Below are positions 1-64,000 of a stretch of DNA of 64,000 bases, piece by piece; position 1 is the stretch's first letter, and each line of letters starts with the position of its first letter. The notes under the pieces were generated by a model. The model was not told where the DNA came from and did not search any database. It saw only the letters and a program-made list of their open reading frames with translations. Position numbers and translations under genes: made by a program. This DNA comes from DASRDR01 sp963812945 [NCBI: uncultured Candidatus Rokubacteria bacterium] (GTDB lineage Bacteria; Methylomirabilota; Methylomirabilia; Rokubacteriales), in assembly GCA_963812945.1 (NCBI GenBank), contig CAWEXD010000012.1, positions 124,001 to 188,000 of the forward strand. The letters run 5' to 3'.

Positions 1-418
1 CCAGGCGGGGGGTGTAGACGACCGGCTCCCCGAGGGCGAGCACGCCGACCCGGGTCCAGCCCCGCCTCCGGACCTCGCCGAGCGTCACGTCGATGATGCT
101 CAAGACCCGCCTCCCGGCGGCGCGCTCGATCGCCTCCTGGAAGAGATGCGCCCCGTTCGACGGGATGACCAGGAAGTCGGCGATGGCGCCGATCCGCCGC
201 GCGGCCTGGAGCAGGTCGGGATCGGCCTCCTTCGGCAGGTGCGGCGACCCGTCGTCGTTCGTCCGGAACGGCGCATGTCTGTGGTAGTGCACGATCATCG
301 GCGGATAGCCGCAGCCCTCTCGGGGCGGGATGCGTCGCTGTGACTCGCGGTGCACGCGGGCCTCGAAGTCCATGGTCGCCTGCGGCCCAAGCCCGCCGAG
401 CACGCCGATCGTCTTCAC
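1..418 (-). CDS. Aspartate/glutamate racemase family protein (partial, runs off left edge)
   Basis: The first 139 codons are visible; the C-terminus lies outside the window. The N-terminus begins MKTIGVLGGLGPQAT, with the GGLGP loop typical of cofactor-independent Asp/Glu racemases. The GTG start at 416-418 is chosen because a GGAGGGGAGAG ribosome site sits just upstream (about 421-432). The usual first catalytic cysteine motif (CNT) reads IPSNGAH here, so residue 87 is Ser rather than Cys. Racemases of this fold use two cysteines, so this copy may be a non-racemase member such as a decarboxylase- or isomerase-like enzyme, or inactive. The second cysteine region is not visible. It is divergent from the solute-binding protein at 615. 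Confidence 0.8.
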   Translation of the reverse strand, partial: MKTIGVLGGLGPQATMDFEARVHRESQRRIPPREGCGYPPMIVHYHRHAPFRTNDDGSPHLPKEADPDLLQAARRIGAIADFLVIPSNGAHLFQEAIERAAGRRVLSIIDVTLGEVRRRGWTRVGVLALGEPVVYTPRL

Positions 419-528
419 CGCTCTCCCCTCCGTCGCCGGGCGCGCTCCCAGCGGCCCTCCGGCTCATTCTAGCGGCGCTGTGCCCGGGGCATCTACCAGA
501 CACGCGTCGCGTCCGGGCAAGCGCGACA

Positions 529-568
529 CGATGTATGGTGTCGGTGCCGGGACCGCACCCATACATCG
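529..568. promoter_or_regulatory. Long inverted repeat upstream of the solute-binding protein gene
   Basis: CGATGTATGG (529-538) is repeated inverted as CCATACATCG (559-568). The 20-base spacer holds a second short pairing, GGTGC (543-547) with GCACC (555-559). It lies in the 196-bp divergent region between the racemase-like gene and the binding protein, ending 46 bases before the ATG at 615. It could be an operator for a dimeric regulator or an mRNA hairpin in the leader. The repeat is plain to see; its role is inference. Confidence 0.5.
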
Positions 569-614
569 GCAGGGTGGGCTCGAGCGGCACACCATGTTGC
601 GAGGAGGAGGGAGC

Positions 615-1430
615 ATGACACCACGCGCATTCGGTGGCCTCTTGCTGGCGGCGGCCCTGCTCGCGGCGCCGCCGGCGTCCGCGCAGGACAGCGCCGCGGC
701 GAAGGCCGAGCTCGCGCCAACCGGGACGCTGCGGGTCGCGATCGCGGTCGGCCCGGCGCCGTCGGGAACCTACTCGATCAAGGACGCGGCGACCGGGCAG
801 TATCGCGGGGTCCCCGTCGATCTCTCCACCGAGCTCGCCAGGAAGCTCGGCGTGCCGATCGAGTTCATCCCCTATGCCGGCACCGGCGAGATCCAGGCGG
901 CGGCCGCGGCCGGCGTGTGGGACCTCACCTTCATGCCGGTCGACGACGAGCGCCGGAAGATCCTGGACTTCGGCAGCCCCTATCATCTCCTGCAAAGCAC
1001 CTATCTCGTGGCGCCCGGCTCGCCCATCCAGACGATCCAGGACGCCAACCGCGCCGGCGTGCGCATCGCCGGCGTGCGGGACACGGCGACCTTCCGCGCC
1101 TCCAACCGCGCCTCGCCCGAGGCGGCCCACACCGCTCTGGCCGGGCCCGCCGACGCCATCGAGGCCATGCTGGCGGGCAAGGCCGACGCGATCGCGCTCA
1201 GCCGGGCCTCGCTCGGCGGCGTGGCCGCCAAGATTCCGGGCTCGCGCATCCTCGACGGCGGCTTCCTCAATTCGACGACGGCGATCGCCGTGCCGAAAGG
1301 CCGGCCGGCGGCCCTCGCCTACGTGAGCGCGTTCGTCGAGGAGGCGAAGGCGTCGGGCCTGGTGCGCCGCGGCTTCGACGCCGTCGGGCTGACCAACGAG
1401 CAGGTCGCGCCGGCGGGCATGAAGCCGTAG
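615..1430 (+). CDS. ABC transporter solute-binding protein, family 3 (amino-acid type)
   Basis: A 271-residue protein with a clear signal peptide (residues 1-23, cleavage after PPASA), then a type-3 periplasmic binding fold. The opening is GTLRVAIAVGPAPSG, followed by YRGVPVDLSTELARKLG and a VWDLTFMPVDDERRKILDF segment, the standard first-lobe signature of the PBPb family. Ligands of the family are polar amino acids or related organic anions; the exact ligand is unknown. The ATG at 615 is chosen over earlier in-frame starts because it gives the signal peptide and follows a strong GGAGGAGGGAG site (601-612). No permease or ATPase gene is adjacent, so it is an orphan receptor within this window. 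Confidence 0.88.
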   Translation: MTPRAFGGLLLAAALLAAPPASAQDSAAAKAELAPTGTLRVAIAVGPAPSGTYSIKDAATGQYRGVPVDLSTELARKLGVPIEFIPYAGTGEIQAAAAAGVWDLTFMPVDDERRKILDFGSPYHLLQSTYLVAPGSPIQTIQDANRAGVRIAGVRDTATFRASNRASPEAAHTALAGPADAIEAMLAGKADAIALSRASLGGVAAKIPGSRILDGGFLNSTTAIAVPKGRPAALAYVSAFVEEAKASGLVRRGFDAVGLTNEQVAPAGMKP

Positions 1431-1433
1431 CGC

Positions 1434-2054
1434 TCAGGCGGACGGGCCGGCGCCGAACGTCCGGACGAGCTCGTCGAAGTCGCCTGACGGGATGCCCTCC
1501 GCCCAGCGCCCTGCGTCCTCGTCTCCCTTCAGGGTCTCGGCGTAGCGAGCCGCCTCCGCGCGAGTGCGGAACAGCCGCCACGCGTGGAGCGCCCGCGTCC
1601 GGGCTCGACGCAGGTAGAACACCGGATCGAGGGGGTCGACGGGCTGGTACTCCAGCCGGGCCCCCGCATGGTCATAGGTAGCCCAGGCGACCGCGATGCC
1701 CCGCGCCGACAGCACACGCGCCTTGAGCGACTCCTCGGTGGGGAGGGATTCGGTGTCACGAAGCCAGGGCCCGTAGTAGACGGGCACGCTCGCCTCGGGA
1801 ATCGCCAGCAAGTGAGGCAGCGGCGCGCCGACCCGGTCGAGCGTCGCCTTGGCGGACTCGCCGATCCAGAAGAGGCCCGGCGTCGGGGTCGTGCCACCGC
1901 GCTGGTACGCGATCCGGCGGAGCTCGGGATCGCCGAGCCACGTCACGTCCGGCGTGTGCAGCGCCTCCCAGACCTCCACCAGCTCGCCCGGACCCAGCTG
2001 CCTCCGGCGGCGCTCGATCTCCGAGCGGTCCGCGACCAGGAACAGGCGCGGCAC
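1434..2054 (-). CDS. Conserved hypothetical protein at the end of the formate dehydrogenase operon
   Basis: A 206-residue soluble protein of unknown function with a GTG start. It follows the fdhE stop by only 7 bases, so it is probably the last gene of the fdhA-fdhB-nrfD-fdhE operon. It has no signal peptide, membrane segment or cysteine motif. The N-terminus (MPRLFLVADRSEIERRRRQLG) is basic, and the C-terminal third is rich in aromatic and charged residues. Its stop is 3 bases from the convergent binding-protein stop. No family was recognised. Confidence 0.7.
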   Translation of the reverse strand: MPRLFLVADRSEIERRRRQLGPGELVEVWEALHTPDVTWLGDPELRRIAYQRGGTTPTPGLFWIGESAKATLDRVGAPLPHLLAIPEASVPVYYGPWLRDTESLPTEESLKARVLSARGIAVAWATYDHAGARLEYQPVDPLDPVFYLRRARTRALHAWRLFRTRAEAARYAETLKGDEDAGRWAEGIPSGDFDELVRTFGAGPSA

Positions 2055-2061
2055 CCGGCGC

Positions 2062-2919
2062 TCAGTCGGCCGCCGTCACGAGGACCGGGATGGGCCGCCA
2101 GTACCCGGCGCGCCGGGCGACGAGGTCGAGGTGCGGTGAGCCCCAGTCCTCCACGAGGGCGCCCCCGGCATTCCAGCGGACCCGGCGGTCGAGCTCCTTG
2201 AGATAGCCGCCGCAGCCCTTGCACGCCGTGATGGCGTAACCCTCTTCCGCGAGGCCCTCGGGCACCAGGCGGATCTGCTGTTGAAGGTCGAGGGTCCCGC
2301 AGAGCGGGCACCGCGTCCGCGAGAACACCCAGGCGCCGCCGCACGCGTGACACGTCAACCGGCGCTGCCCGTCCTCCGGGAGATCGGCGAAGCCCGGAGG
2401 GGCGCCGCAGAAGGGGCACACGCCCCGGCCCCACGATCCGGCGTCGAAGTGCGCGCGGGCGGCCGCGAAGAATCGGGTCAGGACGGGTCGGAGGGCCGCC
2501 ACGGCCAGGAAGCCCAGGCTCTCGACGGAGAGCCGGGTGCGCTCCGGCAGCCAGCCGGCGCCGAGCCGCCCCGGAGCCGGAAGGAGATCCCGCACGGTGA
2601 CGCTGCCGGCGTCCCAGAGCTCGCCGAAGGTGCGGAGCCCGTCGACGTCGACGCCCACCGCTCCCAGGGCGTCCAGGGCGGGGCCGAGCACCGGCTCGAG
2701 CTCGGCGTTCGGAATCTCGGGTTGGGCCCGGGCCAGTAGCGGCTCGCCACGGCTCCACGAGAGCCGGCACTCGTCCGCGAGCCAGGGTGCCGGGAGGACC
2801 GCCTCGCTGCGCCACTCGGCCCAGGCCTCGAGCAGCGGCTCGCAGGGGGCCAGCGTCTCGCGAAAGCTCGCGCGGCGCTCGAGGAGCGCGCGCCACTCCT
2901 CGAGCAGGGCGTGGTCCAC
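2062..2919 (-). CDS. fdhE: Formate dehydrogenase accessory protein FdhE
   Basis: An FdhE-family protein, about 285 residues from the GTG at 2917-2919, against roughly 300 in the family. The second half carries four CXXC pairs: CPFCGAPPG, CHACGG, CPLCG and CKGCGGY. These are the rubredoxin-like iron or zinc sites that define FdhE, which is needed to mature respiratory formate dehydrogenases. The frame stays open upstream across the nrfD stop, so a CTG start overlapping that stop near 2945 is also possible; the GTG is the nearest ordinary start but has a weak ribosome site. Its place right after the formate dehydrogenase subunits supports the call. Confidence 0.9.
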   Translation of the reverse strand: MDHALLEEWRALLERRASFRETLAPCEPLLEAWAEWRSEAVLPAPWLADECRLSWSRGEPLLARAQPEIPNAELEPVLGPALDALGAVGVDVDGLRTFGELWDAGSVTVRDLLPAPGRLGAGWLPERTRLSVESLGFLAVAALRPVLTRFFAAARAHFDAGSWGRGVCPFCGAPPGFADLPEDGQRRLTCHACGGAWVFSRTRCPLCGTLDLQQQIRLVPEGLAEEGYAITACKGCGGYLKELDRRVRWNAGGALVEDWGSPHLDLVARRAGYWRPIPVLVTAAD

Positions 2920-2945
2920 CGGCAGGTCGCCGGAGACCGACGCCG

Positions 2946-3884
2946 TCAGGTGACCTGGCCCGCGGCGATCAGGACGTACTTGATGACGAAGCCGCCCACC
3001 AGCACCAGGATCGCCACGAGCGCGGTGATCCCGGCGGACGCCCGCCGCAGGCCGCCGCCCGCGAACTGGAGCGCGAGCGGCACCACGAGACCCACCAGTA
3101 CCGCGCCCAGCCAGAAGGTGAGGCTGTACTGGCCGGACAGGAGCGGGGCGAGGGCCTGGCGGATGCCGACCGAGCCGCTCATCCTCACCGTGACGATGAA
3201 GAGCACGAGCGCGATCGCCTGGACGACCAACGCGGCGGCCAGCGCCCGCATGAGGGCCGCCAGCGCGTCGCGTCGCTCCCCGCCGAACAGCGCCAGCACC
3301 AGCGCGATCATCGCGGCGCCGGTCGAAGCCCCTACCGCCAGGAACAGGGCTCCCAGCCAGTGGCCGCTGACGAAGAGCGGTCGCGCCGTCGCGCCGAGCA
3401 AGACGCCGGGATACGCCGCCAGGAAGAACCCAAACACCGATCCGACGAGCCCCACCAGCGTCCGGAGGCCCGGGAAGCCTCGCCCGCCGCGATGCTCGAG
3501 CAGGACGTCGAGGGCGGCGAGGAACGCGCACCCGCTGAAGGCGAGGAGCGCCCAGGCGCCCATGCTCATGGGCGACAGCGGCTTCAGGTGGAACGGTCCG
3601 AGCGTCATGGCACCGTCACCGATCGCCGTGGAGGGCTTCGAGACCATCATCATGTGCAGGAATCGGGTCGGGAGTCCGAGGTCGACGATGAGCAGGATGG
3701 GTGTCGGAAGCACGGCCAGGAACGCGACGTAGTAGCCGACCCGGACGACGCTCTTGTACCGCTCGGGGCCGAGGAGATGCGCGACGGTGGCGATCACGAA
3801 GGCGCCGCCCGCGATCCCGCCCAGGAAGAAGTAGACGTCGATGAGGAGGGGCCAGTCCGCGCTCTTGAGAAGCCCGGGCTCCAT
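2946..3884 (-). CDS. Formate dehydrogenase membrane subunit, NrfD/PsrC family
   Basis: A 312-residue integral membrane protein with about eight hydrophobic helices. It opens MEPGLLKSADWPLLIDVYFF and then GGIAGGAFVIATVAHLLG, the NrfD/PsrC pattern. Proteins of this family anchor periplasmic molybdopterin oxidoreductases and pass electrons between the Fe-S subunit and quinone without haem. The start lies one base after the fdhB stop, so the two are probably co-translated. It is the membrane anchor of the formate dehydrogenase encoded just upstream, in place of the cytochrome b subunit of the FdnGHI type. Confidence 0.92.
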   Translation of the reverse strand: MEPGLLKSADWPLLIDVYFFLGGIAGGAFVIATVAHLLGPERYKSVVRVGYYVAFLAVLPTPILLIVDLGLPTRFLHMMMVSKPSTAIGDGAMTLGPFHLKPLSPMSMGAWALLAFSGCAFLAALDVLLEHRGGRGFPGLRTLVGLVGSVFGFFLAAYPGVLLGATARPLFVSGHWLGALFLAVGASTGAAMIALVLALFGGERRDALAALMRALAAALVVQAIALVLFIVTVRMSGSVGIRQALAPLLSGQYSLTFWLGAVLVGLVVPLALQFAGGGLRRASAGITALVAILVLVGGFVIKYVLIAAGQVT

Positions 3885-3885
3885 C

Positions 3886-4665
3886 TCAGCCCTCCTTCCC
3901 GTCCGTCCCGCCGCGCGAGCGGAACGCCACGACGGCCCCGATCCCGACGGCGAGCGCCGATCCGATCGACAGGAGAGAGTCGACGAACACGTTGCGTTGA
4001 GGGAGCTTGGGTTTCTCGGGCAGCCCGTAGATCGCCGGCTTCCCCGTGATCAGGAAGAAGGCGTTCAGGCCGCCCAGGGGGCCGTTCTGATCCTCGCCGT
4101 AGAGCTGGGCGTCCTTGTGCCCCTGCTTCTGGAGCGTCTCCACCCGCTTCCGGGCAAGGGCCGCCAGCTCGTCGCGGTAGCCGAACCGGATCGACTCGGT
4201 CGGGCAGGCCTTCGCGCAGGCGGGTCCGAGGCCGTTGTGGATGCGATCGTTGCAGAACGTGCACTTGGTCGCGGTGCCGGTGTCGTGGTTGAACGCGACC
4301 ACGCCGAACGGGCAGGCGGACACGCAGTACCGGCAGCCGTTGCAGATGTCCTGGTTGATGTTGACCGTGCCGAACTCGGTGCGGTAGATCGCCCCGGTGG
4401 GGCACGCTTCCAGGCAGCCTGCCTGGGCGCAGTGCTTGCACACGTCGGACATCATGTGCCAGCGCACGCCGACCTTGTCGTCCGGCTCCTCGAAGAAGCG
4501 CACGAGCCGGTAGCTCTTGTCCGTGAAGTGCGCGTGGTTCTGGTAGGTGCCGGTCCACTCCGGCTCCTCGGGCGCCAGCTGGTTCCACTGCTTGCAGGCG
4601 ACCTGGCACGCGCGGCACCCGATGCACAGCGAGATGTCCGTGAACATCGCGAGGGTGCGGGCCAT
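3886..4665 (-). CDS. fdhB: Formate dehydrogenase iron-sulfur subunit (FdnH/FdhB type)
   Basis: A 259-residue electron-transfer subunit with four cysteine clusters for [4Fe-4S] centres. In order they are CIGCRACQVAC (residues 14-24), CKHCAQAGCLEAC, CNGCRYCVSACPFG, and CTFCNDR with a later CAKACP. A single hydrophobic segment near the C-terminus (SIGSALAVGIGAVVAF) fits the membrane tail of FdnH-like subunits. It begins 2 bases after the fdhA stop and ends next to the NrfD-like gene, completing a three-subunit enzyme that carries electrons from formate to the quinone pool. Confidence 0.95.
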   Translation of the reverse strand: MARTLAMFTDISLCIGCRACQVACKQWNQLAPEEPEWTGTYQNHAHFTDKSYRLVRFFEEPDDKVGVRWHMMSDVCKHCAQAGCLEACPTGAIYRTEFGTVNINQDICNGCRYCVSACPFGVVAFNHDTGTATKCTFCNDRIHNGLGPACAKACPTESIRFGYRDELAALARKRVETLQKQGHKDAQLYGEDQNGPLGGLNAFFLITGKPAIYGLPEKPKLPQRNVFVDSLLSIGSALAVGIGAVVAFRSRGGTDGKEG

Positions 4666-4667
4666 GG

Positions 4668-7600
4668 CTACGCCTCCTTCCGCACGTTGCAGAGGAGCGC
4701 CTTGGACTCCTGGATGAACGTCGTCGGATCTCCGAGGCTCGCGACGAGGTCGTTCGTGACGTCGCCCCGCGCCGACTTCATGACGCCCTGGTACCCCCAG
4801 TGCCACGGGATGCCGACCTGGTAGACCTTCTTGCCGTTGATCACGAACGGCTTGATGCGCTCGGTCACCATGGCCCGCACCTTGATCTTCGCGCGGGGCG
4901 TCTCGACGCTCAGCATGTCCCCGTTCTGGATTCCGAGCTCCTTGGCCATCTCCGGTCCGATCTCGGCGAAGTGGCCGAAGAAGAGCTCCGAGAGCCACGG
5001 CACGTGGCGCGACATGCCCGCCGCGTGGTGCTCGGTGAGCCGGTACGTCGTCAGCACGAACGGGTACTTGTCCGGGGTCCCGAGCTTGTTGAGGTCGCCG
5101 ATGTCGTAGACCTTGGCGACCGGGTTGTTCTGGACCTTGGACAGGAGGTTCTGGGTCGGCGACTCGAAGGGCTCGTAGTGCTCGGGGAAGGGCCCGTCGA
5201 GGACCGACGCGAAGAACTGGCCGAGGCCGTGCGGGTTCATGATGAACGCGTCGGTGCCGGAGATGCCCTTGAACGGGCCGTCCTTGTTCCGCGGGGCGTC
5301 GGGCGCCATGGTGCCGGGGAAATCGGGGACATCGTTGCCCACCCACTTCTTCCCGGCGGCGTCCCACCAGATCAGCTTCTTCTTCTCGCTCCAGGGCTTC
5401 CCGGAGGGGTCGGCCGATGCGCGGTTGTAGAGAATCCGTCGGTTGGCCGGCCACACGAAGCCCCAGCCGTGAGCCATGTAGTCGTCGCCCTTCGGCTTCT
5501 CGCGCCGGAGGGCGAGGTTCTTCCCCTCCTCCGGATAGATCCCCGTGTAGATCCAGTTGCCGCAGGCCGTCGCCCCGTCATCCCGCAGGTGCCCGAAGGT
5601 CTTCATCGGCTGGCCGCGCTTGTAGAGCATCTCGCCGGGCTTGTCCTTGTCCGGGATGTCGTCGGTCGCGTAGCCGTTGCACTCCTTCAGGACCAGCTCC
5701 ATCTTCGGCTCCTTCTTCGCGCCCTCGGGCTGGTAGTCCCAGACGAGGTCGAGGACGGGCCGGTCCTTCTTGGCGCGAGAGCCGGTATAGAGGGCCTTGA
5801 GCCGGTTGCCGAGGTCGACGATGAACGCCGCGTCGGACCGCGAGTCGCCGGGGGACTCCACGGCCTTCACGTGCCACTGCGCGAGCCGCATGGTGTTGGT
5901 GATCGACCCGTCCTTCTCGGCCGCCGGCACGCCGGGGATGAAGAAGACCTCCGTCTGGCTGGACTTCGGGTCCGTGCCGGGGGCCTTCCACACAGCGGCG
6001 GTCTCGGTCTCGAAGAGGTCGACGACCACCAGCCAGTCGAGGTTGCGGAGCCCCTTGCGGACCATGCTGGCGTTGGGGCTGTCCACCGCGGGGTTCTGGC
6101 CCTGGCAGATGAATCCGGTCACCTTCTTCTGAACCATCCCCACCGTGAAGTGCTGGTGGGAGTACGCATCCGCCTTCTCCCGCTTCGGGAGATAGTCGTA
6201 GGCGTAGTCGTTGTCCTTCGTGGCGGCGGGGCCCCACCAGGCCTTGAGGAGGCTGATCACGAACTTGGGATTGTTCACCCAGTAGCCGCCCTTGGGCGTC
6301 GTCTTCTCGAGATAGTCGGTCAAGGTGGGGTGGGGCGCCTGGAGGGGCTCGGCGGGATAGCCCGGCAGCATGTGGTAGAGCGTCCCGAAGTCCGTGGCCC
6401 CCTGGACGTTCGAGTGCCCGCGCAGGGCCACCACGCCGCCGCCGGGACGTCCGACGTTGCCGAGGATGAGCTGCAGCATGCAGAGTGCGCGGATCTGCTG
6501 GACGCCGTTGGTCGACTGGTTGAGCTGGAGCGCGTAGGAGATGGTCGCGGTCTTGTCCGGCCCCGAGGCCGAGCAGAAGATGTCGGCCACCTTGAGGAAG
6601 AGGTCCTTCGGGATCCCGCAGACCTTCTCGACCATCTCCGGGGTGTAGCGCGCGTAGTGCCGGCGGAGGTGCTGGAACACGCAGTTCGGATCCTGGAGGG
6701 TCTTGTCCTGCTTGGGGTACCCTTCCCCGTCGAGCTGGAACTTCCAGGATCGCCTGGTCGTACGCCCGCTTGCCCGCATCGTAGCCGCTGAAGAGCCCGT
6801 CGAGATCCGCCGCGCCCTTGAATCCAGGGTCCAGGAGCAGGGAGGCGTTCGTGTAGGCGACCACGTAGTCGTGGAAGTACTTCTTGCTCTCGATCGCGTA
6901 CCGGATCAAGCCTCCGAAGTACACGATGTTCGTGCCGGAGCGGATCGGGACCCAGATGTCGGCGGTCGCGGACGTCCGGGTGAAGCGGGGGTCGACGTGG
7001 ATGATCTTCGCCCCGCGCTCCTTGGCCTTCATCACCCACTTGTAGCTGACCGGGTGGCACTCGGCCCAGTTGGAGGTGGGCATGATCACGTCGGCGTTGA
7101 CGACGTCGATCAGGTTGGTGGTCATGGCGCCCCGGCCGAAGGTCGCGCCGAGCGCGGGCACCGTCGCCGAGTGGCAGAGCCGCGCGGAGTTCTCCAGGTT
7201 CACCAGGCCGAGGCCCCGGGAAAGCTTCGCGATGAGGTAGTTCTCCTCGTTGTCCAGGACCGAGGAGCCCAGCCAGGCGATGCCCTCGCAGCGGTTGACC
7301 GTGATCGGCTTGCCGGACGCCTCGGGCGCCTTGGCCTGCGCGGGATAGGGCGAGTCGCCGGTCCCCGGCTTGGCGGCGCTCGTGGCCGCGGGCTTGGGCT
7401 GCGCGTCAACCTTGGGCGGCGCGGGCGTCACCGTCTCGACGAAGCTGGCGTCGCGCGTCTTCTTCACCCGCTGGGCGATCTGCTCCATCATCCAGTCGAG
7501 GGGCTTCTCCTCCCATCGGTCGCTGCCGGGCGCGCGGTACAGGGGCTTGGTCAAGCGGCGCTCGTTGACCGAGAGCTGGTAGGTCGAGGAGCCCTTCGGG

Positions 7601-7854
7601 CAGAGCGCGCCCTCGGTATGCGGGGTGTCGGGGTCGCCCTCGATGTCGACGATCTTGCCGTCCTTCACGTAGATCAGCTGGGCACACCCGACCGCGCAGT
7701 AGGGACAGACGCCGGGAAAAGTCTTGGCCTCCTTGATCCGGAGATCGTTCACGGCGGCCTCGACGGGGGCGAGGTCGATGCCCCGGGTGCCCGCGAGGAC
7801 GCCGCCGGAGGCGCCGCCCGACCACTTCAGGAAGTCACGTCGAGACAGGCTCAT
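4668..7854 (-). CDS. fdhA: Formate dehydrogenase catalytic subunit, Tat-exported, cysteine form (one frameshift)
   Basis: The molybdo/tungsto-bis-MGD subunit of a respiratory formate dehydrogenase, about 1,061 residues if the frame is restored. It starts with a Tat signal (MSLSRRDFLKWSGG). A [4Fe-4S] motif (CPYCAVGC with a later LCPKGS) follows, then a Pro/Ala-rich linker at about residues 140-175, and the metal ligand as cysteine in SARLCHSATV. The C-terminal pterin-binding part is intact. Near 6749-6752 one extra base breaks the frame: AYDQA continues as the expected WKFQLDGEGYPKQD only after a +1 shift. Both halves are otherwise undamaged, so a consensus error is as likely as a fresh mutation. 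An RBS and ATG at 7854 give the start. Confidence 0.9.
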
Positions 7855-7983
7855 GGCCGTTCTCCTCTCGCGTGGCTGGCGTCACTTCGGGGTGCCCGAT
7901 CCCAGGGCAGGTTTCGGGCAAAAGGTAACCGCAGCGAGCCCGTGGAGTGAGGCGGAGGCCGAAAGGCTCGCGAAGCACCATGG

Positions 7984-8265
7984 CTAGAGCTCCGGGCTGG
8001 CGTACTCCTCCCAGGCGCGCCGGAGAACGACGATGCGCGTCGGTCCGACGGCGGGGGACTCAATCTTCACGATGTCACCAGGGCTGAGCGCGTCCAGCGC
8101 CGAGGTCGTCTCGTCTGCGACCACGACGGTATCGCCGCCGCAGCTCATGTCCGAGCACTGGTCCTGGACGCCCCGAAGGCGGAGATGACCGCCCACCGGA
8201 TCGACGGACACGACGACGAGACGGTTTTCCTGGAGCCACGCAGTCGGGCGAGACGGTAAAGACAT
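7984..8265 (-). CDS. Small conserved hypothetical protein upstream of fdhA
   Basis: A 93-residue protein with a good GGAGGTGG ribosome site before its ATG (8263-8265). It is Val/Asp rich with alternating hydrophobic residues suggesting a small beta barrel, and has a CSDMSCGGD segment with two cysteines. It ends TRIVVLRRAWEEYASPEL. It lies 129 bases upstream of fdhA on the same strand and may be the first gene of that transcript or a separate unit. No signal peptide is seen and no family was recognised. Confidence 0.6.
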   Translation of the reverse strand: MSLPSRPTAWLQENRLVVVSVDPVGGHLRLRGVQDQCSDMSCGGDTVVVADETTSALDALSPGDIVKIESPAVGPTRIVVLRRAWEEYASPEL

Positions 8266-8368
8266 GCACCACCTCCGCTGGCCTCGGCCTTCGATCAGTT
8301 CAGCAAGGCGCGCTACGGGGGTGTTACAGAACCGCTACCGCGATGCTAGGGGCCCGAGGGGGGCCGTG

Positions 8369-8722
8369 TCAAGCGCCGCGTGACGCCTCCGGGGACCGGG
8401 GGGGCTGCCCCGACTCGATGTAGCGGCCAAGGGCCGCTTCCAGGAGCTGGCGGGCCTCGTCACCCGCCCCTCGACCGGCAAGCTCCAGGACCCGATGCCG
8501 CACCTCGGGCGCCAGCAGGGTGGCGTTCGTGACCGGGTTGTAGGTCCGGCTAAGCTCGAGCAGGGCTTGCCGAAGTCGCGCCGGATCCTCGATCTGCTGG
8601 AGCGCGGCGCGGAAGAGGTCGGCCCCCTGGTCCTGCCGCTTGCGCATCTTGAGGGCCCGCTCGGAGGGCCCTCCCCAGGGGGAATTGGCCGGGGGCTCGT
8701 CCGCGGAGCGCTCTTTGCTCAT
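8369..8722 (-). CDS. Small hypothetical helical protein
   Basis: A 117-residue hydrophilic protein with an ATG start at 8722. It is predicted mostly helical by eye (FRAALQQIEDPARLRQALLE, then VRHRVLELAGRGAGDEARQL), with a disordered Pro/Ser-rich N-terminus and tail. It has no cysteine, signal peptide or membrane segment. It lies upstream of the 93-residue gene on the same strand, 103 bases away. Base composition and codon use match the neighbours. No function can be assigned. Confidence 0.55.
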   Translation of the reverse strand: MSKERSADEPPANSPWGGPSERALKMRKRQDQGADLFRAALQQIEDPARLRQALLELSRTYNPVTNATLLAPEVRHRVLELAGRGAGDEARQLLEAALGRYIESGQPPRSPEASRGA

Positions 8723-9160
8723 ACCTGTCCAGCGCGAGACGGTGTGGGGCAGCCGGCGCCGTCGGCCGGAGTATAGCCAGGGCAGCGGACGGCGGTCAAA
8801 CCCCGAGCCGCCGAGTGCGCCCGGGGGGGGGCCATGATGCTCCTCGCCGGGCCGCTCCGAACGTCACTCGGCGCCCTCGAGACGCCGGGAGCCCGGGACG
8901 AGCGGGGCTACCTCTTTCGCAAACGCCAGTGTATAAAGGATTTGGTGTCACGCCTGTCGACACTGGCGCTGTGGACCACCCAAGGACGCGAGCGCTGCGG
9001 GGGCCTGATGCCCCGCGTGACCACGGACGGCCGCCACCGCACGGCTCGAGGTCGGTTGGTCGTCACGCTAGGCGCTTCCACGTCGTTCTTGAAGAGCGGA
9101 GCCCGACTCGTTCCTTGAGCGCGTGCGGGCCTTCCCTCGAGCTCGGGGTGCCGTCCGACG
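8723..9160. other. 438-bp divergent intergenic region
   Basis: No convincing gene is present; the frames open here are arginine/proline-rich and lack ribosome sites. It separates the minus-strand 117-residue gene from the plus-strand mobA-moaD fusion and contains the inverted repeat at 8924-8968. The AT-richer patch at 8930-8945 (GTATAAAGGATTTGG) is the best place for promoter elements in an otherwise GC-rich stretch. Confidence 0.5.
8924..8968. promoter_or_regulatory. Inverted repeat in the leader region of mobA-moaD
   Basis: CGCCAGTGT (8924-8932) is matched by ACACTGGCG (8960-8968), a perfect 9-base inverted repeat with a 27-base spacer. Inside it, GTGTC (8945-8949) can pair with GACAC (8959-8963), overlapping the outer arm, so two exclusive hairpins are possible. 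It lies 193 bases before the mobA-moaD start. It could be an operator or an RNA switch; no known motif was recognised. Confidence 0.4.
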
Positions 9161-10090
9161 ATGGCTGCGATCGAACGTCCAGGTAACGCGACCGGTGCGA
9201 CGGCCATCGTGCTGGCCGGAGGCCGGAGCTCGCGCATGGGCTCGCCCAAGGCGCTGCTCCTCTTCGACGGCGAGCCCCTCATCGTGCACATCGTCGCCAC
9301 GCTGCGACGCCTGTTTGCCGAGGTCGTCGTCGTCGCCGCACCCGGACAGAGCCTGCCGTCGATGCCCGTCACGCTGGTGCGCGACGAGGTCGAGCACCAA
9401 GGGCCCGTTGGCGGGCTCTACTACGGCCTTCGCGCCGCCTGCGGGGACGTCAGCTTCGCCACGTCCTGCGATTCCGCGTTCCTGAACGTGGACCTGATCT
9501 CACACCTCGTCTCGCAGATGCCGGAGCACGACGTCGTCGTGCCTCACTGGGAGGGCCGCGACCAGCCGCTGCATGCGGTCTATCGACGCAGCGTGCTACC
9601 GCACCTCGCGGAGCTCCTCGCGCGCGGCCAGCTGAGGCCCGTCTATCTGTTCGATCGCGTGCGAACCCGCAGGATCGACGAGGAGGAGATTCGCCGCTTC
9701 GATCCCGACGGCTCGAGCTTCTTCAACATGAACACCCCGGAGGACTACGCGGAGGCGCAGAGGCGCTGGAGCCACGCGCCACGACCAGCCGACCCGGACC
9801 CGGATGCCTCGATCCAGTGCACCGTCGAGCTGTTCGGGGCGGCGCGCTTCCTGGCGCACACGCGGGAGGTGCCCCTCAGGCTGCCCGCGGGCGCGACGTT
9901 CTCCCAGGTCTATGCGGCGCTCGCCGCCGAGCTGCCGGTGCTGGTCGGCAAGGTCATCGACCCCGATCGGGCCCGCCTCATCGACGGCTTTGCCTGCAAC
10001 GTGAACGGCCTGGACTTCATCCGGACGCCGACGGTCACCGTCAATCAGGGAGACAACATCGTCATTCTCTCGGCGGACGCGGGGGGCTAG
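9161..10090 (+). CDS. mobA: MobA-MoaD fusion: molybdopterin guanylyltransferase with C-terminal sulfur-carrier domain
   Basis: A 309-residue two-domain protein. Residues 1-205 are a MobA-type nucleotidyltransferase: the AIVLAGGRSSRMGSPKALL signature, then HQGPVGGL and a FFNMNTPEDY C-terminal motif. After a short Pro/Asp linker, residues about 215-309 form a MoaD/ThiS ubiquitin-like domain (VELFGAARFLAHTREVPL) ending in SADAGG. The C-terminal Gly-Gly is the residue pair activated as a thiocarboxylate in MoaD. The two families are normally separate proteins, one making molybdopterin dithiolene and the other adding GMP. The next gene, an AOR-family enzyme, starts 2 bases after the stop, so cofactor synthesis and target enzyme are coupled. 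Confidence 0.9.
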   Translation: MAAIERPGNATGATAIVLAGGRSSRMGSPKALLLFDGEPLIVHIVATLRRLFAEVVVVAAPGQSLPSMPVTLVRDEVEHQGPVGGLYYGLRAACGDVSFATSCDSAFLNVDLISHLVSQMPEHDVVVPHWEGRDQPLHAVYRRSVLPHLAELLARGQLRPVYLFDRVRTRRIDEEEIRRFDPDGSSFFNMNTPEDYAEAQRRWSHAPRPADPDPDASIQCTVELFGAARFLAHTREVPLRLPAGATFSQVYAALAAELPVLVGKVIDPDRARLIDGFACNVNGLDFIRTPTVTVNQGDNIVILSADAGG

Positions 10091-10092
10091 CG

Positions 10093-11940
10093 GTGCACGG
10101 CTTCTCCGGCCGCGTGCTGCACGTCGATCTGACGAGCGGCCGCAGCGCGCACCACGACCTGGAAGAGTCGCGGCTGCGCCAGTACATGGGCGGCATCGGC
10201 CTCGGAACGAGCCTGCTCCACGACTATGCGCCCCCGGGCGTCGATCCGCTGTCGCCCGACAACCCCCTGATCTTCGCATCCGCGCCCCTGGTCGGAACCG
10301 GTCTCACCACGACGGCGAAGTTCGCCGTCGTCACCAAGTCGCCGCTGACCGGATTCATCGCGGACTCGCTCTCGTCGAGCCACTTCGCCCTGGAGCTGAA
10401 GCGACTCGGCATCGACGCTCTGGTGATCACCGGCCAGGCGCCGTCCTTGGTCTACCTGTTCATCCGTGGCGAGGAGGTCGAGATTCGAGCGGCCGACCAG
10501 CTGAGGGGGAAGACCCCGGAGGAGACGCAGTCGTTCATCCGCTCCGACGCGGGGTGCCCCGGCGCCTGGGTGGCGTCCATCGGCAGCGCCGGCGAGAATC
10601 GGGTCCGCTTCGCCACGATCAGCAACGAGGGTCGCCAGGCCGGCCGGGGCGGCGTCGGCGCGGTGATGGGGTCGAAGAATCTGAAGGCCATCGCGGTGTC
10701 CGGCGATCGGGCCACGTCGGTCGCGGATCCTCGACAGGTCAGCGCGATCGCCGAGTCGCTGCGGCGCAAGAGCCTCGGCGCGGTGACCGCCAAGTACCGG
10801 CTCGTCGGGACCGTCGCCAACCTGGCGGTGTTCAACCGTCTCGGCACGCTGCCCACGCGCAACTTCCAGCAGTCCACTTTCGAAGAGGCCGACGCCCTGA
10901 CCGGGGAATCCTTGACCGAGACGAGCTTCAGCCGCCGGCACGGCTGCGCATCCTGCTCGATTCGCTGCGAGCGGCTCTTCAGGTCGCATGCCGGCGAAGA
11001 GCAGAGGCTCGAGTACGAGACCTTGTTTGCGCTCGGACCGCTGTGCGGCATCAGCGATCCCGAGGTGGTGCTCGCCGCGGCTGGTCTCTGCGATCGCTAT
11101 GGCCTCGATGCGATCAGCACCGGCGGCACGCTCGCGTGGGCGATCGAGAGCGTCGAGAAGGGAGTGCTGCCCGAGGCGGCCGCGCTCGGATTGCGCTTCG
11201 GCCACGGCGAAGCGATCCTGGCCACGATTCGCGCGATCGCCAATCGTGAAGGCGTCGGCGCGCTCCTGGCCGAGGGATCGAAACGCGCCGCGATCGAGAC
11301 CGGCCACGACAGCGGCTACTGGTCCATGCAGGTCAAGGGTCTCGAGCTTCCGGGGTACGACCCGCGAAGCCTGAAGACCATGGCGCTGGGCCTGGCCGTC
11401 AGCCCGCGCGGCGCCTGTCACAACCGGTCGGGCGCGTACGAAGCCGACTTTTCCGGAGAGGTGGATCGATTCCGCGGTGACGCGAGCCGGGGCGCCCTGG
11501 TCGCTGCGTCGGAAGACTTCGCCGCGGTGCTGGACTCGCTCATCGTCTGCAAGTTCCTGCGCAAGTGCTTCACCGACTTCTACGCCGAGGCCGCGGAGAT
11601 GCTCGCCGGAGTGACGGGCTGGGACTACACGGCCACGGAATTGCGGCAAGCGGGCGCGCGCATCCACACGCTGAAGAAACTCTTCAACATCCGCGAGCGC
11701 TGGCAGCCCGAGGACGATTGGCTGCCCGAGCGATTGCTGCGCGAGGCGCTGCCGACCGGGGTCGCCACCGGCGTCGGGCTGTCCCGAGACGAGCTGCGCG
11801 AGATGGTGGGCGGCTACTACGAGGCGAGGCAGTGGGACGAACACGGGTTCGTACCCGAGTGGAAGGTCAACGAGCTCGGAATTGCCGCGGCCGCAAAGGA
11901 AGGACATCGATGCCCAGCGACGAGACCCGCCGCCTCCTGA
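10093..11940 (+). CDS. Aldehyde:ferredoxin oxidoreductase family tungsto-enzyme
   Basis: A 615-residue AOR-family protein, full family length. The N-terminal domain starts with GFSGRVLHVDLTSGR and includes YMGGIGLG. The [4Fe-4S] ligands are in GCASCSIRCERL plus a fourth Cys in LIVCKF near the C-terminus. The pterin-contact region reads DAISTGGTLAWAIES and KGLELPGYDPRSLKTMALG. Enzymes of this family bind tungsten (sometimes molybdenum) by two pterins and oxidise aldehydes to acids with ferredoxin, or run the reverse reaction; the substrate here is unknown. The GTG at 10093 lies 2 bases after the mobA-moaD stop. The far 3' end overlaps the next small gene by 31 bases. Confidence 0.92.
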   Translation: MHGFSGRVLHVDLTSGRSAHHDLEESRLRQYMGGIGLGTSLLHDYAPPGVDPLSPDNPLIFASAPLVGTGLTTTAKFAVVTKSPLTGFIADSLSSSHFALELKRLGIDALVITGQAPSLVYLFIRGEEVEIRAADQLRGKTPEETQSFIRSDAGCPGAWVASIGSAGENRVRFATISNEGRQAGRGGVGAVMGSKNLKAIAVSGDRATSVADPRQVSAIAESLRRKSLGAVTAKYRLVGTVANLAVFNRLGTLPTRNFQQSTFEEADALTGESLTETSFSRRHGCASCSIRCERLFRSHAGEEQRLEYETLFALGPLCGISDPEVVLAAAGLCDRYGLDAISTGGTLAWAIESVEKGVLPEAAALGLRFGHGEAILATIRAIANREGVGALLAEGSKRAAIETGHDSGYWSMQVKGLELPGYDPRSLKTMALGLAVSPRGACHNRSGAYEADFSGEVDRFRGDASRGALVAASEDFAAVLDSLIVCKFLRKCFTDFYAEAAEMLAGVTGWDYTATELRQAGARIHTLKKLFNIRERWQPEDDWLPERLLREALPTGVATGVGLSRDELREMVGGYYEARQWDEHGFVPEWKVNELGIAAAAKEGHRCPATRPAAS

Positions 11941-12095
11941 GGGCGTTCGGCGTGGCCGTGACCGCGTACGAGGATGCGGTTCAGAACCGGTCGTCGCCGG
12001 AGGAGATGCGCAGGTCCGAGCGGGAGGCGCGAGCGCGCCTCGAAGAGGTGACGGCGCTCATCGACCGCCTTCGCGAGGGCGCTACTCCCTCGTAA
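11910..12095 (+). CDS. Small hypothetical protein overlapping the AOR gene
   Basis: A 61-residue, highly charged helical protein (MPSDETRRLLRAFGVAVTAY, later REARARLEEVTALIDRLREG). It starts at an ATG inside the AOR coding end, in another frame, with an AGGAAGG site 5 bases upstream. The region past the AOR stop is needed for two thirds of its length, so it is not only a shadow. It may be a small partner of the AOR enzyme. No family was recognised. Confidence 0.5.
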   Translation: MPSDETRRLLRAFGVAVTAYEDAVQNRSSPEEMRRSEREARARLEEVTALIDRLREGATPS

Positions 12096-12097
12096 CG

Positions 12098-12113
12098 CCT
12101 CGTCCGCGCGAGG
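12098..12113. terminator. Possible short hairpin between convergent genes
   Basis: CCTCG (12098-12102) and CGAGG (12109-12113) form a short GC hairpin in the 38-bp gap between the plus-strand 61-residue gene and the minus-strand fdhD. No T run follows on either side, so a terminator role is only weakly supported. Confidence 0.25.
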
Positions 12114-12133
12114 TGCGGCTCACCGGGCCGCCG

Positions 12134-13003
12134 TCACGCCGGCGCCGTCCGGATCCGGTGAGCATTCGCGTACACGTTGAGCCGCCCGGGGCGGAGAAAC
12201 CCGATGAGGGTCACCCCGTTGGCCAGCGCGAGCTGGACCGCCAGGCTCGACGGCGCCGAGATGGCCGCCACCACCGGGATCCGCGCCACCAGGGCCTTCT
12301 GCAGGATCTCGAAGCTCGCCCGCCCGCTCACCATCAGGAGGTGCCGGTCGAGCGGCAGGCGGCCGGCCAGCAGCATGTGACCGACGACCTTGTCGACCGC
12401 GTTGTGCCGCCCCACGTCCTCCCGCACGGCCAGGAGCCGCCCGGTCGAGTCGAACAGGGCCGCCGCGTGAAGGCCGCCCGTCCGCTCGAAGGTCTCCTGA
12501 GCCGCGGCGAGCGCGGGAGCGAGCGCGTAGAGGGCATCGAGCGTGACCGTGATGTCGCTGGCGACGGGCTGGAGGTCGATGTCGATGGCATCCAGCGAGG
12601 TCTTGCCGCACACGCCGCAGGCGGAGGACGCGAAGAAGCTGCGGTGGAGGTGCTGGTGGACCGCGGGCCCGGGGCGGTTCAGGAGCACGTTGATAACGTT
12701 CCCGACCCGGGGATCGTCGTCCGGCCCGGCGTAGTGGGCGATCACGTCGATGTCGGCGGGACCCTCGATCACGCGCTCCGACAGGAGCAGGCCCGCGACG
12801 AGCTCCTCGTCGTGGCCGGGCGTCCGCATGGTGACGACGAGGCTCTTGCCGCCCAGCCGGATCTCGAGCGGCTCCTCGACCGCGAGCTGGTCTTCCTGGG
12901 CAGCGGAAGTCTGTCCGTGGAAGCTCACCACCGTGTGAGGCACGGCGGAGGCGCCCCTCGGAACGTCCAGCTCGAGCTCTGGCTTCGCGGCAAAGAGAGC
13001 CAT
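12134..13003 (-). CDS. fdhD: FdhD sulfurtransferase for formate dehydrogenase
   Basis: A 289-residue FdhD family protein. The family moves sulfur from a cysteine desulfurase to the bis-MGD cofactor and is required for active formate dehydrogenase. The paired cysteines lie in SSACGVCGKTSL (Cys129 and Cys132). Further family motifs are VEEPLEIRL, TPGHDEELVAGLLL, REDVGRHNAVDKVVG and MVSGRASFEILQKA. Start is the ATG at 13001-13003. It sits between the AOR operon and the fwd genes, so it can serve the formate dehydrogenases on both sides and perhaps the formylmethanofuran dehydrogenase. Confidence 0.96.
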   Translation of the reverse strand: MALFAAKPELELDVPRGASAVPHTVVSFHGQTSAAQEDQLAVEEPLEIRLGGKSLVVTMRTPGHDEELVAGLLLSERVIEGPADIDVIAHYAGPDDDPRVGNVINVLLNRPGPAVHQHLHRSFFASSACGVCGKTSLDAIDIDLQPVASDITVTLDALYALAPALAAAQETFERTGGLHAAALFDSTGRLLAVREDVGRHNAVDKVVGHMLLAGRLPLDRHLLMVSGRASFEILQKALVARIPVVAAISAPSSLAVQLALANGVTLIGFLRPGRLNVYANAHRIRTAPA

Positions 13004-13070
13004 GGTGCTGTGTCGATTGGCCCCAGGATACACGCGGGGCCATGGCCTCACGTCACGCGGCGGAGCCCGC

Positions 13071-13087
13071 CTGACGCGACGCGTCAG
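13071..13087. promoter_or_regulatory. Perfect inverted repeat between fwdC and fdhD
   Basis: CTGACGC (13071-13077) and GCGTCAG (13081-13087) are separated by 3 bases. The element lies downstream of fwdC and 68 bases upstream of the fdhD start on the same strand. It could end the fwd transcript as a hairpin or act as an operator for fdhD. There is no T tract. Confidence 0.35.
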
Positions 13088-13122
13088 ACGGGCCCGCTCG
13101 GCGGGCGCGCGGCGGTGCGACG

Positions 13123-13956
13123 CTACGGCGCCTCCCACAGGAGGATCTCGCCCTTGCCCAGCCCCGACGTGTCGCCCGTGTGCCGCTGGTAGATCCCCTC
13201 GCCGACCCCGGGGGGAACGGAAAACCCGAGCGTCTCCAGGTGCCGCGCGTACAGCCGGAGGAACGTGGGCTGGTACGCGCACGCGTAGGTGAAGGTCGGC
13301 AAGAGGGGGATCGGCTTCAGCGAGACGATCGTGCCACGGGACATCCAGGCGCCCGTCCGGATCTCGGCGCCGCCGAGGAGGAGGATCGTCCCGCCCTTCA
13401 TCTGGAGCCCGGCAAAGTCGCGCACGGGGCCGCCGACGGCGATGACGCCGCGTCGCATGCGCATGCCGACCTCGATGCCGGCCGAGCCCTCGATGAGGAT
13501 GGTTCCCTGGTTCATGCCCCGGGCGCCGCCCCGGTACGCCGCCCCCACCTGCCCGCCGGCGTTCCCGCGAATCCGGATGAGACCGCCCGTCATCTCGGCG
13601 CCCAGCCAGTCCGAGACGTTGCCGGTCACCTCGATGGCGCCGCCCTTCATGGAGGCGCCGAGATGCATCCCGACGTCGCCGGCGATCGTGACCCGGCCCC
13701 GCGTCATGCCGCGCCCGATCCACTTCACCCGGCTGAGGTCGCCCCGGAGCGCCAGCTCGTCGCTGGCCGCCCCGGCGATCTCGAAGAAGTCGTCGAGGCG
13801 GCGCTGCCGTTTCCCCAGCAGCACCGGCAACGCCCGGATGGCGTCGTGATCGAGACTCGCCATCACGTCGGGCGTGATGCGCTCCGCCTCGAGGGGGACG
13901 GTCGGCTGCTCCTTCAGGGTCAGCGTGATCACGGCGGTCCGCGTCAGCGGGTGCAT
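13123..13956 (-). CDS. fwdC: Formylmethanofuran dehydrogenase subunit C
   Basis: A 277-residue FwdC/FhcC protein. The middle is a right-handed beta-helix built of repeats with glycine pairs (GDVGMHLGASMKGG, GNVSDWLGAEMTGG, GNAGGQVGAAYRGG, GSAGIEVGMRMRRG). The same fold is found in the C-terminal domain of glutamate synthase, and FwdC serves as scaffold of the complex. The ATG at 13954-13956 overlaps the end of fwdA by 13 bases, indicating coupled translation. It is the last gene of the fwdD-B-A-C run. Confidence 0.93.
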   Translation of the reverse strand: MHPLTRTAVITLTLKEQPTVPLEAERITPDVMASLDHDAIRALPVLLGKRQRRLDDFFEIAGAASDELALRGDLSRVKWIGRGMTRGRVTIAGDVGMHLGASMKGGAIEVTGNVSDWLGAEMTGGLIRIRGNAGGQVGAAYRGGARGMNQGTILIEGSAGIEVGMRMRRGVIAVGGPVRDFAGLQMKGGTILLLGGAEIRTGAWMSRGTIVSLKPIPLLPTFTYACAYQPTFLRLYARHLETLGFSVPPGVGEGIYQRHTGDTSGLGKGEILLWEAP

Positions 13957-15572
13957 TCGGCCAGCTGCATCCCGTGGACGCGCTCGGCCTCGACCGGATA
14001 ATTCTCGAACGATATCGTGTAGAGCTGCTGGAACACGGGGCGCAGGTAGTCCTCGATCCCGGCGTCGAAGGCCGGCCGGACGACGAACTCCCGGCCTTCG
14101 GGCACCCCCCGGATCTGCCCCTCCTCGACCACGACCTCCCCGCCCTTGATGACGTAGCGCGGAGCCTTGAACAGGGCCACGCCCTCGGGCCCCGGCTGAT
14201 AGATCGCCACGTCGGCGTCCGCGCCGACGCCGAGGTGCCCCTTCTGCGCGAGCCCGAGCGCCCGCGCGGGGCCGGCGGAGGTGATGATCACGATCTCGGA
14301 GAGCGAGTACTCCCGGTCCAGGTCGGCCAGCACCGTCCGCTTGAGCACCTTCGCCGGCAGGGCCTTCAAGCGCTCCCGGCGGTGGTCCGCGCTCATCAGG
14401 AGCTGGACGAGCTCCGGGTAGCGCCAGAACCCGGCGCCGTTCGGATGGTCGGTCGTCAGGAAGATCCGCCAGGGATCGGTGATCAGGAGCAGGAGCTCGA
14501 GGCCAGTCGCCCACTGGACCGCGTTCACCAGGCTGCTCTTCTTGTAGACGTACGGGACGATCCCGCAGCCGGTCTCGTTCTCGACGTCGATGTTGCCCCA
14601 CTTCCGGCCGGTCAGCTCGTGCAGGAGGTGCTGCCACGGCCCGTCGGCGGTGATGGTCATGGCGCTGCCGAAGAGCACCGCGCCCGCGTCGGCGGTGAAG
14701 CCGGGATGCGCGTTGAAGTACTCGGCCACGGCGGTCGCCTCGGAGCGCATCGTCGGCCAGTCGTCGCCGCCGTAGGCGTGGAACTGGAGGTGCGCCATGT
14801 GGGCCCGGCGGCCTTCCAGGATCCGCATCGTCTCGAGAGTGGTCGCGACGTTCCCGGGCATCCCCAGGTTGTTGCAGTGAAGGTGCAGCGGATGCGGCAG
14901 GCCGAGCCCGTCGATGATGCTCGCCAGGCTCTCGATGATCTTCCCTGGCGTCACCCGGCTGTAGCCCTCGACCGGCTCGGACAGATTCCTGGCGTTCTTG
15001 CCCCACTTCCAGGCCGCCACGCCGCCGGGGTTGACGGCCTTCACGCCGTAGGTCTTCGCGGCCCAGATGAGCCACGCCACCACGTGGCCGGCGCGCTCGG
15101 TCTCCCCCGCCTCCAGGAGGTCCATGACGATCTCGTTGTTCGCCATCAGGAGGAGGCACGCCTTGTCGAGGATGGGCGTGTCGCGGAGCTCCTCGTGCGT
15201 GTGCTTGGCGCTCAGGATCGGCACGGCCGCCTCGGTGACCGTAGTGTAGCCCATGCCGGCGTAGAGGTAGCCCGTCGCGAACGTGGTGGGGGTCAGCCCG
15301 CCGAGGCCCATCCGCCGCTCGGGCGTGTGCAGGAACGGCAGGCCCTTGCGCTGGATCTCGGGCGTCATCGCGCGGGCGAAGTTGAGCGCGGCCCCCGCCA
15401 CGTGGGTGTGGACGTCGACGCCGCCGGGGAGCACCACCATGCCCGTGGCGTCGATCGTGCGGCCGCCGTCGACCCGGGAGACGATCCGGCCGTCGGAGAT
15501 CGAGACGTCCCGGATCTCGCCGTCGACCTGGTTGGCGGGGTCGTAGACCTTCCCGCCGGTGATGCGCAGCAT
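13944..15572 (-). CDS. fwdA: Formylmethanofuran dehydrogenase subunit A (amidohydrolase)
   Basis: A 542-residue amidohydrolase-fold subunit that joins formate to methanofuran, or splits formylmethanofuran, at a two-metal site. Metal ligands typical of the fold are visible: VDVHTH (His55, His57), a lysine in YGVKAVNPGG likely to be carboxylated, His in HLHCNNLG and HLQFHAYGG, and Asp in LTTDHPNG. Length matches FwdA/FhcA. The ATG at 15570-15572 lies 5 bases after the fwdB stop. In the archaeal complex a tunnel carries formate from FwdB to this subunit; here FwdB also looks catalytically complete, so the same two-step chemistry is possible. Confidence 0.95.
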   Translation of the reverse strand: MLRITGGKVYDPANQVDGEIRDVSISDGRIVSRVDGGRTIDATGMVVLPGGVDVHTHVAGAALNFARAMTPEIQRKGLPFLHTPERRMGLGGLTPTTFATGYLYAGMGYTTVTEAAVPILSAKHTHEELRDTPILDKACLLLMANNEIVMDLLEAGETERAGHVVAWLIWAAKTYGVKAVNPGGVAAWKWGKNARNLSEPVEGYSRVTPGKIIESLASIIDGLGLPHPLHLHCNNLGMPGNVATTLETMRILEGRRAHMAHLQFHAYGGDDWPTMRSEATAVAEYFNAHPGFTADAGAVLFGSAMTITADGPWQHLLHELTGRKWGNIDVENETGCGIVPYVYKKSSLVNAVQWATGLELLLLITDPWRIFLTTDHPNGAGFWRYPELVQLLMSADHRRERLKALPAKVLKRTVLADLDREYSLSEIVIITSAGPARALGLAQKGHLGVGADADVAIYQPGPEGVALFKAPRYVIKGGEVVVEEGQIRGVPEGREFVVRPAFDAGIEDYLRPVFQQLYTISFENYPVEAERVHGMQLAECTR

Positions 15573-15577
15573 CGCCG

Positions 15578-16909
15578 CTACGCCGTGAGCGGCGTGCCGT
15601 TCGAGGCCGGCGTCCAGGGCGGCTTGGCCGCCGCGGCCTGGCGGATGCGCCGGAGGACCTCCTCGTCGGTCGGATACGGCGAGCGGAGCGCGGGCCGGAG
15701 AGGGAGCGGCACCTCGTCCATCCGGTAGACGGTGCCGGGCGCGCTGATCCCGGTCACAGCCGTGGTGATGTGGACGCGCGCCAGGCGGCTCGTGTGCGTG
15801 ACCTTGGGGTCGAGCACGATCGTCGGGATGCGCCGGAGGTGCTCGATGGCCGGCTGCGGCATCGTGGCCCCGGGATCGGCGCCCAGGATCAGCGCGGCGT
15901 CGTTGTCCCCCCGGACCAGGAGGTCCACCGTGGAGAACTCGCCCGGGTTGAAGCGCGGATAGCCGCGCGAGAGGTTGACCCCGAACGGATACCCGGTCGT
16001 CCAGCGAATCACCATGTCCGCACCGGTCACGTTGCCGTGCCCCCGCATCGGCATCGCCACGAACTTGGTGAACGCGTTCAGCTCGGTCACGAGCGACAGG
16101 ACGGAGGCCGAGTTCATGTGCTTCCCGCGGGTCATCGAGAGCCCCATGCCGAAGAACAGGACGCCGAACCGGGCCCGCTTCATCCGGTCGACCAGGTCCT
16201 GCAGCTGCTCGACGGTCACGCCGGTCTCCGCGACGCGGTCCCGGTTCACCGGCCGCCCCTTCACCAGCGCGATCAGGGTGGTGACCAGCTCGAAGTCCTT
16301 GCCGGGCTGGATCTGGAGGAAGAGGTCCGCCGCCCGCACGCTCGGGGTCTCCCGGATGTCCACCAGGACCATCGTCCGGCCTTTGCGGCCCTGCGGGACG
16401 AACTTGCCCTTCTGGGTGAGCGTGTACTTGGTGAAGTGCCGCGGGTGGCACTCCGCCGGGTTGCCGCCCCAGTAGAGGATGAAGTCCGCCCGGTTCTTCA
16501 CCTCGCCCAGCGTGCACGTCACCTTGCCACCCAACTGGGCGGCTATCTCAGTGGGGCCGTGTCAGAGGGAGGTGTGGCTGTCGATCACCCCGCCGATCAG
16601 CTCGGCCAGCGCGACCGCCTCCCGCTGCGCTTCGCAGGTGATGTTGCTCAGCCCGTAGACGAGCGGCATGTCGGCGTCGTAGAGGAGGGCGGCGGCGGCC
16701 TCGACGGCCGCGTCGACCGTGGCCGGCTTCCCGTCGACCAGCGCGTCGGGGTAGAGGCGCTCGGCCGTGTGGTTCTGGAACCAGGCGTCGCCGAGGCTGC
16801 AGGCGTTCTTGCTCTTGACGATCCGGTCGCCTTCGGCGTGGAGCTCGATGTCGTCGCAGACGCACCCGCAGAAGGTGCAGGTGGCGTTCTTCACGATCGT
16901 GACGGTCAT
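15578..16909 (-). CDS. fwdB: Formylmethanofuran dehydrogenase subunit B, selenocysteine-containing (in-frame TGA)
   Basis: A 443-residue Mo/W-pterin subunit if the TGA at 16562-16564 is read as selenocysteine 116. The frame is unbroken on both sides: SHTSL-U-HGPTEIAAQLGGK. Family members have Cys at this place (Cys118 in the structurally known archaeal FwdB) or Sec in some methanogens, as ligand of the metal. The N-terminus holds a [4Fe-4S] site, CTFCGCVC (from Cys11) with Cys37 in NACSLG. A bacterial-type SECIS hairpin follows the TGA. Bacterial FhcB of known methylotrophs has lost the metal site, so this copy looks like the archaeal, redox-active type. If TGA were a true stop, both pieces would be useless. 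Confidence 0.9.
16526..16543 (-). promoter_or_regulatory. Bacterial SECIS hairpin of fwdB
   Basis: Counting the T of the TGA as 1, bases 22-28 (GCCGCCC) pair with 33-39 (GGGTGGC) in seven pairs including one G-U, capped by an AGTT loop at 29-32. The loop has the GU step expected for SelB binding, and its distance from the UGA lies within the usual bacterial range (about 16-37 bases). The hairpin is coding sequence within fwdB. Confidence 0.8.
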
Positions 16910-16965
16910 GCGTCGCCCGCTTCCAGCCCGTCCTCCCGCCCCGGCCGGGGCGGCACGGCGAAGGT

Positions 16966-17124
16966 TCAGCCGAGCTCGCGGCCGGGGAAGCTCCCCCGGA
17001 TCCGGCGGGGGCGATAGCGCCCGGTCTCCACGAGCTCCCAGGCGGGGCCGCGGTCGGGCTCGGGCGGCGCCGGCGGCGGCTCCCGTCTCGACCCGGAGTC
17101 GCTGGGCAGATCGGAAGCGGCCAT
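16966..17124 (-). CDS. 52-residue ORF inside the fwd gene cluster
   Basis: A short ORF between fwdD and fwdB, on the same strand, with an ATG at 17122-17124 and stop at 16966-16968. The first half is Pro-rich and likely disordered (SRREPPPAPPEPDRG). The second half looks structured: WELVETGRYRPRRIRGSFPG. It lies 28 bases after the fwdD stop and 56 bases before the fwdB start. It may be a small subunit or assembly factor of the formylmethanofuran dehydrogenase. No family was recognised. Confidence 0.55.
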   Translation of the reverse strand: MAASDLPSDSGSRREPPPAPPEPDRGPAWELVETGRYRPRRIRGSFPGRELG

Positions 17125-17152
17125 CAGGGCGTCATCCTCGCCGCGGTCGCGA

Positions 17153-17512
17153 TCACGAGGGAGACGGACCCCCGGGGCCGACCGGCTCCACCTCGACCTC
17201 CCAGCCCTTCGAGGTGGGCATCCCCGTGCCGTCGGTGCCGCCCCCCATGAGCCGGGACGTGGGAGGGCCGTACGGCACGAAGATCATGCCGGGAGGCACC
17301 TTGCCCTCGCTGCACTGGAACATGGCTTCCCCGTAGGGCGTGCTCACCCGGACCGTCCCGCCCGGGGCCACGCCCACGGCGCGCATGTCGTCGGGATGCA
17401 TCGCCAGGGTGCTGACGATCGCCTGGTACTCGGGGTAGTCCTTGCCCACGTTGACCTGCTGGCCCTGCTTGGTCGTGCGGCCGGCGTTCATGAGGAACCG
17501 CTTCGTGGGCAT
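17153..17512 (-). CDS. fwdD: Formylmethanofuran dehydrogenase subunit D (molybdopterin dinucleotide-binding)
   Basis: A 119-residue stand-alone molydopterin dinucleotide-binding domain. It begins MPTKRFLMNAGRTTKQGQQ, close to the N-GR-T-QG pattern of FwdD, with GKDYPEYQ and a central VAPGGTVRVSTPYGEA beta-barrel segment, ending with GMIFVPYGPPTSRLMGGG. In archaeal complexes FwdD completes the pterin site of FwdB. The presence of this subunit, absent from metal-free bacterial Fhc complexes, supports a redox-active enzyme. It is the first gene of the fwd cluster and is divergent from the selenocysteine formate dehydrogenase. Confidence 0.92.
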   Translation of the reverse strand: MPTKRFLMNAGRTTKQGQQVNVGKDYPEYQAIVSTLAMHPDDMRAVGVAPGGTVRVSTPYGEAMFQCSEGKVPPGMIFVPYGPPTSRLMGGGTDGTGMPTSKGWEVEVEPVGPGGPSPS

Positions 17513-17671
17513 TCGTCCCTCGACGGGCGTCGGGGGCCCGTGCGTCAGACCTGGCTGACTGATATATGCTTTGTCTACCATATCATGCGGCGCGCTGGCG
17601 GGGTCGCCCGGGCCACGCTGGCGGGTGTCGGTGAAGCGCTGCGGCAGGGTCAGGACGCCAAGGAGGGCATC
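17513..17671. promoter_or_regulatory. Divergent promoter region with AT-rich palindrome
   Basis: The 159-bp gap between fwdD (minus) and the selenocysteine fdhA (plus). TGATATATG (17560-17568) faces CATATCA (17579-17585), an imperfect inverted repeat with a 10-base spacer in an unusually AT-rich patch. It is the natural control point for both C1 operons. A strong AGGAGGG ribosome site (17661-17667) precedes the fdhA ATG. Confidence 0.55.
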
Positions 17672-19597
17672 ATGGCGACGCACGAGGCTCCCGAGGTCCA
17701 CGGCCGTCTCACCACGCCCCTCGTGCGCGTCGACGGCGTCCTCAAGCCCACTTCCTGGGATATCGCGCTCGACACCGTGGTCCGCGGGCTCCAGCGCGCC
17801 AAGACCGCCCATGGACCGGACGCCGTCGGCATGTTCGCGTGCTCGAAGACCACCAACGAGCTGAACTACGCCGCGCAGAAGCTCATGCGCGCCGTCATCG
17901 GCACGAACAACATCGACAGCTGCAACCGGACCTGACACGCCCCCTCGGTCGCCGGTCTGGCGGCCGTGTTCGGTGCCGGGGGCGGCACCTCGTCCTACGA
18001 GGAGCTGGAAGCGACGGACATCCTGGTGCTCTGGGGCTCGAACGCCCGCGAGACGCATCCCATCATGTTCCTGCACATGCTCAAGGGGCAGCGGAACGGC
18101 GCCCACCTGGTCGTCGTCGACCCTCGCCGGACCGCGAGCGCGCACTGGGCGAACGAGCATCTCGCCCTTCGCGTGGGCTCGGACATCGCCCTCGCCAACG
18201 CCATGGCGCACGTCATCGTCGCCGAGGGCCTCCAGCACGCGTGGTTCATCGACAACGGCACCCAGGGCTACGCGGAGTTCCGGGCGTCGGTCGCCGACAC
18301 GACGCCGGAATGGGCGGAGCGCGAGACCGGCGTGCCGGCCGAACAGATCCGGCGGGTCGCGCGACGCTACGCGACCGCCGAGCGCGCCATCATCTGCTGG
18401 ACCCTCGGTATCACCGAGCACCACAACGCGGTCGACAACGTGCACGCCCTCATCAACCTGGCGCTCCTGACCGGCCACGTGGGGCGCCTCGGCTCCGGTC
18501 TCAATCCGCTGCGCGGCCAGAACAACGTGCAGGGCGGGGGCGACATGGGCGCGGTGCCGCTCCGCCTGCCCGGCTTCCAGGACGTCTTCGATCCCGCCAA
18601 GCGGCGCCCGTTCGAGGAGCGCTGGGGCGTCCGCCTCTCGGCGACCCGCGGCCTCAACGTGACCGAGATGCTGGAGGCCGCCGGCGAGGGCACGCTCCAC
18701 GCCCTCTACGTCATCGGCGAGAATCCGGCGGTCTCCGACGCCGACACCCACCACGTGGAGAAGTCGCTCGGGCGCCTCGACTTGCTCGTGGTCGAGGACC
18801 TCTTCCTGACGCGGACCGCCCAGCTGGCCCACGTCGTCCTGCCGGCCGCGGCCGGGTGGTGCGAGACGGAGGGGACGGTGACGGCGAGCGACCGGCGCGT
18901 CCAGCGCATCCGGAAGGCGCTCGACCCGCCCCCTGGCGCGCGGGACGATCTCGAGGTCGTCCAGGAGGTCGCGCGGCGGCTCGGGGCCGCCTGGTGGCGC
19001 CCCCAGACGGCGCGGGAGATCTGGGACGAGCTCCGGGCGCTCTCGCCGATCCACCGCGGCATGAGCTACGAGCGCCTCGAGACCGGCAGCGGGCTCCGGT
19101 GGCCCTGCTGGGACGAGAGCCACCCCGGCGAGCAGTTCCTTCACGCCCGCCTCTGGGCAACGCCCTGCCAGGGCGAGCGGGCCCCGTTCAAGGCCGTCGT
19201 CCACGATCCGCCCGTCGACCTGGTCGACGCCGAGTATCCCCTGCTCCTCACGACTGGGCGCCGTCTCGACTCCTTCAACACGGGGGTCCAGTCGAACCGC
19301 TACTCGACGCCGCTGCGCTCAGAGGAGGCGCTCCTCCTGAGCGCTGACGACATGCTCGCTCTCGACCTGGTCGACGGCGAGCGCGTCCGGGTGCGTTCGC
19401 GCCGGGGGCAGCTGGAGGTGCCGGTCCGCACCGACGACACGGTGCGGGCCGGCCTCGCCTTCATGACGCTCCACTTCCCGGAGCAGGTCATGACGAACTA
19501 CCTCACGATCAACGCGGTGGATCCCCTCTCCGGCACGGCGGAGTTCAAGGCGTCGGCGGTGCGCGTGGAGAAGGTCCTGGCGGCCCGGACGCCCTGA
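17672..19597 (+). CDS. fdhA: Formate dehydrogenase catalytic subunit, selenocysteine form, lacking its N-terminal Fe-S domains
   Basis: A 641-residue bis-MGD subunit if the TGA at 17933-17935 is selenocysteine 88. The frame continues SCNRT-U-HAPSVAGLAAVFG, matching the ligand site of formate dehydrogenase (U/C-H-x-P-S-V). Later motifs are usual: GLQHAWFIDNGTQGYAEF, NPLRGQNNVQGGGDMGA, and a C-terminal LTTGRRLDSFNTG pterin domain. The protein begins directly at HGRLTTPLVRVDG, which in relatives follows the [4Fe-4S] domain. That domain is instead at the end of the gene at 21346, so the subunit is split. Start is the ATG after an AGGAGGG site. The next gene begins 3 bases after the stop. Confidence 0.92.
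17947..17965 (+). promoter_or_regulatory. Bacterial SECIS hairpin of the selenocysteine fdhA
   Basis: With the T of the TGA as 1, bases 15-21 (GGTCGCC) pair with 27-33 (GGCGGCC), one G-U included, around a GGTCT loop at 22-26. The loop sequence and its spacing equal those of the E. coli fdhF SECIS. This is the strongest single argument that the TGA is decoded by SelB. Confidence 0.9.
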
Positions 19598-19600
19598 GGC

Positions 19601-21349
19601 ATGGACGCGTACCGGGGCGGGGGGCCGGCCAGCCCGGCCGAGCTGGCGGCGCTCGCGGAGGTGGCGGAGAACGCGCCCGCCGACCAGCTCCTGCCGGCGC
19701 TGCACGCCCTCAACGACCACGTCGGCTGGATCTCGCGGCCCGCGCTGGACGAGGTCACGCGCCGCCTCGATCTGGCTCCCGCCGTCGGATTCGGAGTGGC
19801 GAGCTTCTACGGAATGTTCTCCACCACGCCGCGGCCGCCGACCGTCGCGTACGTCTGCGACGACGTGCCGTGCCGGCTGGCGGGCGCCCTCGAGCGGATC
19901 GCCGCCCTGGAGGCGCGCCTCGGTCCGCCCCGCACGCCGCGCGACGGCGCCGTCTGGGAGCCGAGCCCGTGCCTCGGCCTCTGCGACTTCGCGCCGGCCG
20001 CGCTGGTCGACGGCCGCGCGGTCCACGTCGGCGGGCCGAGCACGGTGACGGACGCGCTGTCGGGAGCCGTGGCCGCGCGGCGCGCCCTGAGCGGTCCGCC
20101 GCCGGCGGGCGCGCCGCCGCGCGCTCGCGTGGCGGCGTCGGGCCCCGCGCCGCTTCTCCGCCGCGTCCTGGCCGGGGTCGACCCCGGGGATCTCGACGCG
20201 TACGCGGCCCACGGGGGCCTCGCCGGGCTCCGCGAGGCCCGGCGCCTGGGCCCCGCGGGCGTCCTCGCGGCGCTCAAGGCGAGCCGGCTGGCGGGGCGCG
20301 GTGGCGCCGCCTTTCCGGCCGCGACGAAGTGGGAGGCGGTCGCCCAGCACCCCGCCCGGCCCTGCTACGTGGTCGTCAACGCGGACGAGTCGGAGACCGG
20401 CACCTTCAAGGACCGGATCCTCCTTGAGTGGGATCCCTACGCGGTCCTCGAGGGCGCGGCCATCGCCGCCTACACGTGCGGGGCCGAGCGGGTCTTCATC
20501 TACGTCCGCGGGGAGTACCGCCACGGCCACGACCGGCTGCTCGCGGCCATCCGGGAGGTGGAGCGCCGGAACGTCCTCGGTGAGATCCTGGGCAGCGAGG
20601 CCCGCCTCTCGTTCGAGCTCCGACGCGGCGCGGGCGCCTACATCTGCGGCGAGGAGACCGCGCTCCTCAACTCGATCGAGGGGAAGCGCGGCGAGCCGCG
20701 CTCCAAGCCCCCCTTCCCGGTTCACTACGGCCTCTTCGGCCAGCCAACTGTGATCAACAACGTCGAGACGCTGGCGTGCGTGCCGGTGATCCTCACGGAC
20801 GGCGCCGACGCCTTTCGCGCCCTCGGCACCCCGGACTCGCCGGGCACGAAGCTTTTCTCCGTGGCGGGGCACGTCGGGCGGCCCGGCGTCTACGAGGTCC
20901 CGTCCGGAACGACGCTCCGCGCGCTCCTCGAGCTGGCCGGCGGCGTGCGCGCGGGCCACCGGCTGGGCGCGGTCCAGTGCGGGGGCGCGGCGGCGACGAT
21001 GCTGGGCCCCGGGGACCTGGACCTGGCGCTGAGCGCCGAGGGCCTCCGCCCGCGCGGCGCCACGGTGGGGTCGGGCGCCATCGTCGTCCTGGACGAGACC
21101 GCCGACGTGCTGGACCTGATCCGCCGGGGCGCCGAGTTCTTCGCCCACGAGTCCTGCGGCCAGTGCGTGCCGTGCCGGATCGGGACGCAGCGCCAGGTCG
21201 AGCTCCTGGAACGGCTGGCCCACGGCGAGGACGTGTCGGCGCTCCTCGGCGAGGTCGCCGCCGCCATGCGCGACGCGTCGATCTGCGGGCTCGGGCAGAC
21301 CGCCGCCAGCATGGTCCAGTCCGGGCTCAGTCACCTGCGCCGGCCATGA
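19601..21349 (+). CDS. fdhB: NAD-dependent formate dehydrogenase flavoprotein subunit (NuoE-NuoF fusion)
   Basis: A 582-residue fusion. Residues 1-155 are NuoE-like with a thioredoxin-fold [2Fe-2S] site (CDDVPC, later CLGLC). Residues about 175-582 are NuoF-like: NADH/FMN loop GRGGAAFPAATKW, then NADESETGTFKDR, GAGAYICGEETALLNSIEG and the [4Fe-4S] motif SCGQCVPC with a late ICGLG cysteine. The same fusion occurs in the tungsten formate dehydrogenase 1 of Methylobacterium. It links formate oxidation to NAD in the cytoplasm, or the reverse. The stop overlaps the next start (ATGA). Confidence 0.95.
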   Translation: MDAYRGGGPASPAELAALAEVAENAPADQLLPALHALNDHVGWISRPALDEVTRRLDLAPAVGFGVASFYGMFSTTPRPPTVAYVCDDVPCRLAGALERIAALEARLGPPRTPRDGAVWEPSPCLGLCDFAPAALVDGRAVHVGGPSTVTDALSGAVAARRALSGPPPAGAPPRARVAASGPAPLLRRVLAGVDPGDLDAYAAHGGLAGLREARRLGPAGVLAALKASRLAGRGGAAFPAATKWEAVAQHPARPCYVVVNADESETGTFKDRILLEWDPYAVLEGAAIAAYTCGAERVFIYVRGEYRHGHDRLLAAIREVERRNVLGEILGSEARLSFELRRGAGAYICGEETALLNSIEGKRGEPRSKPPFPVHYGLFGQPTVINNVETLACVPVILTDGADAFRALGTPDSPGTKLFSVAGHVGRPGVYEVPSGTTLRALLELAGGVRAGHRLGAVQCGGAAATMLGPGDLDLALSAEGLRPRGATVGSGAIVVLDETADVLDLIRRGAEFFAHESCGQCVPCRIGTQRQVELLERLAHGEDVSALLGEVAAAMRDASICGLGQTAASMVQSGLSHLRRP

Positions 21350-22251
21350 GCGACTCCGTCGCCCTGACCATCGACGGCCGGGAGGTCGGCGCCGCGCCGG
21401 GCACCACGATCCTGGGCGCCTGCGAGCAGCTCGGCATCGACACCCCGACACTCTGCTGGGGCCAGACCCTGATCCCGCAGAACGCCTGCCGCGTGTGCGT
21501 CGTCGAGCTGGAAGGGGCCCGCGTCCTCGTCCCCGCCTGCCAGCGCCGGGTGGAGCCGGGTATGCGTATCCGGACCGACAGCGACCGGGTGCGCCACGCC
21601 CGGAAGCTGGTCCTCGAGTTCCTGGGCTCGTCGGTGGACGTCTCGACCGCGCCGACCTTCCAGGCCTATCTCCGGCGCTACGGGGGCCAGCCGGAGCGGT
21701 TCGCCGGCGGACGCACGGTCGCGACGCCGCCCAAGCTCGACAACGAGGCGTACGTGCGCGACTACGCGAAATGCATCCTCTGCTACAAGTGCGTCCAGGC
21801 GTGCGGCTTCGAGTGGCAGAACACGTTCGCGATCGCCGTCGCCGGGCGCGGATTCGGGGCCCGGATCGCCACCGAGTACGAGGTGCCCCTCCCCGACTCG
21901 GCGTGCGTCTACTGCGGCAACTGCATCGCGGTGTGCCCGACGGGCGCCCTCGTCGGCCGGGCCGAGTTCGACCTCCGCCAGGCGGCGCGCTGGAACGAGC
22001 CGGCGCAGACGCGCACCGACACGATCTGTCCCTACTGCGGCGTGGGGTGCCTCCTCACGCTGCACGTCCAGGACAACCGCATCGTCAAGGTCACGTCGCC
22101 GTTCGACCATGACGTCACGCGCGGCAACCTTTGCGTGAAGGGGCGCTTCGGCTGGGCCTACGTCCACGCGACCGGCGAGACCGCGCCATCAGGTCGCACC
22201 GACGAGGGCGGGAGTCCGGAGTCCACGGACAAGCGACCTCCCTCGCGGTGA
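21346..22251 (+). CDS. Detached N-terminal Fe-S part of the formate dehydrogenase catalytic subunit
   Basis: A 301-residue iron-sulfur protein with NuoG-like order. A [2Fe-2S] ferredoxin domain (Cys37, 48, 51, 65) comes first, then two [4Fe-4S] sites (CILCYKCVQAC and CVYCGNCIAVCPTG). Last is a molybdopterin-oxidoreductase Fe4S4 domain, CPYCGVGC with GNLCVKGRFGWAYVH. In FdsA-type enzymes this stretch is fused to the N-terminus of the catalytic domain, and it stops exactly where the gene at 17672 begins. A charged tail of about 30 residues follows. The ATG overlaps the previous stop by four bases. The three proteins should form one soluble enzyme. Confidence 0.93.
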   Translation: MSDSVALTIDGREVGAAPGTTILGACEQLGIDTPTLCWGQTLIPQNACRVCVVELEGARVLVPACQRRVEPGMRIRTDSDRVRHARKLVLEFLGSSVDVSTAPTFQAYLRRYGGQPERFAGGRTVATPPKLDNEAYVRDYAKCILCYKCVQACGFEWQNTFAIAVAGRGFGARIATEYEVPLPDSACVYCGNCIAVCPTGALVGRAEFDLRQAARWNEPAQTRTDTICPYCGVGCLLTLHVQDNRIVKVTSPFDHDVTRGNLCVKGRFGWAYVHATGETAPSGRTDEGGSPESTDKRPPSR

Positions 22252-22310
22252 GGTCGCACCCTCGCCGGCCTCGGATGGCGCGATCGCGCCGACGCCGTTA
22301 GGGCACTTCC

Positions 22311-23171
22311 CTGCTCCAGCCCGTCCACGTCTTCGCCATCGGGTCCGCCGTCCTCTCCGCGGTCGCGACCATCCTCATCCGCCAGGGTCTCCGGGGGGCC
22401 GACGCGTTCACCGCGTACTGGATCAACCTCGTCGTGGGCACCATCGGCCTCTGGATCGCCCTTCTCCTGCTGGCGCCCTCGGAGAGAGCCGAGCTGCACG
22501 GGATTCTCTACTTCGCGCTCGCGGGGCTCGTCGGGACGACGGCGGGCCGGCTGCTCCGCTTCGTCAGCATCGAGCGCGTGGGCGCGTCGGTGTCGTCCGC
22601 CCTGATCAACCTCTACCCCTTCGTCGCGGCTGGACTGGCGATCCTCCTCCTGGGGGAAGCCGTGACGGCGCCCATCCTGGCCGGCACCGCGGTCATCGTG
22701 GCCGGCACCGTCCTGCTCTCGTTCAGTGGCTCGATCCTGGGCTTCCGCCCTTCTCAGCTGGCCTTTCCCTTCCTGTCCGCGGGGTGCTTCGGTGCGGTGG
22801 CGATCCTCCGGAAGGTCGGCCTGGGCGGGGCGGGGCCGCTCCTTGGCTTCGCCGTCAACGTCACCACGGCCCTCGTGGCGTTCACCGCCTTCCTGGCCGC
22901 CTCGGGCTACCTGCGGCACCTCCGCTGCGAGCGGCGGAGCCTGAAGCACCTGATTGCCGCCGGAATCTTCGAGAACGCCGGAGTCCTCTGCACCGTGCTC
23001 GCGCTTCGCGCGGGCAGCGTGAGCGTGGTGGCGCCTCTCAGCGGAACCACGCCCCTCTTCGTGCTGGCGCTCTCGTGGGTCTTTCTCCGGGATCTCGAGT
23101 CCGTCGGCGTCCGGCTCGTCGCGGGGACGTCGTTGATCGTGCTGGGCGTGTACCTGATCACCGCCCTCTAG
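22311..23171 (+). CDS. EamA/DMT-family transporter (start uncertain)
   Basis: A drug/metabolite transporter superfamily membrane protein with about ten hydrophobic helices in two EamA repeats, a family usually exporting metabolites or amino acids. From the GTG at 22434 it has 245 residues and lacks the first helix. Homologous-looking sequence (HVFAIGSAVLSAVATILIRQ) extends upstream, but the only candidate start before the in-frame TAG is a CTG at 22311, which would give 286 residues. Either a CTG start or a small upstream frame error is possible. It follows the formate dehydrogenase operon by 59 bases and may be an unrelated unit. Confidence 0.75.
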   Translation: MLQPVHVFAIGSAVLSAVATILIRQGLRGADAFTAYWINLVVGTIGLWIALLLLAPSERAELHGILYFALAGLVGTTAGRLLRFVSIERVGASVSSALINLYPFVAAGLAILLLGEAVTAPILAGTAVIVAGTVLLSFSGSILGFRPSQLAFPFLSAGCFGAVAILRKVGLGGAGPLLGFAVNVTTALVAFTAFLAASGYLRHLRCERRSLKHLIAAGIFENAGVLCTVLALRAGSVSVVAPLSGTTPLFVLALSWVFLRDLESVGVRLVAGTSLIVLGVYLITAL

Positions 23172-23206
23172 GTCGGCAGGCGCGCCGGCGCGTGGCGGAC
23201 GGCCCG

Positions 23207-24445
23207 TCAGGGCTGGGGGGCCGCTCGAAAGCTGAACGCGGGGTCGAGCGGCGGCAAGGGCGCGCCGAAGAACAGCCGCCGCTGCAGCCGCGGGAACAGC
23301 CCCGAGCGGACCGCCAGCGGCAGCGCCCGCTGCACGAGCCAGCGAACGGCGGGGTTCCGGCTCCCCGACCCCAGCAGCGTCCGGCCGGCCTGGCGCTGGA
23401 GCCCGTGGAGCGTCCGCACGTCCCCCTCGCGGAGCTCTTGGACCCGGGCCAGCACGCTCCGCGGGATCGTCCCCTGCCCCAGCCTGGGGAAGATCTCCTG
23501 CGCGGCGACCGCCGCCGTCGCCAGCGCGACGTTCACCCCGATCGCCCCCGCCGGGCTCATGGTGTGAGCCGCGTCCCCGATCAGGAGGAGCCCGTCCCGC
23601 GCCCAGTCGCGGGCGAGGAGGATCACGGCCGGGAGGGGAAAGAAGGGCGTGAAGTCTCGCAGGCCCGCCGCGAAGTCGCCGAACAGCGGGCTGAGCCGCC
23701 GGAGGCGCTCCGCCACCGCCGCGACACCCTCCTGGCGCCAGGCCCGCCACTCGCCCTTCGACAGGAGGAGCCCGGCCTGGACCTCGTTCGGGTACTTCGG
23801 AAGCAAGAGAAACGGCGTCGAGCCCACCGAGAAGTAGATCGTCTTGTCCCAGTCCGGCGGCGGAGCCACCACGAACCAGATGACGTCGAAGTCGTCGTGC
23901 TCGTACTCGGTCGCGAAGCCGCCCAGGCGCCTCGTCGTGGAGTGCCGCCCGTCGGCGCCCACCACCACGTCGGCCCGGATCTCGAACGGATCCCCGCCGT
24001 GGCGCCGCCCCTTCACGCCGGCCACGGCTCCGTTCTCCTCGACCAGCTCCGTGACGCGCGCGCCCATCCAGCACTGATAGCTCGGAAACGCCTGCGCCTT
24101 TCGCATGAGCGCCTCGAGGAAGACCGGCTGCGGCATCCAGATCGCGTAGGGATACTCGGGCGCGATCGTCCGGAAGTCGAACCCCCCGGCCGGCTTCCCG
24201 TGAATCAGGAGCCGGCCTCGGGTCAAGGTCAGGTGCGGCTGCGCGAGTACGTACTCGAGGAGCCCGATCTGGTCGAGGAGGCGCGCCGTGCTCGGCTGGA
24301 GCACCTCACCGCGAAACTCGCGGTCGAAGGTCTCGTGCCCCTCGAGCACGATCACCCGGGCCCCGCGCCGGGCGAGGAGCAATCCGAGGAGGAGCCCGGC
24401 GGGGCCGCCGCCGACCACGCACACGTCTGCGGCCGATCGCGTCAT
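23207..24445 (-). CDS. FAD-dependent monooxygenase (UbiH / p-hydroxybenzoate hydroxylase-like)
   Basis: A 412-residue class A flavoprotein. It has the N-terminal dinucleotide fold (VCVVGGGPAGLLLGLLLARRG), the middle DG motif (VVGADGRHSTTRR) and the second FAD motif (GLLLIGDAAHTMSPAGAIG). These enzymes hydroxylate aromatic or polyketide-like compounds with NAD(P)H and oxygen. Start is the ATG at 24443-24445; a longer frame upstream has no domain support. It is convergent with the EamA gene. The substrate cannot be told from sequence. Confidence 0.9.
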   Translation of the reverse strand: MTRSAADVCVVGGGPAGLLLGLLLARRGARVIVLEGHETFDREFRGEVLQPSTARLLDQIGLLEYVLAQPHLTLTRGRLLIHGKPAGGFDFRTIAPEYPYAIWMPQPVFLEALMRKAQAFPSYQCWMGARVTELVEENGAVAGVKGRRHGGDPFEIRADVVVGADGRHSTTRRLGGFATEYEHDDFDVIWFVVAPPPDWDKTIYFSVGSTPFLLLPKYPNEVQAGLLLSKGEWRAWRQEGVAAVAERLRRLSPLFGDFAAGLRDFTPFFPLPAVILLARDWARDGLLLIGDAAHTMSPAGAIGVNVALATAAVAAQEIFPRLGQGTIPRSVLARVQELREGDVRTLHGLQRQAGRTLLGSGSRNPAVRWLVQRALPLAVRSGLFPRLQRRLFFGAPLPPLDPAFSFRAAPQP

Positions 24446-24753
24446 GCTCGAGTTCCGTCCGGAATGCCGGCTCCACTCCAGGGTATCAAAGCGACCCGGC
24501 GAACGTCTCGAGCCGGCCCGTGTCGGTCGGCGGCCAGATCGAGGAAAGTCCAGCGGCTCCGGATCTCCCGCGCGTGCGAGGCCGGCCAGATGAGCCAGGC
24601 GGCGGCGTTCTCCACATGCATCATGGCCGTGGTGATGGCAAGCCTCCTGGTGTTCCAGGTGCTGCTCCGGCTGGCGGGGGTGCGCAACGTCTCGCTCGTC
24701 CGGTGAGGGGCGCGGCACGCCCCGAGATCAGAGCCGAAGGCGGGGGTGCGCGG
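24446..24753. other. 308-bp intergenic region
   Basis: No firm gene. A 38-codon plus-strand frame (24590-24706) encodes a possible single membrane helix but has no ribosome site. The region separates two minus-strand genes and should hold the promoter of the FAD monooxygenase. Confidence 0.4.
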
Positions 24754-26364
24754 TCACGGCGGAGGAACGTGGACTGCGGACCCGGCCCGCTCGCGATGGA
24801 GGCGGTGCAGATGGAGGATTTTCCCCGCCGTCGTGGAGAGCGGCGGGCGCCGCTCCACCCGGAGGGACCCCGCGTCTCGCCAGAGCGCCGCGATCGCAGG
24901 CCCCACGCCGGGTCCTTGGGCGACCGCCGCGAGGAACACGCGATGGACCTCGTCGGGCTCCGCGCGGATCTCGGGACGCACGAGGAGCCGCATGAGGGAC
25001 TCGCCGTTCTCGCCCTCCTGCTCTACGAGCTGGTAGTCACCGGGCCCCCCGCCGCACCGGGCCGGGAGCTCCTCCTCCAGGATCCGGATCGCGTCCACGT
25101 CCAGGAGGTTCATTCCGCCGGCAGTCAGCTTCTCGAAGCTCCGCACGTTGCGTAGGTGCGTCGTCCACCCGAGCGCGCCCAGGGGACAGCCGCACGGCCG
25201 CTGATCGAGGTCCGCGGCATCCCCGATGCTCACGTTCAACAGCACGAACAGGGTGGTCGCGCGGAGGGACGAGTAGAGGAGCGCCCGCGCCGGCAGGCCG
25301 TGGTTCTGCGCAGCCGTTCCGGGCTGGATGACGGCGAGCAGATCGTGCAGCAGGTGCAGGTCGTCGCTCGCCTGCGGACGGAGACAGCCGTAGCCGATGT
25401 GACATCCGACCTCGCTGCTCCCGTAGTGCACGCTGACCGTGGCGCCCGTGCGACGGACGGCGGCCACGCGCGCAGAAGTCACCGGCTCGCCGGACATCTC
25501 CAGCCGCGCGCCGGCGAGATCGATGCCCGCCGCGTGAGCCGCCTGACAGAGGCGCACCGCGGATCCCGCGTAGGTCATGAGGCGCGGGACGCCGCCGCGC
25601 GCGAGGACACCCGCCATCCACGCGGCGATCGGGAGCGGAGCCTCGAGCGACACGTGCTCGGGCCGGGGGAGAGCCATGCCGCCCAAGCGCCCACCCCATC
25701 GCAGGACCCGCGGACTCCATCGATACCTCGGGTGGAGCCCGGGGGCATCGGGCGCGACCTGAGAGAACCAGCGTGCCATCGCGAGGCCGCACGTCGCGAA
25801 GCGCAGGATGTGGCCGATCGCCGCGCTTCCCGGAATGCCCCACACCGCGTGCACCGCCCGCGGCTCGGCCTCGGCGGCCAGGAACAGGAAGCGGTCGACG
25901 GCGTCGTCCCGGATGAACGCGAGGTCGATCGGCACCGGCGTTCCGGGCCCGCGCGTCCCGCTGCTGCGCACGGGGACGTGAAACGTCGACAGAGGGTTAC
26001 GGAGCCGCTCGGGGGATGACTCGATCCGCTCTCCGCCTCGCACGAGGACGCGGCGCCCCTTGAACTCATCCACCGTCAGGTACACGCCGGCGCGGTAGAG
26101 GGCTCCGAGCGCGCCCTCGACCCCCTCTCGCCGAACCAGCTGCTCGAGGTCTCCGAACTCGCACCCGGCCGCCCGCAGAAGCGGTCGATACGGACTCGGG
26201 GGATGCTCATACACCGCGAGCCGCATCAGGCTCATGAAATCGGCGGCGCGTCGCTCGAGCCTCTCGCCGAGGATCGCGTGGGCCTCGGCGGGCGTGAGCG
26301 GCCGACGGAGGAATGCCGGCAGGGTGACGAGGAAGCGCGTCCCCGCGATCAGGTCACCGATCAC
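24754..26364 (-). CDS. Phenylacetate-CoA ligase-like (PaaK-family) adenylate-forming protein
   Basis: A 536-residue protein related to PaaK-type AMP-dependent synthetases. It has a glycine/serine P-loop-like segment (PRLMTYAGSAVRLCQ), a SGEPVTSARVAAVR motif, a VSVHYGSSEVG motif like the Y-G-x-x-E step of adenylate-forming enzymes, and a C-terminal LSTTAGKILHLHR with the lysine expected in the C-terminal domain. A CGCPLG pair near PCGCP is zinc-site-like. Start is a GTG at 26362-26364 with a GGAGCGAGGG site. Substrate unknown; divergent from the Rieske oxygenase. Confidence 0.72.
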   Translation of the reverse strand: MIGDLIAGTRFLVTLPAFLRRPLTPAEAHAILGERLERRAADFMSLMRLAVYEHPPSPYRPLLRAAGCEFGDLEQLVRREGVEGALGALYRAGVYLTVDEFKGRRVLVRGGERIESSPERLRNPLSTFHVPVRSSGTRGPGTPVPIDLAFIRDDAVDRFLFLAAEAEPRAVHAVWGIPGSAAIGHILRFATCGLAMARWFSQVAPDAPGLHPRYRWSPRVLRWGGRLGGMALPRPEHVSLEAPLPIAAWMAGVLARGGVPRLMTYAGSAVRLCQAAHAAGIDLAGARLEMSGEPVTSARVAAVRRTGATVSVHYGSSEVGCHIGYGCLRPQASDDLHLLHDLLAVIQPGTAAQNHGLPARALLYSSLRATTLFVLLNVSIGDAADLDQRPCGCPLGALGWTTHLRNVRSFEKLTAGGMNLLDVDAIRILEEELPARCGGGPGDYQLVEQEGENGESLMRLLVRPEIRAEPDEVHRVFLAAVAQGPGVGPAIAALWRDAGSLRVERRPPLSTTAGKILHLHRLHRERAGSAVHVPPP

Positions 26365-26446
26365 GGTGCCCTCGCTCCTCGCGCCGCCTGGTCCAGCGGT
26401 CGTTCCTCCCTTCGCGACGGTAGTCCGGTCGCTGCGGATCGACAAG

Positions 26447-26469
26447 GGGTCTGGCCGGGCTGCAGACCC
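26447..26469. promoter_or_regulatory. Inverted repeat in the divergent region before the Rieske oxygenase
   Basis: GGGTCTG (26447-26453) and CAGACCC (26463-26469) flank a 9-base spacer, 63 bases before the Rieske gene start. It is a plausible operator for the oxygenase-transporter unit or the divergent PaaK-like gene. Confidence 0.4.
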
Positions 26470-26531
26470 ACTCGATACGGTCGCTTGTCTCCGCCCCGGG
26501 GGTGCTCTATCGTGAGACGCGGCGACAGGCC

Positions 26532-27866
26532 ATGGGCACCGCGGACGTTCCATCCCTCAAGGGGCTGGTCGAGACCGACCGCGTCCACCGGGCTGTCTAC
26601 ACCGACCCCGCCCTGTTCGAGCTCGAGATGGAGCGCCTCTTCGGGCGCGCCTGGCTGATCCTGGGCCACGAAAGCCAGATCCCGACCCCCGGCGACTTCT
26701 TCACGACGCGTCTGGCGCGCCAGCCGGTGATCGTGGCGCGCCACACGGACGGCGCCATCCACGTCCTCCGGAACCGTTGCGCCCACCGCGGGGCGCGCGT
26801 CTGCGAGGCCGCGGCCGGCCACGCGCCCCAGCTCGTGTGCCCCTACCACGGTTGGACGTACGCCACCGACGGCACGCTCTGCGGCGTGCCACTTCCCGGC
26901 GGCTACGCGCAACCGGTCGTCGGCGTGGACGACTTCCGCCTCGCGCGCGTCCCCCGCGTGGACCGCTACCGAGGCTTCCTGTTCGGCTCGCTCGCCCCGT
27001 ACGGGCCGAACCTCCTCGAGTTCCTCGGCCCGCTCCGGGCCTCGTTCGACGATTTCGTCGAGCGCGCCCCCGATGGCGAGATCGAGGTCGCAGGCGGCGT
27101 GTTCAAGCACGCGTACGCCGGGAACTGGAAGCTCGTGCTCGAGAACCACAACGACACCGTCCACCCCGCGTTCGTTCACGCTTCGTCCATCTGGGCCGCG
27201 CGGGAGCAGCCGGCCGTGCCCCCGGGCGCCTATGCCGAGATCGCCCTGCGGCAGATGCTCCAGAACGGTGCGGCCTGGGAGGTGTGGGAGGGTACCGGCC
27301 TCTGGACCGCCCGCCACGGCCACTCCTGGATGGGCGACTACCACGACGACAGCCGGCTCGTGGCCGCCCTCGACCACCCAGCGTTCGCCGACTACCGCGC
27401 TGCCCTCGCGCGGCGGCTCGGATCAGACGGCGCGCGGCGGGTCCTCGGCGAGCAGCGCTGGAACAGCATCGTGTATCCGAGCTGCTCGTTCATGAGCCAG
27501 TTTCGCCAGCTCCGGATCATCCAGCCGGTCGCCGTCGACCGGACGGTCGTCCACGCCTACTCCTTCCGGCTCAAGGGGGCGCCGGAGGGGATGTTCCGCG
27601 ATACGGTGGCGTTCGCCAACGTCGTCAATGGCACCGCCTCCCCGGTGCTGACCGACGACCTCGAAGTCTACGAGCGGGTCCAGCACGGGCTCACCACCCA
27701 GGGCTCCGACTGGGTGTACCTCGGACGCGGAATGCGCCGCGGCGCCGGGGGCGACGTGCCCGACGTGGACGGCACCGCACGGGGCGCCACCGGGACCAGC
27801 GAGATCCACATCCGGAATCAGTTCGCCGCCTGGCTCGAGTACCTGACGAGCCCCGGAGAGATGTGA
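26532..27866 (+). CDS. Aromatic ring-hydroxylating dioxygenase, large (Rieske) subunit
   Basis: A 444-residue Rieske non-haem iron oxygenase. The [2Fe-2S] ligands are CAHRG (Cys83, His85) and CPYHGW (Cys103, His106). The catalytic iron site is in [19 protein letters not shown], with a C-terminal acidic partner in the usual area. Family members insert oxygen into aromatic rings with electrons from a reductase, which is not encoded here. The ATG at 26532 is preferred to the in-frame 26502 start because it gives normal family length. The small subunit begins 1 base after the stop. Confidence 0.93.
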
Positions 27867-27867
27867 G

Positions 27868-28377
27868 GTGCCCGTGACGAGGTCGCGTCCCGCGTCGACC
27901 GGGCGGCGCCCCGGGCTCCGCGAGGTCGAGGCGCTCCTGTATCGGGAAGCGCGGCTCCTCGACCAAGGCCGGCGTGAGGAGTGGCTCGGCCTCTTCACCG
28001 GGGACGCGACCTACTGGATCCCGCTCCTGGCCGGCCAGCAGGACCCCTTGACCACCTGCTCCATCCTCTACGACGATCGGCAGCTCCTCGAGGCGCGGGT
28101 GCGCCAGTTCACGCACCCCCGTGCTCACGCGCGCGTGCCCGCGCCTCGCACCGTCCACCAGGTCGGCAACGTCGAGATCCTGGACGACGCCGGGGGCGAG
28201 CTGGTCGTCGCCTCCACGCTGGTCCTGATCGAGTACCGGAACGAGCGCCAGCGCGTGTGGGGCGCACTCGTCGAGCACCGCCTGCGGCGCACGCCGAGGG
28301 GTCTCCGCATCGTGGCCAAGCGCGTGGACCTCGTCAACTCCGAGAGCGAGCTGGAGGGTCTCGTCTGTCTGTTCTGA
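27868..28377 (+). CDS. Aromatic ring-hydroxylating dioxygenase, small (beta) subunit
   Basis: A 169-residue NTF2/SnoaL-fold protein with a GTG start right after the large-subunit stop. Features include EVEALLYREARLLDQGRREE, then WLGLFTGDATYWIPLL and a C-terminal LRIVAKRVDLVNSE, typical of dioxygenase beta subunits. It stabilises the alpha3beta3 enzyme and lacks catalytic metals. The next permease gene follows within about 20 bases, suggesting oxygenase and uptake are co-expressed. Confidence 0.9.
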   Translation: MPVTRSRPASTGRRPGLREVEALLYREARLLDQGRREEWLGLFTGDATYWIPLLAGQQDPLTTCSILYDDRQLLEARVRQFTHPRAHARVPAPRTVHQVGNVEILDDAGGELVVASTLVLIEYRNERQRVWGALVEHRLRRTPRGLRIVAKRVDLVNSESELEGLVCLF

Positions 28378-28394
28378 CGACCTCGCCGCGCCTG

Positions 28395-29129
28395 GTGGCT
28401 GGCGGCCTCTTCCTCGGCGCCATCGGCCTCTGGCAGCTCGTCGCCTTGCTCCCGCACCCCGACTTCGTCCTCGGGCCTAGCGAAGTGGCGCGTGAGGTGG
28501 TCGCCGCGCTCGGGTCCGGGGAGCTCGGCCCGCACGTGCTGGCCAGCCTCGCCCGCTCGCTGCCCGGATTCGCGCTCGGCTCCCTCGCGGGCGTCGGCCT
28601 CGGGCTCCTGGCCGGCGTGGCCCGCGGACTCGACCAGACGCTGAGCCCGCTGGTCTTCCTCACCTACCCCATCCCCAAGATCGTGTTTCTGCCGCTGTTC
28701 ATGCTGTGGTTCGGCATCGGGGACGTCTCGAAGGTTCTGATCATCGCGTTGGCGTGCTTCTATCCGTGCTTCATCAACGCCTACTACGGCGCCCGCTCGA
28801 CGCCGACGCTCATGGTGTGGTCGGGCCTCAGCATGGGCGCCGGCCGGGTGCAGGTCTTCGGCAAGATCGTCGTGCCGAGCGCGCTGCCGCTCGTCTTCGC
28901 CGGCCTCCGCGTCTCGCTCGCCCTCTCCTTCATCCTCCTGTTCTCGACGGAGATGATCAACGCGCGGTCGGGCCTCGGCCATCTCATCCGCCAGGCGGAG
29001 GGGAGCCTCCGGTTCGACCTGATGTACGTGGCCATCGTCGCGGTGGCGGTGCTCGGCTACGCGTCGGACCAGCTCCTCGTGCTCGTGCGCCGCCGCGTGC
29101 TCGCGTGGCAGGAGGTCGTGCGCGCGTGA
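28395..29129 (+). CDS. ABC transporter permease (NitT/TauT type), first copy
   Basis: A roughly 244-residue inner-membrane permease with five or six helices. The cytoplasmic EAA-like loop is SGLSMGAGRVQVFGKIVVPS, and the helix before it has the family pattern TYPIPKIVFLPLFMLWFGIG. The start is uncertain: a GTG at 28395 is the nearest ordinary codon, while CTG codons overlapping the beta-subunit stop are in frame. It forms a heterodimer candidate with the next gene. Transported substrate is probably the aromatic or organic acid used by the oxygenase; this is inference. Confidence 0.88.
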   Translation: MAGGLFLGAIGLWQLVALLPHPDFVLGPSEVAREVVAALGSGELGPHVLASLARSLPGFALGSLAGVGLGLLAGVARGLDQTLSPLVFLTYPIPKIVFLPLFMLWFGIGDVSKVLIIALACFYPCFINAYYGARSTPTLMVWSGLSMGAGRVQVFGKIVVPSALPLVFAGLRVSLALSFILLFSTEMINARSGLGHLIRQAEGSLRFDLMYVAIVAVAVLGYASDQLLVLVRRRVLAWQEVVRA

Positions 29130-29166
29130 CGCAGCGCGGGCCGTTCCACGCAGGAGGCGCGGGCCC

Positions 29167-29961
29167 GTGAGAGCCGGCACGTCGGAGCGGGGCTGGGTCG
29201 CCGTCGCCCGCCGGCTCGCGCTCGTGGGCGCCGGGCTCGCCGTCTGGGAGGCCGTGGCGCGAAGCGGCCAGGTGAGCCCGATTCTCGTGCCCTCGCTCGT
29301 GCGCATCGGACGCGAGCTCGGGCTCTTCCTGGGCCAGGCGGCGTTCCTCGGCGAGGCGTGGCTCTCGGTCTACCGGGTGCTCGCCGGGTTCGCCCTCGCC
29401 GCGGTGGTCGGGGTAACGCTCGGCGTCGTGATGGGGCGCTCCACCGTCGCCGCGGGCATCCTCGATCCCCTGTTCTCCGGAACGTATCCGATCCCCAAGA
29501 TCGCGCTCTTCCCGCTCTTCGTCTTCGTGTTCGGCTTCGGCAGCCTGTCGAAGGTAGCGCTGGTCTTCCTGGAGTGTCTGTACCCGATCGTCGTCACGAC
29601 ATGCGCCGGGAGCCGGACGGTTCACCGAGCGCTCGTCTGGTCCGCGCTCAACATGGGCGCCTCGCGCGCCCGCATTCTCTGGGGTGTGGTCGTTCCCGCG
29701 ACCGCGCCCTACATCTTCGCGGGGTTTCGGATCGCGCTCCCGATCGCGATGATCGTGGTGATCATCACCGAGATGATCGGCTCCGCCGACGGGCTCGGCT
29801 ACCTGGTGGTGTACTCCCTGGCCTCGCTCAAGACCGACCGGATGCTGGCGGTGGTCGTGGTGATCGCCCTTCTCGGTCTCGCCCTCGACCAGGTCCTCCT
29901 CCGCGTCCGGGATCGGCTGGTCGCCTGGGAGCGTCTCGACTCCTACTTCGTGGGCCCGTAG
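29167..29961 (+). CDS. ABC transporter permease (NitT/TauT type), second copy
   Basis: A 264-residue permease with the same family signs: TYPIPKIALFPLFVFVFGFG, the loop SALNMGASRARILWGVVVPA and IITEMIGSADGLG. It starts at a GTG 37 bases after the first permease. It ends 6 bases from the convergent binding-protein gene, whose ATPase neighbour likely completes the transporter. Confidence 0.92.
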   Translation: MRAGTSERGWVAVARRLALVGAGLAVWEAVARSGQVSPILVPSLVRIGRELGLFLGQAAFLGEAWLSVYRVLAGFALAAVVGVTLGVVMGRSTVAAGILDPLFSGTYPIPKIALFPLFVFVFGFGSLSKVALVFLECLYPIVVTTCAGSRTVHRALVWSALNMGASRARILWGVVVPATAPYIFAGFRIALPIAMIVVIITEMIGSADGLGYLVVYSLASLKTDRMLAVVVVIALLGLALDQVLLRVRDRLVAWERLDSYFVGP

Positions 29962-29967
29962 GCCACC

Positions 29968-30957
29968 CTACCGGGGCAGATACCCCAGGTCAACCATCTC
30001 GTCGGCGTTCACCGGCTTCTCCAGCCAGTCGAGCTTCTCGCGCATGAACGCCGCGAGCTTCCGGAGGCTGGCGACGTCGACGCGCCCGGTCGGGTCGCGC
30101 TTCCAGTCGGCGTTCTTCAGGTAGATGTCGAGGGGACTCCGGACGAAGCCCGCCTTGTGGATGTCGCGCTTGGCCTGGGCGGTGTTGGCGAGGTAGAAGC
30201 GCGTCGCCGCGACGTAGTCGGCCAGGAAGGCGCGCACAACGTCCGGGTGAGCCTTCAAGAAGCGATCGCCGAACCAGACGTCGAGGAGCTCGTGGTCATA
30301 GCCCACCGCCTCCACCGCGGTGAAGAGCGGCCGGAGCCCGCCCTTGGCCCGCTCGGCCGAGTAGAACGGCTCCACGAAGACGCCCGCGCTGACCTTGTCC
30401 GACCGGACCGCCGGCCCGATCGCCGGGAAGGCGATGGGGACGACCTTGACGTCCCGGTCGGGAACCAGCCCGGCCCCGAGGAGCGCAGCACGCGCCCAGA
30501 GGTCGGTGGCCGTCTTGATCCCCACCACCCCGATGGTCCCCCCGCGAAGGTCCTTGACGGTCTTCACCGGCCCGTCCTCTCGGGTCATGTAGGTCGTCGA
30601 GAACCATTCCGAGCCGGCGGCTTCCTGGCAGATTCCGGCGACGATCCGGATGTCGAGACCCTGGGCCCGGCTGAAGATGACGGAGAGGCCCGGAGCGGTC
30701 CCGCCGTCGAGCTCGTTGGCGAGGTAGGCCTGGAAGCGCTCGGGATTTCCCTGAAAGGAGATGAACTTCAGGCGGTACTTGATTCCCTGCCCGGGGGTCA
30801 GATCGGGCCGGGCCGCCATGAGCCAGACCTGCTCCTCGGCGGCGAAGCCGTGACCGAATCGGATGAGCGGCAGCTCCTGAGCGTTCGCCGGCATTGGCGC
30901 GAGCCAGATCGAGACGATGAGTGAGGTCACGGCGGCGCGGATGACTCGACGCTTCAT
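29968..30957 (-). CDS. ABC transporter solute-binding protein (NMT1/THI5-like)
   Basis: A 329-residue binding protein with a signal peptide (residues 1-26, ending MPANAQ) and a two-lobed NMT1/SsuA-like fold. The opening strand is LPLIRFGHGFAAEEQVWLM; KDLRGGTIGVVGIKTATDLW marks the hinge. Such proteins bind nitrogenous or sulfonated organics, pyrimidine precursors or aromatic acids. It follows the ATPase gene at 31013 on the same strand and is convergent with the two permeases, so the transporter is encoded as two facing units. Confidence 0.9.
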   Translation of the reverse strand: MKRRVIRAAVTSLIVSIWLAPMPANAQELPLIRFGHGFAAEEQVWLMAARPDLTPGQGIKYRLKFISFQGNPERFQAYLANELDGGTAPGLSVIFSRAQGLDIRIVAGICQEAAGSEWFSTTYMTREDGPVKTVKDLRGGTIGVVGIKTATDLWARAALLGAGLVPDRDVKVVPIAFPAIGPAVRSDKVSAGVFVEPFYSAERAKGGLRPLFTAVEAVGYDHELLDVWFGDRFLKAHPDVVRAFLADYVAATRFYLANTAQAKRDIHKAGFVRSPLDIYLKNADWKRDPTGRVDVASLRKLAAFMREKLDWLEKPVNADEMVDLGYLPR

Positions 30958-31012
30958 GAAACTCTCCTTTCCAGGGGCCGGGCCCGTGGTCCGGAACGGC
31001 GGCGTGACCGGC

Positions 31013-31858
31013 TCAGGACCCGGCCCCGCCTGGGCTGTGCCCGCCGGTCTCCAGCGTGATGCGGGCGGGCCGGCGCCTGTTCTGGCCGGTCCGGATCGCC
31101 TCGCTCCGGATCAGGTCCCCCACGTAGTTCCGCCACTCGAGGCACGCGACGGACTTCCGTATGGCGATGTCCCGGGGTCGAGCGAGATCGATCGCCACCT
31201 CCTCCCGGACCCTCGCCGGGCGCGCGGTGAGGACGACGACCCGGTCGCCGAGGTAGACGGCCTCCTCGATGTCGTGCGTCACGAAGACGATGGTCTTCCC
31301 GGTCTGCTCCCAGATGCGCGTCAGCTCGTCCTGCATCGCTTCCCGCGTCTGGGCATCCAGCGAGCCGAACGGCTCGTCCATGAGCAGCACCTCGGGATCG
31401 AAGGCGAGCACGCGAGCCAGAGCCACCCGCTGCTTCATCCCGCCGGACAGCTCCCCGGGCAGGTGGTCCCGGAACTCCCGCAGGCCGGTCAGGTCTAGGT
31501 ACCGGTCCACGACGGCCGCCCGCTCGGTTCGTGACACCCCGCGGACCTCAAGCCCCCAGCCGACGTTGCCGGCCACGGTACGCCACGGAAAGAGGGCAAA
31601 CTCCTGGAAGACCATGCCGCGGTCGGGGCCGGGGCCGGCGACGTCGCGGCCGTGAACCCGCACCCGTCCCGCGTCGGGCCGGAGGAATCCGCCGAGGACG
31701 TGGAGAAGCGTCGTCTTTCCGCAACCACTCGGGCCCACGATCGTCACGAATTCGCCGTCGCGGACGGTCAGACGCTCGAGGTCCAGGACCTCCACCGCCC
31801 GCCCGTCGCGGGCGAACGTCTTGCGAAGCCCCTCCACCTCGAGGGCGGGCATGGTCAT
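31013..31858 (-). CDS. ABC transporter ATPase (SsuB/TauB-like)
   Basis: A 281-residue ATPase with Walker [10 protein letters not shown], signature LSGGMKQRVALARVL, Walker B VLLMDEPFGSLDA and switch His FVTHDIEEAVYLGDRV. The C-terminal part is typical of NitT/TauT ATPases (ARPARVREEVAIDLARPRD). It heads the minus-strand unit with the NMT1-like binding protein and presumably powers the two permeases at 28395 and 29167. Confidence 0.93.
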   Translation of the reverse strand: MTMPALEVEGLRKTFARDGRAVEVLDLERLTVRDGEFVTIVGPSGCGKTTLLHVLGGFLRPDAGRVRVHGRDVAGPGPDRGMVFQEFALFPWRTVAGNVGWGLEVRGVSRTERAAVVDRYLDLTGLREFRDHLPGELSGGMKQRVALARVLAFDPEVLLMDEPFGSLDAQTREAMQDELTRIWEQTGKTIVFVTHDIEEAVYLGDRVVVLTARPARVREEVAIDLARPRDIAIRKSVACLEWRNYVGDLIRSEAIRTGQNRRRPARITLETGGHSPGGAGS

Positions 31859-31961
31859 GGGCGCTGCCCGTCCATGGCGTTCATGACGATGGCGTGCCCC
31901 TGCGCCCCACCGCCGCCGATTGTAGTCGGGAGCCGACCGGCGGTCAAAAGCGGGGCCCGTC

Positions 31962-33614
31962 TCACAGGAAGGCGTTCTCGTTGCGCCCCGACACCCGGAA
32001 CACAGCGTAGACCGCGACGCCCGACGCGACCAGGAGGATCGTGGACAGGGCGGCGGCGGTGCCGAACTCGCCGTCGAGCACCGACAGGTAGATGCGCACC
32101 GGCATGGTCATGGTGCGGCCGACGTAGAGGATCAGCGTGCTGGACAGCTCGTTGATCGCCGTGATGAAGCTCATCAGCACGCCGGCCACGACACCGGGCA
32201 GCATCAGCGGCAGGGTGACCCGGGCAAACGCGCGCGCCGGCGAGGCGCCGAGGGAGATCGCCGCCTCCTCCAGGCTGGCCCGGATCTGCTTCAGGATCGC
32301 GGCGCTGGATCGCACCGCGTAGGGCAGCCGGCGGATGAACAGCATCAGGACGATGATGGTCGCGGTGCCGGTCAGCTCCAGCGGGGGCACGTTGAAGGTC
32401 ACCGCGAAGGCGAGGCCCATGACCACGCCCGGCACCACGTAGGGGACGACCAGCGCGCCGTCGAGCACCCCGGTCACGCGTGTCTCGCGCCGCGCGAGGA
32501 TGTAGCCGACCAGCGTGCCGATGACCGTGATGAAGGCCACCGCGACGAGCGAGAAGACCGCGCTGTTGGTGATGACGTGCGGCACCTGGCGCAGGACGCG
32601 GACATAGCTGTCCAGGCCGAAGCCCGGCTGGAACACCGGGCCGCTGGTCTTGCGGAACGAGGTGTAGACGACGACGAGCGACGGCGCCGAGCTGGCCAGC
32701 ACGATGGCGTAGCACACCAGATGGGCGCACGCGGAGGCGACGGGCCCGAGGCGCGTCGGCACCGGCCGGCGCAGCATCGACGCGGCGACGTTCCGTCGCC
32801 GCACCGACCAGCGCTGCAGCACGATGGCGACCATCGACAGCGCGATCAGCACCGTGCTGGTGGCCGAGGCAAGCCCCGGATTGCCCGTCATCTCGCTGGT
32901 GAACAGGTTGAACGCGGTGGTGGCCAGGACGCGCACCTTGCCGCCCACGATCGACGGCGTGCCGAAGTCGGCGATCGACAGCACGAACGTCAGCAGGGCG
33001 CCGGCGCTCACCGCCGGCGAGATCAGCGGGAGGGTCACCCGGAAGAAGCGCCGCCAGGGACCGGCGCCCAGCCCCTCCGCAGCCTCCTCGACCGCCGGGT
33101 TGATCGTGCGCAGGCTGCTGGCGGTCAGCAGGAAGACGAAGGGGTAGAACTTCAGGCTGAAGACCAGGATGATGCCGAAGAAGCCGTAGATGGGCGGCGC
33201 CTCGATGCCCCACGGCTCCAGCGCCTGCCGCAGGAAGCCATTGCGCCCCAGCATCATGATCCACGCGTAGGCGCCGATGAACGGCGGTGACACGAGGGCC
33301 AGCACGGCCACCGTGGAGATGAGGTTCCGTCCCGCGATCAGGTAGCGCGTGGTCAGGACCGCGAGCGGGACGCCCAGCGCCATCGCGCCCGCCATACCCC
33401 CGAGGCCGACGAGCAGGCTGTTGACCAGGGCCGTCTGGAAGAACGGCTGGCCCAGCACCCGCGCGTAGTTCCCGAGCGTCACGGCGCCGGTCAGGTTGTC
33501 GATGAAGCTCGCGACGAAGATGCGGCTGAGCGGCCAGGCGAGGAGCACCGCCACGACGGCGATGGCCAGCAGCAGGACGGCGGTCCAGAACTCGACCCGG
33601 AGGCCTTGCCTCAT
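31962..33614 (-). CDS. ABC transporter permease, two-domain FbpB / aminoethylphosphonate type
   Basis: A 550-residue permease with two fused membrane halves of about six helices each. Each half has an EAA-type loop: [20 protein letters not shown] in the first and [20 protein letters not shown] in the second. This double arrangement is typical of iron(III) and 2-aminoethylphosphonate uptake systems. Its start overlaps the ATPase gene stop by four bases, and the binding protein lies upstream, giving a complete importer at 31962-35770. Confidence 0.92.
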
Positions 33615-34692
33615 GTCCCGAGCTCGATCCGGCTCTCGTCCTCCGCAAACGCATGCAGCCGCCCCACCGGCAAAGCCAGGCTCACCCGCTCACCCACCGC
33701 GGCGAGCGGCCCTTCGTACGGCCGATAGACGTGCGCGAGGAGCTCCCGGCCGTCGCCGCCGTCTACCCGGTAGTAGGCCTCGCGGCCGGCGAACGTGACC
33801 TTCGTCACGACGCCCGCCAGCGCGATCGCCGGGCCGTCCGTCGCGCGATCCGCCACGATCACGTCCTCGGGCCTGATGGCCAGGGTCGCCCGGCCGCGGC
33901 CCGCCAGCCCCGTCAGGCGCTCGGCGCCAGCGCCGAGGGCCAGCTCCCCGCCCGGCCCGATGGCCACGTCGGGCACGACGTTCATCGCCCCCACGAACGA
34001 GGCGACGAACAGCGTGGCCGGCTGGGCGTAGATGTCCCGGGGCGTGCCGATCTGGTGCACCCGGCCGCCGCGCATCACGCAGATGCGGTCCGAGATCCCG
34101 AGCGCCTCTTCCTGGTCGTGGGTCACGTAGATCGTGGTGATCCCCAGCGAGCGCTGCAGATCCCGGATCTCGTCGCGCAGCTCGACGCGCAGCTTCGCGT
34201 CCAGGTTGGACAGCGGCTCGTCCATCAGCAGGATCTGGGGATTGATGACCACCGCGCGGGCCAGCGCCACCCGCTGCTGCTGGCCGCCCGAGAGCTCGTG
34301 CGGCAGGCGCGCGGCGAGTCCCCCAGCTGGACGAGGTCCAGCGCGCGCGCCGTGCGCTCGGCGATCTCCCGGGCGGGCCGGCCCCGCATCTGGAGACCGA
34401 AGGCGACGTTGTCGGCGACGGTCAGGTGCGGAAAGACCGCGTAGTCCTGGTACACCATGCCCATGTTGCGGCGATGCGCTGGCACGTCGTCGATGCGCGT
34501 GCCCTCGACCAACACCTCGCCGTGGTCCTGCCGGTTGAAGCCGGCGACGGTGCGCAGGAGCGTCGTCTTTCCGCATCCGGACGGTCCGAGGAGCGTGAAG
34601 AACTCGCCGGAGCGGATGGCGAGCGTGACGTCGTCGAGCGCCTTCAGGCCCGGGTAGCTCTTGCTGATGTGCCGGAGGTCTACCCGCGCCAC
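33611..34692 (-). CDS. ABC transporter ATPase (FbpC/PotA-like), one frameshift
   Basis: About 360 residues when the frame is restored. The N-terminal frame gives Walker [18 protein letters not shown]-loop [12 protein letters not shown] and LVQLG. One base is missing in a run of five C (34320-34324), after which the other frame gives [20 protein letters not shown], Walker [14 protein letters not shown] and the TOBE-type C-terminal domain. The expected joint is [19 protein letters not shown] homopolymer position makes a sequencing or assembly error likely. Partners are the adjacent two-domain permease and binding protein. Confidence 0.88.
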
Positions 34693-34783
34693 CGGTCCCT
34701 CAGGGGCCCTCGCATCCGGGAGGCATCGAAAGGCGGCGACGCCCGAGCGCCGCCGCCTTTGCGTTAGTGGCCGCGGATCGCGC

Positions 34784-35770
34784 CTAGCGCGACTGGACCA
34801 GCTCGTGCCACTTCGAGACGTACTCCTTGCGCTTCTCCGCCGCGTTCTTGATGTCGTACTTCACCAGCTTGATCTGCTCGAGGGGCCGGAGAGCCGCCAG
34901 CGGCTTGGCGTCCTTTCGGATGGGGCGACGGCCGAGCTCCTGGACGACCAGGTTCTGCGTCGGGGCGCTGAGCGACCAGTCGATGAACGCCTTGCCGGCG
35001 GCGGGGTTGGGCGCGCGCTTGACCAGCGCCATGCCGTCCGCGATGGCGGACGTGCCGTCCTCGGGGTAGACGATCGCGACGGGCCCGCCGCCCTTGACGT
35101 AGAGGTACGCGTTGTCCTCCAGCGTCACGCCCACGACGGCCTCGCCGTCGTTCACGAAGCGCGGCACGGCGCCCGAGCTGGTGGACACCGCGACGTTCTG
35201 AAAGACGGTCTTGAACTTGCTCCAGCCTGCCGCGTTGTCGCCGTAGATCGCCAGGAACGTGTTGAGCTGCATGTACGCGGAGCCCGATTTCTCGACATCG
35301 GCGAGCGAGACGAGGTTCTTGAAGCGCGGGTGGGCGAGGTCCAGCCAGGTCTTCGGATACTCTTCGGGCTTCAGCTTCTTGGTGTTGACGACGAACACGT
35401 TGACTATCCCGGTGTACGGCAGCCAGGCGCCGCTCGTCTTGAACGCGTCGGAGATCATCGCCGCTTCCTTGGGCTGATACGGCTCGAGCAAGTCGCTGTT
35501 CGCTTCGAGCAGCTCGGCGCCGATGCTCCAGATCACGTCACACTTCGGGTTGGCGGCCTCGGCGCGCACCCGGTTGATGATGTCGCCGGACCCCGCCTTC
35601 ACGACGTCGACCTTGATCCCGGTCGCCTTCTCGAACTCGGGGATGAGGCGCTCGACGATGTTGGCGGTGTGAGCCGTGTAGACGCTCACCCGCTGCTGCG
35701 CCTCCGCCGAGGCGGCCAGCGCCGCCACGAGGATGGCGCCGATCACGACATGGGCGAAACGTGAGGTCAT
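34784..35770 (-). CDS. ABC transporter solute-binding protein, family 1 (iron/phosphonate type)
   Basis: A 328-residue extracellular binding protein with a signal peptide (residues 1-24, ending ASAEA). The mature start RVSVYTAHTANIVERLIPEF is typical of the iron/2-aminoethylphosphonate group, as is the late segment GGGPVAIVYPEDGTSAIADG. Start is the ATG at 35768-35770, with a GGGGAGAA site; a longer frame upstream lacks support. It is the first gene of the binding protein-ATPase-permease unit. Confidence 0.92.
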   Translation of the reverse strand: MTSRFAHVVIGAILVAALAASAEAQQRVSVYTAHTANIVERLIPEFEKATGIKVDVVKAGSGDIINRVRAEAANPKCDVIWSIGAELLEANSDLLEPYQPKEAAMISDAFKTSGAWLPYTGIVNVFVVNTKKLKPEEYPKTWLDLAHPRFKNLVSLADVEKSGSAYMQLNTFLAIYGDNAAGWSKFKTVFQNVAVSTSSGAVPRFVNDGEAVVGVTLEDNAYLYVKGGGPVAIVYPEDGTSAIADGMALVKRAPNPAAGKAFIDWSLSAPTQNLVVQELGRRPIRKDAKPLAALRPLEQIKLVKYDIKNAAEKRKEYVSKWHELVQSR

Positions 35771-35895
35771 GGCGTTCTCCCCCTGAGCGCGTCGTGGAAG
35801 CGGAAGACGACCCCTGCGAACTTCCGGCACAATACTGGACCATTCGCCGCCGCGCCGCAACCGGCCGGAGCAAGGCGGAACCCGGCGGCGATGCC

Positions 35896-36984
35896 TCACC
35901 GCACGCGGCTCCTCGAGGGCGTCGCATCCACCATCTCCCATCCACCCGTGCCGGCCGAGCGATACAGCGCCTCGACGACCACGAGCGCCTTACGCGCTTC
36001 CGCGCCATCCACGAGGGGTGGGCGACCCTCTCGGACTGCCGCGACAAAGTCCGCAATCTGTACCGCGTATGGCTCAACCGAGGGCCCTGCGGCGCGAGGT
36101 TCCTGCTCGACGTCCTCACCGAGCTCGGTACCCGTACGCAGTCGGAACGCGAGATGCCCCCAGCTGCCGCTGACCGTGGCCGTCCCCTGATCCCCATGGA
36201 TGTCGATCGAGGGTGGCTGCTCCGGCATCGCCCCCGTCGTCGCTTGCAGCGCCGCCATCACGCCGCCCGCGAACTCGAGCAAGCCGACCGTGACGTCCTC
36301 CACCTCGACATCGTGCACGGCGGTCCGGGTCTGCGCGACCACCCGCCGCGGCATGCCCAGCACCCAGACGAGGAGGTCGATCATGTGGATGGCCTGGATC
36401 ATGAGCACGCCGCCGCCGGCCTCCGCCTTCCGGCCGCGCCAGGGGGAGCCGAGGTAGTATGCCGGCGGGCGATGCTCCTTCACGGTCACTGAGGCGAGGA
36501 ACACGCGGCCGAGCGCCCCGCCGCCCACGGCTTCACGCAGACGGCGGGCCGCGGGTGTGAACCGGTTCTGGAAGATCCCGGCCAGGGTGACGCCGTGGAC
36601 CCGGCATGCCTCGATCAGCTCGTCGGCAGCGGCCACGGTGTGCGCGATCGCCTTCTCGACAAGCACGTGCCGCCCCGCGTTCGCCGCCGCCACCACGTAC
36701 GGGAGGTGCAGGTGGTGCGGGGTGAGCACCGCGATCGCGTCCACCGGCGCGCGCGCCGCCAGAACCTCGCCGCTCTCGTGGACCTCGGGGATGTCGTACC
36801 GGGCCGCCAGGGCGCGGGCGCGCTCGGGGACAATGTCGGCGATCGCGTGTACCTCAACGCCGGGAACCGTCCGCATGGCGGCGACGTGGATCTCCGCCGC
36901 CACGCCCGCGCCGATCAGGCCGAACCGGAAGGGCCGCGGAGCGCCGGTCACGCCGCGCGGTGACCCGCGCGGGCGGCCGCGCAC
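35896..36984 (-). CDS. Gfo/Idh/MocA family oxidoreductase
   Basis: A 362-residue NAD(P)-binding oxidoreductase. It has the Rossmann motif FGLIGAGVAAEIHVAAM, the family EK motif in GRHVLVEKAIAHTVAAADEL, and HMIDLLVWVLG in the C-terminal domain. The family oxidises or reduces sugars, inositols or bile-pigment-like compounds. A GTG start directly abuts the CoA-transferase stop (36985), so the two are probably co-translated. Substrate unknown. Confidence 0.9.
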   Translation of the reverse strand: MRGRPRGSPRGVTGAPRPFRFGLIGAGVAAEIHVAAMRTVPGVEVHAIADIVPERARALAARYDIPEVHESGEVLAARAPVDAIAVLTPHHLHLPYVVAAANAGRHVLVEKAIAHTVAAADELIEACRVHGVTLAGIFQNRFTPAARRLREAVGGGALGRVFLASVTVKEHRPPAYYLGSPWRGRKAEAGGGVLMIQAIHMIDLLVWVLGMPRRVVAQTRTAVHDVEVEDVTVGLLEFAGGVMAALQATTGAMPEQPPSIDIHGDQGTATVSGSWGHLAFRLRTGTELGEDVEQEPRAAGPSVEPYAVQIADFVAAVREGRPPLVDGAEARKALVVVEALYRSAGTGGWEMVDATPSRSRVR

Positions 36985-38559
36985 CTAGGCATCCCACCGC
37001 TCCCGGAGCCCGAGGCCGCGAGGCTGGAAGATCGCGGGATCCATCGGCTTGAAGTCAGGCGCGATGGTGGGCCGGAACTCCATCTCGGCGAGCACGTCCC
37101 GCTCGAGGTCGCACCCGGGGGCGAGCTCGAGCAGCTCCACGCCCCGCGGGCCGAGGCCGAAGACGGCCCGCTCGGTCACGTAGCGCACGGGCTTCCCGGC
37201 GGCCGCCGCGCGCGGGCCGCTGAAGGTCACGTGCTCGACCTGCTTCCGGAACTTCATCACCCTGCCGTGGCCGACGACGTGGAGGCGCCCGTTCTCCAGG
37301 CGCGTGTCCCCCGCCTTCCCGAACAGGCCGCAGAAGACGACTCCCTTGGCGTTCTGGGAGATGTCGATGAACCCGCCACACCCCGGGAGGTGCGAGCCGA
37401 ACTTGCTGACGTTGACGTTCCCGGCCGCGTCGACCTCGGCGAACGACAGAAACGCCAGGTCGAGCCCGCCGCCCTGGTAGAAGTTGAACTGGGAGATCTG
37501 ATCGACGATCGCCTCCACGTTCGACTGGGCGGCCAGGGCACGGCCGCGCATCGGCAGACCGCCGATCGTCCCCTGCTCGATCGTGATCGTGAGGTCGTCG
37601 AGGAGCCCTTCCTGGGCGGCGACGACCGGGACCCCATCCGAGATCCCGAACCCGATGTTGAGGACCGCCCCCGGCCGGAGCGCCATCGCGGCCCGCCGCG
37701 CGACCAGCATGCGCTCGTCCAGCGTCACCGGTGGGGCCGGACCCCGGGGCGCGCGGAGCTCTCCCGAGACCGTCGGGTTGTAGCGCTCGACGCCGTGGAT
37801 CTGCCAGGCCTCGGGATTCACCACGACCGCATCGACCAGGATTCCGGGCACGCGCACGAGCTGGGGGCTCAGGCTCCCGCGTCGCGCCATGCGCTTGACC
37901 TCGGCGATCACCAGACCCCCGTTGGCCCGGGCGGCCTGGGCGAGCGTCAGCGGCTCGAGGATCGCCGGCTCGTGCTCCATGCTCATGTTCCCGAACTCGT
38001 CGGCCGTCGTGCCGCGGATGATCGCCACGTCGATGGGCACCACCGTGAACGAGAGCCAGTCGCCCCCGTCCACCCGCACCCGCTCGACCATGGGCACGGT
38101 CGTCACGTCGTTCAGGCGCCCCCCGCCCTGCCCCGGATCCACGAAGGTGTCGAGACCCACGTGCGACAGGATCCGCGGCTTCCGGCTCGCGGCGGCCCAG
38201 ACCATCTGGCAGACGACGCCCTGCGGGAAACAGTAGGCCTCGATCCGGTTCGCGAGCGCGAGGGCGGCCATCCGGGGCGAGTCACCGTACCCCGGGGAGA
38301 TGACACGACGGACCAGTCTCTCGTGGGCAAAGTGGCTCGCGCCGGCGTCCGCGTCGTCGCCGAATCCGCACGGCTGGAGCAGCGTCAAGCCGTTCGGATG
38401 CCCGGTGGACAGGAACCGCCGCTCGATCGCCGACGACACCGCTTCGGACAGGAGGAGCCGTCCGGCGCCCTCCACGCCGACTGTGGCCCCGTCGCGGATC
38501 AGCTGCGCCGCCGCCTCGGCGGTGACAACCTTGGACCGGGTGGCCGCGCCCCTGCTCAT
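36985..38559 (-). CDS. Acyl-CoA:acid CoA-transferase (YdiF/PCT-like, fused subunits)
   Basis: A 524-residue family I CoA-transferase with both halves fused. The N-terminal half has a GVEGAGRLLLSEAV nucleotide-like loop. The C-terminal half holds the catalytic glutamate in TITIEQGTIGGLP, and later GCGGFIDISQNAKGVVFCG. It moves CoA between acyl-CoA and a free acid. A paralogue lies at 41890, with a transporter and MaoC gene in between, suggesting import, CoA activation and beta-oxidation-like processing of an organic acid. Confidence 0.9.
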   Translation of the reverse strand: MSRGAATRSKVVTAEAAAQLIRDGATVGVEGAGRLLLSEAVSSAIERRFLSTGHPNGLTLLQPCGFGDDADAGASHFAHERLVRRVISPGYGDSPRMAALALANRIEAYCFPQGVVCQMVWAAASRKPRILSHVGLDTFVDPGQGGGRLNDVTTVPMVERVRVDGGDWLSFTVVPIDVAIIRGTTADEFGNMSMEHEPAILEPLTLAQAARANGGLVIAEVKRMARRGSLSPQLVRVPGILVDAVVVNPEAWQIHGVERYNPTVSGELRAPRGPAPPVTLDERMLVARRAAMALRPGAVLNIGFGISDGVPVVAAQEGLLDDLTITIEQGTIGGLPMRGRALAAQSNVEAIVDQISQFNFYQGGGLDLAFLSFAEVDAAGNVNVSKFGSHLPGCGGFIDISQNAKGVVFCGLFGKAGDTRLENGRLHVVGHGRVMKFRKQVEHVTFSGPRAAAAGKPVRYVTERAVFGLGPRGVELLELAPGCDLERDVLAEMEFRPTIAPDFKPMDPAIFQPRGLGLRERWDA

Positions 38560-38572
38560 GGACTCCGCCCCG

Positions 38573-39043
38573 TCACTCCGCGTAGGCCGACCTGGCCAGC
38601 TTCCGGGTCTCGACCATCAGCCGATGCTCACCCTCGTGGACCACCTCGCCGCGCTGGTTCACGAGCTCGAGGGCGAGGAAGAAGATGCCGCGCCCGGGGT
38701 CCTTTGTCGGCCGCTTGTCCCGCAGGCGGCACCGGACGTGGACCGTGTCTCCCAGGAACACCGGCTTCCGGAAGTCCCATGTCCAGCCGAGGGACGCGAT
38801 CCCCGCGAACTGATCCGCGCCCCCGCGCAGCTTCAGGCCCTCGGTGATCGCCAGGCCCAGGAGGCCGTGGGCGATGCGGCGACCGTAGGCTGTCCCCTTG
38901 GCGAACTCGTCGCTGATGTGGACCTCGCTCCAGTCGTCGGACAGGCTGGCGAACGTGACCACGTCCGTCTCGGTGATCGTCCGCGTCCTCGACCGGAACT
39001 CCTCGCCGACCGCGACGTCCTCGTAGTATCGGATCTCTCCCAT
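38573..39043 (-). CDS. MaoC-like dehydratase
   Basis: A 156-residue hot-dog fold protein. The hydratase motif lies in ASLSDDWSEVHISDEFAKGT, followed by RRIAHGLLGLAITEGL; the Asp/His pair is that of (R)-specific enoyl-CoA hydratases. It acts on an enoyl-CoA or beta-hydroxyacyl-CoA. The ATG at 39041-39043 follows a GGAGGAGG site. The gene lies 13 bases before the CoA-transferase on the same strand. Confidence 0.9.
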   Translation of the reverse strand: MGEIRYYEDVAVGEEFRSRTRTITETDVVTFASLSDDWSEVHISDEFAKGTAYGRRIAHGLLGLAITEGLKLRGGADQFAGIASLGWTWDFRKPVFLGDTVHVRCRLRDKRPTKDPGRGIFFLALELVNQRGEVVHEGEHRLMVETRKLARSAYAE

Positions 39044-39062
39044 GACGCGTCCCTCCTCCCGT

Positions 39063-39887
39063 TCAGCGGGCCGCGCGCCCGTCGCGAGAACCGGCGCCCC
39101 GACCGTGGAGCACACCCATCTCCTCGAACATCCCGTAGATCGCTTGCACGTGGCCCTCCAGCTCCGGCGCCTCCCCTAGCGCCAGCGGACGCGGGCGCGC
39201 CAGGTCGATCGTCATCTCCCGTACGATCCGCCCGGGCGACGGCGACATGACCACCACGCGGTCCGAGAGGCCCACCGCCTCCTCGATGCTGTGCGTGATG
39301 AACAGCACCGTCTGCCGCTCCGACAGCCACAGCCGCTCCAGATCGGCCCGGACCTGGAGCCGGGTCAGCGCGTCGAGCGCCCCGAACGGCTCGTCCATCA
39401 GGAGCACGGAGGGCCCGTGGACCAGGGCGCGCGCGATCGACACGCGCTGGCGCATGCCTCCCGAGAGCTGCCGCGGGTACCGGTCGGCGGCGTGGGCCAC
39501 ACCGAGCTGTTCCAGCAGCTGTTCCGCCCGGGATCGCACCTCGCGCTGGTCGAGACGCCGGATGCGCCCCTGCAGGAGCACGTTGTCGAGCGCCTTTCTG
39601 AACTCGAGCAAGAGGTCGTCCTGGAAGACGATCCCGACGTCCGTCAGCGGGGCCGCGAGCGCCTCGCCTCCCACCCGGATCACACCGGTCGTCGGACCGA
39701 GCAGCCCGGCCGTCATGAGCATGAGGGTGCTCTTGCCGCAGCCGCTCGGTCCGACGACGCTCACGAACTCGCCCGGCCGGATGTGCAGTGAGATCTCGGT
39801 CAGGGCCTGGGTCGCCCGCGTGCCGTCGATCGGAAACGCCTTGGTGACGCGATCGATGTCGATCGCGACACCCCGTTCCTTGGCCAT
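39063..39887 (-). CDS. ABC transporter ATPase (NitT/TauT type)
   Basis: A 274-residue ATPase with Walker A GPSGCGKSTLML, signature LSGGMRQRVSIARAL, Walker B VLLMDEPFGALDA and the switch His in FITHSIEEAVGLSDRV. It sits between the MaoC gene and the binding protein at 39919, and with the permease at 40988 makes a complete importer. The gaps of 19 to 31 bases suggest one transcript. Confidence 0.93.
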   Translation of the reverse strand: MAKERGVAIDIDRVTKAFPIDGTRATQALTEISLHIRPGEFVSVVGPSGCGKSTLMLMTAGLLGPTTGVIRVGGEALAAPLTDVGIVFQDDLLLEFRKALDNVLLQGRIRRLDQREVRSRAEQLLEQLGVAHAADRYPRQLSGGMRQRVSIARALVHGPSVLLMDEPFGALDALTRLQVRADLERLWLSERQTVLFITHSIEEAVGLSDRVVVMSPSPGRIVREMTIDLARPRPLALGEAPELEGHVQAIYGMFEEMGVLHGRGAGSRDGRAAR

Positions 39888-39918
39888 TTCGAAACGACGT
39901 CCCCGGCGCGCCTGGCGC

Positions 39919-40959
39919 CTATCCGAGCGGGCACTTCGTCGGCAGGGTTGCCGGGAGGAACTCGTGGGTGTAGTACGCGGATGCCGGAACGGACGTGGAC
40001 AGGCCGAGCACCTGCTGGGCGACGCTCACCGTCCGGGTCCAGGCCTCGGCCTCGGCCTTCCCGACGAACTTCGCGCCGTTCTTGCACATCAGGGAGATGG
40101 CCGCCTTCAGCTCGCCGAGGTTCCGGGGCGGCTCGGTGTCGGTCGGGAACGTCTGCACCAGCGCCTTGATGGCGTCGTCCGGGCGCTTGATCGCCGCGTC
40201 CCAGCCCTCCAGGCTCGCCTGGATGAACTTGCGCACGACGTCGCCGCGCTGCGCGAGGGCGGCGTCCGACGCGATGATCGAGGTGCTCACCGTCGCCACC
40301 CCGTGATCCGCGAAGGGCAGGCTGAGGATGTCCACGCCCCGCTGGCGGAAGATCAGGTCGTAATTGTCGAGGGAGCCCAGCATCGCGTCCACCTGCTTCT
40401 GGAGGAGGCTTGCGATCATGGCGTTGCCGGGCATGTTGACCAGGTTCACGTCGCTCTCGGCCAGCCCGTTGGCCTTGAACAGGATCGGGATCATCGCGGT
40501 CTGGGACTGGCCGCTGGGCACCGCCACCGAGCGACCCTTCAGCTCCGCGATCGACTTGATCCCCGACGTGGTCAGCATCGTCACCGCGTTCGGGTTCGAC
40601 TGGTAGATCGTGGACACGATCTTCATCGGGGCGCCCTTGGCGATCAGCTGCATCACCGCCAGGGCGTCGGCGTAGGCGATGTCGGCCTTGCCGGACGCGA
40701 CCAGCTGCGCCGTGACGCCGGATCCCTGTCCCTTGATGATCGTGACGTCCAGGCCCGCCTTCTTGTAGAGGCCCTCCTGCAGGGCCAGCGCAAACCCGGC
40801 ATTGTACCCGCCGGCCGTGAAGTTCAGCTGGAAGGCGACGGGGGTCAGGGGCTGCGCCGACGCGGGCGTCGCCCACTGTATCCCGACGATCGCGCCGACG
40901 GCGAGGACGAGCGCACACACCGAGAGCACCGCAAGCTTGGTTCTCCGCGCGGGAGCCAT
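39919..40959 (-). CDS. ABC transporter solute-binding protein (NitT/TauT, NMT1-like)
   Basis: A 346-residue binding protein with a signal peptide of about 32 residues (basic MAPARRTKL, hydrophobic core, cleavage near ASAQP). The mature domain opens VAFQLNFTAGGYNAGFALAL and has GQGSGVTAQLVASGKADIAY, the NMT1/SsuA signature. The ATG at 40957-40959 follows a strong AGGAGGT site and is preferred to a start at 40995. Ligand unknown; context points to an organic acid handled by the two CoA-transferases. Confidence 0.92.
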   Translation of the reverse strand: MAPARRTKLAVLSVCALVLAVGAIVGIQWATPASAQPLTPVAFQLNFTAGGYNAGFALALQEGLYKKAGLDVTIIKGQGSGVTAQLVASGKADIAYADALAVMQLIAKGAPMKIVSTIYQSNPNAVTMLTTSGIKSIAELKGRSVAVPSGQSQTAMIPILFKANGLAESDVNLVNMPGNAMIASLLQKQVDAMLGSLDNYDLIFRQRGVDILSLPFADHGVATVSTSIIASDAALAQRGDVVRKFIQASLEGWDAAIKRPDDAIKALVQTFPTDTEPPRNLGELKAAISLMCKNGAKFVGKAEAEAWTRTVSVAQQVLGLSTSVPASAYYTHEFLPATLPTKCPLG

Positions 40960-40987
40960 GGGTCGACCTCCTTGTCGAGGGGTGAGA

Positions 40988-41893
40988 CTACTCACGCGTC
41001 CGTTGCCACGGCATGGCGAAGTACGCCACGGCCTCGATGAAGTAGTTCAGGCCGATGCCGATCACGGTCAGGATCAGCAGGATCGCGAAGATCAACGGCG
41101 TGTCCAGGACGCCGGTCGCAACGAGGAGCTGGTACCCGAGCCCGGCGTTCGAGCCGACGAACTCCGCGACGATGGCGGCGGTTGCGGCGATCGTCGCCGT
41201 CGTCTTGAGGCCCGCGAAGATCACGTGGAGGGCGCTCGGAAACCGCACGTGCCAGAACGTCTGCCAGAACGACGCCCCCATGGACCGGGTGAGGTACAGG
41301 AGCCGCGTGTCGAGCGCCTGGAACCCCGCGATGCTCGCCAGCAGGAGCGGGAAGAAGGACAGCAGGACGGTCAGGAGCACCTTGGACTGGATCCCGAAGC
41401 CGAACCAGACCAGGAAGAGGGGGGCGACGGCGATCTTCGGGACCAGCTGGATGAAGACCAGGACGGGGTACGCGATGCGCCGGGCGACCAGCGACAGCGC
41501 GATGAGAAGCCCCAGGGGGATGCTCAGGACCACCGTGATGACGAACCCGATGACGATCTCGCGGAGCGTGATCACCGTGTTCTGCCACAACGCCTGCCGG
41601 GCCTGGATCAGCTTCGGGATGACCGCCTGCGGCGGGGGCACGAGATAGTCCGGCACCCGGAAGATCGCGACCAGGGCGCCCCAGAGGACGATGAGGACGA
41701 CGAACGTCAGCACCGGGGCCGACGCCCATGCGAGGCGTCGGAGCCAGGAGTCGCCGCGGCCGGCGAGCTGGATTGTGGCATCGCTGTTCGCGAGCCCCTG
41801 AGCGTCGGTCTCCATCGCGACGGATCGACCGACATCCCGTCCCGCCGGACCGGTCGTCCGGCCGGTTCCGCCGTCCCCTGTCAACGGAGTCAC
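40988..41893 (-). CDS. ABC transporter permease (NitT/TauT type)
   Basis: A 301-residue permease with a Gly-rich N-terminal extension and six helices. The family loop reads TRSMGASFWQTFWHVRFPSA, and VPKIAVAPLFLVWFGFG precedes it. The GTG start overlaps the stop of the upstream CoA-transferase (GTGA), so the transporter is translationally tied to that enzyme. An ATG about 78 bases further in is an alternative start. Confidence 0.9.
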   Translation of the reverse strand: MTPLTGDGGTGRTTGPAGRDVGRSVAMETDAQGLANSDATIQLAGRGDSWLRRLAWASAPVLTFVVLIVLWGALVAIFRVPDYLVPPPQAVIPKLIQARQALWQNTVITLREIVIGFVITVVLSIPLGLLIALSLVARRIAYPVLVFIQLVPKIAVAPLFLVWFGFGIQSKVLLTVLLSFFPLLLASIAGFQALDTRLLYLTRSMGASFWQTFWHVRFPSALHVIFAGLKTTATIAATAAIVAEFVGSNAGLGYQLLVATGVLDTPLIFAILLILTVIGIGLNYFIEAVAYFAMPWQRTRE

Positions 41894-43419
41894 TCGGCGG
41901 CGAACAGGTCTGCGGGCATCGGCTTGAGCCCCGGGCTCACTCGAACCGGGAATTCAACGTGGTCCAGCACGTCCTTCCGGACATCGAGGCCTGGGGCGAT
42001 CTCGGTGAGCACCATGCCATCCCGCTCCCGGCGGAACACCGCACGCTCCGTCACGTAGACCGCCTCCTGGCCTTTCTTCACGGCCCCTTCGCCGTTGAAC
42101 GTGATCAGCTCGACGTCTTTCACGAACCGTCGGATCGTGCCTTCCCGCTCGATCCGGATCCCGGCCGAGCTCACCGCCGTCCGAAGGCCCTTGGCCGTCA
42201 GCGTCCCACAGAAGACGATCTTGCGCGCCGCGTGGACGATGTTGATGAAGCCGCCCGAGCCCGGCATCATCCCGCTGAACCGCGCGACGTTGACGTTGCC
42301 CAGCCGGTCCACCTCGCCGAACGACAGGCACGCCACGTCGATGCCGCCTCCGTCGTACCAGTCGAAGACCTGGAGCGAGTCGAGGATCGCCGACGGTCCC
42401 ACGGCCACGCCGCCCACCCCCGGGAGCCCCCCGATCGGCCCCTGCTCGATCGTGAAGGTGATCTGCTGGGCCACCCCCCGCTGCACGGCCACGTGCGGGA
42501 CCACGTACATCGGGATGCCCGCCCCCAGGTTCACGACGTTGCCCGGAGCGAACTCCTGAATCGCCCGACGGGCGATGACGACCTTCTCGTCAAGTGGCAA
42601 TCGCGACGGCTGGAGCGGCGCACGGACCTCCCCGCTCATCGCCGGGTCGTGCTCGTCCTCGAACTCCTCGGGCGCCACCACCACGTAGTCCACCATGGGC
42701 GCCGGGATGACCACCGCTCTCGGGTGGAGCGACCCGGCCGCCGCCGTGCGCGTCACCTCGGCGATCACCGTACCGCCCGAGTTCCGGGCGGCCATCGCCA
42801 TGTAGAGCACACCCAGGGTGAAGGGGTCGCGCTCGAGCGCGATGTTCCCGTGCTCGTCCGCGGTCGTCCCCTTGACGATGGCCACGTCGATCGGCTGCCG
42901 CGGGTAGAAGAGCGCCTCTTCGCCCCCCAGGGTCACGAGCTCAGACAGCGGCATCCGGGTCGCCGCGTTCATGCGGCCGCCCTGACGCCTGGGGTCGACG
43001 AACGTGTCGATGCCGACCGGCGTCACGAGGCCAGGGTTGCCGGCGGCCGTCGCGCGGATCCACGCGAAGATCGTGCCCATGGGCAGGTTGTAGGCCTCGA
43101 CGGCGTCCTGCGTGACGAGCCGGTTCAGCTCCTTGTCGGCGTCCCGGCTGAAGGACCCGGCTACCACCCGCCGCATCAGATCCGGTTTGGCCAGCCGGTT
43201 CACGCCGGTGCCCTGGCCGCCGCTCCCGGCGCGGGCCCGCTCCGCCATGATCGGGTAGATCACTTGCAGCCGCCGGGGTTGGCCCGCCTCCAGGAAACGC
43301 GCCTCGAGCGCCGTCAGGACGGACTCGGCCACCAGGCGATAGGTGTTCCCGGACAGGACGACGGTGGCCTGGTCGCGGACCCGCGCCGCGGCCTCGGCGG
43401 CGCTCACAAAGGCAGCCAT
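41890..43419 (-). CDS. Acyl-CoA:acid CoA-transferase, second copy
   Basis: A 509-residue fused family I CoA-transferase, about the same layout as the gene at 36985, with the catalytic glutamate in TFTIEQGPIGGLPG and PGSGGFINIVHAARKIVFCG. The ATG at 43417-43419 follows an AGAGGAG site. It lies between an enoyl-CoA hydratase gene and the permease. Two diverged paralogues in one 7-kb stretch imply two acids, or two steps for one acid. Confidence 0.9.
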   Translation of the reverse strand: MAAFVSAAEAAARVRDQATVVLSGNTYRLVAESVLTALEARFLEAGQPRRLQVIYPIMAERARAGSGGQGTGVNRLAKPDLMRRVVAGSFSRDADKELNRLVTQDAVEAYNLPMGTIFAWIRATAAGNPGLVTPVGIDTFVDPRRQGGRMNAATRMPLSELVTLGGEEALFYPRQPIDVAIVKGTTADEHGNIALERDPFTLGVLYMAMAARNSGGTVIAEVTRTAAAGSLHPRAVVIPAPMVDYVVVAPEEFEDEHDPAMSGEVRAPLQPSRLPLDEKVVIARRAIQEFAPGNVVNLGAGIPMYVVPHVAVQRGVAQQITFTIEQGPIGGLPGVGGVAVGPSAILDSLQVFDWYDGGGIDVACLSFGEVDRLGNVNVARFSGMMPGSGGFINIVHAARKIVFCGTLTAKGLRTAVSSAGIRIEREGTIRRFVKDVELITFNGEGAVKKGQEAVYVTERAVFRRERDGMVLTEIAPGLDVRKDVLDHVEFPVRVSPGLKPMPADLFAAE

Positions 43420-43444
43420 GCCGACTCCTCTACGCCTGCGAGTC

Positions 43445-44194
43445 TCAAGGTTTGCGGTCACGGAACGCGCGAATCCGCGCCTCGCGATCCGGGAACGAAT
43501 AGCAGAGGGCGATCAGCTCGCGCTCGTAGTCCACCCCGACCTCGGGGCTCGTCCGGTCCGCCATCCGGAGGGCGGCCTTGAGGAACACGAGCGCTTCCAG
43601 TCGGTTCCGCGCGATCAGGGCCGCGACCCGTGCGGTCTCGGCCTCCAGCGTGTCGTCCGGGACCAGGACATCGACGAGCCCGATCGCCTTCGCCCGGGTC
43701 GCGTCGATGCGCTCCCCCGTGTACAGGAGGTACGCCGCCATGCCGCGGCCGACGAGTCGTGGGAGGTACTGCGTCCCACCCGCGCCAGGAATCCAGCCGA
43801 GGGTCACCTCGGGCAGGCCGAACTCCGCGGTCTCCGACGCGATGCGCAGGTCGCACGCCAGCGCGAGCTCGAGGCCGCCGCCAAGGGCGTATCCGCGGAC
43901 CATCGCGACGACGGGCTTGATGCAGCGCCGGAGCAGGTGCGGCGCTTCCATCTCGACCGTGTCCCGCTTCTCGACCGGCGTCCGGCCCGACGTCTCGTAG
44001 ATGTCGCTGCCGGCGGAGAAGGCGCGGGTCCCGGCCCCACGCACGACGACGACACGCACTTCCGGATCGTGATTGATCTCCTCGACGTGACGCGCCAGAC
44101 CGTGCCGCATGGCGTCGGTCACCGCGTTCAACTTCTCGGGCCGGTTCAGCGTCAGCGTGGCCACGCCGTCCTTCACGTCGTAGAGCAGCTCCAT
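43445..44194 (-). CDS. Enoyl-CoA hydratase/isomerase family protein
   Basis: A 249-residue crotonase-fold protein. The oxyanion-hole segments are TRAFSAGSDIYE and GYALGGGLELALACDLRIA. Catalytic glutamate candidates are in FGLPEVTLGWIPGAGGTQYL. It hydrates an enoyl-CoA or performs a related isomerisation or cleavage. It lies 25 bases before the CoA-transferase gene on the same strand. Confidence 0.92.
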   Translation of the reverse strand: MELLYDVKDGVATLTLNRPEKLNAVTDAMRHGLARHVEEINHDPEVRVVVVRGAGTRAFSAGSDIYETSGRTPVEKRDTVEMEAPHLLRRCIKPVVAMVRGYALGGGLELALACDLRIASETAEFGLPEVTLGWIPGAGGTQYLPRLVGRGMAAYLLYTGERIDATRAKAIGLVDVLVPDDTLEAETARVAALIARNRLEALVFLKAALRMADRTSPEVGVDYERELIALCYSFPDREARIRAFRDRKP

Positions 44195-44230
44195 TGGTAT
44201 CGGCTCCTGGCGACCAGGCGCGCTCGCGGG

Positions 44231-45022
44231 TCAGCCCGCGATCGAGGCGCCCCCATCGACGACGAGGTTCTGGCCCGTGATGAACTCCGACTCCGGCGAG
44301 GCCAGGAAGACCGCGCAGCCCGCCACGTCCTCCGGCGTGCCGAGGCGCCGATACGGTGTCCGCCGGCGCACCTCTTCGAGCTTGCCGGCCGCGGCCAGCT
44401 CGCGCGTGGCGTCGGTCAGGATGAACCCCGGACAGATCGCATTGACAGTGATCCCATGGGGTCCGGCTTCGACGGCCAGCTGGCGCGTCAGGCTCGAGAC
44501 TCCGCCCTTCGCCGCGCAGTAGTCGGCCCGGCCGGGCGCGACCCCCTGGAGGGCCAGCCGCGAGGAGATGTTGATGATCCGGCCCCCTTGGCCCTGTCGG
44601 ATCAGCTCACGCAGGGCGGCCTGGCAACCGAACCAGACTCCGGTCAAGTCCACGCTGATCACGCGCGCCCACTCCGCCTCCGTCTTGTCGACCGCCGGGG
44701 TCAGCACGGACTGGATGCCCGCGTTGTTGACCATGACGTGGAGTGCGCCGAACTCCGCGACGGCCCGCTTCACGAGCGCATCGACGTCCGATTGGCGGGT
44801 CACGTCCGTCGTCACGTACGCGGCTCGTCCGCCCGCGCTCCGGATCGCCTCGGCGGTCGGGGACTCCCCGCCGGCCGGTCGCTCCCGGACGTCGCCGATC
44901 GTCACGGCCGCGCCCTCCCGGCCAAGAGCGAGCGCGATCGCCCGGCCCAGGCCGGAGGTCCCGCCGGTCACGACGGCCACCCGACCGGCCAGCCGTCCCC
45001 TCGGCGATCCGTCGGACACCAT
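44231..45022 (-). CDS. SDR-family oxidoreductase
   Basis: A 263-residue short-chain dehydrogenase with cofactor loop VVTGGTSGLGRAIALALG, NNAGIQ motif, catalytic Ser in IINISSRLALQG and the YCAAKGG pair (Tyr and Lys). The C-terminus FITGQNLVVDGGASIAG is typical of this class. It probably oxidises a hydroxyl group of a sugar acid or hydroxyacyl compound. It is 7 bases from the DapA-like gene upstream. Confidence 0.92.
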   Translation of the reverse strand: MVSDGSPRGRLAGRVAVVTGGTSGLGRAIALALGREGAAVTIGDVRERPAGGESPTAEAIRSAGGRAAYVTTDVTRQSDVDALVKRAVAEFGALHVMVNNAGIQSVLTPAVDKTEAEWARVISVDLTGVWFGCQAALRELIRQGQGGRIINISSRLALQGVAPGRADYCAAKGGVSSLTRQLAVEAGPHGITVNAICPGFILTDATRELAAAGKLEEVRRRTPYRRLGTPEDVAGCAVFLASPESEFITGQNLVVDGGASIAG

Positions 45023-45029
45023 CCCCGCC

Positions 45030-45959
45030 TTACAGGAGCCCGGCGTGACTCAACGCTCGCCGGATGGTGGCCCGCTCCTCGTCCGACGCGGAGGGAAGCG
45101 GCGCTCGCACGACCGCGTTCTTCAGGATCCCCTGGAACACCAGGGCCTCCTTCATCCGGACTCGGTAGTTCCGGAGGGGGGCCGCGTAGATCGCCTGGCA
45201 GAGCGGGTCGAGCCGATCCCGCAGGGTGGCCCCGGTCACCAGGTCGCCCCGCCGCACGGCCTCGAGCATCTTGATCTGGGGCGCCGTCGCGGTGGCCCCC
45301 ATGCCGAGGAGCGCCCCGTCCGCTCCGAGCAGATACGACTCGTAGATGAACGTGTCGTTCCCGGTGAGGATCTTCAGCGGTCGGGGGAACGTCCGGTTCA
45401 CCCGGACGATCTGAATGAAGCGGGTCGCGTCGAAGCTCGCCTCCTTCAGCCCGACCACGCCCTCGAGCGCGGCGAGCTGACGCAGCGTCTCGGCCGGGTA
45501 CACGACGCCGCCGAACTGCGCCGGCCGGTGGAACAGGATCACCGGCAGCTCGCTCGCCCGGATGATGGCGCGGTGATACTCGACCACGGTTTCGGCGGGG
45601 AGCCCCTCGCCACCGAAGGCCCGGGGCGGAAACACCAGCAACCCCGCCGCCCCGGTCCGCCTCGCCGCCCGCGCCTGGGCCACCGCCTCCGCCGTGAACT
45701 CGCTGATGATCCCGGCCAGGACTGGCAGCCGGTCGGCGACCGCCGCCACGACCCGCTCGAGCACCTGGGCGCGCTCCTCGGGATAGAGAAGCTCACCTTC
45801 CCCCGCGCTGGAATTCACGACGAGCGCCTTCGGCCCGTCGTCGGCGATCCACCGCACGTACCGCTCCATCGCCTCGAGGTCGATCGCCCCGTCGTCCCGC
45901 AGCGGCAGCACCGGCGCGGCGATGTACCCCTCCACGTCGAGCGGGCGCACCGTTCCCAT
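45030..45959 (-). CDS. DapA-family aldolase/dehydratase
   Basis: A 309-residue (beta/alpha)8 protein of the dihydrodipicolinate synthase superfamily. The Schiff-base lysine is in GVVGLKEASFD and the substrate carboxylate loop is NSSAGEGELL. The tyrosine of the usual YNxP motif is replaced: the segment reads ILFHRPAQFG. That argues against true dihydrodipicolinate synthase and for a sugar-acid aldolase or dehydratase. Its place after the sugar-type ABC permeases, and near an enolase-superfamily dehydratase, fits sugar-acid breakdown. Confidence 0.88.
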   Translation of the reverse strand: MGTVRPLDVEGYIAAPVLPLRDDGAIDLEAMERYVRWIADDGPKALVVNSSAGEGELLYPEERAQVLERVVAAVADRLPVLAGIISEFTAEAVAQARAARRTGAAGLLVFPPRAFGGEGLPAETVVEYHRAIIRASELPVILFHRPAQFGGVVYPAETLRQLAALEGVVGLKEASFDATRFIQIVRVNRTFPRPLKILTGNDTFIYESYLLGADGALLGMGATATAPQIKMLEAVRRGDLVTGATLRDRLDPLCQAIYAAPLRNYRVRMKEALVFQGILKNAVVRAPLPSASDEERATIRRALSHAGLL

Positions 45960-45968
45960 CGCGTCTTC

Positions 45969-46802
45969 TCACCCCTTCACGGCGCCGGCCGCGAGGCCCG
46001 TCGCCAGGTATCGCTGCACCGCCACTCCGAGGATCGCGGTCGGGAGCAGCACGAGCATGCCCGCCGCCGCGACCCGGTCCCAGTACACCGCGCGCTCCGT
46101 GATGAACCCGGAGATCATGACCGGGAGCGTGCGCGCGCCGCGGCCCGTCAGGATCACCGCGTAGATGAAGTCGTTCCACGAGTAGAGGAACGTGAGGACG
46201 GCGGTGGCCGCGATCCCCGGCGCCATGATGGGGATCACGACCCGCCACAGGGCTTCGAGCCGCCCGCAGCCGTCCACCTGGGCGGCCTCCTCCAGCTCCA
46301 CCGGCACCCGCAGCACGAACCCCCGCAAGAGCCACACGGACAGCGGAAGGGTCAGGGAGATGTGGGTCACGATCAGGCCGAGCCGTGTATCGAGGAGGCC
46401 CAGCCGCGAGTAGATCACGAAGAGCGGGATGATCATCGCGATCGGCGGCATGACGTGCACGCAGAGGACCGCCAGCGACAAGGTCTCCCGCCCGTGGTAC
46501 CGGAACCGCACGAAGCTGTACGCGGCCGGCAGCCCGATCGCGATGGCCCCGGCGCTGCTGCAGACGGCCACGACAAGGCTGTTCTGGAGATACCGGAAGA
46601 ACGGGTGGAGCGTCAGCACCTCGCGGTAGCCGGACAGGGACGGCGCGAACAGCCAGGCCGGCGGGAGCTCGATCAGCAGCGTCTCCGGCAGGATCGAGAG
46701 CCGCGCCAGCCACAGGATCGGAAAGGCCACGTATCCGACAAGCAGGACGCTCCCGAGCATGATGGCGATGCGACGGAGGGTCGGCCGCGCCGCCCCGGAC
46801 AT
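45969..46802 (-). CDS. Carbohydrate ABC transporter permease (MalG type)
   Basis: A 277-residue permease with six helices and the MalG-class loop EEAAQVDGCGRLEALWRVVI. The N-terminal helix starts after SGAARPTLRR. It begins 2 bases after the MalF-type gene and completes the sugar-type importer with the binding protein at 48679. No ATPase of this type is in the window, so an ATPase encoded elsewhere must be shared. Confidence 0.92.
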   Translation of the reverse strand: MSGAARPTLRRIAIMLGSVLLVGYVAFPILWLARLSILPETLLIELPPAWLFAPSLSGYREVLTLHPFFRYLQNSLVVAVCSSAGAIAIGLPAAYSFVRFRYHGRETLSLAVLCVHVMPPIAMIIPLFVIYSRLGLLDTRLGLIVTHISLTLPLSVWLLRGFVLRVPVELEEAAQVDGCGRLEALWRVVIPIMAPGIAATAVLTFLYSWNDFIYAVILTGRGARTLPVMISGFITERAVYWDRVAAAGMLVLLPTAILGVAVQRYLATGLAAGAVKG

Positions 46803-46804
46803 CC

Positions 46805-47752
46805 TCAGTCTCCCCGCACGCCGCTCGAGGCGCGGTAGTAGACGACGGCGACCGTCGCCATGAACAGCACCATCCCGACCGACACGGTGGCCGAGTACCC
46901 GAGCTGCCCGTAGCTGAAGGCCAGCTTGTTGACCAGGATGCTCATGGTCTCCGTCGACTCGGCCGGTCCGCCGCCCGTCATGACGAAGACGATGTCGAAC
47001 ACCCGGAAGGTCGCCACGAATCGCCAGAAGATCGCCACGAAGACCACGGGCGCGAGCAGCGGGAGCGTGACGTGGAGGAAGCGAAGCGTGGCGCCGGCAC
47101 CGTCGACCCGGGCTGCCTCGTAGTACTCCTCGGGAATCGATTGCAAGCCCGCGAGGAGCAGGAGTGTGACGAACGGCGTCTGGTTCCACACATCGGTCGC
47201 GATCACCGCGATCATCGCCCACGGCGTCGACGCCAGCCAGACCACCGGGTCGACGCCCACCCGGTCGAGCGCGTAGTTGACGATGCCGTAGGAGTAGTTG
47301 AACAAGATCCGAAACGTGATGCCGAGCACGACCGGCGTGAGCATGAGCGGGAGCAGCGCCACCGCTCGCAGGAAACGTCGCCCCGGCAGTCGCTGGTTCA
47401 GGAAGAGGGCGATCAGGAGGCCCAGGGCCAGCTCCAGCGCCACCGCCCCCACCACGAACACGCTCGTCTGGGTGAGCGCGTTCCACACGAGGGGATCTCG
47501 CATCGCGGCCAGGTAGTTGGCGGCCCCGGCGAACTTACCCCCCGTCGAGAACTCGAAGAGCTGCATCTGGCGGGTGCTGAGATAGAGGGAATACAGGACC
47601 GGGTACAGGAAAACGGTCACGAGGAAGAGCAGCGTCGGCGCGACGAGGAGATAGGGGTACAGCCGAGCCGGTCGGAACCGTCGGCTCGGCCGCGCGACGG
47701 TCGCCACGGGCGTCGGAACGGCCACGGGCTTCGGGCGCTGCACGCTCGTCAC
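46805..47752 (-). CDS. Carbohydrate ABC transporter permease (MalF type)
   Basis: A 315-residue permease with a Pro/Arg-rich cytoplasmic N-terminus and six helices. The loop EEYYEAARVDGAGATLRFLH is the MalF-class EAA motif. Start is a GTG at 47752. It pairs with the MalG-type gene that follows. Confidence 0.92.
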   Translation of the reverse strand: MTSVQRPKPVAVPTPVATVARPSRRFRPARLYPYLLVAPTLLFLVTVFLYPVLYSLYLSTRQMQLFEFSTGGKFAGAANYLAAMRDPLVWNALTQTSVFVVGAVALELALGLLIALFLNQRLPGRRFLRAVALLPLMLTPVVLGITFRILFNYSYGIVNYALDRVGVDPVVWLASTPWAMIAVIATDVWNQTPFVTLLLLAGLQSIPEEYYEAARVDGAGATLRFLHVTLPLLAPVVFVAIFWRFVATFRVFDIVFVMTGGGPAESTETMSILVNKLAFSYGQLGYSATVSVGMVLFMATVAVVYYRASSGVRGD

Positions 47753-47809
47753 GGCCCCTCGCTCCGGCCAGGATCGCCGGCTCGGCTCACCCGCTGGCCT
47801 CGCGGGCAG

Positions 47810-48592
47810 CTACATGTTGATGGACATGCCCCCGTTCACGTTCAGGGTCACGCCGGTGATCTCGCGCGCGTCATCCGACGCCAGGAAGGCGATCGTCGCC
47901 GCGATGTCCTCGGGCTGCTGAAGCCGCTTGAACGGCGCCCCCTGGATCTGCTGTTCGATGCGCTGCTCCTTGCTGATCCCGAAGTGCTTCATGTAGCCGC
48001 GCCCGATGTCCTCGGCCATGAGCGTCGGGACGAAGCCGGGGCAGACCGCGTTCACATTGATGTTGTAGGGCGCGAGCGCGATCGCGGCCGACTGCGTCAG
48101 GCTGATGACGCCCATCTTCGCGGCGCCATAGGCCATGCAGTTCGGTACGGGTACGCGGGCCGCCGTGGACGACAGGCTCACGATCTTGCCGGCGCGCTGC
48201 TTCATCATCACGCGCGCGGCGGCTTGGATTCCGAAGAACACGGACTTCAGGTTGAGCGCCAGGATCCGGTCGTAGTCCGCCTCGGTGACCTCGAGGAGCG
48301 GGGCGATGTGCTGGACACCCACGTTGTTGACGAGGGTGTCGAGCTGACCGAAGTCCGTCACCGCCCGGTCGACCATCGTCCCGACCTGCGAGGGCTGGGT
48401 CACGTCGACGACGGCCTCTGTCACCCGGCGGCCCGTCTTGTGGCGGACGAGCGTCGCCGTCTCCGCCATGAGGGCCGGGTTGATGTCCGCCAGCGCGAGG
48501 TCACTGCCCTCTTCCGCCAGACGAAGGGCGGTGGCCCGCCCGATGCCCCCGCCGGCTCCCGTGATCAGCGAAACCCTGCCTTCGAGACGCAT
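47810..48592 (-). CDS. SDR-family oxidoreductase, second copy
   Basis: A 260-residue short-chain dehydrogenase with LITGAGGGIGRATALRLA, NNVGVQ, catalytic Ser in KIVSLSSTAARV and YGAAKMG. It is inserted between the binding-protein gene and the permeases of the sugar-type transporter, which suggests it acts on the imported compound. The paralogue at 44231 is clearly different in sequence. Confidence 0.92.
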   Translation of the reverse strand: MRLEGRVSLITGAGGGIGRATALRLAEEGSDLALADINPALMAETATLVRHKTGRRVTEAVVDVTQPSQVGTMVDRAVTDFGQLDTLVNNVGVQHIAPLLEVTEADYDRILALNLKSVFFGIQAAARVMMKQRAGKIVSLSSTAARVPVPNCMAYGAAKMGVISLTQSAAIALAPYNINVNAVCPGFVPTLMAEDIGRGYMKHFGISKEQRIEQQIQGAPFKRLQQPEDIAATIAFLASDDAREITGVTLNVNGGMSINM

Positions 48593-48678
48593 GACCTCGC
48601 TCCTTCTGTCGTGGGGGATCGGGACCGGCCGGCGCTCCGGGTGGCACGGAGAGCCGGCCGACCCCGCGGTCGATCGGC

Positions 48679-49977
48679 CTACTTCAGGTATCCGCCTTCC
48701 TTCAGGATGCGCATCCACTCGGTCGCGCAGTCGTTCATCGCCGCCTCGGGGCTCTTCTTCAAGTTGGCGGCCAGGTTGACCTCCCGAGCCCAGACCTGGC
48801 GAAGCTGCTCGGTGTGCGGGATCCGCGGGAAGAGCTGGGCGAACGTCATCGTCTCCGCCATCAGCGGGAAATCCTTCCGGACCTTCAGCACCTCGGGATC
48901 CGAGTAGACGGCCTTGTTGACCGGGTCGCCGCCGTTCACCGCCCAGACGGTCGCGCCGTCCTTCGAGGCCAGGTAGGTCAGAAACGTCTTGGCGGCGTCC
49001 TTGCGCGTCGAGCTCGCGGGCACGATCCAGCTCTCGGCGCTCATGAAGGCGCCGCGCTTGACGGTGTTGCCCTCGCGCCGGCCGGGCACCACGGTCGCGG
49101 CGATGTCCTTGCAGATCTTCGGGCTCTTCTCGCAGGACGTGAGGAGATCAAAGGCGGCCGACCACTGCACCGCCATCGCCGCGCGCTCTCCCTGCAGGTA
49201 TTGGTTCTTCTCGAGATAGCCGATCGCGTCGGAATCAGGCGGCGCCAGCTTCTCGTTCCGGAGGATGTCGACGAAGTACTTGAGCGCGGCGATGCCCTGC
49301 GGGCTGTTCATCACCGGACGGTTGTTCGCGTCCAGCCACGCGCCGCCGAATCCCAGGAAGAACGTGGCGAACTCGATGCCGCCGCTCACCCCGGGCACGC
49401 CCGTGCGGAGGACCGTCCCGTACCGCTCGACCTTCCCCGAGGCGTCGACCTTCTGCAGCTTCCGGAGCGCGGCGAGGTAGTCGTCCCAGGTCTGGGGCAC
49501 CTCCACGCCCGCGGCCTTGAGGAGGCTGGGCCGGTACCAGAGGTAGACCGGGTGGTACTCCGTCGGCAGGCCCCACAGCTTTCCCTCGAACGTGCTGGTT
49601 TCGAGCCCCCGGAGCTCCGCGAGCTGCTCCTTCGTGAACATCGAGTCGACCGGGACCATGGCCCCCGCCTTCGCGAACTCCGGCACCCACTCGCCCGGGA
49701 GCCAGACGACATCCCAGGCCGGCGCCTTCGACAGGAGCGTCGTGCTCACCTTCGACCGGTAGGCGTCGCGCGCGATCTCGTCGATCTCGACCTTGAGGCC
49801 CGTCTTCTGGGCGATGATGGGGGCCGCGCGCTTCAAGTTCTCCGCCTCGGGGCTGGTCCAGACCGCGATGACGACCTCGGCCGCCGCCGCCGGCGACGAC
49901 CCGGCCGGCAGCAGAGCGATGGCCACCGCCGCGAGGAACAGGACGCTCAGGACCAAATGCGACATGCGACGCTGCAT
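48679..49977 (-). CDS. Carbohydrate ABC transporter solute-binding protein
   Basis: A 432-residue family 1 binding protein with a signal peptide (about residues 1-33, ending SSPAAAAE). The mature start EVVIAVWTSPEAENLKRA and the central LRKLQKVDASGKVERYGTVL match sugar-binding receptors. It is the first gene of the long minus-strand run and is divergent from the GntR regulator, which probably controls it. Confidence 0.92.
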   Translation of the reverse strand: MQRRMSHLVLSVLFLAAVAIALLPAGSSPAAAAEVVIAVWTSPEAENLKRAAPIIAQKTGLKVEIDEIARDAYRSKVSTTLLSKAPAWDVVWLPGEWVPEFAKAGAMVPVDSMFTKEQLAELRGLETSTFEGKLWGLPTEYHPVYLWYRPSLLKAAGVEVPQTWDDYLAALRKLQKVDASGKVERYGTVLRTGVPGVSGGIEFATFFLGFGGAWLDANNRPVMNSPQGIAALKYFVDILRNEKLAPPDSDAIGYLEKNQYLQGERAAMAVQWSAAFDLLTSCEKSPKICKDIAATVVPGRREGNTVKRGAFMSAESWIVPASSTRKDAAKTFLTYLASKDGATVWAVNGGDPVNKAVYSDPEVLKVRKDFPLMAETMTFAQLFPRIPHTEQLRQVWAREVNLAANLKKSPEAAMNDCATEWMRILKEGGYLK

Positions 49978-50384
49978 ACTCGCTCCTTTCGGCAGGATCG
50001 GGCCGGTCGTCCGGCCTGACGATCCCGTATCAGGGCACGCGGTGGGTTCGCCTCCGAACGCCGTGGTCTACACGGACTCGAGCGCCTTGTATCAGCGAGC
50101 CGGTCTCCGCCGTCACGGCCGCCTTCCCTTCGAACCGCTGCACGGGGCGCAGGGTTTCCGCGTGCAGACTCAGTCGCTTCGGGTCGACTCGGCCCATCGC
50201 TCCTCGCAGGTCTCGATTCGGGATCCGGGCAGCTGGTGTCCGGCCACCAGATGCCATCTGATATCTCAGACCACGTAACGTTGTCAATCCCCGGCAGCCC
50301 GATCCGGACATCTGTCCGCGAATGCCGGACAATGCCCGACTCCGCTTTGACAGATCGCTCGTCGCTGTGATATCAGACTCCGCA
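49978..50384. promoter_or_regulatory. 407-bp divergent control region with two GntR-type operator candidates
   Basis: No gene is seen. TCTGATATCTCAGA (50257-50270) and TGATATCAGAC (50368-50378) share TGATATC and CAGAC. The second contains the perfect 8-base palindrome TGATATCA, of the size bound by GntR/FCD dimers. A sigma70-like TTGACA (50347-50352) lies 17 bases before ATATCA (50370-50375), so the second site would cover the -10 box of the regulator gene and allow autoregulation. The predicted transcript start is almost at the ATG. Confidence 0.55.
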
Positions 50385-51224
50385 ATGCGTTCCAGCAAGA
50401 TAGGCGCGGCGCCAGGACCCGCCCCTTCCTCACCCCTCCCCGCCCGGCCGCAGAGCCTGAACGAGCTCGTCTACGGCGAGCTCCGGCGCCAGATCCTCTG
50501 GGGCGAGATCGCCGCCGGCACCACCCTCTCCGTCCGGCGGCTGTCCGAGCAGTTTCGGGTAAGTCCCATGCCGGTCCGCGACGCCATCCGGCGACTCGAA
50601 CACGAGGATCTCGTGGAGGTGACGCCTCGAAGCGCCACACGCGTCAGCCTGGTGTCACCCGACGCCGTCCGTGAGATCGCCGAGGTGCGCAGTCGTCTGG
50701 AGGCCCTGGCCGCCCGCTTGGCCGTGCCGAACCTGACGAGCGCCGACGTCAAGCGACTGCGCGAGCTCCTCCGAGCAATGCAGGGAGCGGCGGCCCGGAA
50801 CGATCCCGAGGCCTGGCATCAGGGGAACGCCGAGTTTCACCGGGTGGTCATCCACCGCTCGGGCAGCCGCCTTCTGACCCGCATGACCGATGGGCTCTGG
50901 GACCGAAGCATTCGGCACTTCAGCGCCCGCGTGCTGAGCCAGGCGCACTTCCGGCGACTCCGCCACAAGGAGCACCAGCGCATCGTGCAAGCGATCGTCA
51001 ATCGCGACCCGGACGAGGTGGAGCAGGTCTGGCGCGACCACGTATACCAGTCCGGACTGGAAACCGTCGACTACCTGCGCTCGCTCGCCATGAGCGCGGC
51101 TCCTCAGGCCGCGCGGCGCGGGACCGCTAGCGCCGCGCGGACCGCAGTGCTCGCCAGACGGTCGCCCCTGCGCAGCCCGGCCCAGAGCCGGCTTGCCGTC
51201 ACCCCGCTCAGGCCCGGTCACTGA
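50385..51224 (+). CDS. GntR-family transcriptional regulator, FCD subfamily
   Basis: A 279-residue regulator. The winged helix is at about residues 30-95 (TTLSVRRLSEQFRVSPMPVR, then DAIRRLEHEDLVEV). The all-helical FCD effector domain follows, with Asp/His metal-ligand candidates in NAEFHRVVIHRSG and HKEHQRIVQAI. FCD regulators respond to sugar acids and other carboxylates. The ATG at 50385 is preferred to the frame start at 50322, which lies in the promoter. The C-terminal 40 residues are Arg/Ala-rich and beyond the domain. Confidence 0.9.
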   Translation: MRSSKIGAAPGPAPSSPLPARPQSLNELVYGELRRQILWGEIAAGTTLSVRRLSEQFRVSPMPVRDAIRRLEHEDLVEVTPRSATRVSLVSPDAVREIAEVRSRLEALAARLAVPNLTSADVKRLRELLRAMQGAAARNDPEAWHQGNAEFHRVVIHRSGSRLLTRMTDGLWDRSIRHFSARVLSQAHFRRLRHKEHQRIVQAIVNRDPDEVEQVWRDHVYQSGLETVDYLRSLAMSAAPQAARRGTASAARTAVLARRSPLRSPAQSRLAVTPLRPGH

Positions 51225-51270
51225 CCCGCCTGCATCGTCTCCAGTCCTCAGGACGAGAGGAGCATCGCCC

Positions 51271-52398
51271 GTGCGCGTGAAAGAGCTCGAGGCCCGGCTT
51301 TTCCGGATCCCGCCGCCGATCCGCATCCAGGACTCCATCCAGCGGGTGGCGCACTGGGAGTGGATCGTCACCACGCTCACGACGGACGCGGGCCTGACCG
51401 GGACCGGATTCGCCTACACGGGCGGCCTCGGCGGCAGCGCGATCCGCGAGCTGGTGAACACGTACCTGGCGCCTCTCGTCCACGGCCAGGACCCGCGGGA
51501 CGTCGAGCGGATCTGGAACCGCTGCTGGTGGGAGCTTCATTCCCTCGGCTCCGGCGGCCTCACACGCCTCGCGCTGGCGACGGTCGACATCGCGCTGTGG
51601 GACGTCCTGGCCCAGCGCGCCGGCCTGCCGCTCTACCGCCTGCTGGGCGGGGCGCGCGACCGCATCCGCGCCTACGGCAGCGGCATCAACGCGCACCTCG
51701 ACGGGGAGCCCCTCCTCGACCAGATGCGGGGCTTCCTCGACCGGGGCTATCGGGCCGTCAAGATGAAGGTCGGGCGGGACAACCCGGAGGAGGACGTCGA
51801 GCGCGTGGGCGTCGTCCGGCGGCTCGTCGGCCCCGAGGTCCTCCTCATGCTCGACGCCAACCAGAAATGGACCGCGGGCGAGGCGATCCGTCGGGCGCGG
51901 ATGCTCGCGCCGTTCAGCCCGTTCTGGTTAGAGGAGCCGGTGCTGGCTGACGATCGCGTGGCGCACTGCCGGGTCCGGGAGGGCGCGGGCATCCCTCTGG
52001 CCGCCGGCGAGACCATGTACACCCGCTACGAGTTCGCCGACTTCCTCCGGGCCGGCGCCCTCGACGTGGTCCAGGCCGACGTCGTGCGGGTGGGCGGCTT
52101 CACCGAGTGGCTCAAGATCGCCAAGCTCGCCGAGAGCTTCAACCTGCCGGTCGCGCCCCACTTCGTCATGGAGCTATCGATCCACGCGCTGTGCGCCGTC
52201 CCGAACGGGCTCATTCTGGAGGACCTTCAGGGGGGATCGCTCACCGACCTCGGGTTCCTCGCGGAGCCCATCCGGGTCGAGCGCGGCGAGCTGGCGCCGC
52301 CGGCCCGGCCGGGCCACGGCATCGTGCTCGACGAATCGGCGCTCCGCCGCTACGAGATCACCGGCAAGCCGACCGACGTGGCGCCGACGCGGAGCTGA
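51271..52398 (+). CDS. Mandelate racemase/muconate lactonizing enzyme family dehydratase
   Basis: A 375-residue enolase-superfamily enzyme. Catalytic and metal residues are present: lysine pair in RAVKMKVGRD, Asp in LMLDANQKW, Glu in WLEEPVL, Glu in LAAGETMY, and a His in VAPHFVMELS. Such enzymes remove the alpha proton of a carboxylate, most often to dehydrate a sugar acid. A GAGAGGAG site precedes the GTG at 51271; a second in-frame GTG is 6 bases later. It follows the GntR gene and fits with the DapA-like aldolase across the divergent region. Confidence 0.92.
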   Translation: MRVKELEARLFRIPPPIRIQDSIQRVAHWEWIVTTLTTDAGLTGTGFAYTGGLGGSAIRELVNTYLAPLVHGQDPRDVERIWNRCWWELHSLGSGGLTRLALATVDIALWDVLAQRAGLPLYRLLGGARDRIRAYGSGINAHLDGEPLLDQMRGFLDRGYRAVKMKVGRDNPEEDVERVGVVRRLVGPEVLLMLDANQKWTAGEAIRRARMLAPFSPFWLEEPVLADDRVAHCRVREGAGIPLAAGETMYTRYEFADFLRAGALDVVQADVVRVGGFTEWLKIAKLAESFNLPVAPHFVMELSIHALCAVPNGLILEDLQGGSLTDLGFLAEPIRVERGELAPPARPGHGIVLDESALRRYEITGKPTDVAPTRS

Positions 52399-52598
52399 GC
52401 GCCGCGCCACCGTCCTCAAAGCAGGTCCGACGGCGGGCCCTCGGCCGGTCGCACAGGATCCGGAGCTGGCTGAGTCACGCGCCTCCTTTCGGCGGTGGCC
52501 AGCGCGATCGACGGCACCGCCTGGGCGGCAGGCGCCCCGGAGGCCGGGAGCCATCGAGGAGGCTGCGGCATGGCTGGGTCCAACGGTGGCGGGGAATC

Positions 52599-52778
52599 AT
52601 GACCTACGCCTGCGCGTTCTGCGGCGCGGAGAACGAAGTGCTCGTCGACGCGAGCGGTGGCCGTCATCAGACCTTCACCGAGGACTGCGCGGTCTGCTGT
52701 CGCCCCAACCTCATCACGCTGGTGGTCGACCGGGACGGCGACGTGGAGCTCCGGGTCTCCCAGGAGTACGAGGCGTGA
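52599..52778 (+). CDS. CPXCG-type cysteine-rich zinc-ribbon protein
   Basis: A 59-residue protein with cysteine pairs CAFCG near the N-terminus and EDCAVCCRPN, separated by a VDASGGRHQTF segment. This is the layout of the small CPXCG cysteine-rich family of unknown function. The ATG at 52599 is followed by a stop that overlaps the arfB start (GTGA), so the two are translated together. Confidence 0.85.
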   Translation: MTYACAFCGAENEVLVDASGGRHQTFTEDCAVCCRPNLITLVVDRDGDVELRVSQEYEA

Positions 52779-53203
52779 CCTCGATCGTCGTGAGCGAGAC
52801 CGTTCGGGTCCCCGCGCACGCGATCACCGTTCGCGCCAGCCGCGCCTCCGGCCCCGGCGGCCAGAACGTGAACAAGGTTGCGACGAGGGTCGATCTTCGA
52901 GTCGAGCTGGCCCAGATCGAGGGGCTGGACGAGGGGGCCCGGCGCCGTCTGGATCACCTCGTCGCCCGCCGCCTCGACGCCGACGGCCGCCTCGTGGTCA
53001 CCAGCCAACTCACGCGCACCCAGTCTCTGAACCTCGAGGACGCCCGTGCCAAGGTGCGCGAGCTGATCGCCGCCGCCCTCGCCCGGCCGACGCCGCGCCG
53101 CGCCACCCGACCGACCCGAACGTCTCGCGAGCGCCGGATTGCGGGCAAGAAGCAGCGCAGCGCGATGAAGCGCCTGCGCGCCCGACCCGGCGACTGGTCG
53201 TGA
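52775..53203 (+). CDS. arfB: Alternative ribosome-rescue factor ArfB (peptidyl-tRNA hydrolase)
   Basis: A 142-residue protein with the release-factor GGQ motif in RASGPGGQNVNKVATRVDLR and a basic C-terminal tail (RRIAGKKQRSAMKRLRAR) that enters the mRNA channel of stalled ribosomes. It frees nascent peptides from non-stop complexes. The GTG start overlaps the upstream stop. Confidence 0.93.
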   Translation: MTSIVVSETVRVPAHAITVRASRASGPGGQNVNKVATRVDLRVELAQIEGLDEGARRRLDHLVARRLDADGRLVVTSQLTRTQSLNLEDARAKVRELIAAALARPTPRRATRPTRTSRERRIAGKKQRSAMKRLRARPGDWS

Positions 53204-53326
53204 ATCGCCTCACGAGGCCGGCGCGGCAAGGCGTTCTCCCGGGCGAGGTGTAACAGCACGCGGGGATCGATCCAAGAGGTCAGCGCATGGCGATCTTCGC
53301 CCCGCGCGTCCGCACCTTCTCGCGGG

Positions 53327-54838
53327 TCACGCGGCGGGCGCGTCGCTCGGCCCTGGCGCCACCGCGACCCGGTTCCGCCCCGCGCGCTTCGCGGCGTACA
53401 TGGCGTCGTCGGCGCGCCGGAAGAGGCCCTCCGCGTCGGCGGCGTGCGCCGGGAAGCACGCGAGCCCGACGCTGGCGGTGACGCGCGAGAGGTCGACGGG
53501 CTCGCCCTCCAGCTCCTGGCAGGCCTCGATGCCCTTCCGGATCGCCTCGGCCATCCCGTGCGCCTCGTCGGCGCCGGTATCGGGGAGCACCACGACGAAC
53601 TCGTCGCCGCCGAAGCGCGCCGCGATGTCGCCCGGCCGCATCAGGCGGCCGATCAGGCGACCGACCTGCGCGATGGCGCGCGAGCCCGCGAGGTGGCCGT
53701 AGCGGTCGACGACCGCCTTGAAGTGGTCGAGGTCGAGGACGACGAGCGACACCGGCCCGCCTCGCGCCATCGCGTCGGCCAGACTCTTGTGGAAGTGCCG
53801 CGTGTTCCCGAGGCCGGTGAGGTCGTCGGTGATCGAGGCGAGGTACGCCTGGCGGTAGAGCGAGGCGTTCTCGATGGCGATCGCGGCGTGGTCGGCGAGG
53901 GCCTGGGCGAGGTCGAGCTCGGCCTCCGTGAACGTCGAGCCGTCGACCTTGTTGAGCACCTGGATCACGCCGCGGAGCGTGTCCTTGCTGACCAGCGGGA
54001 CGCAGATCATCGTGCGGGGGACCAGGCCGGTCTGCTCCCCCACGCCGGCGTAGTGCCGGGGGTCCCCGGCCACGTCGTCGAGCCGCACGGCCTGGCGGTG
54101 CCGCGCGACCCAGCCGGCGATGCCGCGGTCGATCGGCAGCCGGAGGCCGTCGATCACGCCCGGCTGGATGGTGCGCGACGCGCGGAACACGAGCTCGCGG
54201 CCCGCCCGGTCGAGGAGCAGGAGCGCCGCCGCCTCGCTGGGCACCGTCGTCACGACGCGGGCCAGGAGCTGGCGCATGGCGCTCTCGTCGAGGGACAGCG
54301 CGTCGGGCTCGCACGCGTCACCCACCTCGCGCGCGATGAGCTCGAGGCGGGTCTGGTCGCCGCCATCGAAGGACCCGCCCCCGTAACGGTTGGCGACCTC
54401 GATCACGCCGACCACCTGGTCGCCGCGCCGCACCGGCACCGCGAGGAGATTCCGCGTCGTGAACTGCGCGACGCGGTCGATCTCCGGGTAGAAGCGCGGG
54501 TCGTGCTGGACGTCGTTGGCGACGACCGTCTCGCCGCTGCGCGCCACCCAGCTGGCGAGGCTCGTCGACGGCGGCAAGTGGACGCCGACCAGCGCGTTCT
54601 CACGCAGCGTCTCGGTCGCGGCGAAGACCAGCTCCTGGCGGTCGGCATCGTACAGCATGAGCGACAGCGCCTCGGCCTGGGTCAAGCGCTTCAGGCGATC
54701 GAGCACGATGCGCAGGATCTCCGGCAGCTCGAGGGTCGACGTGAGCGTCCGGATGAGCTCGTTGACCGTTCGCAGCTCCCGGAGCTGCTGTTCGACCGGG
54801 CGCTCCCGCGCGGAACGGTCCTGCTCGGCTGACGACAT
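53327..54838 (-). CDS. Diguanylate cyclase with two GAF domains
   Basis: A 503-residue cytoplasmic signalling protein. Residues about 25-175 and 185-330 are GAF sensor domains (the second includes GLVPRTMICVPLVSKDTLRG). Residues about 335-490 are a GGDEF domain with the active motif RFGGDEFVV and the LTGLGNTRHFHKSL entry motif. It should make cyclic di-GMP in response to a ligand of the GAF domains. An RxxD inhibitory site is not obvious. It stands alone, convergent with arfB. Confidence 0.94.
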   Translation of the reverse strand: MSSAEQDRSARERPVEQQLRELRTVNELIRTLTSTLELPEILRIVLDRLKRLTQAEALSLMLYDADRQELVFAATETLRENALVGVHLPPSTSLASWVARSGETVVANDVQHDPRFYPEIDRVAQFTTRNLLAVPVRRGDQVVGVIEVANRYGGGSFDGGDQTRLELIAREVGDACEPDALSLDESAMRQLLARVVTTVPSEAAALLLLDRAGRELVFRASRTIQPGVIDGLRLPIDRGIAGWVARHRQAVRLDDVAGDPRHYAGVGEQTGLVPRTMICVPLVSKDTLRGVIQVLNKVDGSTFTEAELDLAQALADHAAIAIENASLYRQAYLASITDDLTGLGNTRHFHKSLADAMARGGPVSLVVLDLDHFKAVVDRYGHLAGSRAIAQVGRLIGRLMRPGDIAARFGGDEFVVVLPDTGADEAHGMAEAIRKGIEACQELEGEPVDLSRVTASVGLACFPAHAADAEGLFRRADDAMYAAKRAGRNRVAVAPGPSDAPAA

Positions 54839-54982
54839 GCGCGACTCCGATGCTCCCCGGGCGGGCGGCTTCGATCGGGCGACCGGCGCGCCCGCTCCGT
54901 CTCCTTGATCGTGGTGGCAGGGGCCGGTGGTGTCAAGGTTGCGGAGGGCCGGCCGGCTTTGGCCCGCGCGCCGGGCCGGGGA

Positions 54983-56206
54983 TCAGATCGCGCCGATGGC
55001 CTTGAGCCGGGCGACGTCGAGGCCGAGCCGATCGCCCCAGATCGCATCGTTGTCGCTGCCGACCAGGGGGGCCGGCGTGGCGTAGCCGACCTCGGTCTCG
55101 CCGAGCTTCAGGGGAAAGCCGGGCGCCACCACCTCGGGCCGAGGGCCCAGGGTCGGGTGGCGGATCGGCTCCAGCATGCCGCGCGCGGCGAGCTGAGGCG
55201 ACGCCTTCAGATCGTCGATGTCACGGACCGGGCCACAGGCCACCTCCTCGGCGCGCAGATGCGCGAGCGCCTGCGCCGTCGGCTGGCCTCGCGTCCATGC
55301 CGTGACCACGGCGTCGACCCGGTCGTTGTTCGCGAGCCGCCAGGCCCGGCTCATGAAGCTCGCATCGCCCTTCAAGTCCGCCCGATCGATGGCGCCGAGC
55401 AGGCGTGCCCACTCGGCGTCGCTGGCGGTGCCGATGACGATCCACCCGTCGGCCGTGGGATAGACGTTGAACGGAGACGTGCGAGGCATGCGGTTGGCCT
55501 GGCGCACGGGCATCCCCAGGGCCTGCCACACGTCCGGCGACTCGTCCAGGACGAGCGCGAGCAGGCAGTCGACCATGCTGACGTCGACATGCTGTCCTTC
55601 TCCGGTGCGAGCCCGGTGGAGCAGCGCCGCCAGGATTCCCGCGAAGGCGAAGGTTCCGGCGATCGTGTCGGCGAGCGGGGCGCCGGCCCGCATCGGGGGC
55701 CCCGCCGGATCGCCCGTCATCGTCATCAGCCCGGAGGCCGCCTGCGCCATCGTGTCGAAGGCCTTCACGCCCGCGTCCGGCCCCGTCTGGCCGTAGCCGC
55801 TGATCGAGCAGTAGACGATGTCGGGCTTGACCGCCCGGCAGGCGGCGTAGTCGACGCCGAGCCGGGCCGCGGTGCCGACGCTCCAGTTCTCGACCACCAC
55901 GTCGGCCTGCCGCACCAGCGCGAGGAACAGCGCCGGCCCCTCGGGGTGCTTGAGGTTGAGCGTGATCGCCCGCTTCCCTCGCGCCCGCTTCAGGTACGGC
56001 ACGCCGAGATCCTCCGGGGTCCGCCGGCCGAGCGACACGCCCTCCGGGCCCAGGTACGGCGCGCTGTCGGCGGTCACGTCGCCGGTCGCCGGGTTGTCGA
56101 CGTGGATCACCTCGGCGCCGAGGCCGGCCAGGAACAAGGTCGCCTGCGGCCCGGACAGGTACTGGGTGAGGTCGAGCACGCGGAACCCGGCGAGGATGCC
56201 CGGCAT
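54983..56206 (-). CDS. CaiB/BaiF family (family III) CoA-transferase
   Basis: A 407-residue family III CoA-transferase. The N-terminus GFRVLDLTQYLSGPQAT and the segment GRRTPEDLGVPYLKRARGKR are typical. VSMVDCLLALVLDES includes the conserved Asp area. It moves CoA between acids such as formyl-, oxalyl-, carnitinyl- or succinyl-CoA. It lies 19 bases downstream of the UGSC gene and may be in the same transcript; note the overall C1 and acid-CoA theme of the window. Confidence 0.92.
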   Translation of the reverse strand: MPGILAGFRVLDLTQYLSGPQATLFLAGLGAEVIHVDNPATGDVTADSAPYLGPEGVSLGRRTPEDLGVPYLKRARGKRAITLNLKHPEGPALFLALVRQADVVVENWSVGTAARLGVDYAACRAVKPDIVYCSISGYGQTGPDAGVKAFDTMAQAASGLMTMTGDPAGPPMRAGAPLADTIAGTFAFAGILAALLHRARTGEGQHVDVSMVDCLLALVLDESPDVWQALGMPVRQANRMPRTSPFNVYPTADGWIVIGTASDAEWARLLGAIDRADLKGDASFMSRAWRLANNDRVDAVVTAWTRGQPTAQALAHLRAEEVACGPVRDIDDLKASPQLAARGMLEPIRHPTLGPRPEVVAPGFPLKLGETEVGYATPAPLVGSDNDAIWGDRLGLDVARLKAIGAI

Positions 56207-56225
56207 GCCGCGCCTCAGCGCCGGC

Positions 56226-56774
56226 TCAGCGGCCGAGCCAGATCCGGACCGCCTGCGCCGCGGCGTCCGCCGCGCGCGTCTCGATCTCGGCCTCGGTCAG
56301 CGTGCTGAGGGGATGCTGGATCACCGCCGGTACCAAGGCGTCCATCCCCAGCGCCGCGCGCTGCACCTCGGCCTCGTGCAGGAACTCGGTCGTCACCACC
56401 ACCGCGGTCGGGCGATTCAGGGCCTCCAGCCGGACGCCGTCGTGCATACAGCACGATGTGCAGGACCCTCAGTCGCCGATCGCGGTCAGGACGATGTCGT
56501 TGTCCCGCGCGATGACGTCGAGGAGCTCCGGCGCCGCCACCCGCGAGAAGCTGTCCTTGCGGTAGTAGGTCACCGCGCCCAGGCGATGCTCGGCGCCCAG
56601 CCGCTCGGTCGCCCGTCGCAGGAGCTTGCCCGCGTTCCACTTGGTGTTGTCGAGCACGGCGAGGCGCAGGCCGGCCAGCCCCTCGACACGGGGTGCGATC
56701 GGCTGCGGGGCCGCCGTCACCACGCCGCGCGGATCGTAGACCGGCAGGCCGTCATCCGGAACGCCCTGGACCAT
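56226..56774 (-). CDS. UGSC-family selenoprotein (in-frame TGA)
   Basis: A 182-residue protein if TGA at 56469-56471 is selenocysteine 102. The frame reads TAIGD-U-GSCTSCCMHDGVRLE, an exact UGSC motif, for which the family is named. The family is found with Sec or Cys at the first place; its reaction is not established. The N-terminal part includes LRLAVLDNTKWNAGKLLRRA, and the C-terminal part VIQHPLSTLTEAEIETRA, both typical of the family. A SECIS hairpin with ideal spacing follows the TGA. The gene starts 18 bases after the stop of the 57-kb unknown gene and is likely its functional partner. Confidence 0.9.
56440..56456 (-). promoter_or_regulatory. Bacterial SECIS hairpin of the UGSC gene
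   Basis: With the T of the TGA as 1, bases 16-21 (TCGTGC) pair with 27-32 (GCACGA) around a TGTAT loop at 22-26. The loop holds the GU step at positions 23-24, the same place as in E. coli fdhF and in the fdhA SECIS of this window. Confidence 0.85.
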
Positions 56775-56792
56775 GGTTGTGCCTCCTCGGGC

Positions 56793-57887
56793 TCAGAGGT
56801 AGCAGGCGCCGTCGACGCAGAGCGGCCCCTTGACCGGCGCCGCCCCGTCGATCCCTCGCAGCACGGGATTGCTCATGTGACCCCAGCCGGGAATGAAGGC
56901 GGAGAAGCGCCCGGCCTCGCCGCCCGCGACGAACAGGTGGATGTGATCGGGGCTCGGCACGACCGGGATCCGCGAGTCGAGCTCGCGTTTGTACCAGACC
57001 GGGAGGTTCCGGTTGTACACCTTCCCGTAGCGGTGCTCGAACGCGAGGTCGCCGAACCGGTTGCCGGCGTTCGTCCAGAGATAGCTGCGGACGTCCGCCC
57101 GCCGCCAGCCGTGCGCGGCGATCGTCCGCGCGTGCTCGAGACCGAGGACGACCGCGCAGTGGCCGGACGACACCGCGTTGTTGTGGGCGATGGTGGACAT
57201 CGCAGAGACGATCGAGTCGAGAATGCCCTGGGGGTCGTTGGCGACGTGGTTGGTCACGCTGTGCGGCGGCTCGGCGGCGAGCACGAAGACGGTCGAGTCG
57301 CGCTCGTCGAAGCCCTTGTCGACGTGGTAGGGGGCGAGCGGGCTCTGCGCCTCGTTCTCGGCGATGCAGTACGTGTACTTGCCGGGATGGCCGAGCGTCG
57401 CCTTGTCGAGATCGCCCGGCCAGCCGCCGCCGACGTTGAGGAGGATCAGCCGGATCGCCCGGCCGATCGTGGCGTTGGCCCGGTTGCCGGAGCCGAAGCA
57501 GTTGCCGCCGGCGTTCATGCCGATCTCGCGCGCGATCGGCCCGTTGACCACCAGGAGCGGGGCCGCCATGTGCGTCGTCGCCTGGACCCCGTTCAGGTTG
57601 AACGCCGGCGCGGTGAGGGCCAGCATCGCCGCGCGCACGACCGGCGCGTACGCCGGCTGGCAGCCGGCCATCACCAGGTTGATCGCCAGGACCCGCCGCG
57701 TCAGATTGCCCCAGCGCGGCGGCACCCGGCACTCGACCAGGTCCGGCTCGCCCCCCAGCGCCCGGAGCATAGCGACGATCTTCTCCGGCGTGGGCGGCAC
57801 GACCGGCAAGCCGTCCGAAAAGCCCTGCTCGTAGTACCACTCGACGAGGTCGACGGAACGGTCGACGAGGGTGTCCATGTGGAGCAT
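56793..57887 (-). CDS. Conserved protein of unknown function, partner of the UGSC gene
   Basis: About 364 residues from the ATG at 57885-57887; a TTG at 57914 and an ATG at 57878 are alternatives. It has no signal peptide. Conserved-looking segments include AINLVMAGCQPAYAPVVRA, MNAGGNCFGSGNRANATIG, and GHPGKYTYCIAENE, with single cysteines in each. It ends CVDGACYL with two more. Cysteines spread in this way beside a Sec protein suggest thiol or selenol chemistry, but this is inference. It is translated just before the UGSC gene. Confidence 0.75.
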   Translation of the reverse strand: MLHMDTLVDRSVDLVEWYYEQGFSDGLPVVPPTPEKIVAMLRALGGEPDLVECRVPPRWGNLTRRVLAINLVMAGCQPAYAPVVRAAMLALTAPAFNLNGVQATTHMAAPLLVVNGPIAREIGMNAGGNCFGSGNRANATIGRAIRLILLNVGGGWPGDLDKATLGHPGKYTYCIAENEAQSPLAPYHVDKGFDERDSTVFVLAAEPPHSVTNHVANDPQGILDSIVSAMSTIAHNNAVSSGHCAVVLGLEHARTIAAHGWRRADVRSYLWTNAGNRFGDLAFEHRYGKVYNRNLPVWYKRELDSRIPVVPSPDHIHLFVAGGEAGRFSAFIPGWGHMSNPVLRGIDGAAPVKGPLCVDGACYL

Positions 57888-58030
57888 GGTCACCGGAGCG
57901 GACCCTTCGTACAAGGCCCACTACACAGCGGCGGGGCGGGAGCGAGTCACGGGCCGCTTGGACGGGACCCTGCCTCCCGGCGCCGGCGGGCGTCTGCTAG
58001 ACTGGCGGCACACCGGAAGGAGGTATGGAC

Positions 58031-58993
58031 ATGGCCGATGGAGCTCCGAAGCACGCGTGGATGAACGGCCGGATCATCCCCTGGGACCAGTGCGTGGTGC
58101 ACGGGCGGAGTGCCGGCGGTTTCATGGGCAGCAACGTCTTCGAAGGGGTGCGCGCCTACTGGAACGCGCCGCAGGAGGAGCTCTTCGTCTTCAAGCACGC
58201 GGAGCACCTCGAGCGGCTGGCCCGCTCGATGAAGACGGTGCGCCTGGAGGTGCCCTACACGCTGCCGGAGATCGGCCAAGCCTCGCTGGACCTCCTCCGA
58301 GCGAACGGGTTCCGCCAGGACGCCCACTTCGTTCCGGTGGCCTTCTTCGGGATGGGGGCGCACAACTTCAACACGCTCGGCCCCACCGTGGACAACGGGG
58401 TCTACATCACGGCGGTGCCGTGGGCGCAGCCGGCGGCCCTGTGGAACGGCGTGGCTGCCTGCGTCGCCTCGTGGCGCCGGATCAGCGACGACAGCGTCCC
58501 CCCGCGGCTCAAGGCCGGCGCCAACTACCAGAACAGCCGCCTGGCGCAGACCGAGGCCCGGGTGAACGGCTACGACACGGCGATCATCCTGAACAACCGC
58601 GGCACGGTGGCCGAGGGTCCGGGCGCCTGCCTGATGATGGTGCGCGACGGGAAGCTGGTCACGCCGCCCGTCACCGCCGGGATCCTGGAGAGCATCACGC
58701 GCGCCACCCTGATGGACCTGGCCGCGCGCGAGCTCGCCGTGGACGTGGTGGAGCGGGAGATCGACCGCACCGAGCTGTACGTGGCGGACGAGGTGTTCAT
58801 GTGCGGGAGCGGCCTCGAGGTGCTGCCGATCACCTCGGTGGACCGCATCACGATCGGCCAGGGAGCGCGCGGGCCGCTGACGAAGCGGATCCAGGACGTC
58901 TACTTCGGCGCCGCCCGCGGGGACCTTCCGGCCTATCGCCACTGGCTCACGCCCGTGTACAGCGCGGCGCGCGAGCCGGCCGGAGCCCGCTAG
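58031..58993 (+). CDS. Class IV aminotransferase (branched-chain aminotransferase-like)
   Basis: A 320-residue fold-type IV PLP enzyme. The PLP lysine lies in PRLKAGANYQNSRLAQTEA, preceded by GSNVFEGVRAYW, and followed by VAEGPGACLMMVRDG and VMCGSG-like VFMCGSGLEVLP. These are typical of BCAT/D-amino-acid transaminase proteins. The ATG at 58031 is spaced 7 bases from AGGAGG; the earlier ATG at 58025 is too close. It is divergent from the UGSC unit across a region holding a TAGACT -10-like box. Confidence 0.9.
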   Translation: MADGAPKHAWMNGRIIPWDQCVVHGRSAGGFMGSNVFEGVRAYWNAPQEELFVFKHAEHLERLARSMKTVRLEVPYTLPEIGQASLDLLRANGFRQDAHFVPVAFFGMGAHNFNTLGPTVDNGVYITAVPWAQPAALWNGVAACVASWRRISDDSVPPRLKAGANYQNSRLAQTEARVNGYDTAIILNNRGTVAEGPGACLMMVRDGKLVTPPVTAGILESITRATLMDLAARELAVDVVEREIDRTELYVADEVFMCGSGLEVLPITSVDRITIGQGARGPLTKRIQDVYFGAARGDLPAYRHWLTPVYSAAREPAGAR

Positions 58994-59062
58994 CGAATCC
59001 TGGTCCTCCCCGCCCGAGTCTCTGCGTATGGAGGGCGGTGGCGCGAGTGTCCACGCTCTCCG

Positions 59063-59170
59063 CAGCGCAGCCCCAGGTAGCGTCCCGGCGTGACGCCGAA
59101 GGCCGCTCGAACATACGCGTGAATGCGCCTGATCGGCGAACCCTGACGCGAGCGCTGGCTCCGCCAACGG
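59063..59170 (-). pseudogene. AraC-family regulator remnant (C-terminal helix-turn-helix)
   Basis: About 36 codons of AraC-type DNA-binding sequence spread over three frames: LAEPALASGFADQAH, then FTRMFER, then AFGVTPGRYLGLR. Two single-base losses separate them: CATTC (59121-59125) where CATTTC is expected, and CGGCC (59101-59105) where CGGGCC is expected. The upstream part of the gene is replaced by the divergent lysE-type gene. Two indels within 25 bases plus truncation point to true decay, not a sequencing slip. Confidence 0.7.
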
Positions 59171-59189
59171 CGTCCCCCGGCCCGCCCAG

Positions 59190-59786
59190 ATGACGCGCGA
59201 TCAGGCTCTCGCCTTCATCGCTTTCTCGGTCGCGGCAGCCGGCACCCCCGGGCCCAGCAACGTGCTCCTGACCGCCACGGGCGCGCAGGTCGGTGTGCTG
59301 CGCGGCCTCCCCTGCTTGCTGGGGGTGGCCCTCGGCATGGCGGTGATGATGTTCCTCGTGGCCTTCGGGCTCGGCAGCGTGATCCTCGACAATCCCGTGA
59401 TCATCCGGGGGCTCAGGTGGTGTGGCGCCGTCGTCCTGTGCTGGCTCGCGTGGAGGATCGCGACCGCCCGTCCGGTCGACTCCGGACCGGATGTCAGCCC
59501 GGTCGGCTTCCTGGGCGCGGCATCCTTCCAGTGGGTCAACCCGAAGTCGTGGCTCGTCTGCGCCAGCGCCGCCGCGACCTTTCTCGACGAGGGGGCTGGA
59601 AGCGCGCTGGGGCAGTCTGTCGCCTTCGGGCTCCTCTTCCTCCTGGCGTGTCTCCCCAGCTGTTTCCCCTGGCTCGCCTTCGGTGCGGTCCTTCATCGCG
59701 TGCTCAAGACCGAGCGCGCATTCCGGATCTTCAACGTCGCGATGGGCGCGCTGCTCGCTGCCTCCGTGATCCTCTTCGTCTGGTAG
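59190..59786 (+). CDS. LysE-family amino-acid exporter
   Basis: A 198-residue membrane protein with five or six helices. The family motif is at the N-terminus (AAAGTPGPSNVLLTATGAQV) and a second conserved piece is FQWVNPKSWLVC. LysE/RhtB proteins export amino acids. The ATG at 59190 lies just beside the AraC remnant, whose ancestor may once have controlled it. Confidence 0.9.
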   Translation: MTRDQALAFIAFSVAAAGTPGPSNVLLTATGAQVGVLRGLPCLLGVALGMAVMMFLVAFGLGSVILDNPVIIRGLRWCGAVVLCWLAWRIATARPVDSGPDVSPVGFLGAASFQWVNPKSWLVCASAAATFLDEGAGSALGQSVAFGLLFLLACLPSCFPWLAFGAVLHRVLKTERAFRIFNVAMGALLAASVILFVW

Positions 59787-59831
59787 CGTGCGGGCAAGGT
59801 CCGCGCGGCGACCGTGTCCTGCGAAGCGCCC

Positions 59832-60554
59832 CTAGCCCGTCCGCGGGGAGGCGGCTCCCACGTGCACGTGCGCCCCCGTCGACGCGCCCGCCACCGGCCC
59901 CCGGAAGGCGAGGAACGGAATGCCCTGCGCGCGGAGGTGGTGGAGCAGGGCGCGGCCCTCGGCGGTGTCCGGGTGCACCGCGACGTCCACGGCGTTCCGG
60001 TGATCGAAGCCCAACCGGTCGTGCAGCGGCGTCTGCCCCAGCGCGCTCACCGGAAGCGGCCGCCCGAACCGCGCGGCGAAGAAGTGCTCCAGCCGCTCGA
60101 CCTGCGCGAGCGTCCAGGCACTCGCGCCGCGGTACTCGACCACCTCCGGCGTCGACCGCTCTTCGCCCGGGGGCACCGGGGGGAGCGCCGCCAGCCTCCC
60201 GAGCGCCTGCGCCTCCACCACGATCCGCTGCGAGTCCTCCATCTGCCTCCGCGTCCCCTCGAGCCGCGCTCGGGCCTGGGTCACGGCCAGCTCGGCGCTC
60301 TCCATCTCGCCACGCGCGACGAGTCCCTGCGCATGGAGAGCGCGGTACCGCACGGCGGTGGCCGTCGCGCGAGCGACCGCCTCCTCCTCGAGCGCGAGCA
60401 GCCTGGCGAGCGTGTCCTGGTACTCCCGCGTCCTCAGCTCGAGCTCGGCGAGCGCGTCGGCAGGACCGTCGGCGCCCGCGCGACCGGCCGTCCCGACCAG
60501 GAGCCCGGCCAGCACTCCCGGCGCGAGCCTCAGGAGCCGTCGACGCGCGATCAC
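59832..60554 (-). CDS. Secreted M15-like peptidase with N-terminal coiled coil
   Basis: A 240-residue exported protein. A basic start (MIARRRLLRLAPG) and hydrophobic stretch form a signal peptide ending near AGADG. Residues about 40-115 form a long charged coiled coil (LELRTREYQDTLARLLALEE). The C-terminal domain has HDRLGFDHRNAVDVAVHP and a late STGAHVHVG, the His/Asp/His zinc pattern of M15-type (VanY-like) peptidases. It may trim peptidoglycan stems. The GTG start overlaps the stop of the upstream gene. Confidence 0.75.
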   Translation of the reverse strand: MIARRRLLRLAPGVLAGLLVGTAGRAGADGPADALAELELRTREYQDTLARLLALEEEAVARATATAVRYRALHAQGLVARGEMESAELAVTQARARLEGTRRQMEDSQRIVVEAQALGRLAALPPVPPGEERSTPEVVEYRGASAWTLAQVERLEHFFAARFGRPLPVSALGQTPLHDRLGFDHRNAVDVAVHPDTAEGRALLHHLRAQGIPFLAFRGPVAGASTGAHVHVGAASPRTG

Positions 60555-61390
60555 CTCGGGCCCGGAGGGGCGCACGGCGCCACGCACCGAGCGCCCCGCG
60601 CGTCGATCACCACGACGTCGACGGGTCCGCCGACGTGGCGGTCACGATCCTGGTTGAGGCGAGCATCCTCGCGAATGCCTGCCTCGATCACCTCGCGGAC
60701 GTGCTCCGCGACCTTCGCGGGCCCCTGGACGGACGCGCCGAACAGGGCCGCGGCGCCGGCCAGGGGCCCTCTCCGGTAGAAGGCGTCGAGCGCGTCGGGC
60801 CACGCCGCCACGCCGCGCGGCGGCGAGGCGCGCCCGGCTTTCCAGGCGTCGTCGAGCTGGACCCAGCCGAGGGTGGCGCGGCCGGCCGCCACGTACGCGA
60901 CGAGGAGGGTCACTCGGGCCGCCTTCAGGCGCACCTTCGCCTCGGCGTCCGCCGGGTTCGCCGCCAGCGCGCGCTTCGCCGGGTCCCGGATCTCTCGGAG
61001 GCTCCGCTGGAGGGGTTGGCGCAGGCGCTCGAGGATCGTCTCGAAGGTCAGGCTCGAGGCGTCCAGCGGAGTGATGAGCTCGTGGACGTAGGCCACGGTG
61101 TCCTGCGCCGGACCAAGGGTCGCGAGACCCGCCACGGCGACGGCCAGGGGCAGCGACCCGTGCAGCGCGATCTTCGTTCGGCGGTCCTGCCGCTCCCAGG
61201 GCGTGGCCCCGGGCTTCGGCAGCACCTTGGTCCACAGTCGATCCGCGCCGACCACCACGAACTGGGCCCGCGGGACGCCCAGGACGATCGTGCCCGATCG
61301 AAGCTCGGCGGCGCCGCCGGCGAGTGACGGGCTCGCCAGAAGGAGGAGCGCGAGCGTGAGCGCGTTCAACGACCGGATCACGCCGCCCAT
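60551..61390 (-). CDS. Exported protein resembling an Ntn-hydrolase (proteasome beta-like) fold
   Basis: A 279-residue protein with a signal peptide of about 22 residues (NALTLALLLLASPSLAGG). The mature part begins RSGTIVLGVPRAQFVVVGAD and continues TKIALHGSLPLAVAVAGLAT. This matches the opening strands of proteasome-like Ntn hydrolases (x-T-x-V-G, then V-x-AAD, then K-I-x-x-I, then A-AGL). The residue before GT is Ser. The call is from pattern only. The stop overlaps the peptidase start, so the two exported proteins are translated together. Start at the ATG 61388-61390. Confidence 0.6.
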   Translation of the reverse strand: MGGVIRSLNALTLALLLLASPSLAGGAAELRSGTIVLGVPRAQFVVVGADRLWTKVLPKPGATPWERQDRRTKIALHGSLPLAVAVAGLATLGPAQDTVAYVHELITPLDASSLTFETILERLRQPLQRSLREIRDPAKRALAANPADAEAKVRLKAARVTLLVAYVAAGRATLGWVQLDDAWKAGRASPPRGVAAWPDALDAFYRRGPLAGAAALFGASVQGPAKVAEHVREVIEAGIREDARLNQDRDRHVGGPVDVVVIDARGARCVAPCAPPGPR

Positions 61391-61479
61391 GCCGTCCTGC
61401 TGGTGCAAGAGCGTTGCCCCTTGGGATATCGGCGGCTGGTGCCGCCCGCGGCTCGCCCGACTACCGTGGTTGCTGAGAC

Positions 61480-61500
61480 CGGGCGACAGCATGTCGCCCG
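61480..61500. promoter_or_regulatory. Perfect palindrome in the divergent region before the LigD-type polymerase
   Basis: CGGGCGACA (61480-61488) and TGTCGCCCG (61492-61500) are separated by three bases. It lies between the minus-strand Ntn-like gene (start 61390) and the plus-strand ligD-type gene (start 61620), so it cannot be a normal terminator of either. An operator role is plausible. Confidence 0.45.
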
Positions 61501-61619
61501 AATGACGCGCTGTCCCGTCCGTGGCGTCCCTGCGCCGTCGACCGGCCGGCGCTGGGTGGCGCCGCCGAACGCACCGCGATCCCGAACGACCCGCTGCCGG
61601 TTTCCGATATGCTCGGGGC

Positions 61620-62933
61620 ATGGCGCCAGCACGGGCCGAGCGCGTCGTCCTCCAGGTCGCCGGCCGCGACGTCACGATCACCAACCCCGGGAAAGTCTAC
61701 TTTCCCGGGGCCGGGATCACCAAGCTCGAGGTCGTCCGCTACTACCTCGCCGTGGCCGAGGGCGCGCTGCGCCACGCGGGCGGCCGCCCGAACGTGCTGG
61801 TGCGCTACGCCGACGGCATCGACGGCGAGCACTTCTACCAGAAGCGGGCGCCCCGGGTCCGCCCCGCCTGGGTCGACGTGGTCGCGCTCCGCTTCCCCTC
61901 GGGCCGCGCCGCCGAGGAGGTCGTGCCGCGCGACGCCGCGACGCTGGCCTGGATGGCGAACCTCGGATGCCTCGAGCTCCATCCCCATCCCGTGCGGGCG
62001 GAGGACCTCGAGCGTCCCGACGAGCTCAGGATCGACCTCGATCCGGTGCCCGGCGTCGAGTGGCCCCAACTCGTGTCCGTCGCGCGGGTCGTCCACGCCG
62101 CCCTGTCCGACCACGGCCTGGTGGGCTGGCCGAAGACCTCGGGCTCTCGAGGCATCCACGTCAACGTGCGGATCCACCGGCGATGGTCCTTCGTCGAGGT
62201 CAGGCGCGCGGCGCTCGCCCTGGCCCGCCTGGTCGAGCGGCGCGCGCCGGCGCTCGCGACCAGCAAGTGGTGGAAGGAAGAACGCCACGGCGTCTTCCTC
62301 GACTACAACCAGAATGCCAAGGACCGCACCGTCGCCAGCGCGTACTCGGTCCGCCCCCGGCCCGACGCCCGGGTCTCGGCGCCGCTGACGTGGGAGGAGC
62401 TCGACCGCTGCCAGCCGGAGGAGTTCACGCTCGGCACGATGCCGGCCCGCTTCGCGTCGATCGGCGACCGGCACGCGGCGATCGACGACCACCCCGGGTC
62501 GCTGGAGTCGCTGCTGGCGCTCTCCGCCGAGCAGGAGGCGGAAGGCCTCGGCGATGCGCCGTGGCCGCCCCACTACGCCAAGCAGGCGGGCGAGCCGCTC
62601 CGGGTGGCGCCGTCACGCAAGAAGGACGGGCCGGCCCCCGGCGGCCGCCGGGTCCCGACGAGGCCGCTCGTCGAGATCGGCCGGGCGCACACGAAGGCGG
62701 AGGCCCTCGCCGGGCTCGAGCGCTGGAAGGCACGCCACCCCGCCGTCGTGCCGCATCTCCAGCCCGCCGACGTGCTCGTCGATTCGATGCGCGGGCGCTC
62801 CACGACCTGGACCCGCGTCCGCGTGAACCTCGAGCACGTGCCCGAGGCGCTGCGTCCGGCGCAGGAGCCGCTCGATCCCGACGACATGCCGCGGTGGTCG
62901 TCCTCGATGCGCCGATCCGGGGCAGAGACCTGA
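61620..62933 (+). CDS. LigD-type DNA polymerase/primase domain protein (non-homologous end joining)
   Basis: A 437-residue stand-alone LigD polymerase. The archaeo-eukaryotic primase fold is shown by the KVYFPGAGITKLEVVRYY start, the metal Asp pair in LRIDLDPVPG, the SGSRGIHVNVRI His motif and GVFLDYNQNAKDRTVASAY. It adds nucleotides at broken ends. A C-terminal region of about 130 residues (from about 310) is charged and extends past the core domain. The ATG follows an AT-richer patch (GATATGCTC) that may hold the -10 box. The ligase gene faces it from the right. Confidence 0.92.
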   Translation: MAPARAERVVLQVAGRDVTITNPGKVYFPGAGITKLEVVRYYLAVAEGALRHAGGRPNVLVRYADGIDGEHFYQKRAPRVRPAWVDVVALRFPSGRAAEEVVPRDAATLAWMANLGCLELHPHPVRAEDLERPDELRIDLDPVPGVEWPQLVSVARVVHAALSDHGLVGWPKTSGSRGIHVNVRIHRRWSFVEVRRAALALARLVERRAPALATSKWWKEERHGVFLDYNQNAKDRTVASAYSVRPRPDARVSAPLTWEELDRCQPEEFTLGTMPARFASIGDRHAAIDDHPGSLESLLALSAEQEAEGLGDAPWPPHYAKQAGEPLRVAPSRKKDGPAPGGRRVPTRPLVEIGRAHTKAEALAGLERWKARHPAVVPHLQPADVLVDSMRGRSTTWTRVRVNLEHVPEALRPAQEPLDPDDMPRWSSSMRRSGAET

Positions 62934-62960
62934 CGGCGCGGGGCCGGGGTCGTCGGGCGA

Positions 62961-64000
62961 CTATCCCCCAGCTCTTCCGAAGATCCCGGCCAGCTCCGCG
63001 GGCGGCGTGACCTCGAGCTGGTCGTAGCGGCACTCGGCGGGCGGCTTGTCCGGCCGCCATCGCGCGAAGGTCGCCGCGTGCCGGAACCGGTCGCCCTGCA
63101 GGTGATCGTAGGTGACCTCGCAGGCGCGCTCGACGCGAAGCGGCTCCCACGAGAGATCCTTTCCCTGGCTCCAGCGGCTCTGGCCGCCCGGCATCCGGGG
63201 CGAGCCCTCGAGCGCCTCGGCCCACTCGCGCCACGGGTGCCCATCGAGCGCGCGGGTCCGCAAGGGCTCGAGCTCCTTCGCGAGCTGCCGCCGCATCAGC
63301 GTCGTGAAGGACGACGTCACCCCGACGTGGTGGAGGGTGCCCTCGTCGTCGTAGAGGCCGAGCAGCAGCGACCCGACCAGCTCGCCGGGGCCGGTCTTGT
63401 GCCACCGGAACCCCGCGACCACGCAGTCAGCCGTGCGTGTGTGCTTGATCTTCAGCATGACGCGCTTCCCGGGCTGGTACGTCGTGCCTTCGTGCTTGGC
63501 GATGACCCCGTCGAGACCCGCCCCCTCGAATCGGTGGAACCACTCCTGGGCCACGGCCCGGTCTCGGGTGCACGGAGTGAGATGGACGCGGCCGGCGGCG
63601 CGCGCGAGCGCCTCCTCCAGCCGCGCGCGGCGCTCGGCCTGCGGCCGGGATCGGAGATCCTCGTCTCCCTCCGCCAGGAGGTCGAAGGCGACGAAAGACG
63701 CCGGCGTCTCGGCCGCCAGCTTGGCGACGCGCGAGGCCGCCGGGTGCAGGCGCATCTGGAGGGCGTCGAAGTCGAGCCCCTCGTCCGTGGCGATCACGAT
63801 CTCCCCGTCCACCACCGACCGCGCGGGGAGGGTCGCCCGAAGCGGCGCCGCCAGATCGGGAAAATAGCGATCGAGCGGCCGCAGGTCTCGGCTCTGCAGG
63901 TAGAGGCGGTCGCCGTCGCGGAACGCGATCGCGCGGAACCCGTCCCACTTCGGCTCGAAGAGCCACCCCTCGCCGGCCGGCAGCTCGGGCACCGACTTGG
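62961..64000 (-). CDS. ATP-dependent DNA ligase, LigD/LigC type (partial, runs off right edge)
   Basis: At least 346 codons; only the first few residues lie beyond the window. The adenylation lysine is in LFEPKWDGFRA, then VVDGEIV, AGLDGVIAKHEG and VMLKIKHTRTADCV give the remaining nucleotidyltransferase motifs. An OB-fold domain follows (GSLLLGLYDDEGTLHHVGV), ending with VERACEVTYDHLQGDRFRH. It should seal breaks in the end-joining pathway. The 27-bp gap to the polymerase stop shows the pair is convergent, not co-transcribed. Ku is not in the window. Confidence 0.93.
   Translation of the reverse strand, partial: KSVPELPAGEGWLFEPKWDGFRAIAFRDGDRLYLQSRDLRPLDRYFPDLAAPLRATLPARSVVDGEIVIATDEGLDFDALQMRLHPAASRVAKLAAETPASFVAFDLLAEGDEDLRSRPQAERRARLEEALARAAGRVHLTPCTRDRAVAQEWFHRFEGAGLDGVIAKHEGTTYQPGKRVMLKIKHTRTADCVVAGFRWHKTGPGELVGSLLLGLYDDEGTLHHVGVTSSFTTLMRRQLAKELEPLRTRALDGHPWREWAEALEGSPRMPGGQSRWSQGKDLSWEPLRVERACEVTYDHLQGDRFRHAATFARWRPDKPPAECRYDQLEVTPPAELAGIFGRAGG

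What the first reader, a model, noticed from the sequence alone, without database searches (positions are those of the whole stretch)
16562..16564. Formylmethanofuran dehydrogenase FwdB with selenocysteine at the metal-ligand position, in a bacterium
The TGA falls in an otherwise open frame at codon 116, exactly where the family has the Cys/Sec that binds tungsten or molybdenum, and is followed by HGP as expected. Known bacterial Fhc complexes have a metal-free FhcB. A separate FwdD, intact Fe-S motif and Sec together suggest a redox-active, archaeal-type enzyme able to interconvert CO2 and formylmethanofuran.
Basis: partly seen in the sequence, partly recalled or inferred. Interest (0 to 1): 0.92.

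Follow-up and report, generated by a model that had tools for sequence, protein, structure and literature searches.

The report
Bacterial selenium formylmethanofuran dehydrogenase operon
A bacterium carries a selenium-containing version of an enzyme best known from methane-making microbes; such enzymes were already reported in a few bacteria, but here they form one conserved group that comes with a tiny partner protein that I found described nowhere.

Summary
The TGA at 16562-16564 is codon 116 of an otherwise open fwdB frame (15578-16909, minus) and aligns with the Mo/W-ligand Cys/Sec of solved FwdB chains. It is not an assembly error: the best match in each of 80 fetched loci has TGA there. 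The least synonymous variation in the gene starts at this codon, over a bacterial-SECIS-like hairpin with an AGUU loop. Of 50 carrier genomes searched, 49 have SelB over cut-off or a strong tRNA-Sec. Most likely it is a redox-active formylmethanofuran dehydrogenase in H4MPT-linked formaldehyde oxidation: in 25 carriers Ftr 25, Fae 24, CdhC 0. Sec-FmdB in bacteria is not new (PMC4807772, 2016). Apparently new is a ~50-residue ORF between fwdD and Sec-fwdB (window 16966-17124): found at 79 of 80 loci (the other is cut by a contig end), at none of 19 Cys/FhcB-type loci with upstream DNA held, and without a Pfam, NCBIfam or PDB relative. The window's own genome is not held, so its Sec machinery and phylum are unsettled.

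The parts
15578..16909 (-). fwdB, Sec-containing formylmethanofuran dehydrogenase subunit B, 443 aa
16562..16564 (-). TGA (Sec) codon 116 of fwdB, Mo/W ligand position
16526..16543 (-). SECIS-like hairpin, codons 123-128 of fwdB (window GCCGCC-C-AGTT-G-GGTGGC)
16966..17124 (-). conserved small ORF, 52 aa, between fwdD and fwdB; conserved C-terminal GRYRPRRIRGSFPGRELG
17153..17512 (-). fwdD, molybdopterin-dinucleotide-binding subunit, 119 aa
13944..15572 (-). fwdA, amidohydrolase subunit, 542 aa
13123..13932 (-). fwdC, GXGXG subunit, 269 aa
12134..13003 (-). fdhD, formate dehydrogenase accessory sulfurtransferase, 289 aa
17672..19597 (+). fdhA catalytic subunit with in-frame TGA at 17933-17935, divergent neighbour
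19601..21349 (+). NuoE-NuoF-like fusion, probably the NAD side of the formate dehydrogenase
21346..22251 (+). Fe-S N-terminal part of an NAD-type formate dehydrogenase alpha subunit as a separate gene

Best explanation
The TGA encodes selenocysteine, inserted by a bacterial-type SECIS hairpin lying in the frame just downstream. The operon fwdD - small ORF - fwdB(Sec) - fwdA - fwdC makes a redox-active formylmethanofuran (methylofuran) dehydrogenase. FwdA would hydrolyse the formyl carrier to formate, and the Sec-ligated Mo/W site of FwdB-FwdD would oxidise formate to CO2, passing electrons out through the FwdB [4Fe-4S] cluster. In relatives the gene sits in genomes with the H4MPT-linked formaldehyde-oxidising set, so the working direction is most likely oxidation. 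The complex seems to differ from the archaeal one in lacking FwdF and in having the ~50-residue protein, which I take to be a small subunit or assembly factor of FwdB-FwdD. Shown by sequence: the TGA, its conservation, the hairpin constraint, the active-site residues, the linkage of the small ORF. Inferred: Sec insertion, direction, electron acceptor, role of the small protein.
For: TGA at codon 116 in the best match of 80 of 80 loci. Among the 12-codon windows scored across codons 1-428, the least synonymous variation starts at codon 116 (0.64 against a mean of 0.91). The inner six hairpin pairs form in 79 of 81 sequences; the loop is AGTT in 80 of 81; codon 126 is TTG in 80 of 81 against 18% of Leu codons elsewhere; 22 non-Sec homologues form 1 to 6 of the 7 pairs. 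SelB over cut-off in 46 of 50 carriers (2 of 14 controls); tRNA-Sec matches above 58 bits in 41 of 50 (counted by hand). The Cys118, His119 and Arg288 positions of 5t5i_B are kept; FwdA HxH, K178 and TTD are kept against 5t5i_A (numbering by hand, roles recalled). Ftr 25 of 25, Fae 24 of 25, CdhC 0 of 25 carriers. Small ORF at 79 of 80 loci and at none of the 19 Cys/FhcB-type loci with upstream DNA held; one match in each of 30 carriers.
Against: No genome is held for the window, so selA/B/C/D were not checked there; the window itself gave no tRNA and no Rfam hit. Folding 51 nt after the TGA of the window alone is not unusual (z = -0.71); the case rests on comparison. One Cys homologue (L097) still forms 6 of 7 pairs, counting wobbles. 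Ftr, Mch and Fae were not among the window genes I profiled, and the rest of the window was not annotated, so the H4MPT setting is carried over from relatives (25 of 80). The archaeal tungsten-type models stay under their cut-offs: FwdA 541.7 of 950, FwdD 75.8 of 175, FwdC 186.6 of 340. No electron partner was identified. Presence of the small ORF cannot be separated from membership of the Sec clade.
Confidence: 0.78

Rival explanations
1. A scaffold-like FhcB as in methylotrophs: the complex only hydrolyses formyl-methanofuran to formate, and the neighbouring NAD-type formate dehydrogenase does the oxidation.
For: A Sec-type NAD formate dehydrogenase and fdhD flank the operon; FwdF over cut-off in none of 25 carriers; an ftr-like gene lies within the fetched locus in 25 of 80 loci, as in Fhc clusters.
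Against: Sec codon and hairpin are under constraint across the Sec clade. Of the 11 FhcB-like sequences in the tree, 9 have Gly, Ser, Phe or a gap at the site and 2 have Cys. FwdD and the Fe-S cysteines are kept.
Confidence: 0.12
2. A CO2-reducing enzyme of a carbon-fixing (methyl-branch) pathway, running as in methanogens.
For: Archaeal-type FwdABCD with 37-44% identity to solved archaeal FwdB; the reaction is reversible in archaea (recalled).
Against: CdhC in 0 of 25 carriers while Fae is in 24 and Ftr in 25; no FwdF over cut-off.
Confidence: 0.07
3. The TGA is a true stop or an assembly error and the gene is broken or two proteins are made.
For: None beyond the stop codon itself.
Against: TGA in the same place in 80 of 80 loci, downstream synonymous constraint, and a second in-frame TGA at the equivalent site of fdhA.
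Confidence: 0.02

Closest known systems
Sec-FmdB of planctomycete P2 and of a Lake Washington fosmid (PMC4807772, section 17 read in full)
   Same: Bacterial, Sec at the ligand position, fmdD-fmdB-fmdA-fmdC order; some organisms hold Sec and Cys forms.
   Different: That section mentions no small ORF and no SECIS analysis; its supplements were not seen, and I did not compare the P2 sequence itself.
Archaeal Fwd/Fmd complexes (5t5i, 9sfi, 8rja, 7bkb, 9sw6)
   Same: FwdA, B, D homologous to solved chains over most of their length; FwdC by profile; Cys/Sec, His119, Arg288, Fe-S cysteines kept.
   Different: FwdF not over cut-off in 25 carriers; SECIS-like element inside the gene (archaeal SECIS in the untranslated region: recalled); extra ~50-residue ORF without a PDB match.
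Bacterial Cys-type FwdB (L087-L090, L095-L099)
   Same: fwdD next to fwdB in 7 of 9; 54-62% identity to the window.
   Different: Cys codon; 1 to 6 of 7 hairpin pairs; peptide mostly AFQGVG or ALQGVG instead of AAQLGG; no small ORF.
FhcB of the formyltransferase/hydrolase complex (PMC10100899 table passage: lacks Mo/W-bisPGD)
   Same: Distant homology.
   Different: Mostly no metal ligand residue; hydrolase scaffold.

Membership tests
FwdB/FmdB (TIGR03129) | Curated profile score | tested here: met
   508.4 bits, cut-off 327.8
FwdB/FmdB (TIGR03129) | Cys or Sec Mo/W ligand followed by His, and distal Arg | tested here: met
   Positions 118, 119, 288 of 5t5i_B; roles recalled
FwdB/FmdB (TIGR03129) | N-terminal [4Fe-4S] cysteines | tested here: met
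   CTFCGCVC...NAC aligned to CPFCGTLC...NAC
FwdB/FmdB (TIGR03129) | Mo/W-bisPGD bound and formate/CO2 activity | not testable with these tools
   needs protein
Selenoproteins (bacterial) | In-frame UGA at a site occupied by Cys or Sec in homologues | tested here: met
Selenoproteins (bacterial) | SECIS hairpin just 3' of UGA with G/U in a small apical loop (recalled rule) | tested here: met
   single-sequence z-score not unusual
Selenoproteins (bacterial) | SelA, SelB, SelC, SelD in the same genome | tested here: inconclusive
   Own genome not held; SelB and tRNA-Sec tested in 50 of 80 carrier genomes; SelA and SelD not tested
Archaeal-type Fwd complex | FwdA, FwdC, FwdD present | tested here: met
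   TIGR03121 685.1 (cut-off 392.75), TIGR03122 259.3 (130.65), FwdD by PDB match E 1.7e-18
Archaeal-type Fwd complex | Scores of the tungsten-type models NF042911, NF042910, NF042908 | tested here: not met
   541.7 of 950, 186.6 of 340, 75.8 of 175
Archaeal-type Fwd complex | FwdF polyferredoxin | tested here: not met
   0 of 25 carriers over cut-off, best 53.9 bits of 375; only 1 of 14 controls passes it, although two are methanogens; FwdG not tested
Fhc formyltransferase/hydrolase | FhcB without metal ligand | tested here: not met
   Sec codon in the ligand position
Fhc formyltransferase/hydrolase | FhcD (Ftr) in the cluster | tested here: inconclusive
   not among the profiled window genes; ftr-like gene within the fetched locus in 25 of 80 loci

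The most novel reading that the evidence does not exclude
Bacterial Sec-Fwd is a distinct enzyme type: the six-subunit archaeal complex has been recast as FwdABCD plus a dedicated ~50-residue subunit that replaces the polyferredoxin side, by docking a beta-hairpin and an invariant basic tail on FwdB-FwdD. This lets a selenium formylmethanofuran dehydrogenase work with another electron acceptor in formaldehyde-oxidising bacteria.
Probability: 0.3. Interest if true: 0.78.

Novelty: new variant of a known kind. Interest (0 to 1): 0.58.

Why it matters
It goes against the simple rule that a redox-active formylmethanofuran dehydrogenase belongs to archaea while bacteria have a metal-free hydrolase. 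It shows one conserved bacterial Sec clade in which the UGA, its SECIS-like hairpin and even the peptide under that hairpin are nearly fixed. The tightly linked small ORF is a concrete, testable candidate component that annotation can easily miss. If it is a subunit, it could help to explain how Fwd works without its ferredoxin subunits.

Tried and rejected
Sequencing error or pseudogene: rejected. Archaeal contig: judged unlikely from the in-gene hairpin and bacterial relatives at 72-87%, but the phylum of the window is open. I tried FdnG as a marker: the best identity in 297 genomes of the phylum of G001 (record title Acidobacteria) is 50%, against 85-87% for the best FwdB, so that phylum looks unlikely; it was not tried in other phyla (that search was the last allowed). 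Window genes other than fwdA-D that I sought in the 80 loci (FdhD, FdhA, FdhB, its Fe-S part, MobA, AOR, FdnG part, FdnI) gave no conserved neighbour: MobA-like weak hits in 2 loci, FdhA hits on fwdB itself and one separate relative in L070. Small ORF fused to FwdD: it looked fused in L051 by frame length but is a different frame; 0 fusions in the 77 loci where both could be placed. Small ORF as an RNA element: rejected because third codon positions vary most. AlphaFold of the small ORF alone: mean pLDDT 71, pTM 0.28, a short beta-hairpin and a tail; too weak for a fold search, none was run. PHROGs and PADLOC were not searched.

Rows dropped or parts only: the codon alignment took one hit per locus at 68% identity or more (80 loci plus window); entropies used 65 of 67 small ORFs (L011 and rows with N left out); the tree used every third of 99 Sec-type hits (33, some the same place fetched twice) plus window, 22 others and 5 archaeal chains, with hits spanning under about 360 query residues dropped. 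SelB and tRNA-Sec were searched in 50 of 80 carriers, the small ORF genome-wide in 30 of 80, Ftr, Fae, CdhC and FwdF in 25 of 80. In the phylum-wide small-ORF searches at most 23 candidates per genome were scored, so absences are provisional; one genome without Sec-FwdB (G403) gave a borderline match (E 8.6e-4, inside a 592-aa frame), taken as chance. Two other matches with one TGA were not counted as Sec-FwdB: G559 (L104, 40% identity, Gly at the ligand codon) and G270 (33%, not examined).

Full report
Observation. The codon 16562-16564 (minus strand) is TGA and is the only stop inside window:15578-16909:-. The joined 443-residue protein is FwdB by NCBIfam TIGR03129 (508.4 bits, cut-off 327.8). 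In the PDB alignments residue 116 falls on a Cys of the tungsten FwdB 5t5i_B that I count as C118, and on an X of 9sfi_Q, which I take to be Sec. Separate genes for FwdD, FwdA and FwdC and FdhD lie on the same strand. On the other strand starts an NAD-type formate dehydrogenase whose catalytic subunit also has a TGA at the ligand codon, 17933-17935.

More than chance. A scan of one genome per species returned 80 loci, the best of 147 relatives; 6 titles name Acidobacteria, 2 an unnamed bacterium, the others planctomycetes. The best match in each of the 80 has TGA at this codon; three further copies in those loci have TGC, TGT and ACC. In a codon alignment of 81 sequences, the 12-codon window with the lowest relative synonymous entropy starts at codon 116 (0.64 against a mean of 0.91). 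Codons 123-128 form a seven-pair hairpin starting 18 nt after the TGA, with loop AGTT in 80 of 81; the inner six pairs form in 79 of 81 and all seven in 72 of 81; codon 126 is TTG in 80 of 81, while TTG is 18% of Leu codons elsewhere in these genes. Twenty-two Cys, Gly, Thr or other homologues form 1 to 6 of the seven pairs (6 in one Cys form, L097), and most Cys types have another peptide there (AFQGVG or ALQGVG against AAQLGG). So the element seems to constrain the protein. Against this, the window sequence alone does not fold unusually well (z = -0.71).

Sec machinery. The window's genome is not held and the window gave no tRNA or Rfam hit. In 50 of the 80 carrier genomes SelB passes its cut-off in 46 (2 of 14 controls). 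tRNA-Sec matches above 58 bits occur in 41, counted by hand, since the gathering score also admits other tRNAs (46 of 50 carriers, 5 of 14 controls). Only G013 lacks both by these thresholds. SelA and SelD were not searched.

Family tree. In a midpoint-rooted FastTree of 61 sequences the Sec-type proteins, window included, form one clade (34 sequences, local support 0.93). Two tandem non-Sec copies (L053 Cys, L069 Thr) join it (0.92), then eight bacterial Cys types (0.92). The five archaeal chains form a clade (1.0), with one bacterial Cys form (L090) beside them (0.86). Eleven FhcB-like sequences lie apart; 9 have Gly, Ser, Phe or a gap at the ligand codon and 2 have Cys. The L069 Thr copy keeps the AAQLGG peptide with only 5 of 7 pairs and a changed loop, as expected of a former Sec protein. 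In 297 genomes of the phylum of G001 (title Acidobacteria) 6 have the TGA form (72-87% identity) and 4 a form at 54-58% without a stop; in 294 of the phylum of G002 (title Gemmataceae) 4 have the TGA form.

Setting and direction. An ftr-like gene, named by eye, lies within the fetched locus in 25 of 80. In 25 carriers Ftr is over cut-off in 25, Fae in 24, CdhC in 0. This is the gene set of H4MPT-linked formaldehyde oxidation, not of acetyl-CoA-pathway carbon fixation. FwdF reaches its cut-off in none of the 25 (best 53.9 of 375 bits); the cut-off is strict, since only 1 of 14 controls passes although two are methanogens. No cluster of neighbouring ORFs found in 8 or more of the 80 loci looked ferredoxin-like by eye. 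The electron acceptor is unknown. The divergent formate dehydrogenase of the window is not a conserved neighbour. The archaeal tungsten-type profiles for FwdA, FwdC and FwdD stay below their cut-offs, while the general FwdA and FwdC models are passed.

The small ORF. Between fwdD and fwdB lies a 52-codon ORF (window 16966-17124, minus). A motif search finds it in 66 of 80 loci, a profile in 13 of the other 14; in the 77 loci where fwdD and the ORF could both be placed it lies downstream of fwdD and upstream of Sec-fwdB. The last locus, L049, starts 54 nt upstream of fwdB, and its genome has the ORF at the end of another contig. It is not seen at the 20 Cys- or FhcB-type loci fetched; one of these, L106, is cut before the upstream region, so 19 count. 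A profile search gives one match in each of 30 carriers. In the two phylum samples it is found in all 10 Sec-FwdB genomes and in the other 581 only as one borderline match, with at most 23 candidates scored per genome. First and second codon positions are conserved and third positions vary (mean entropy 0.46, 0.50, 1.48), so it is a protein gene. The R of G-R, P, the second R of P-x-R, G-S, G-R and the last G are the same in all 65 sequences compared. Pfam (two sequences), NCBIfam (three) and the PDB up to E = 10 (only LuxO chains, E about 1) give no convincing relative. A model of the protein alone shows a short beta-hairpin and a tail at modest confidence. I propose a small subunit or assembly factor of FwdB-FwdD; its linkage to Sec cannot be separated from linkage to this clade.

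What is known. PMC4807772 (section 17 read in full, other passages; [quoted passage not shown] PMC7331816 (passages) stated an absence of bacterial FwdB; PMC10100899 (passages) reports bacterial FwdB acquired from archaea and lists FhcB as lacking Mo/W-bisPGD. PMC13188914 and PMC9312934 (passages) list FwdB as a selenoprotein family; the passage seen of the former speaks of methanogens. PMC1088965 (one passage) did not detect it in the Sargasso Sea data. Paper searches listed nothing that I could recognise as about the small ORF; sequence motifs cannot be searched as text and most hits were seen only as listings, so this is weak.

Verdict. The finding is real and well explained: a bacterial member of the Sec-FwdB kind, already in print, with wider and stricter conservation than I saw reported, and an apparently unreported partner ORF that makes it a new variant.

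Noticed in passing
window 4668-7854 (-): fdnG-like formate dehydrogenase-N alpha has Cys, not Sec, at the ligand position and is split by a change of frame near 6750, natural or an assembly error.
   Followed up: partly
window 17672-22251 (+): Sec-type NAD formate dehydrogenase in which the Fe-S N-terminal part is a separate gene behind a NuoE-NuoF fusion; a hairpin with loop GGUCU follows its TGA.
   Followed up: partly
L069:8547-9824: Tandem FwdB copy with Thr at the ligand codon that keeps the SECIS-type peptide but not the full hairpin or loop, a likely fossil of a Sec protein.
   Followed up: partly
L053:2011-4776: Sec and Cys copies of fwdB side by side in one locus, with a single small ORF upstream.
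   Followed up: partly
window 9161-11940 (+): A MobA-like protein with a MoaD-like C-terminal part (both by eye), followed by an aldehyde:ferredoxin oxidoreductase (Pfam AFOR), suggests a Mo/W gene neighbourhood.
   Followed up: no
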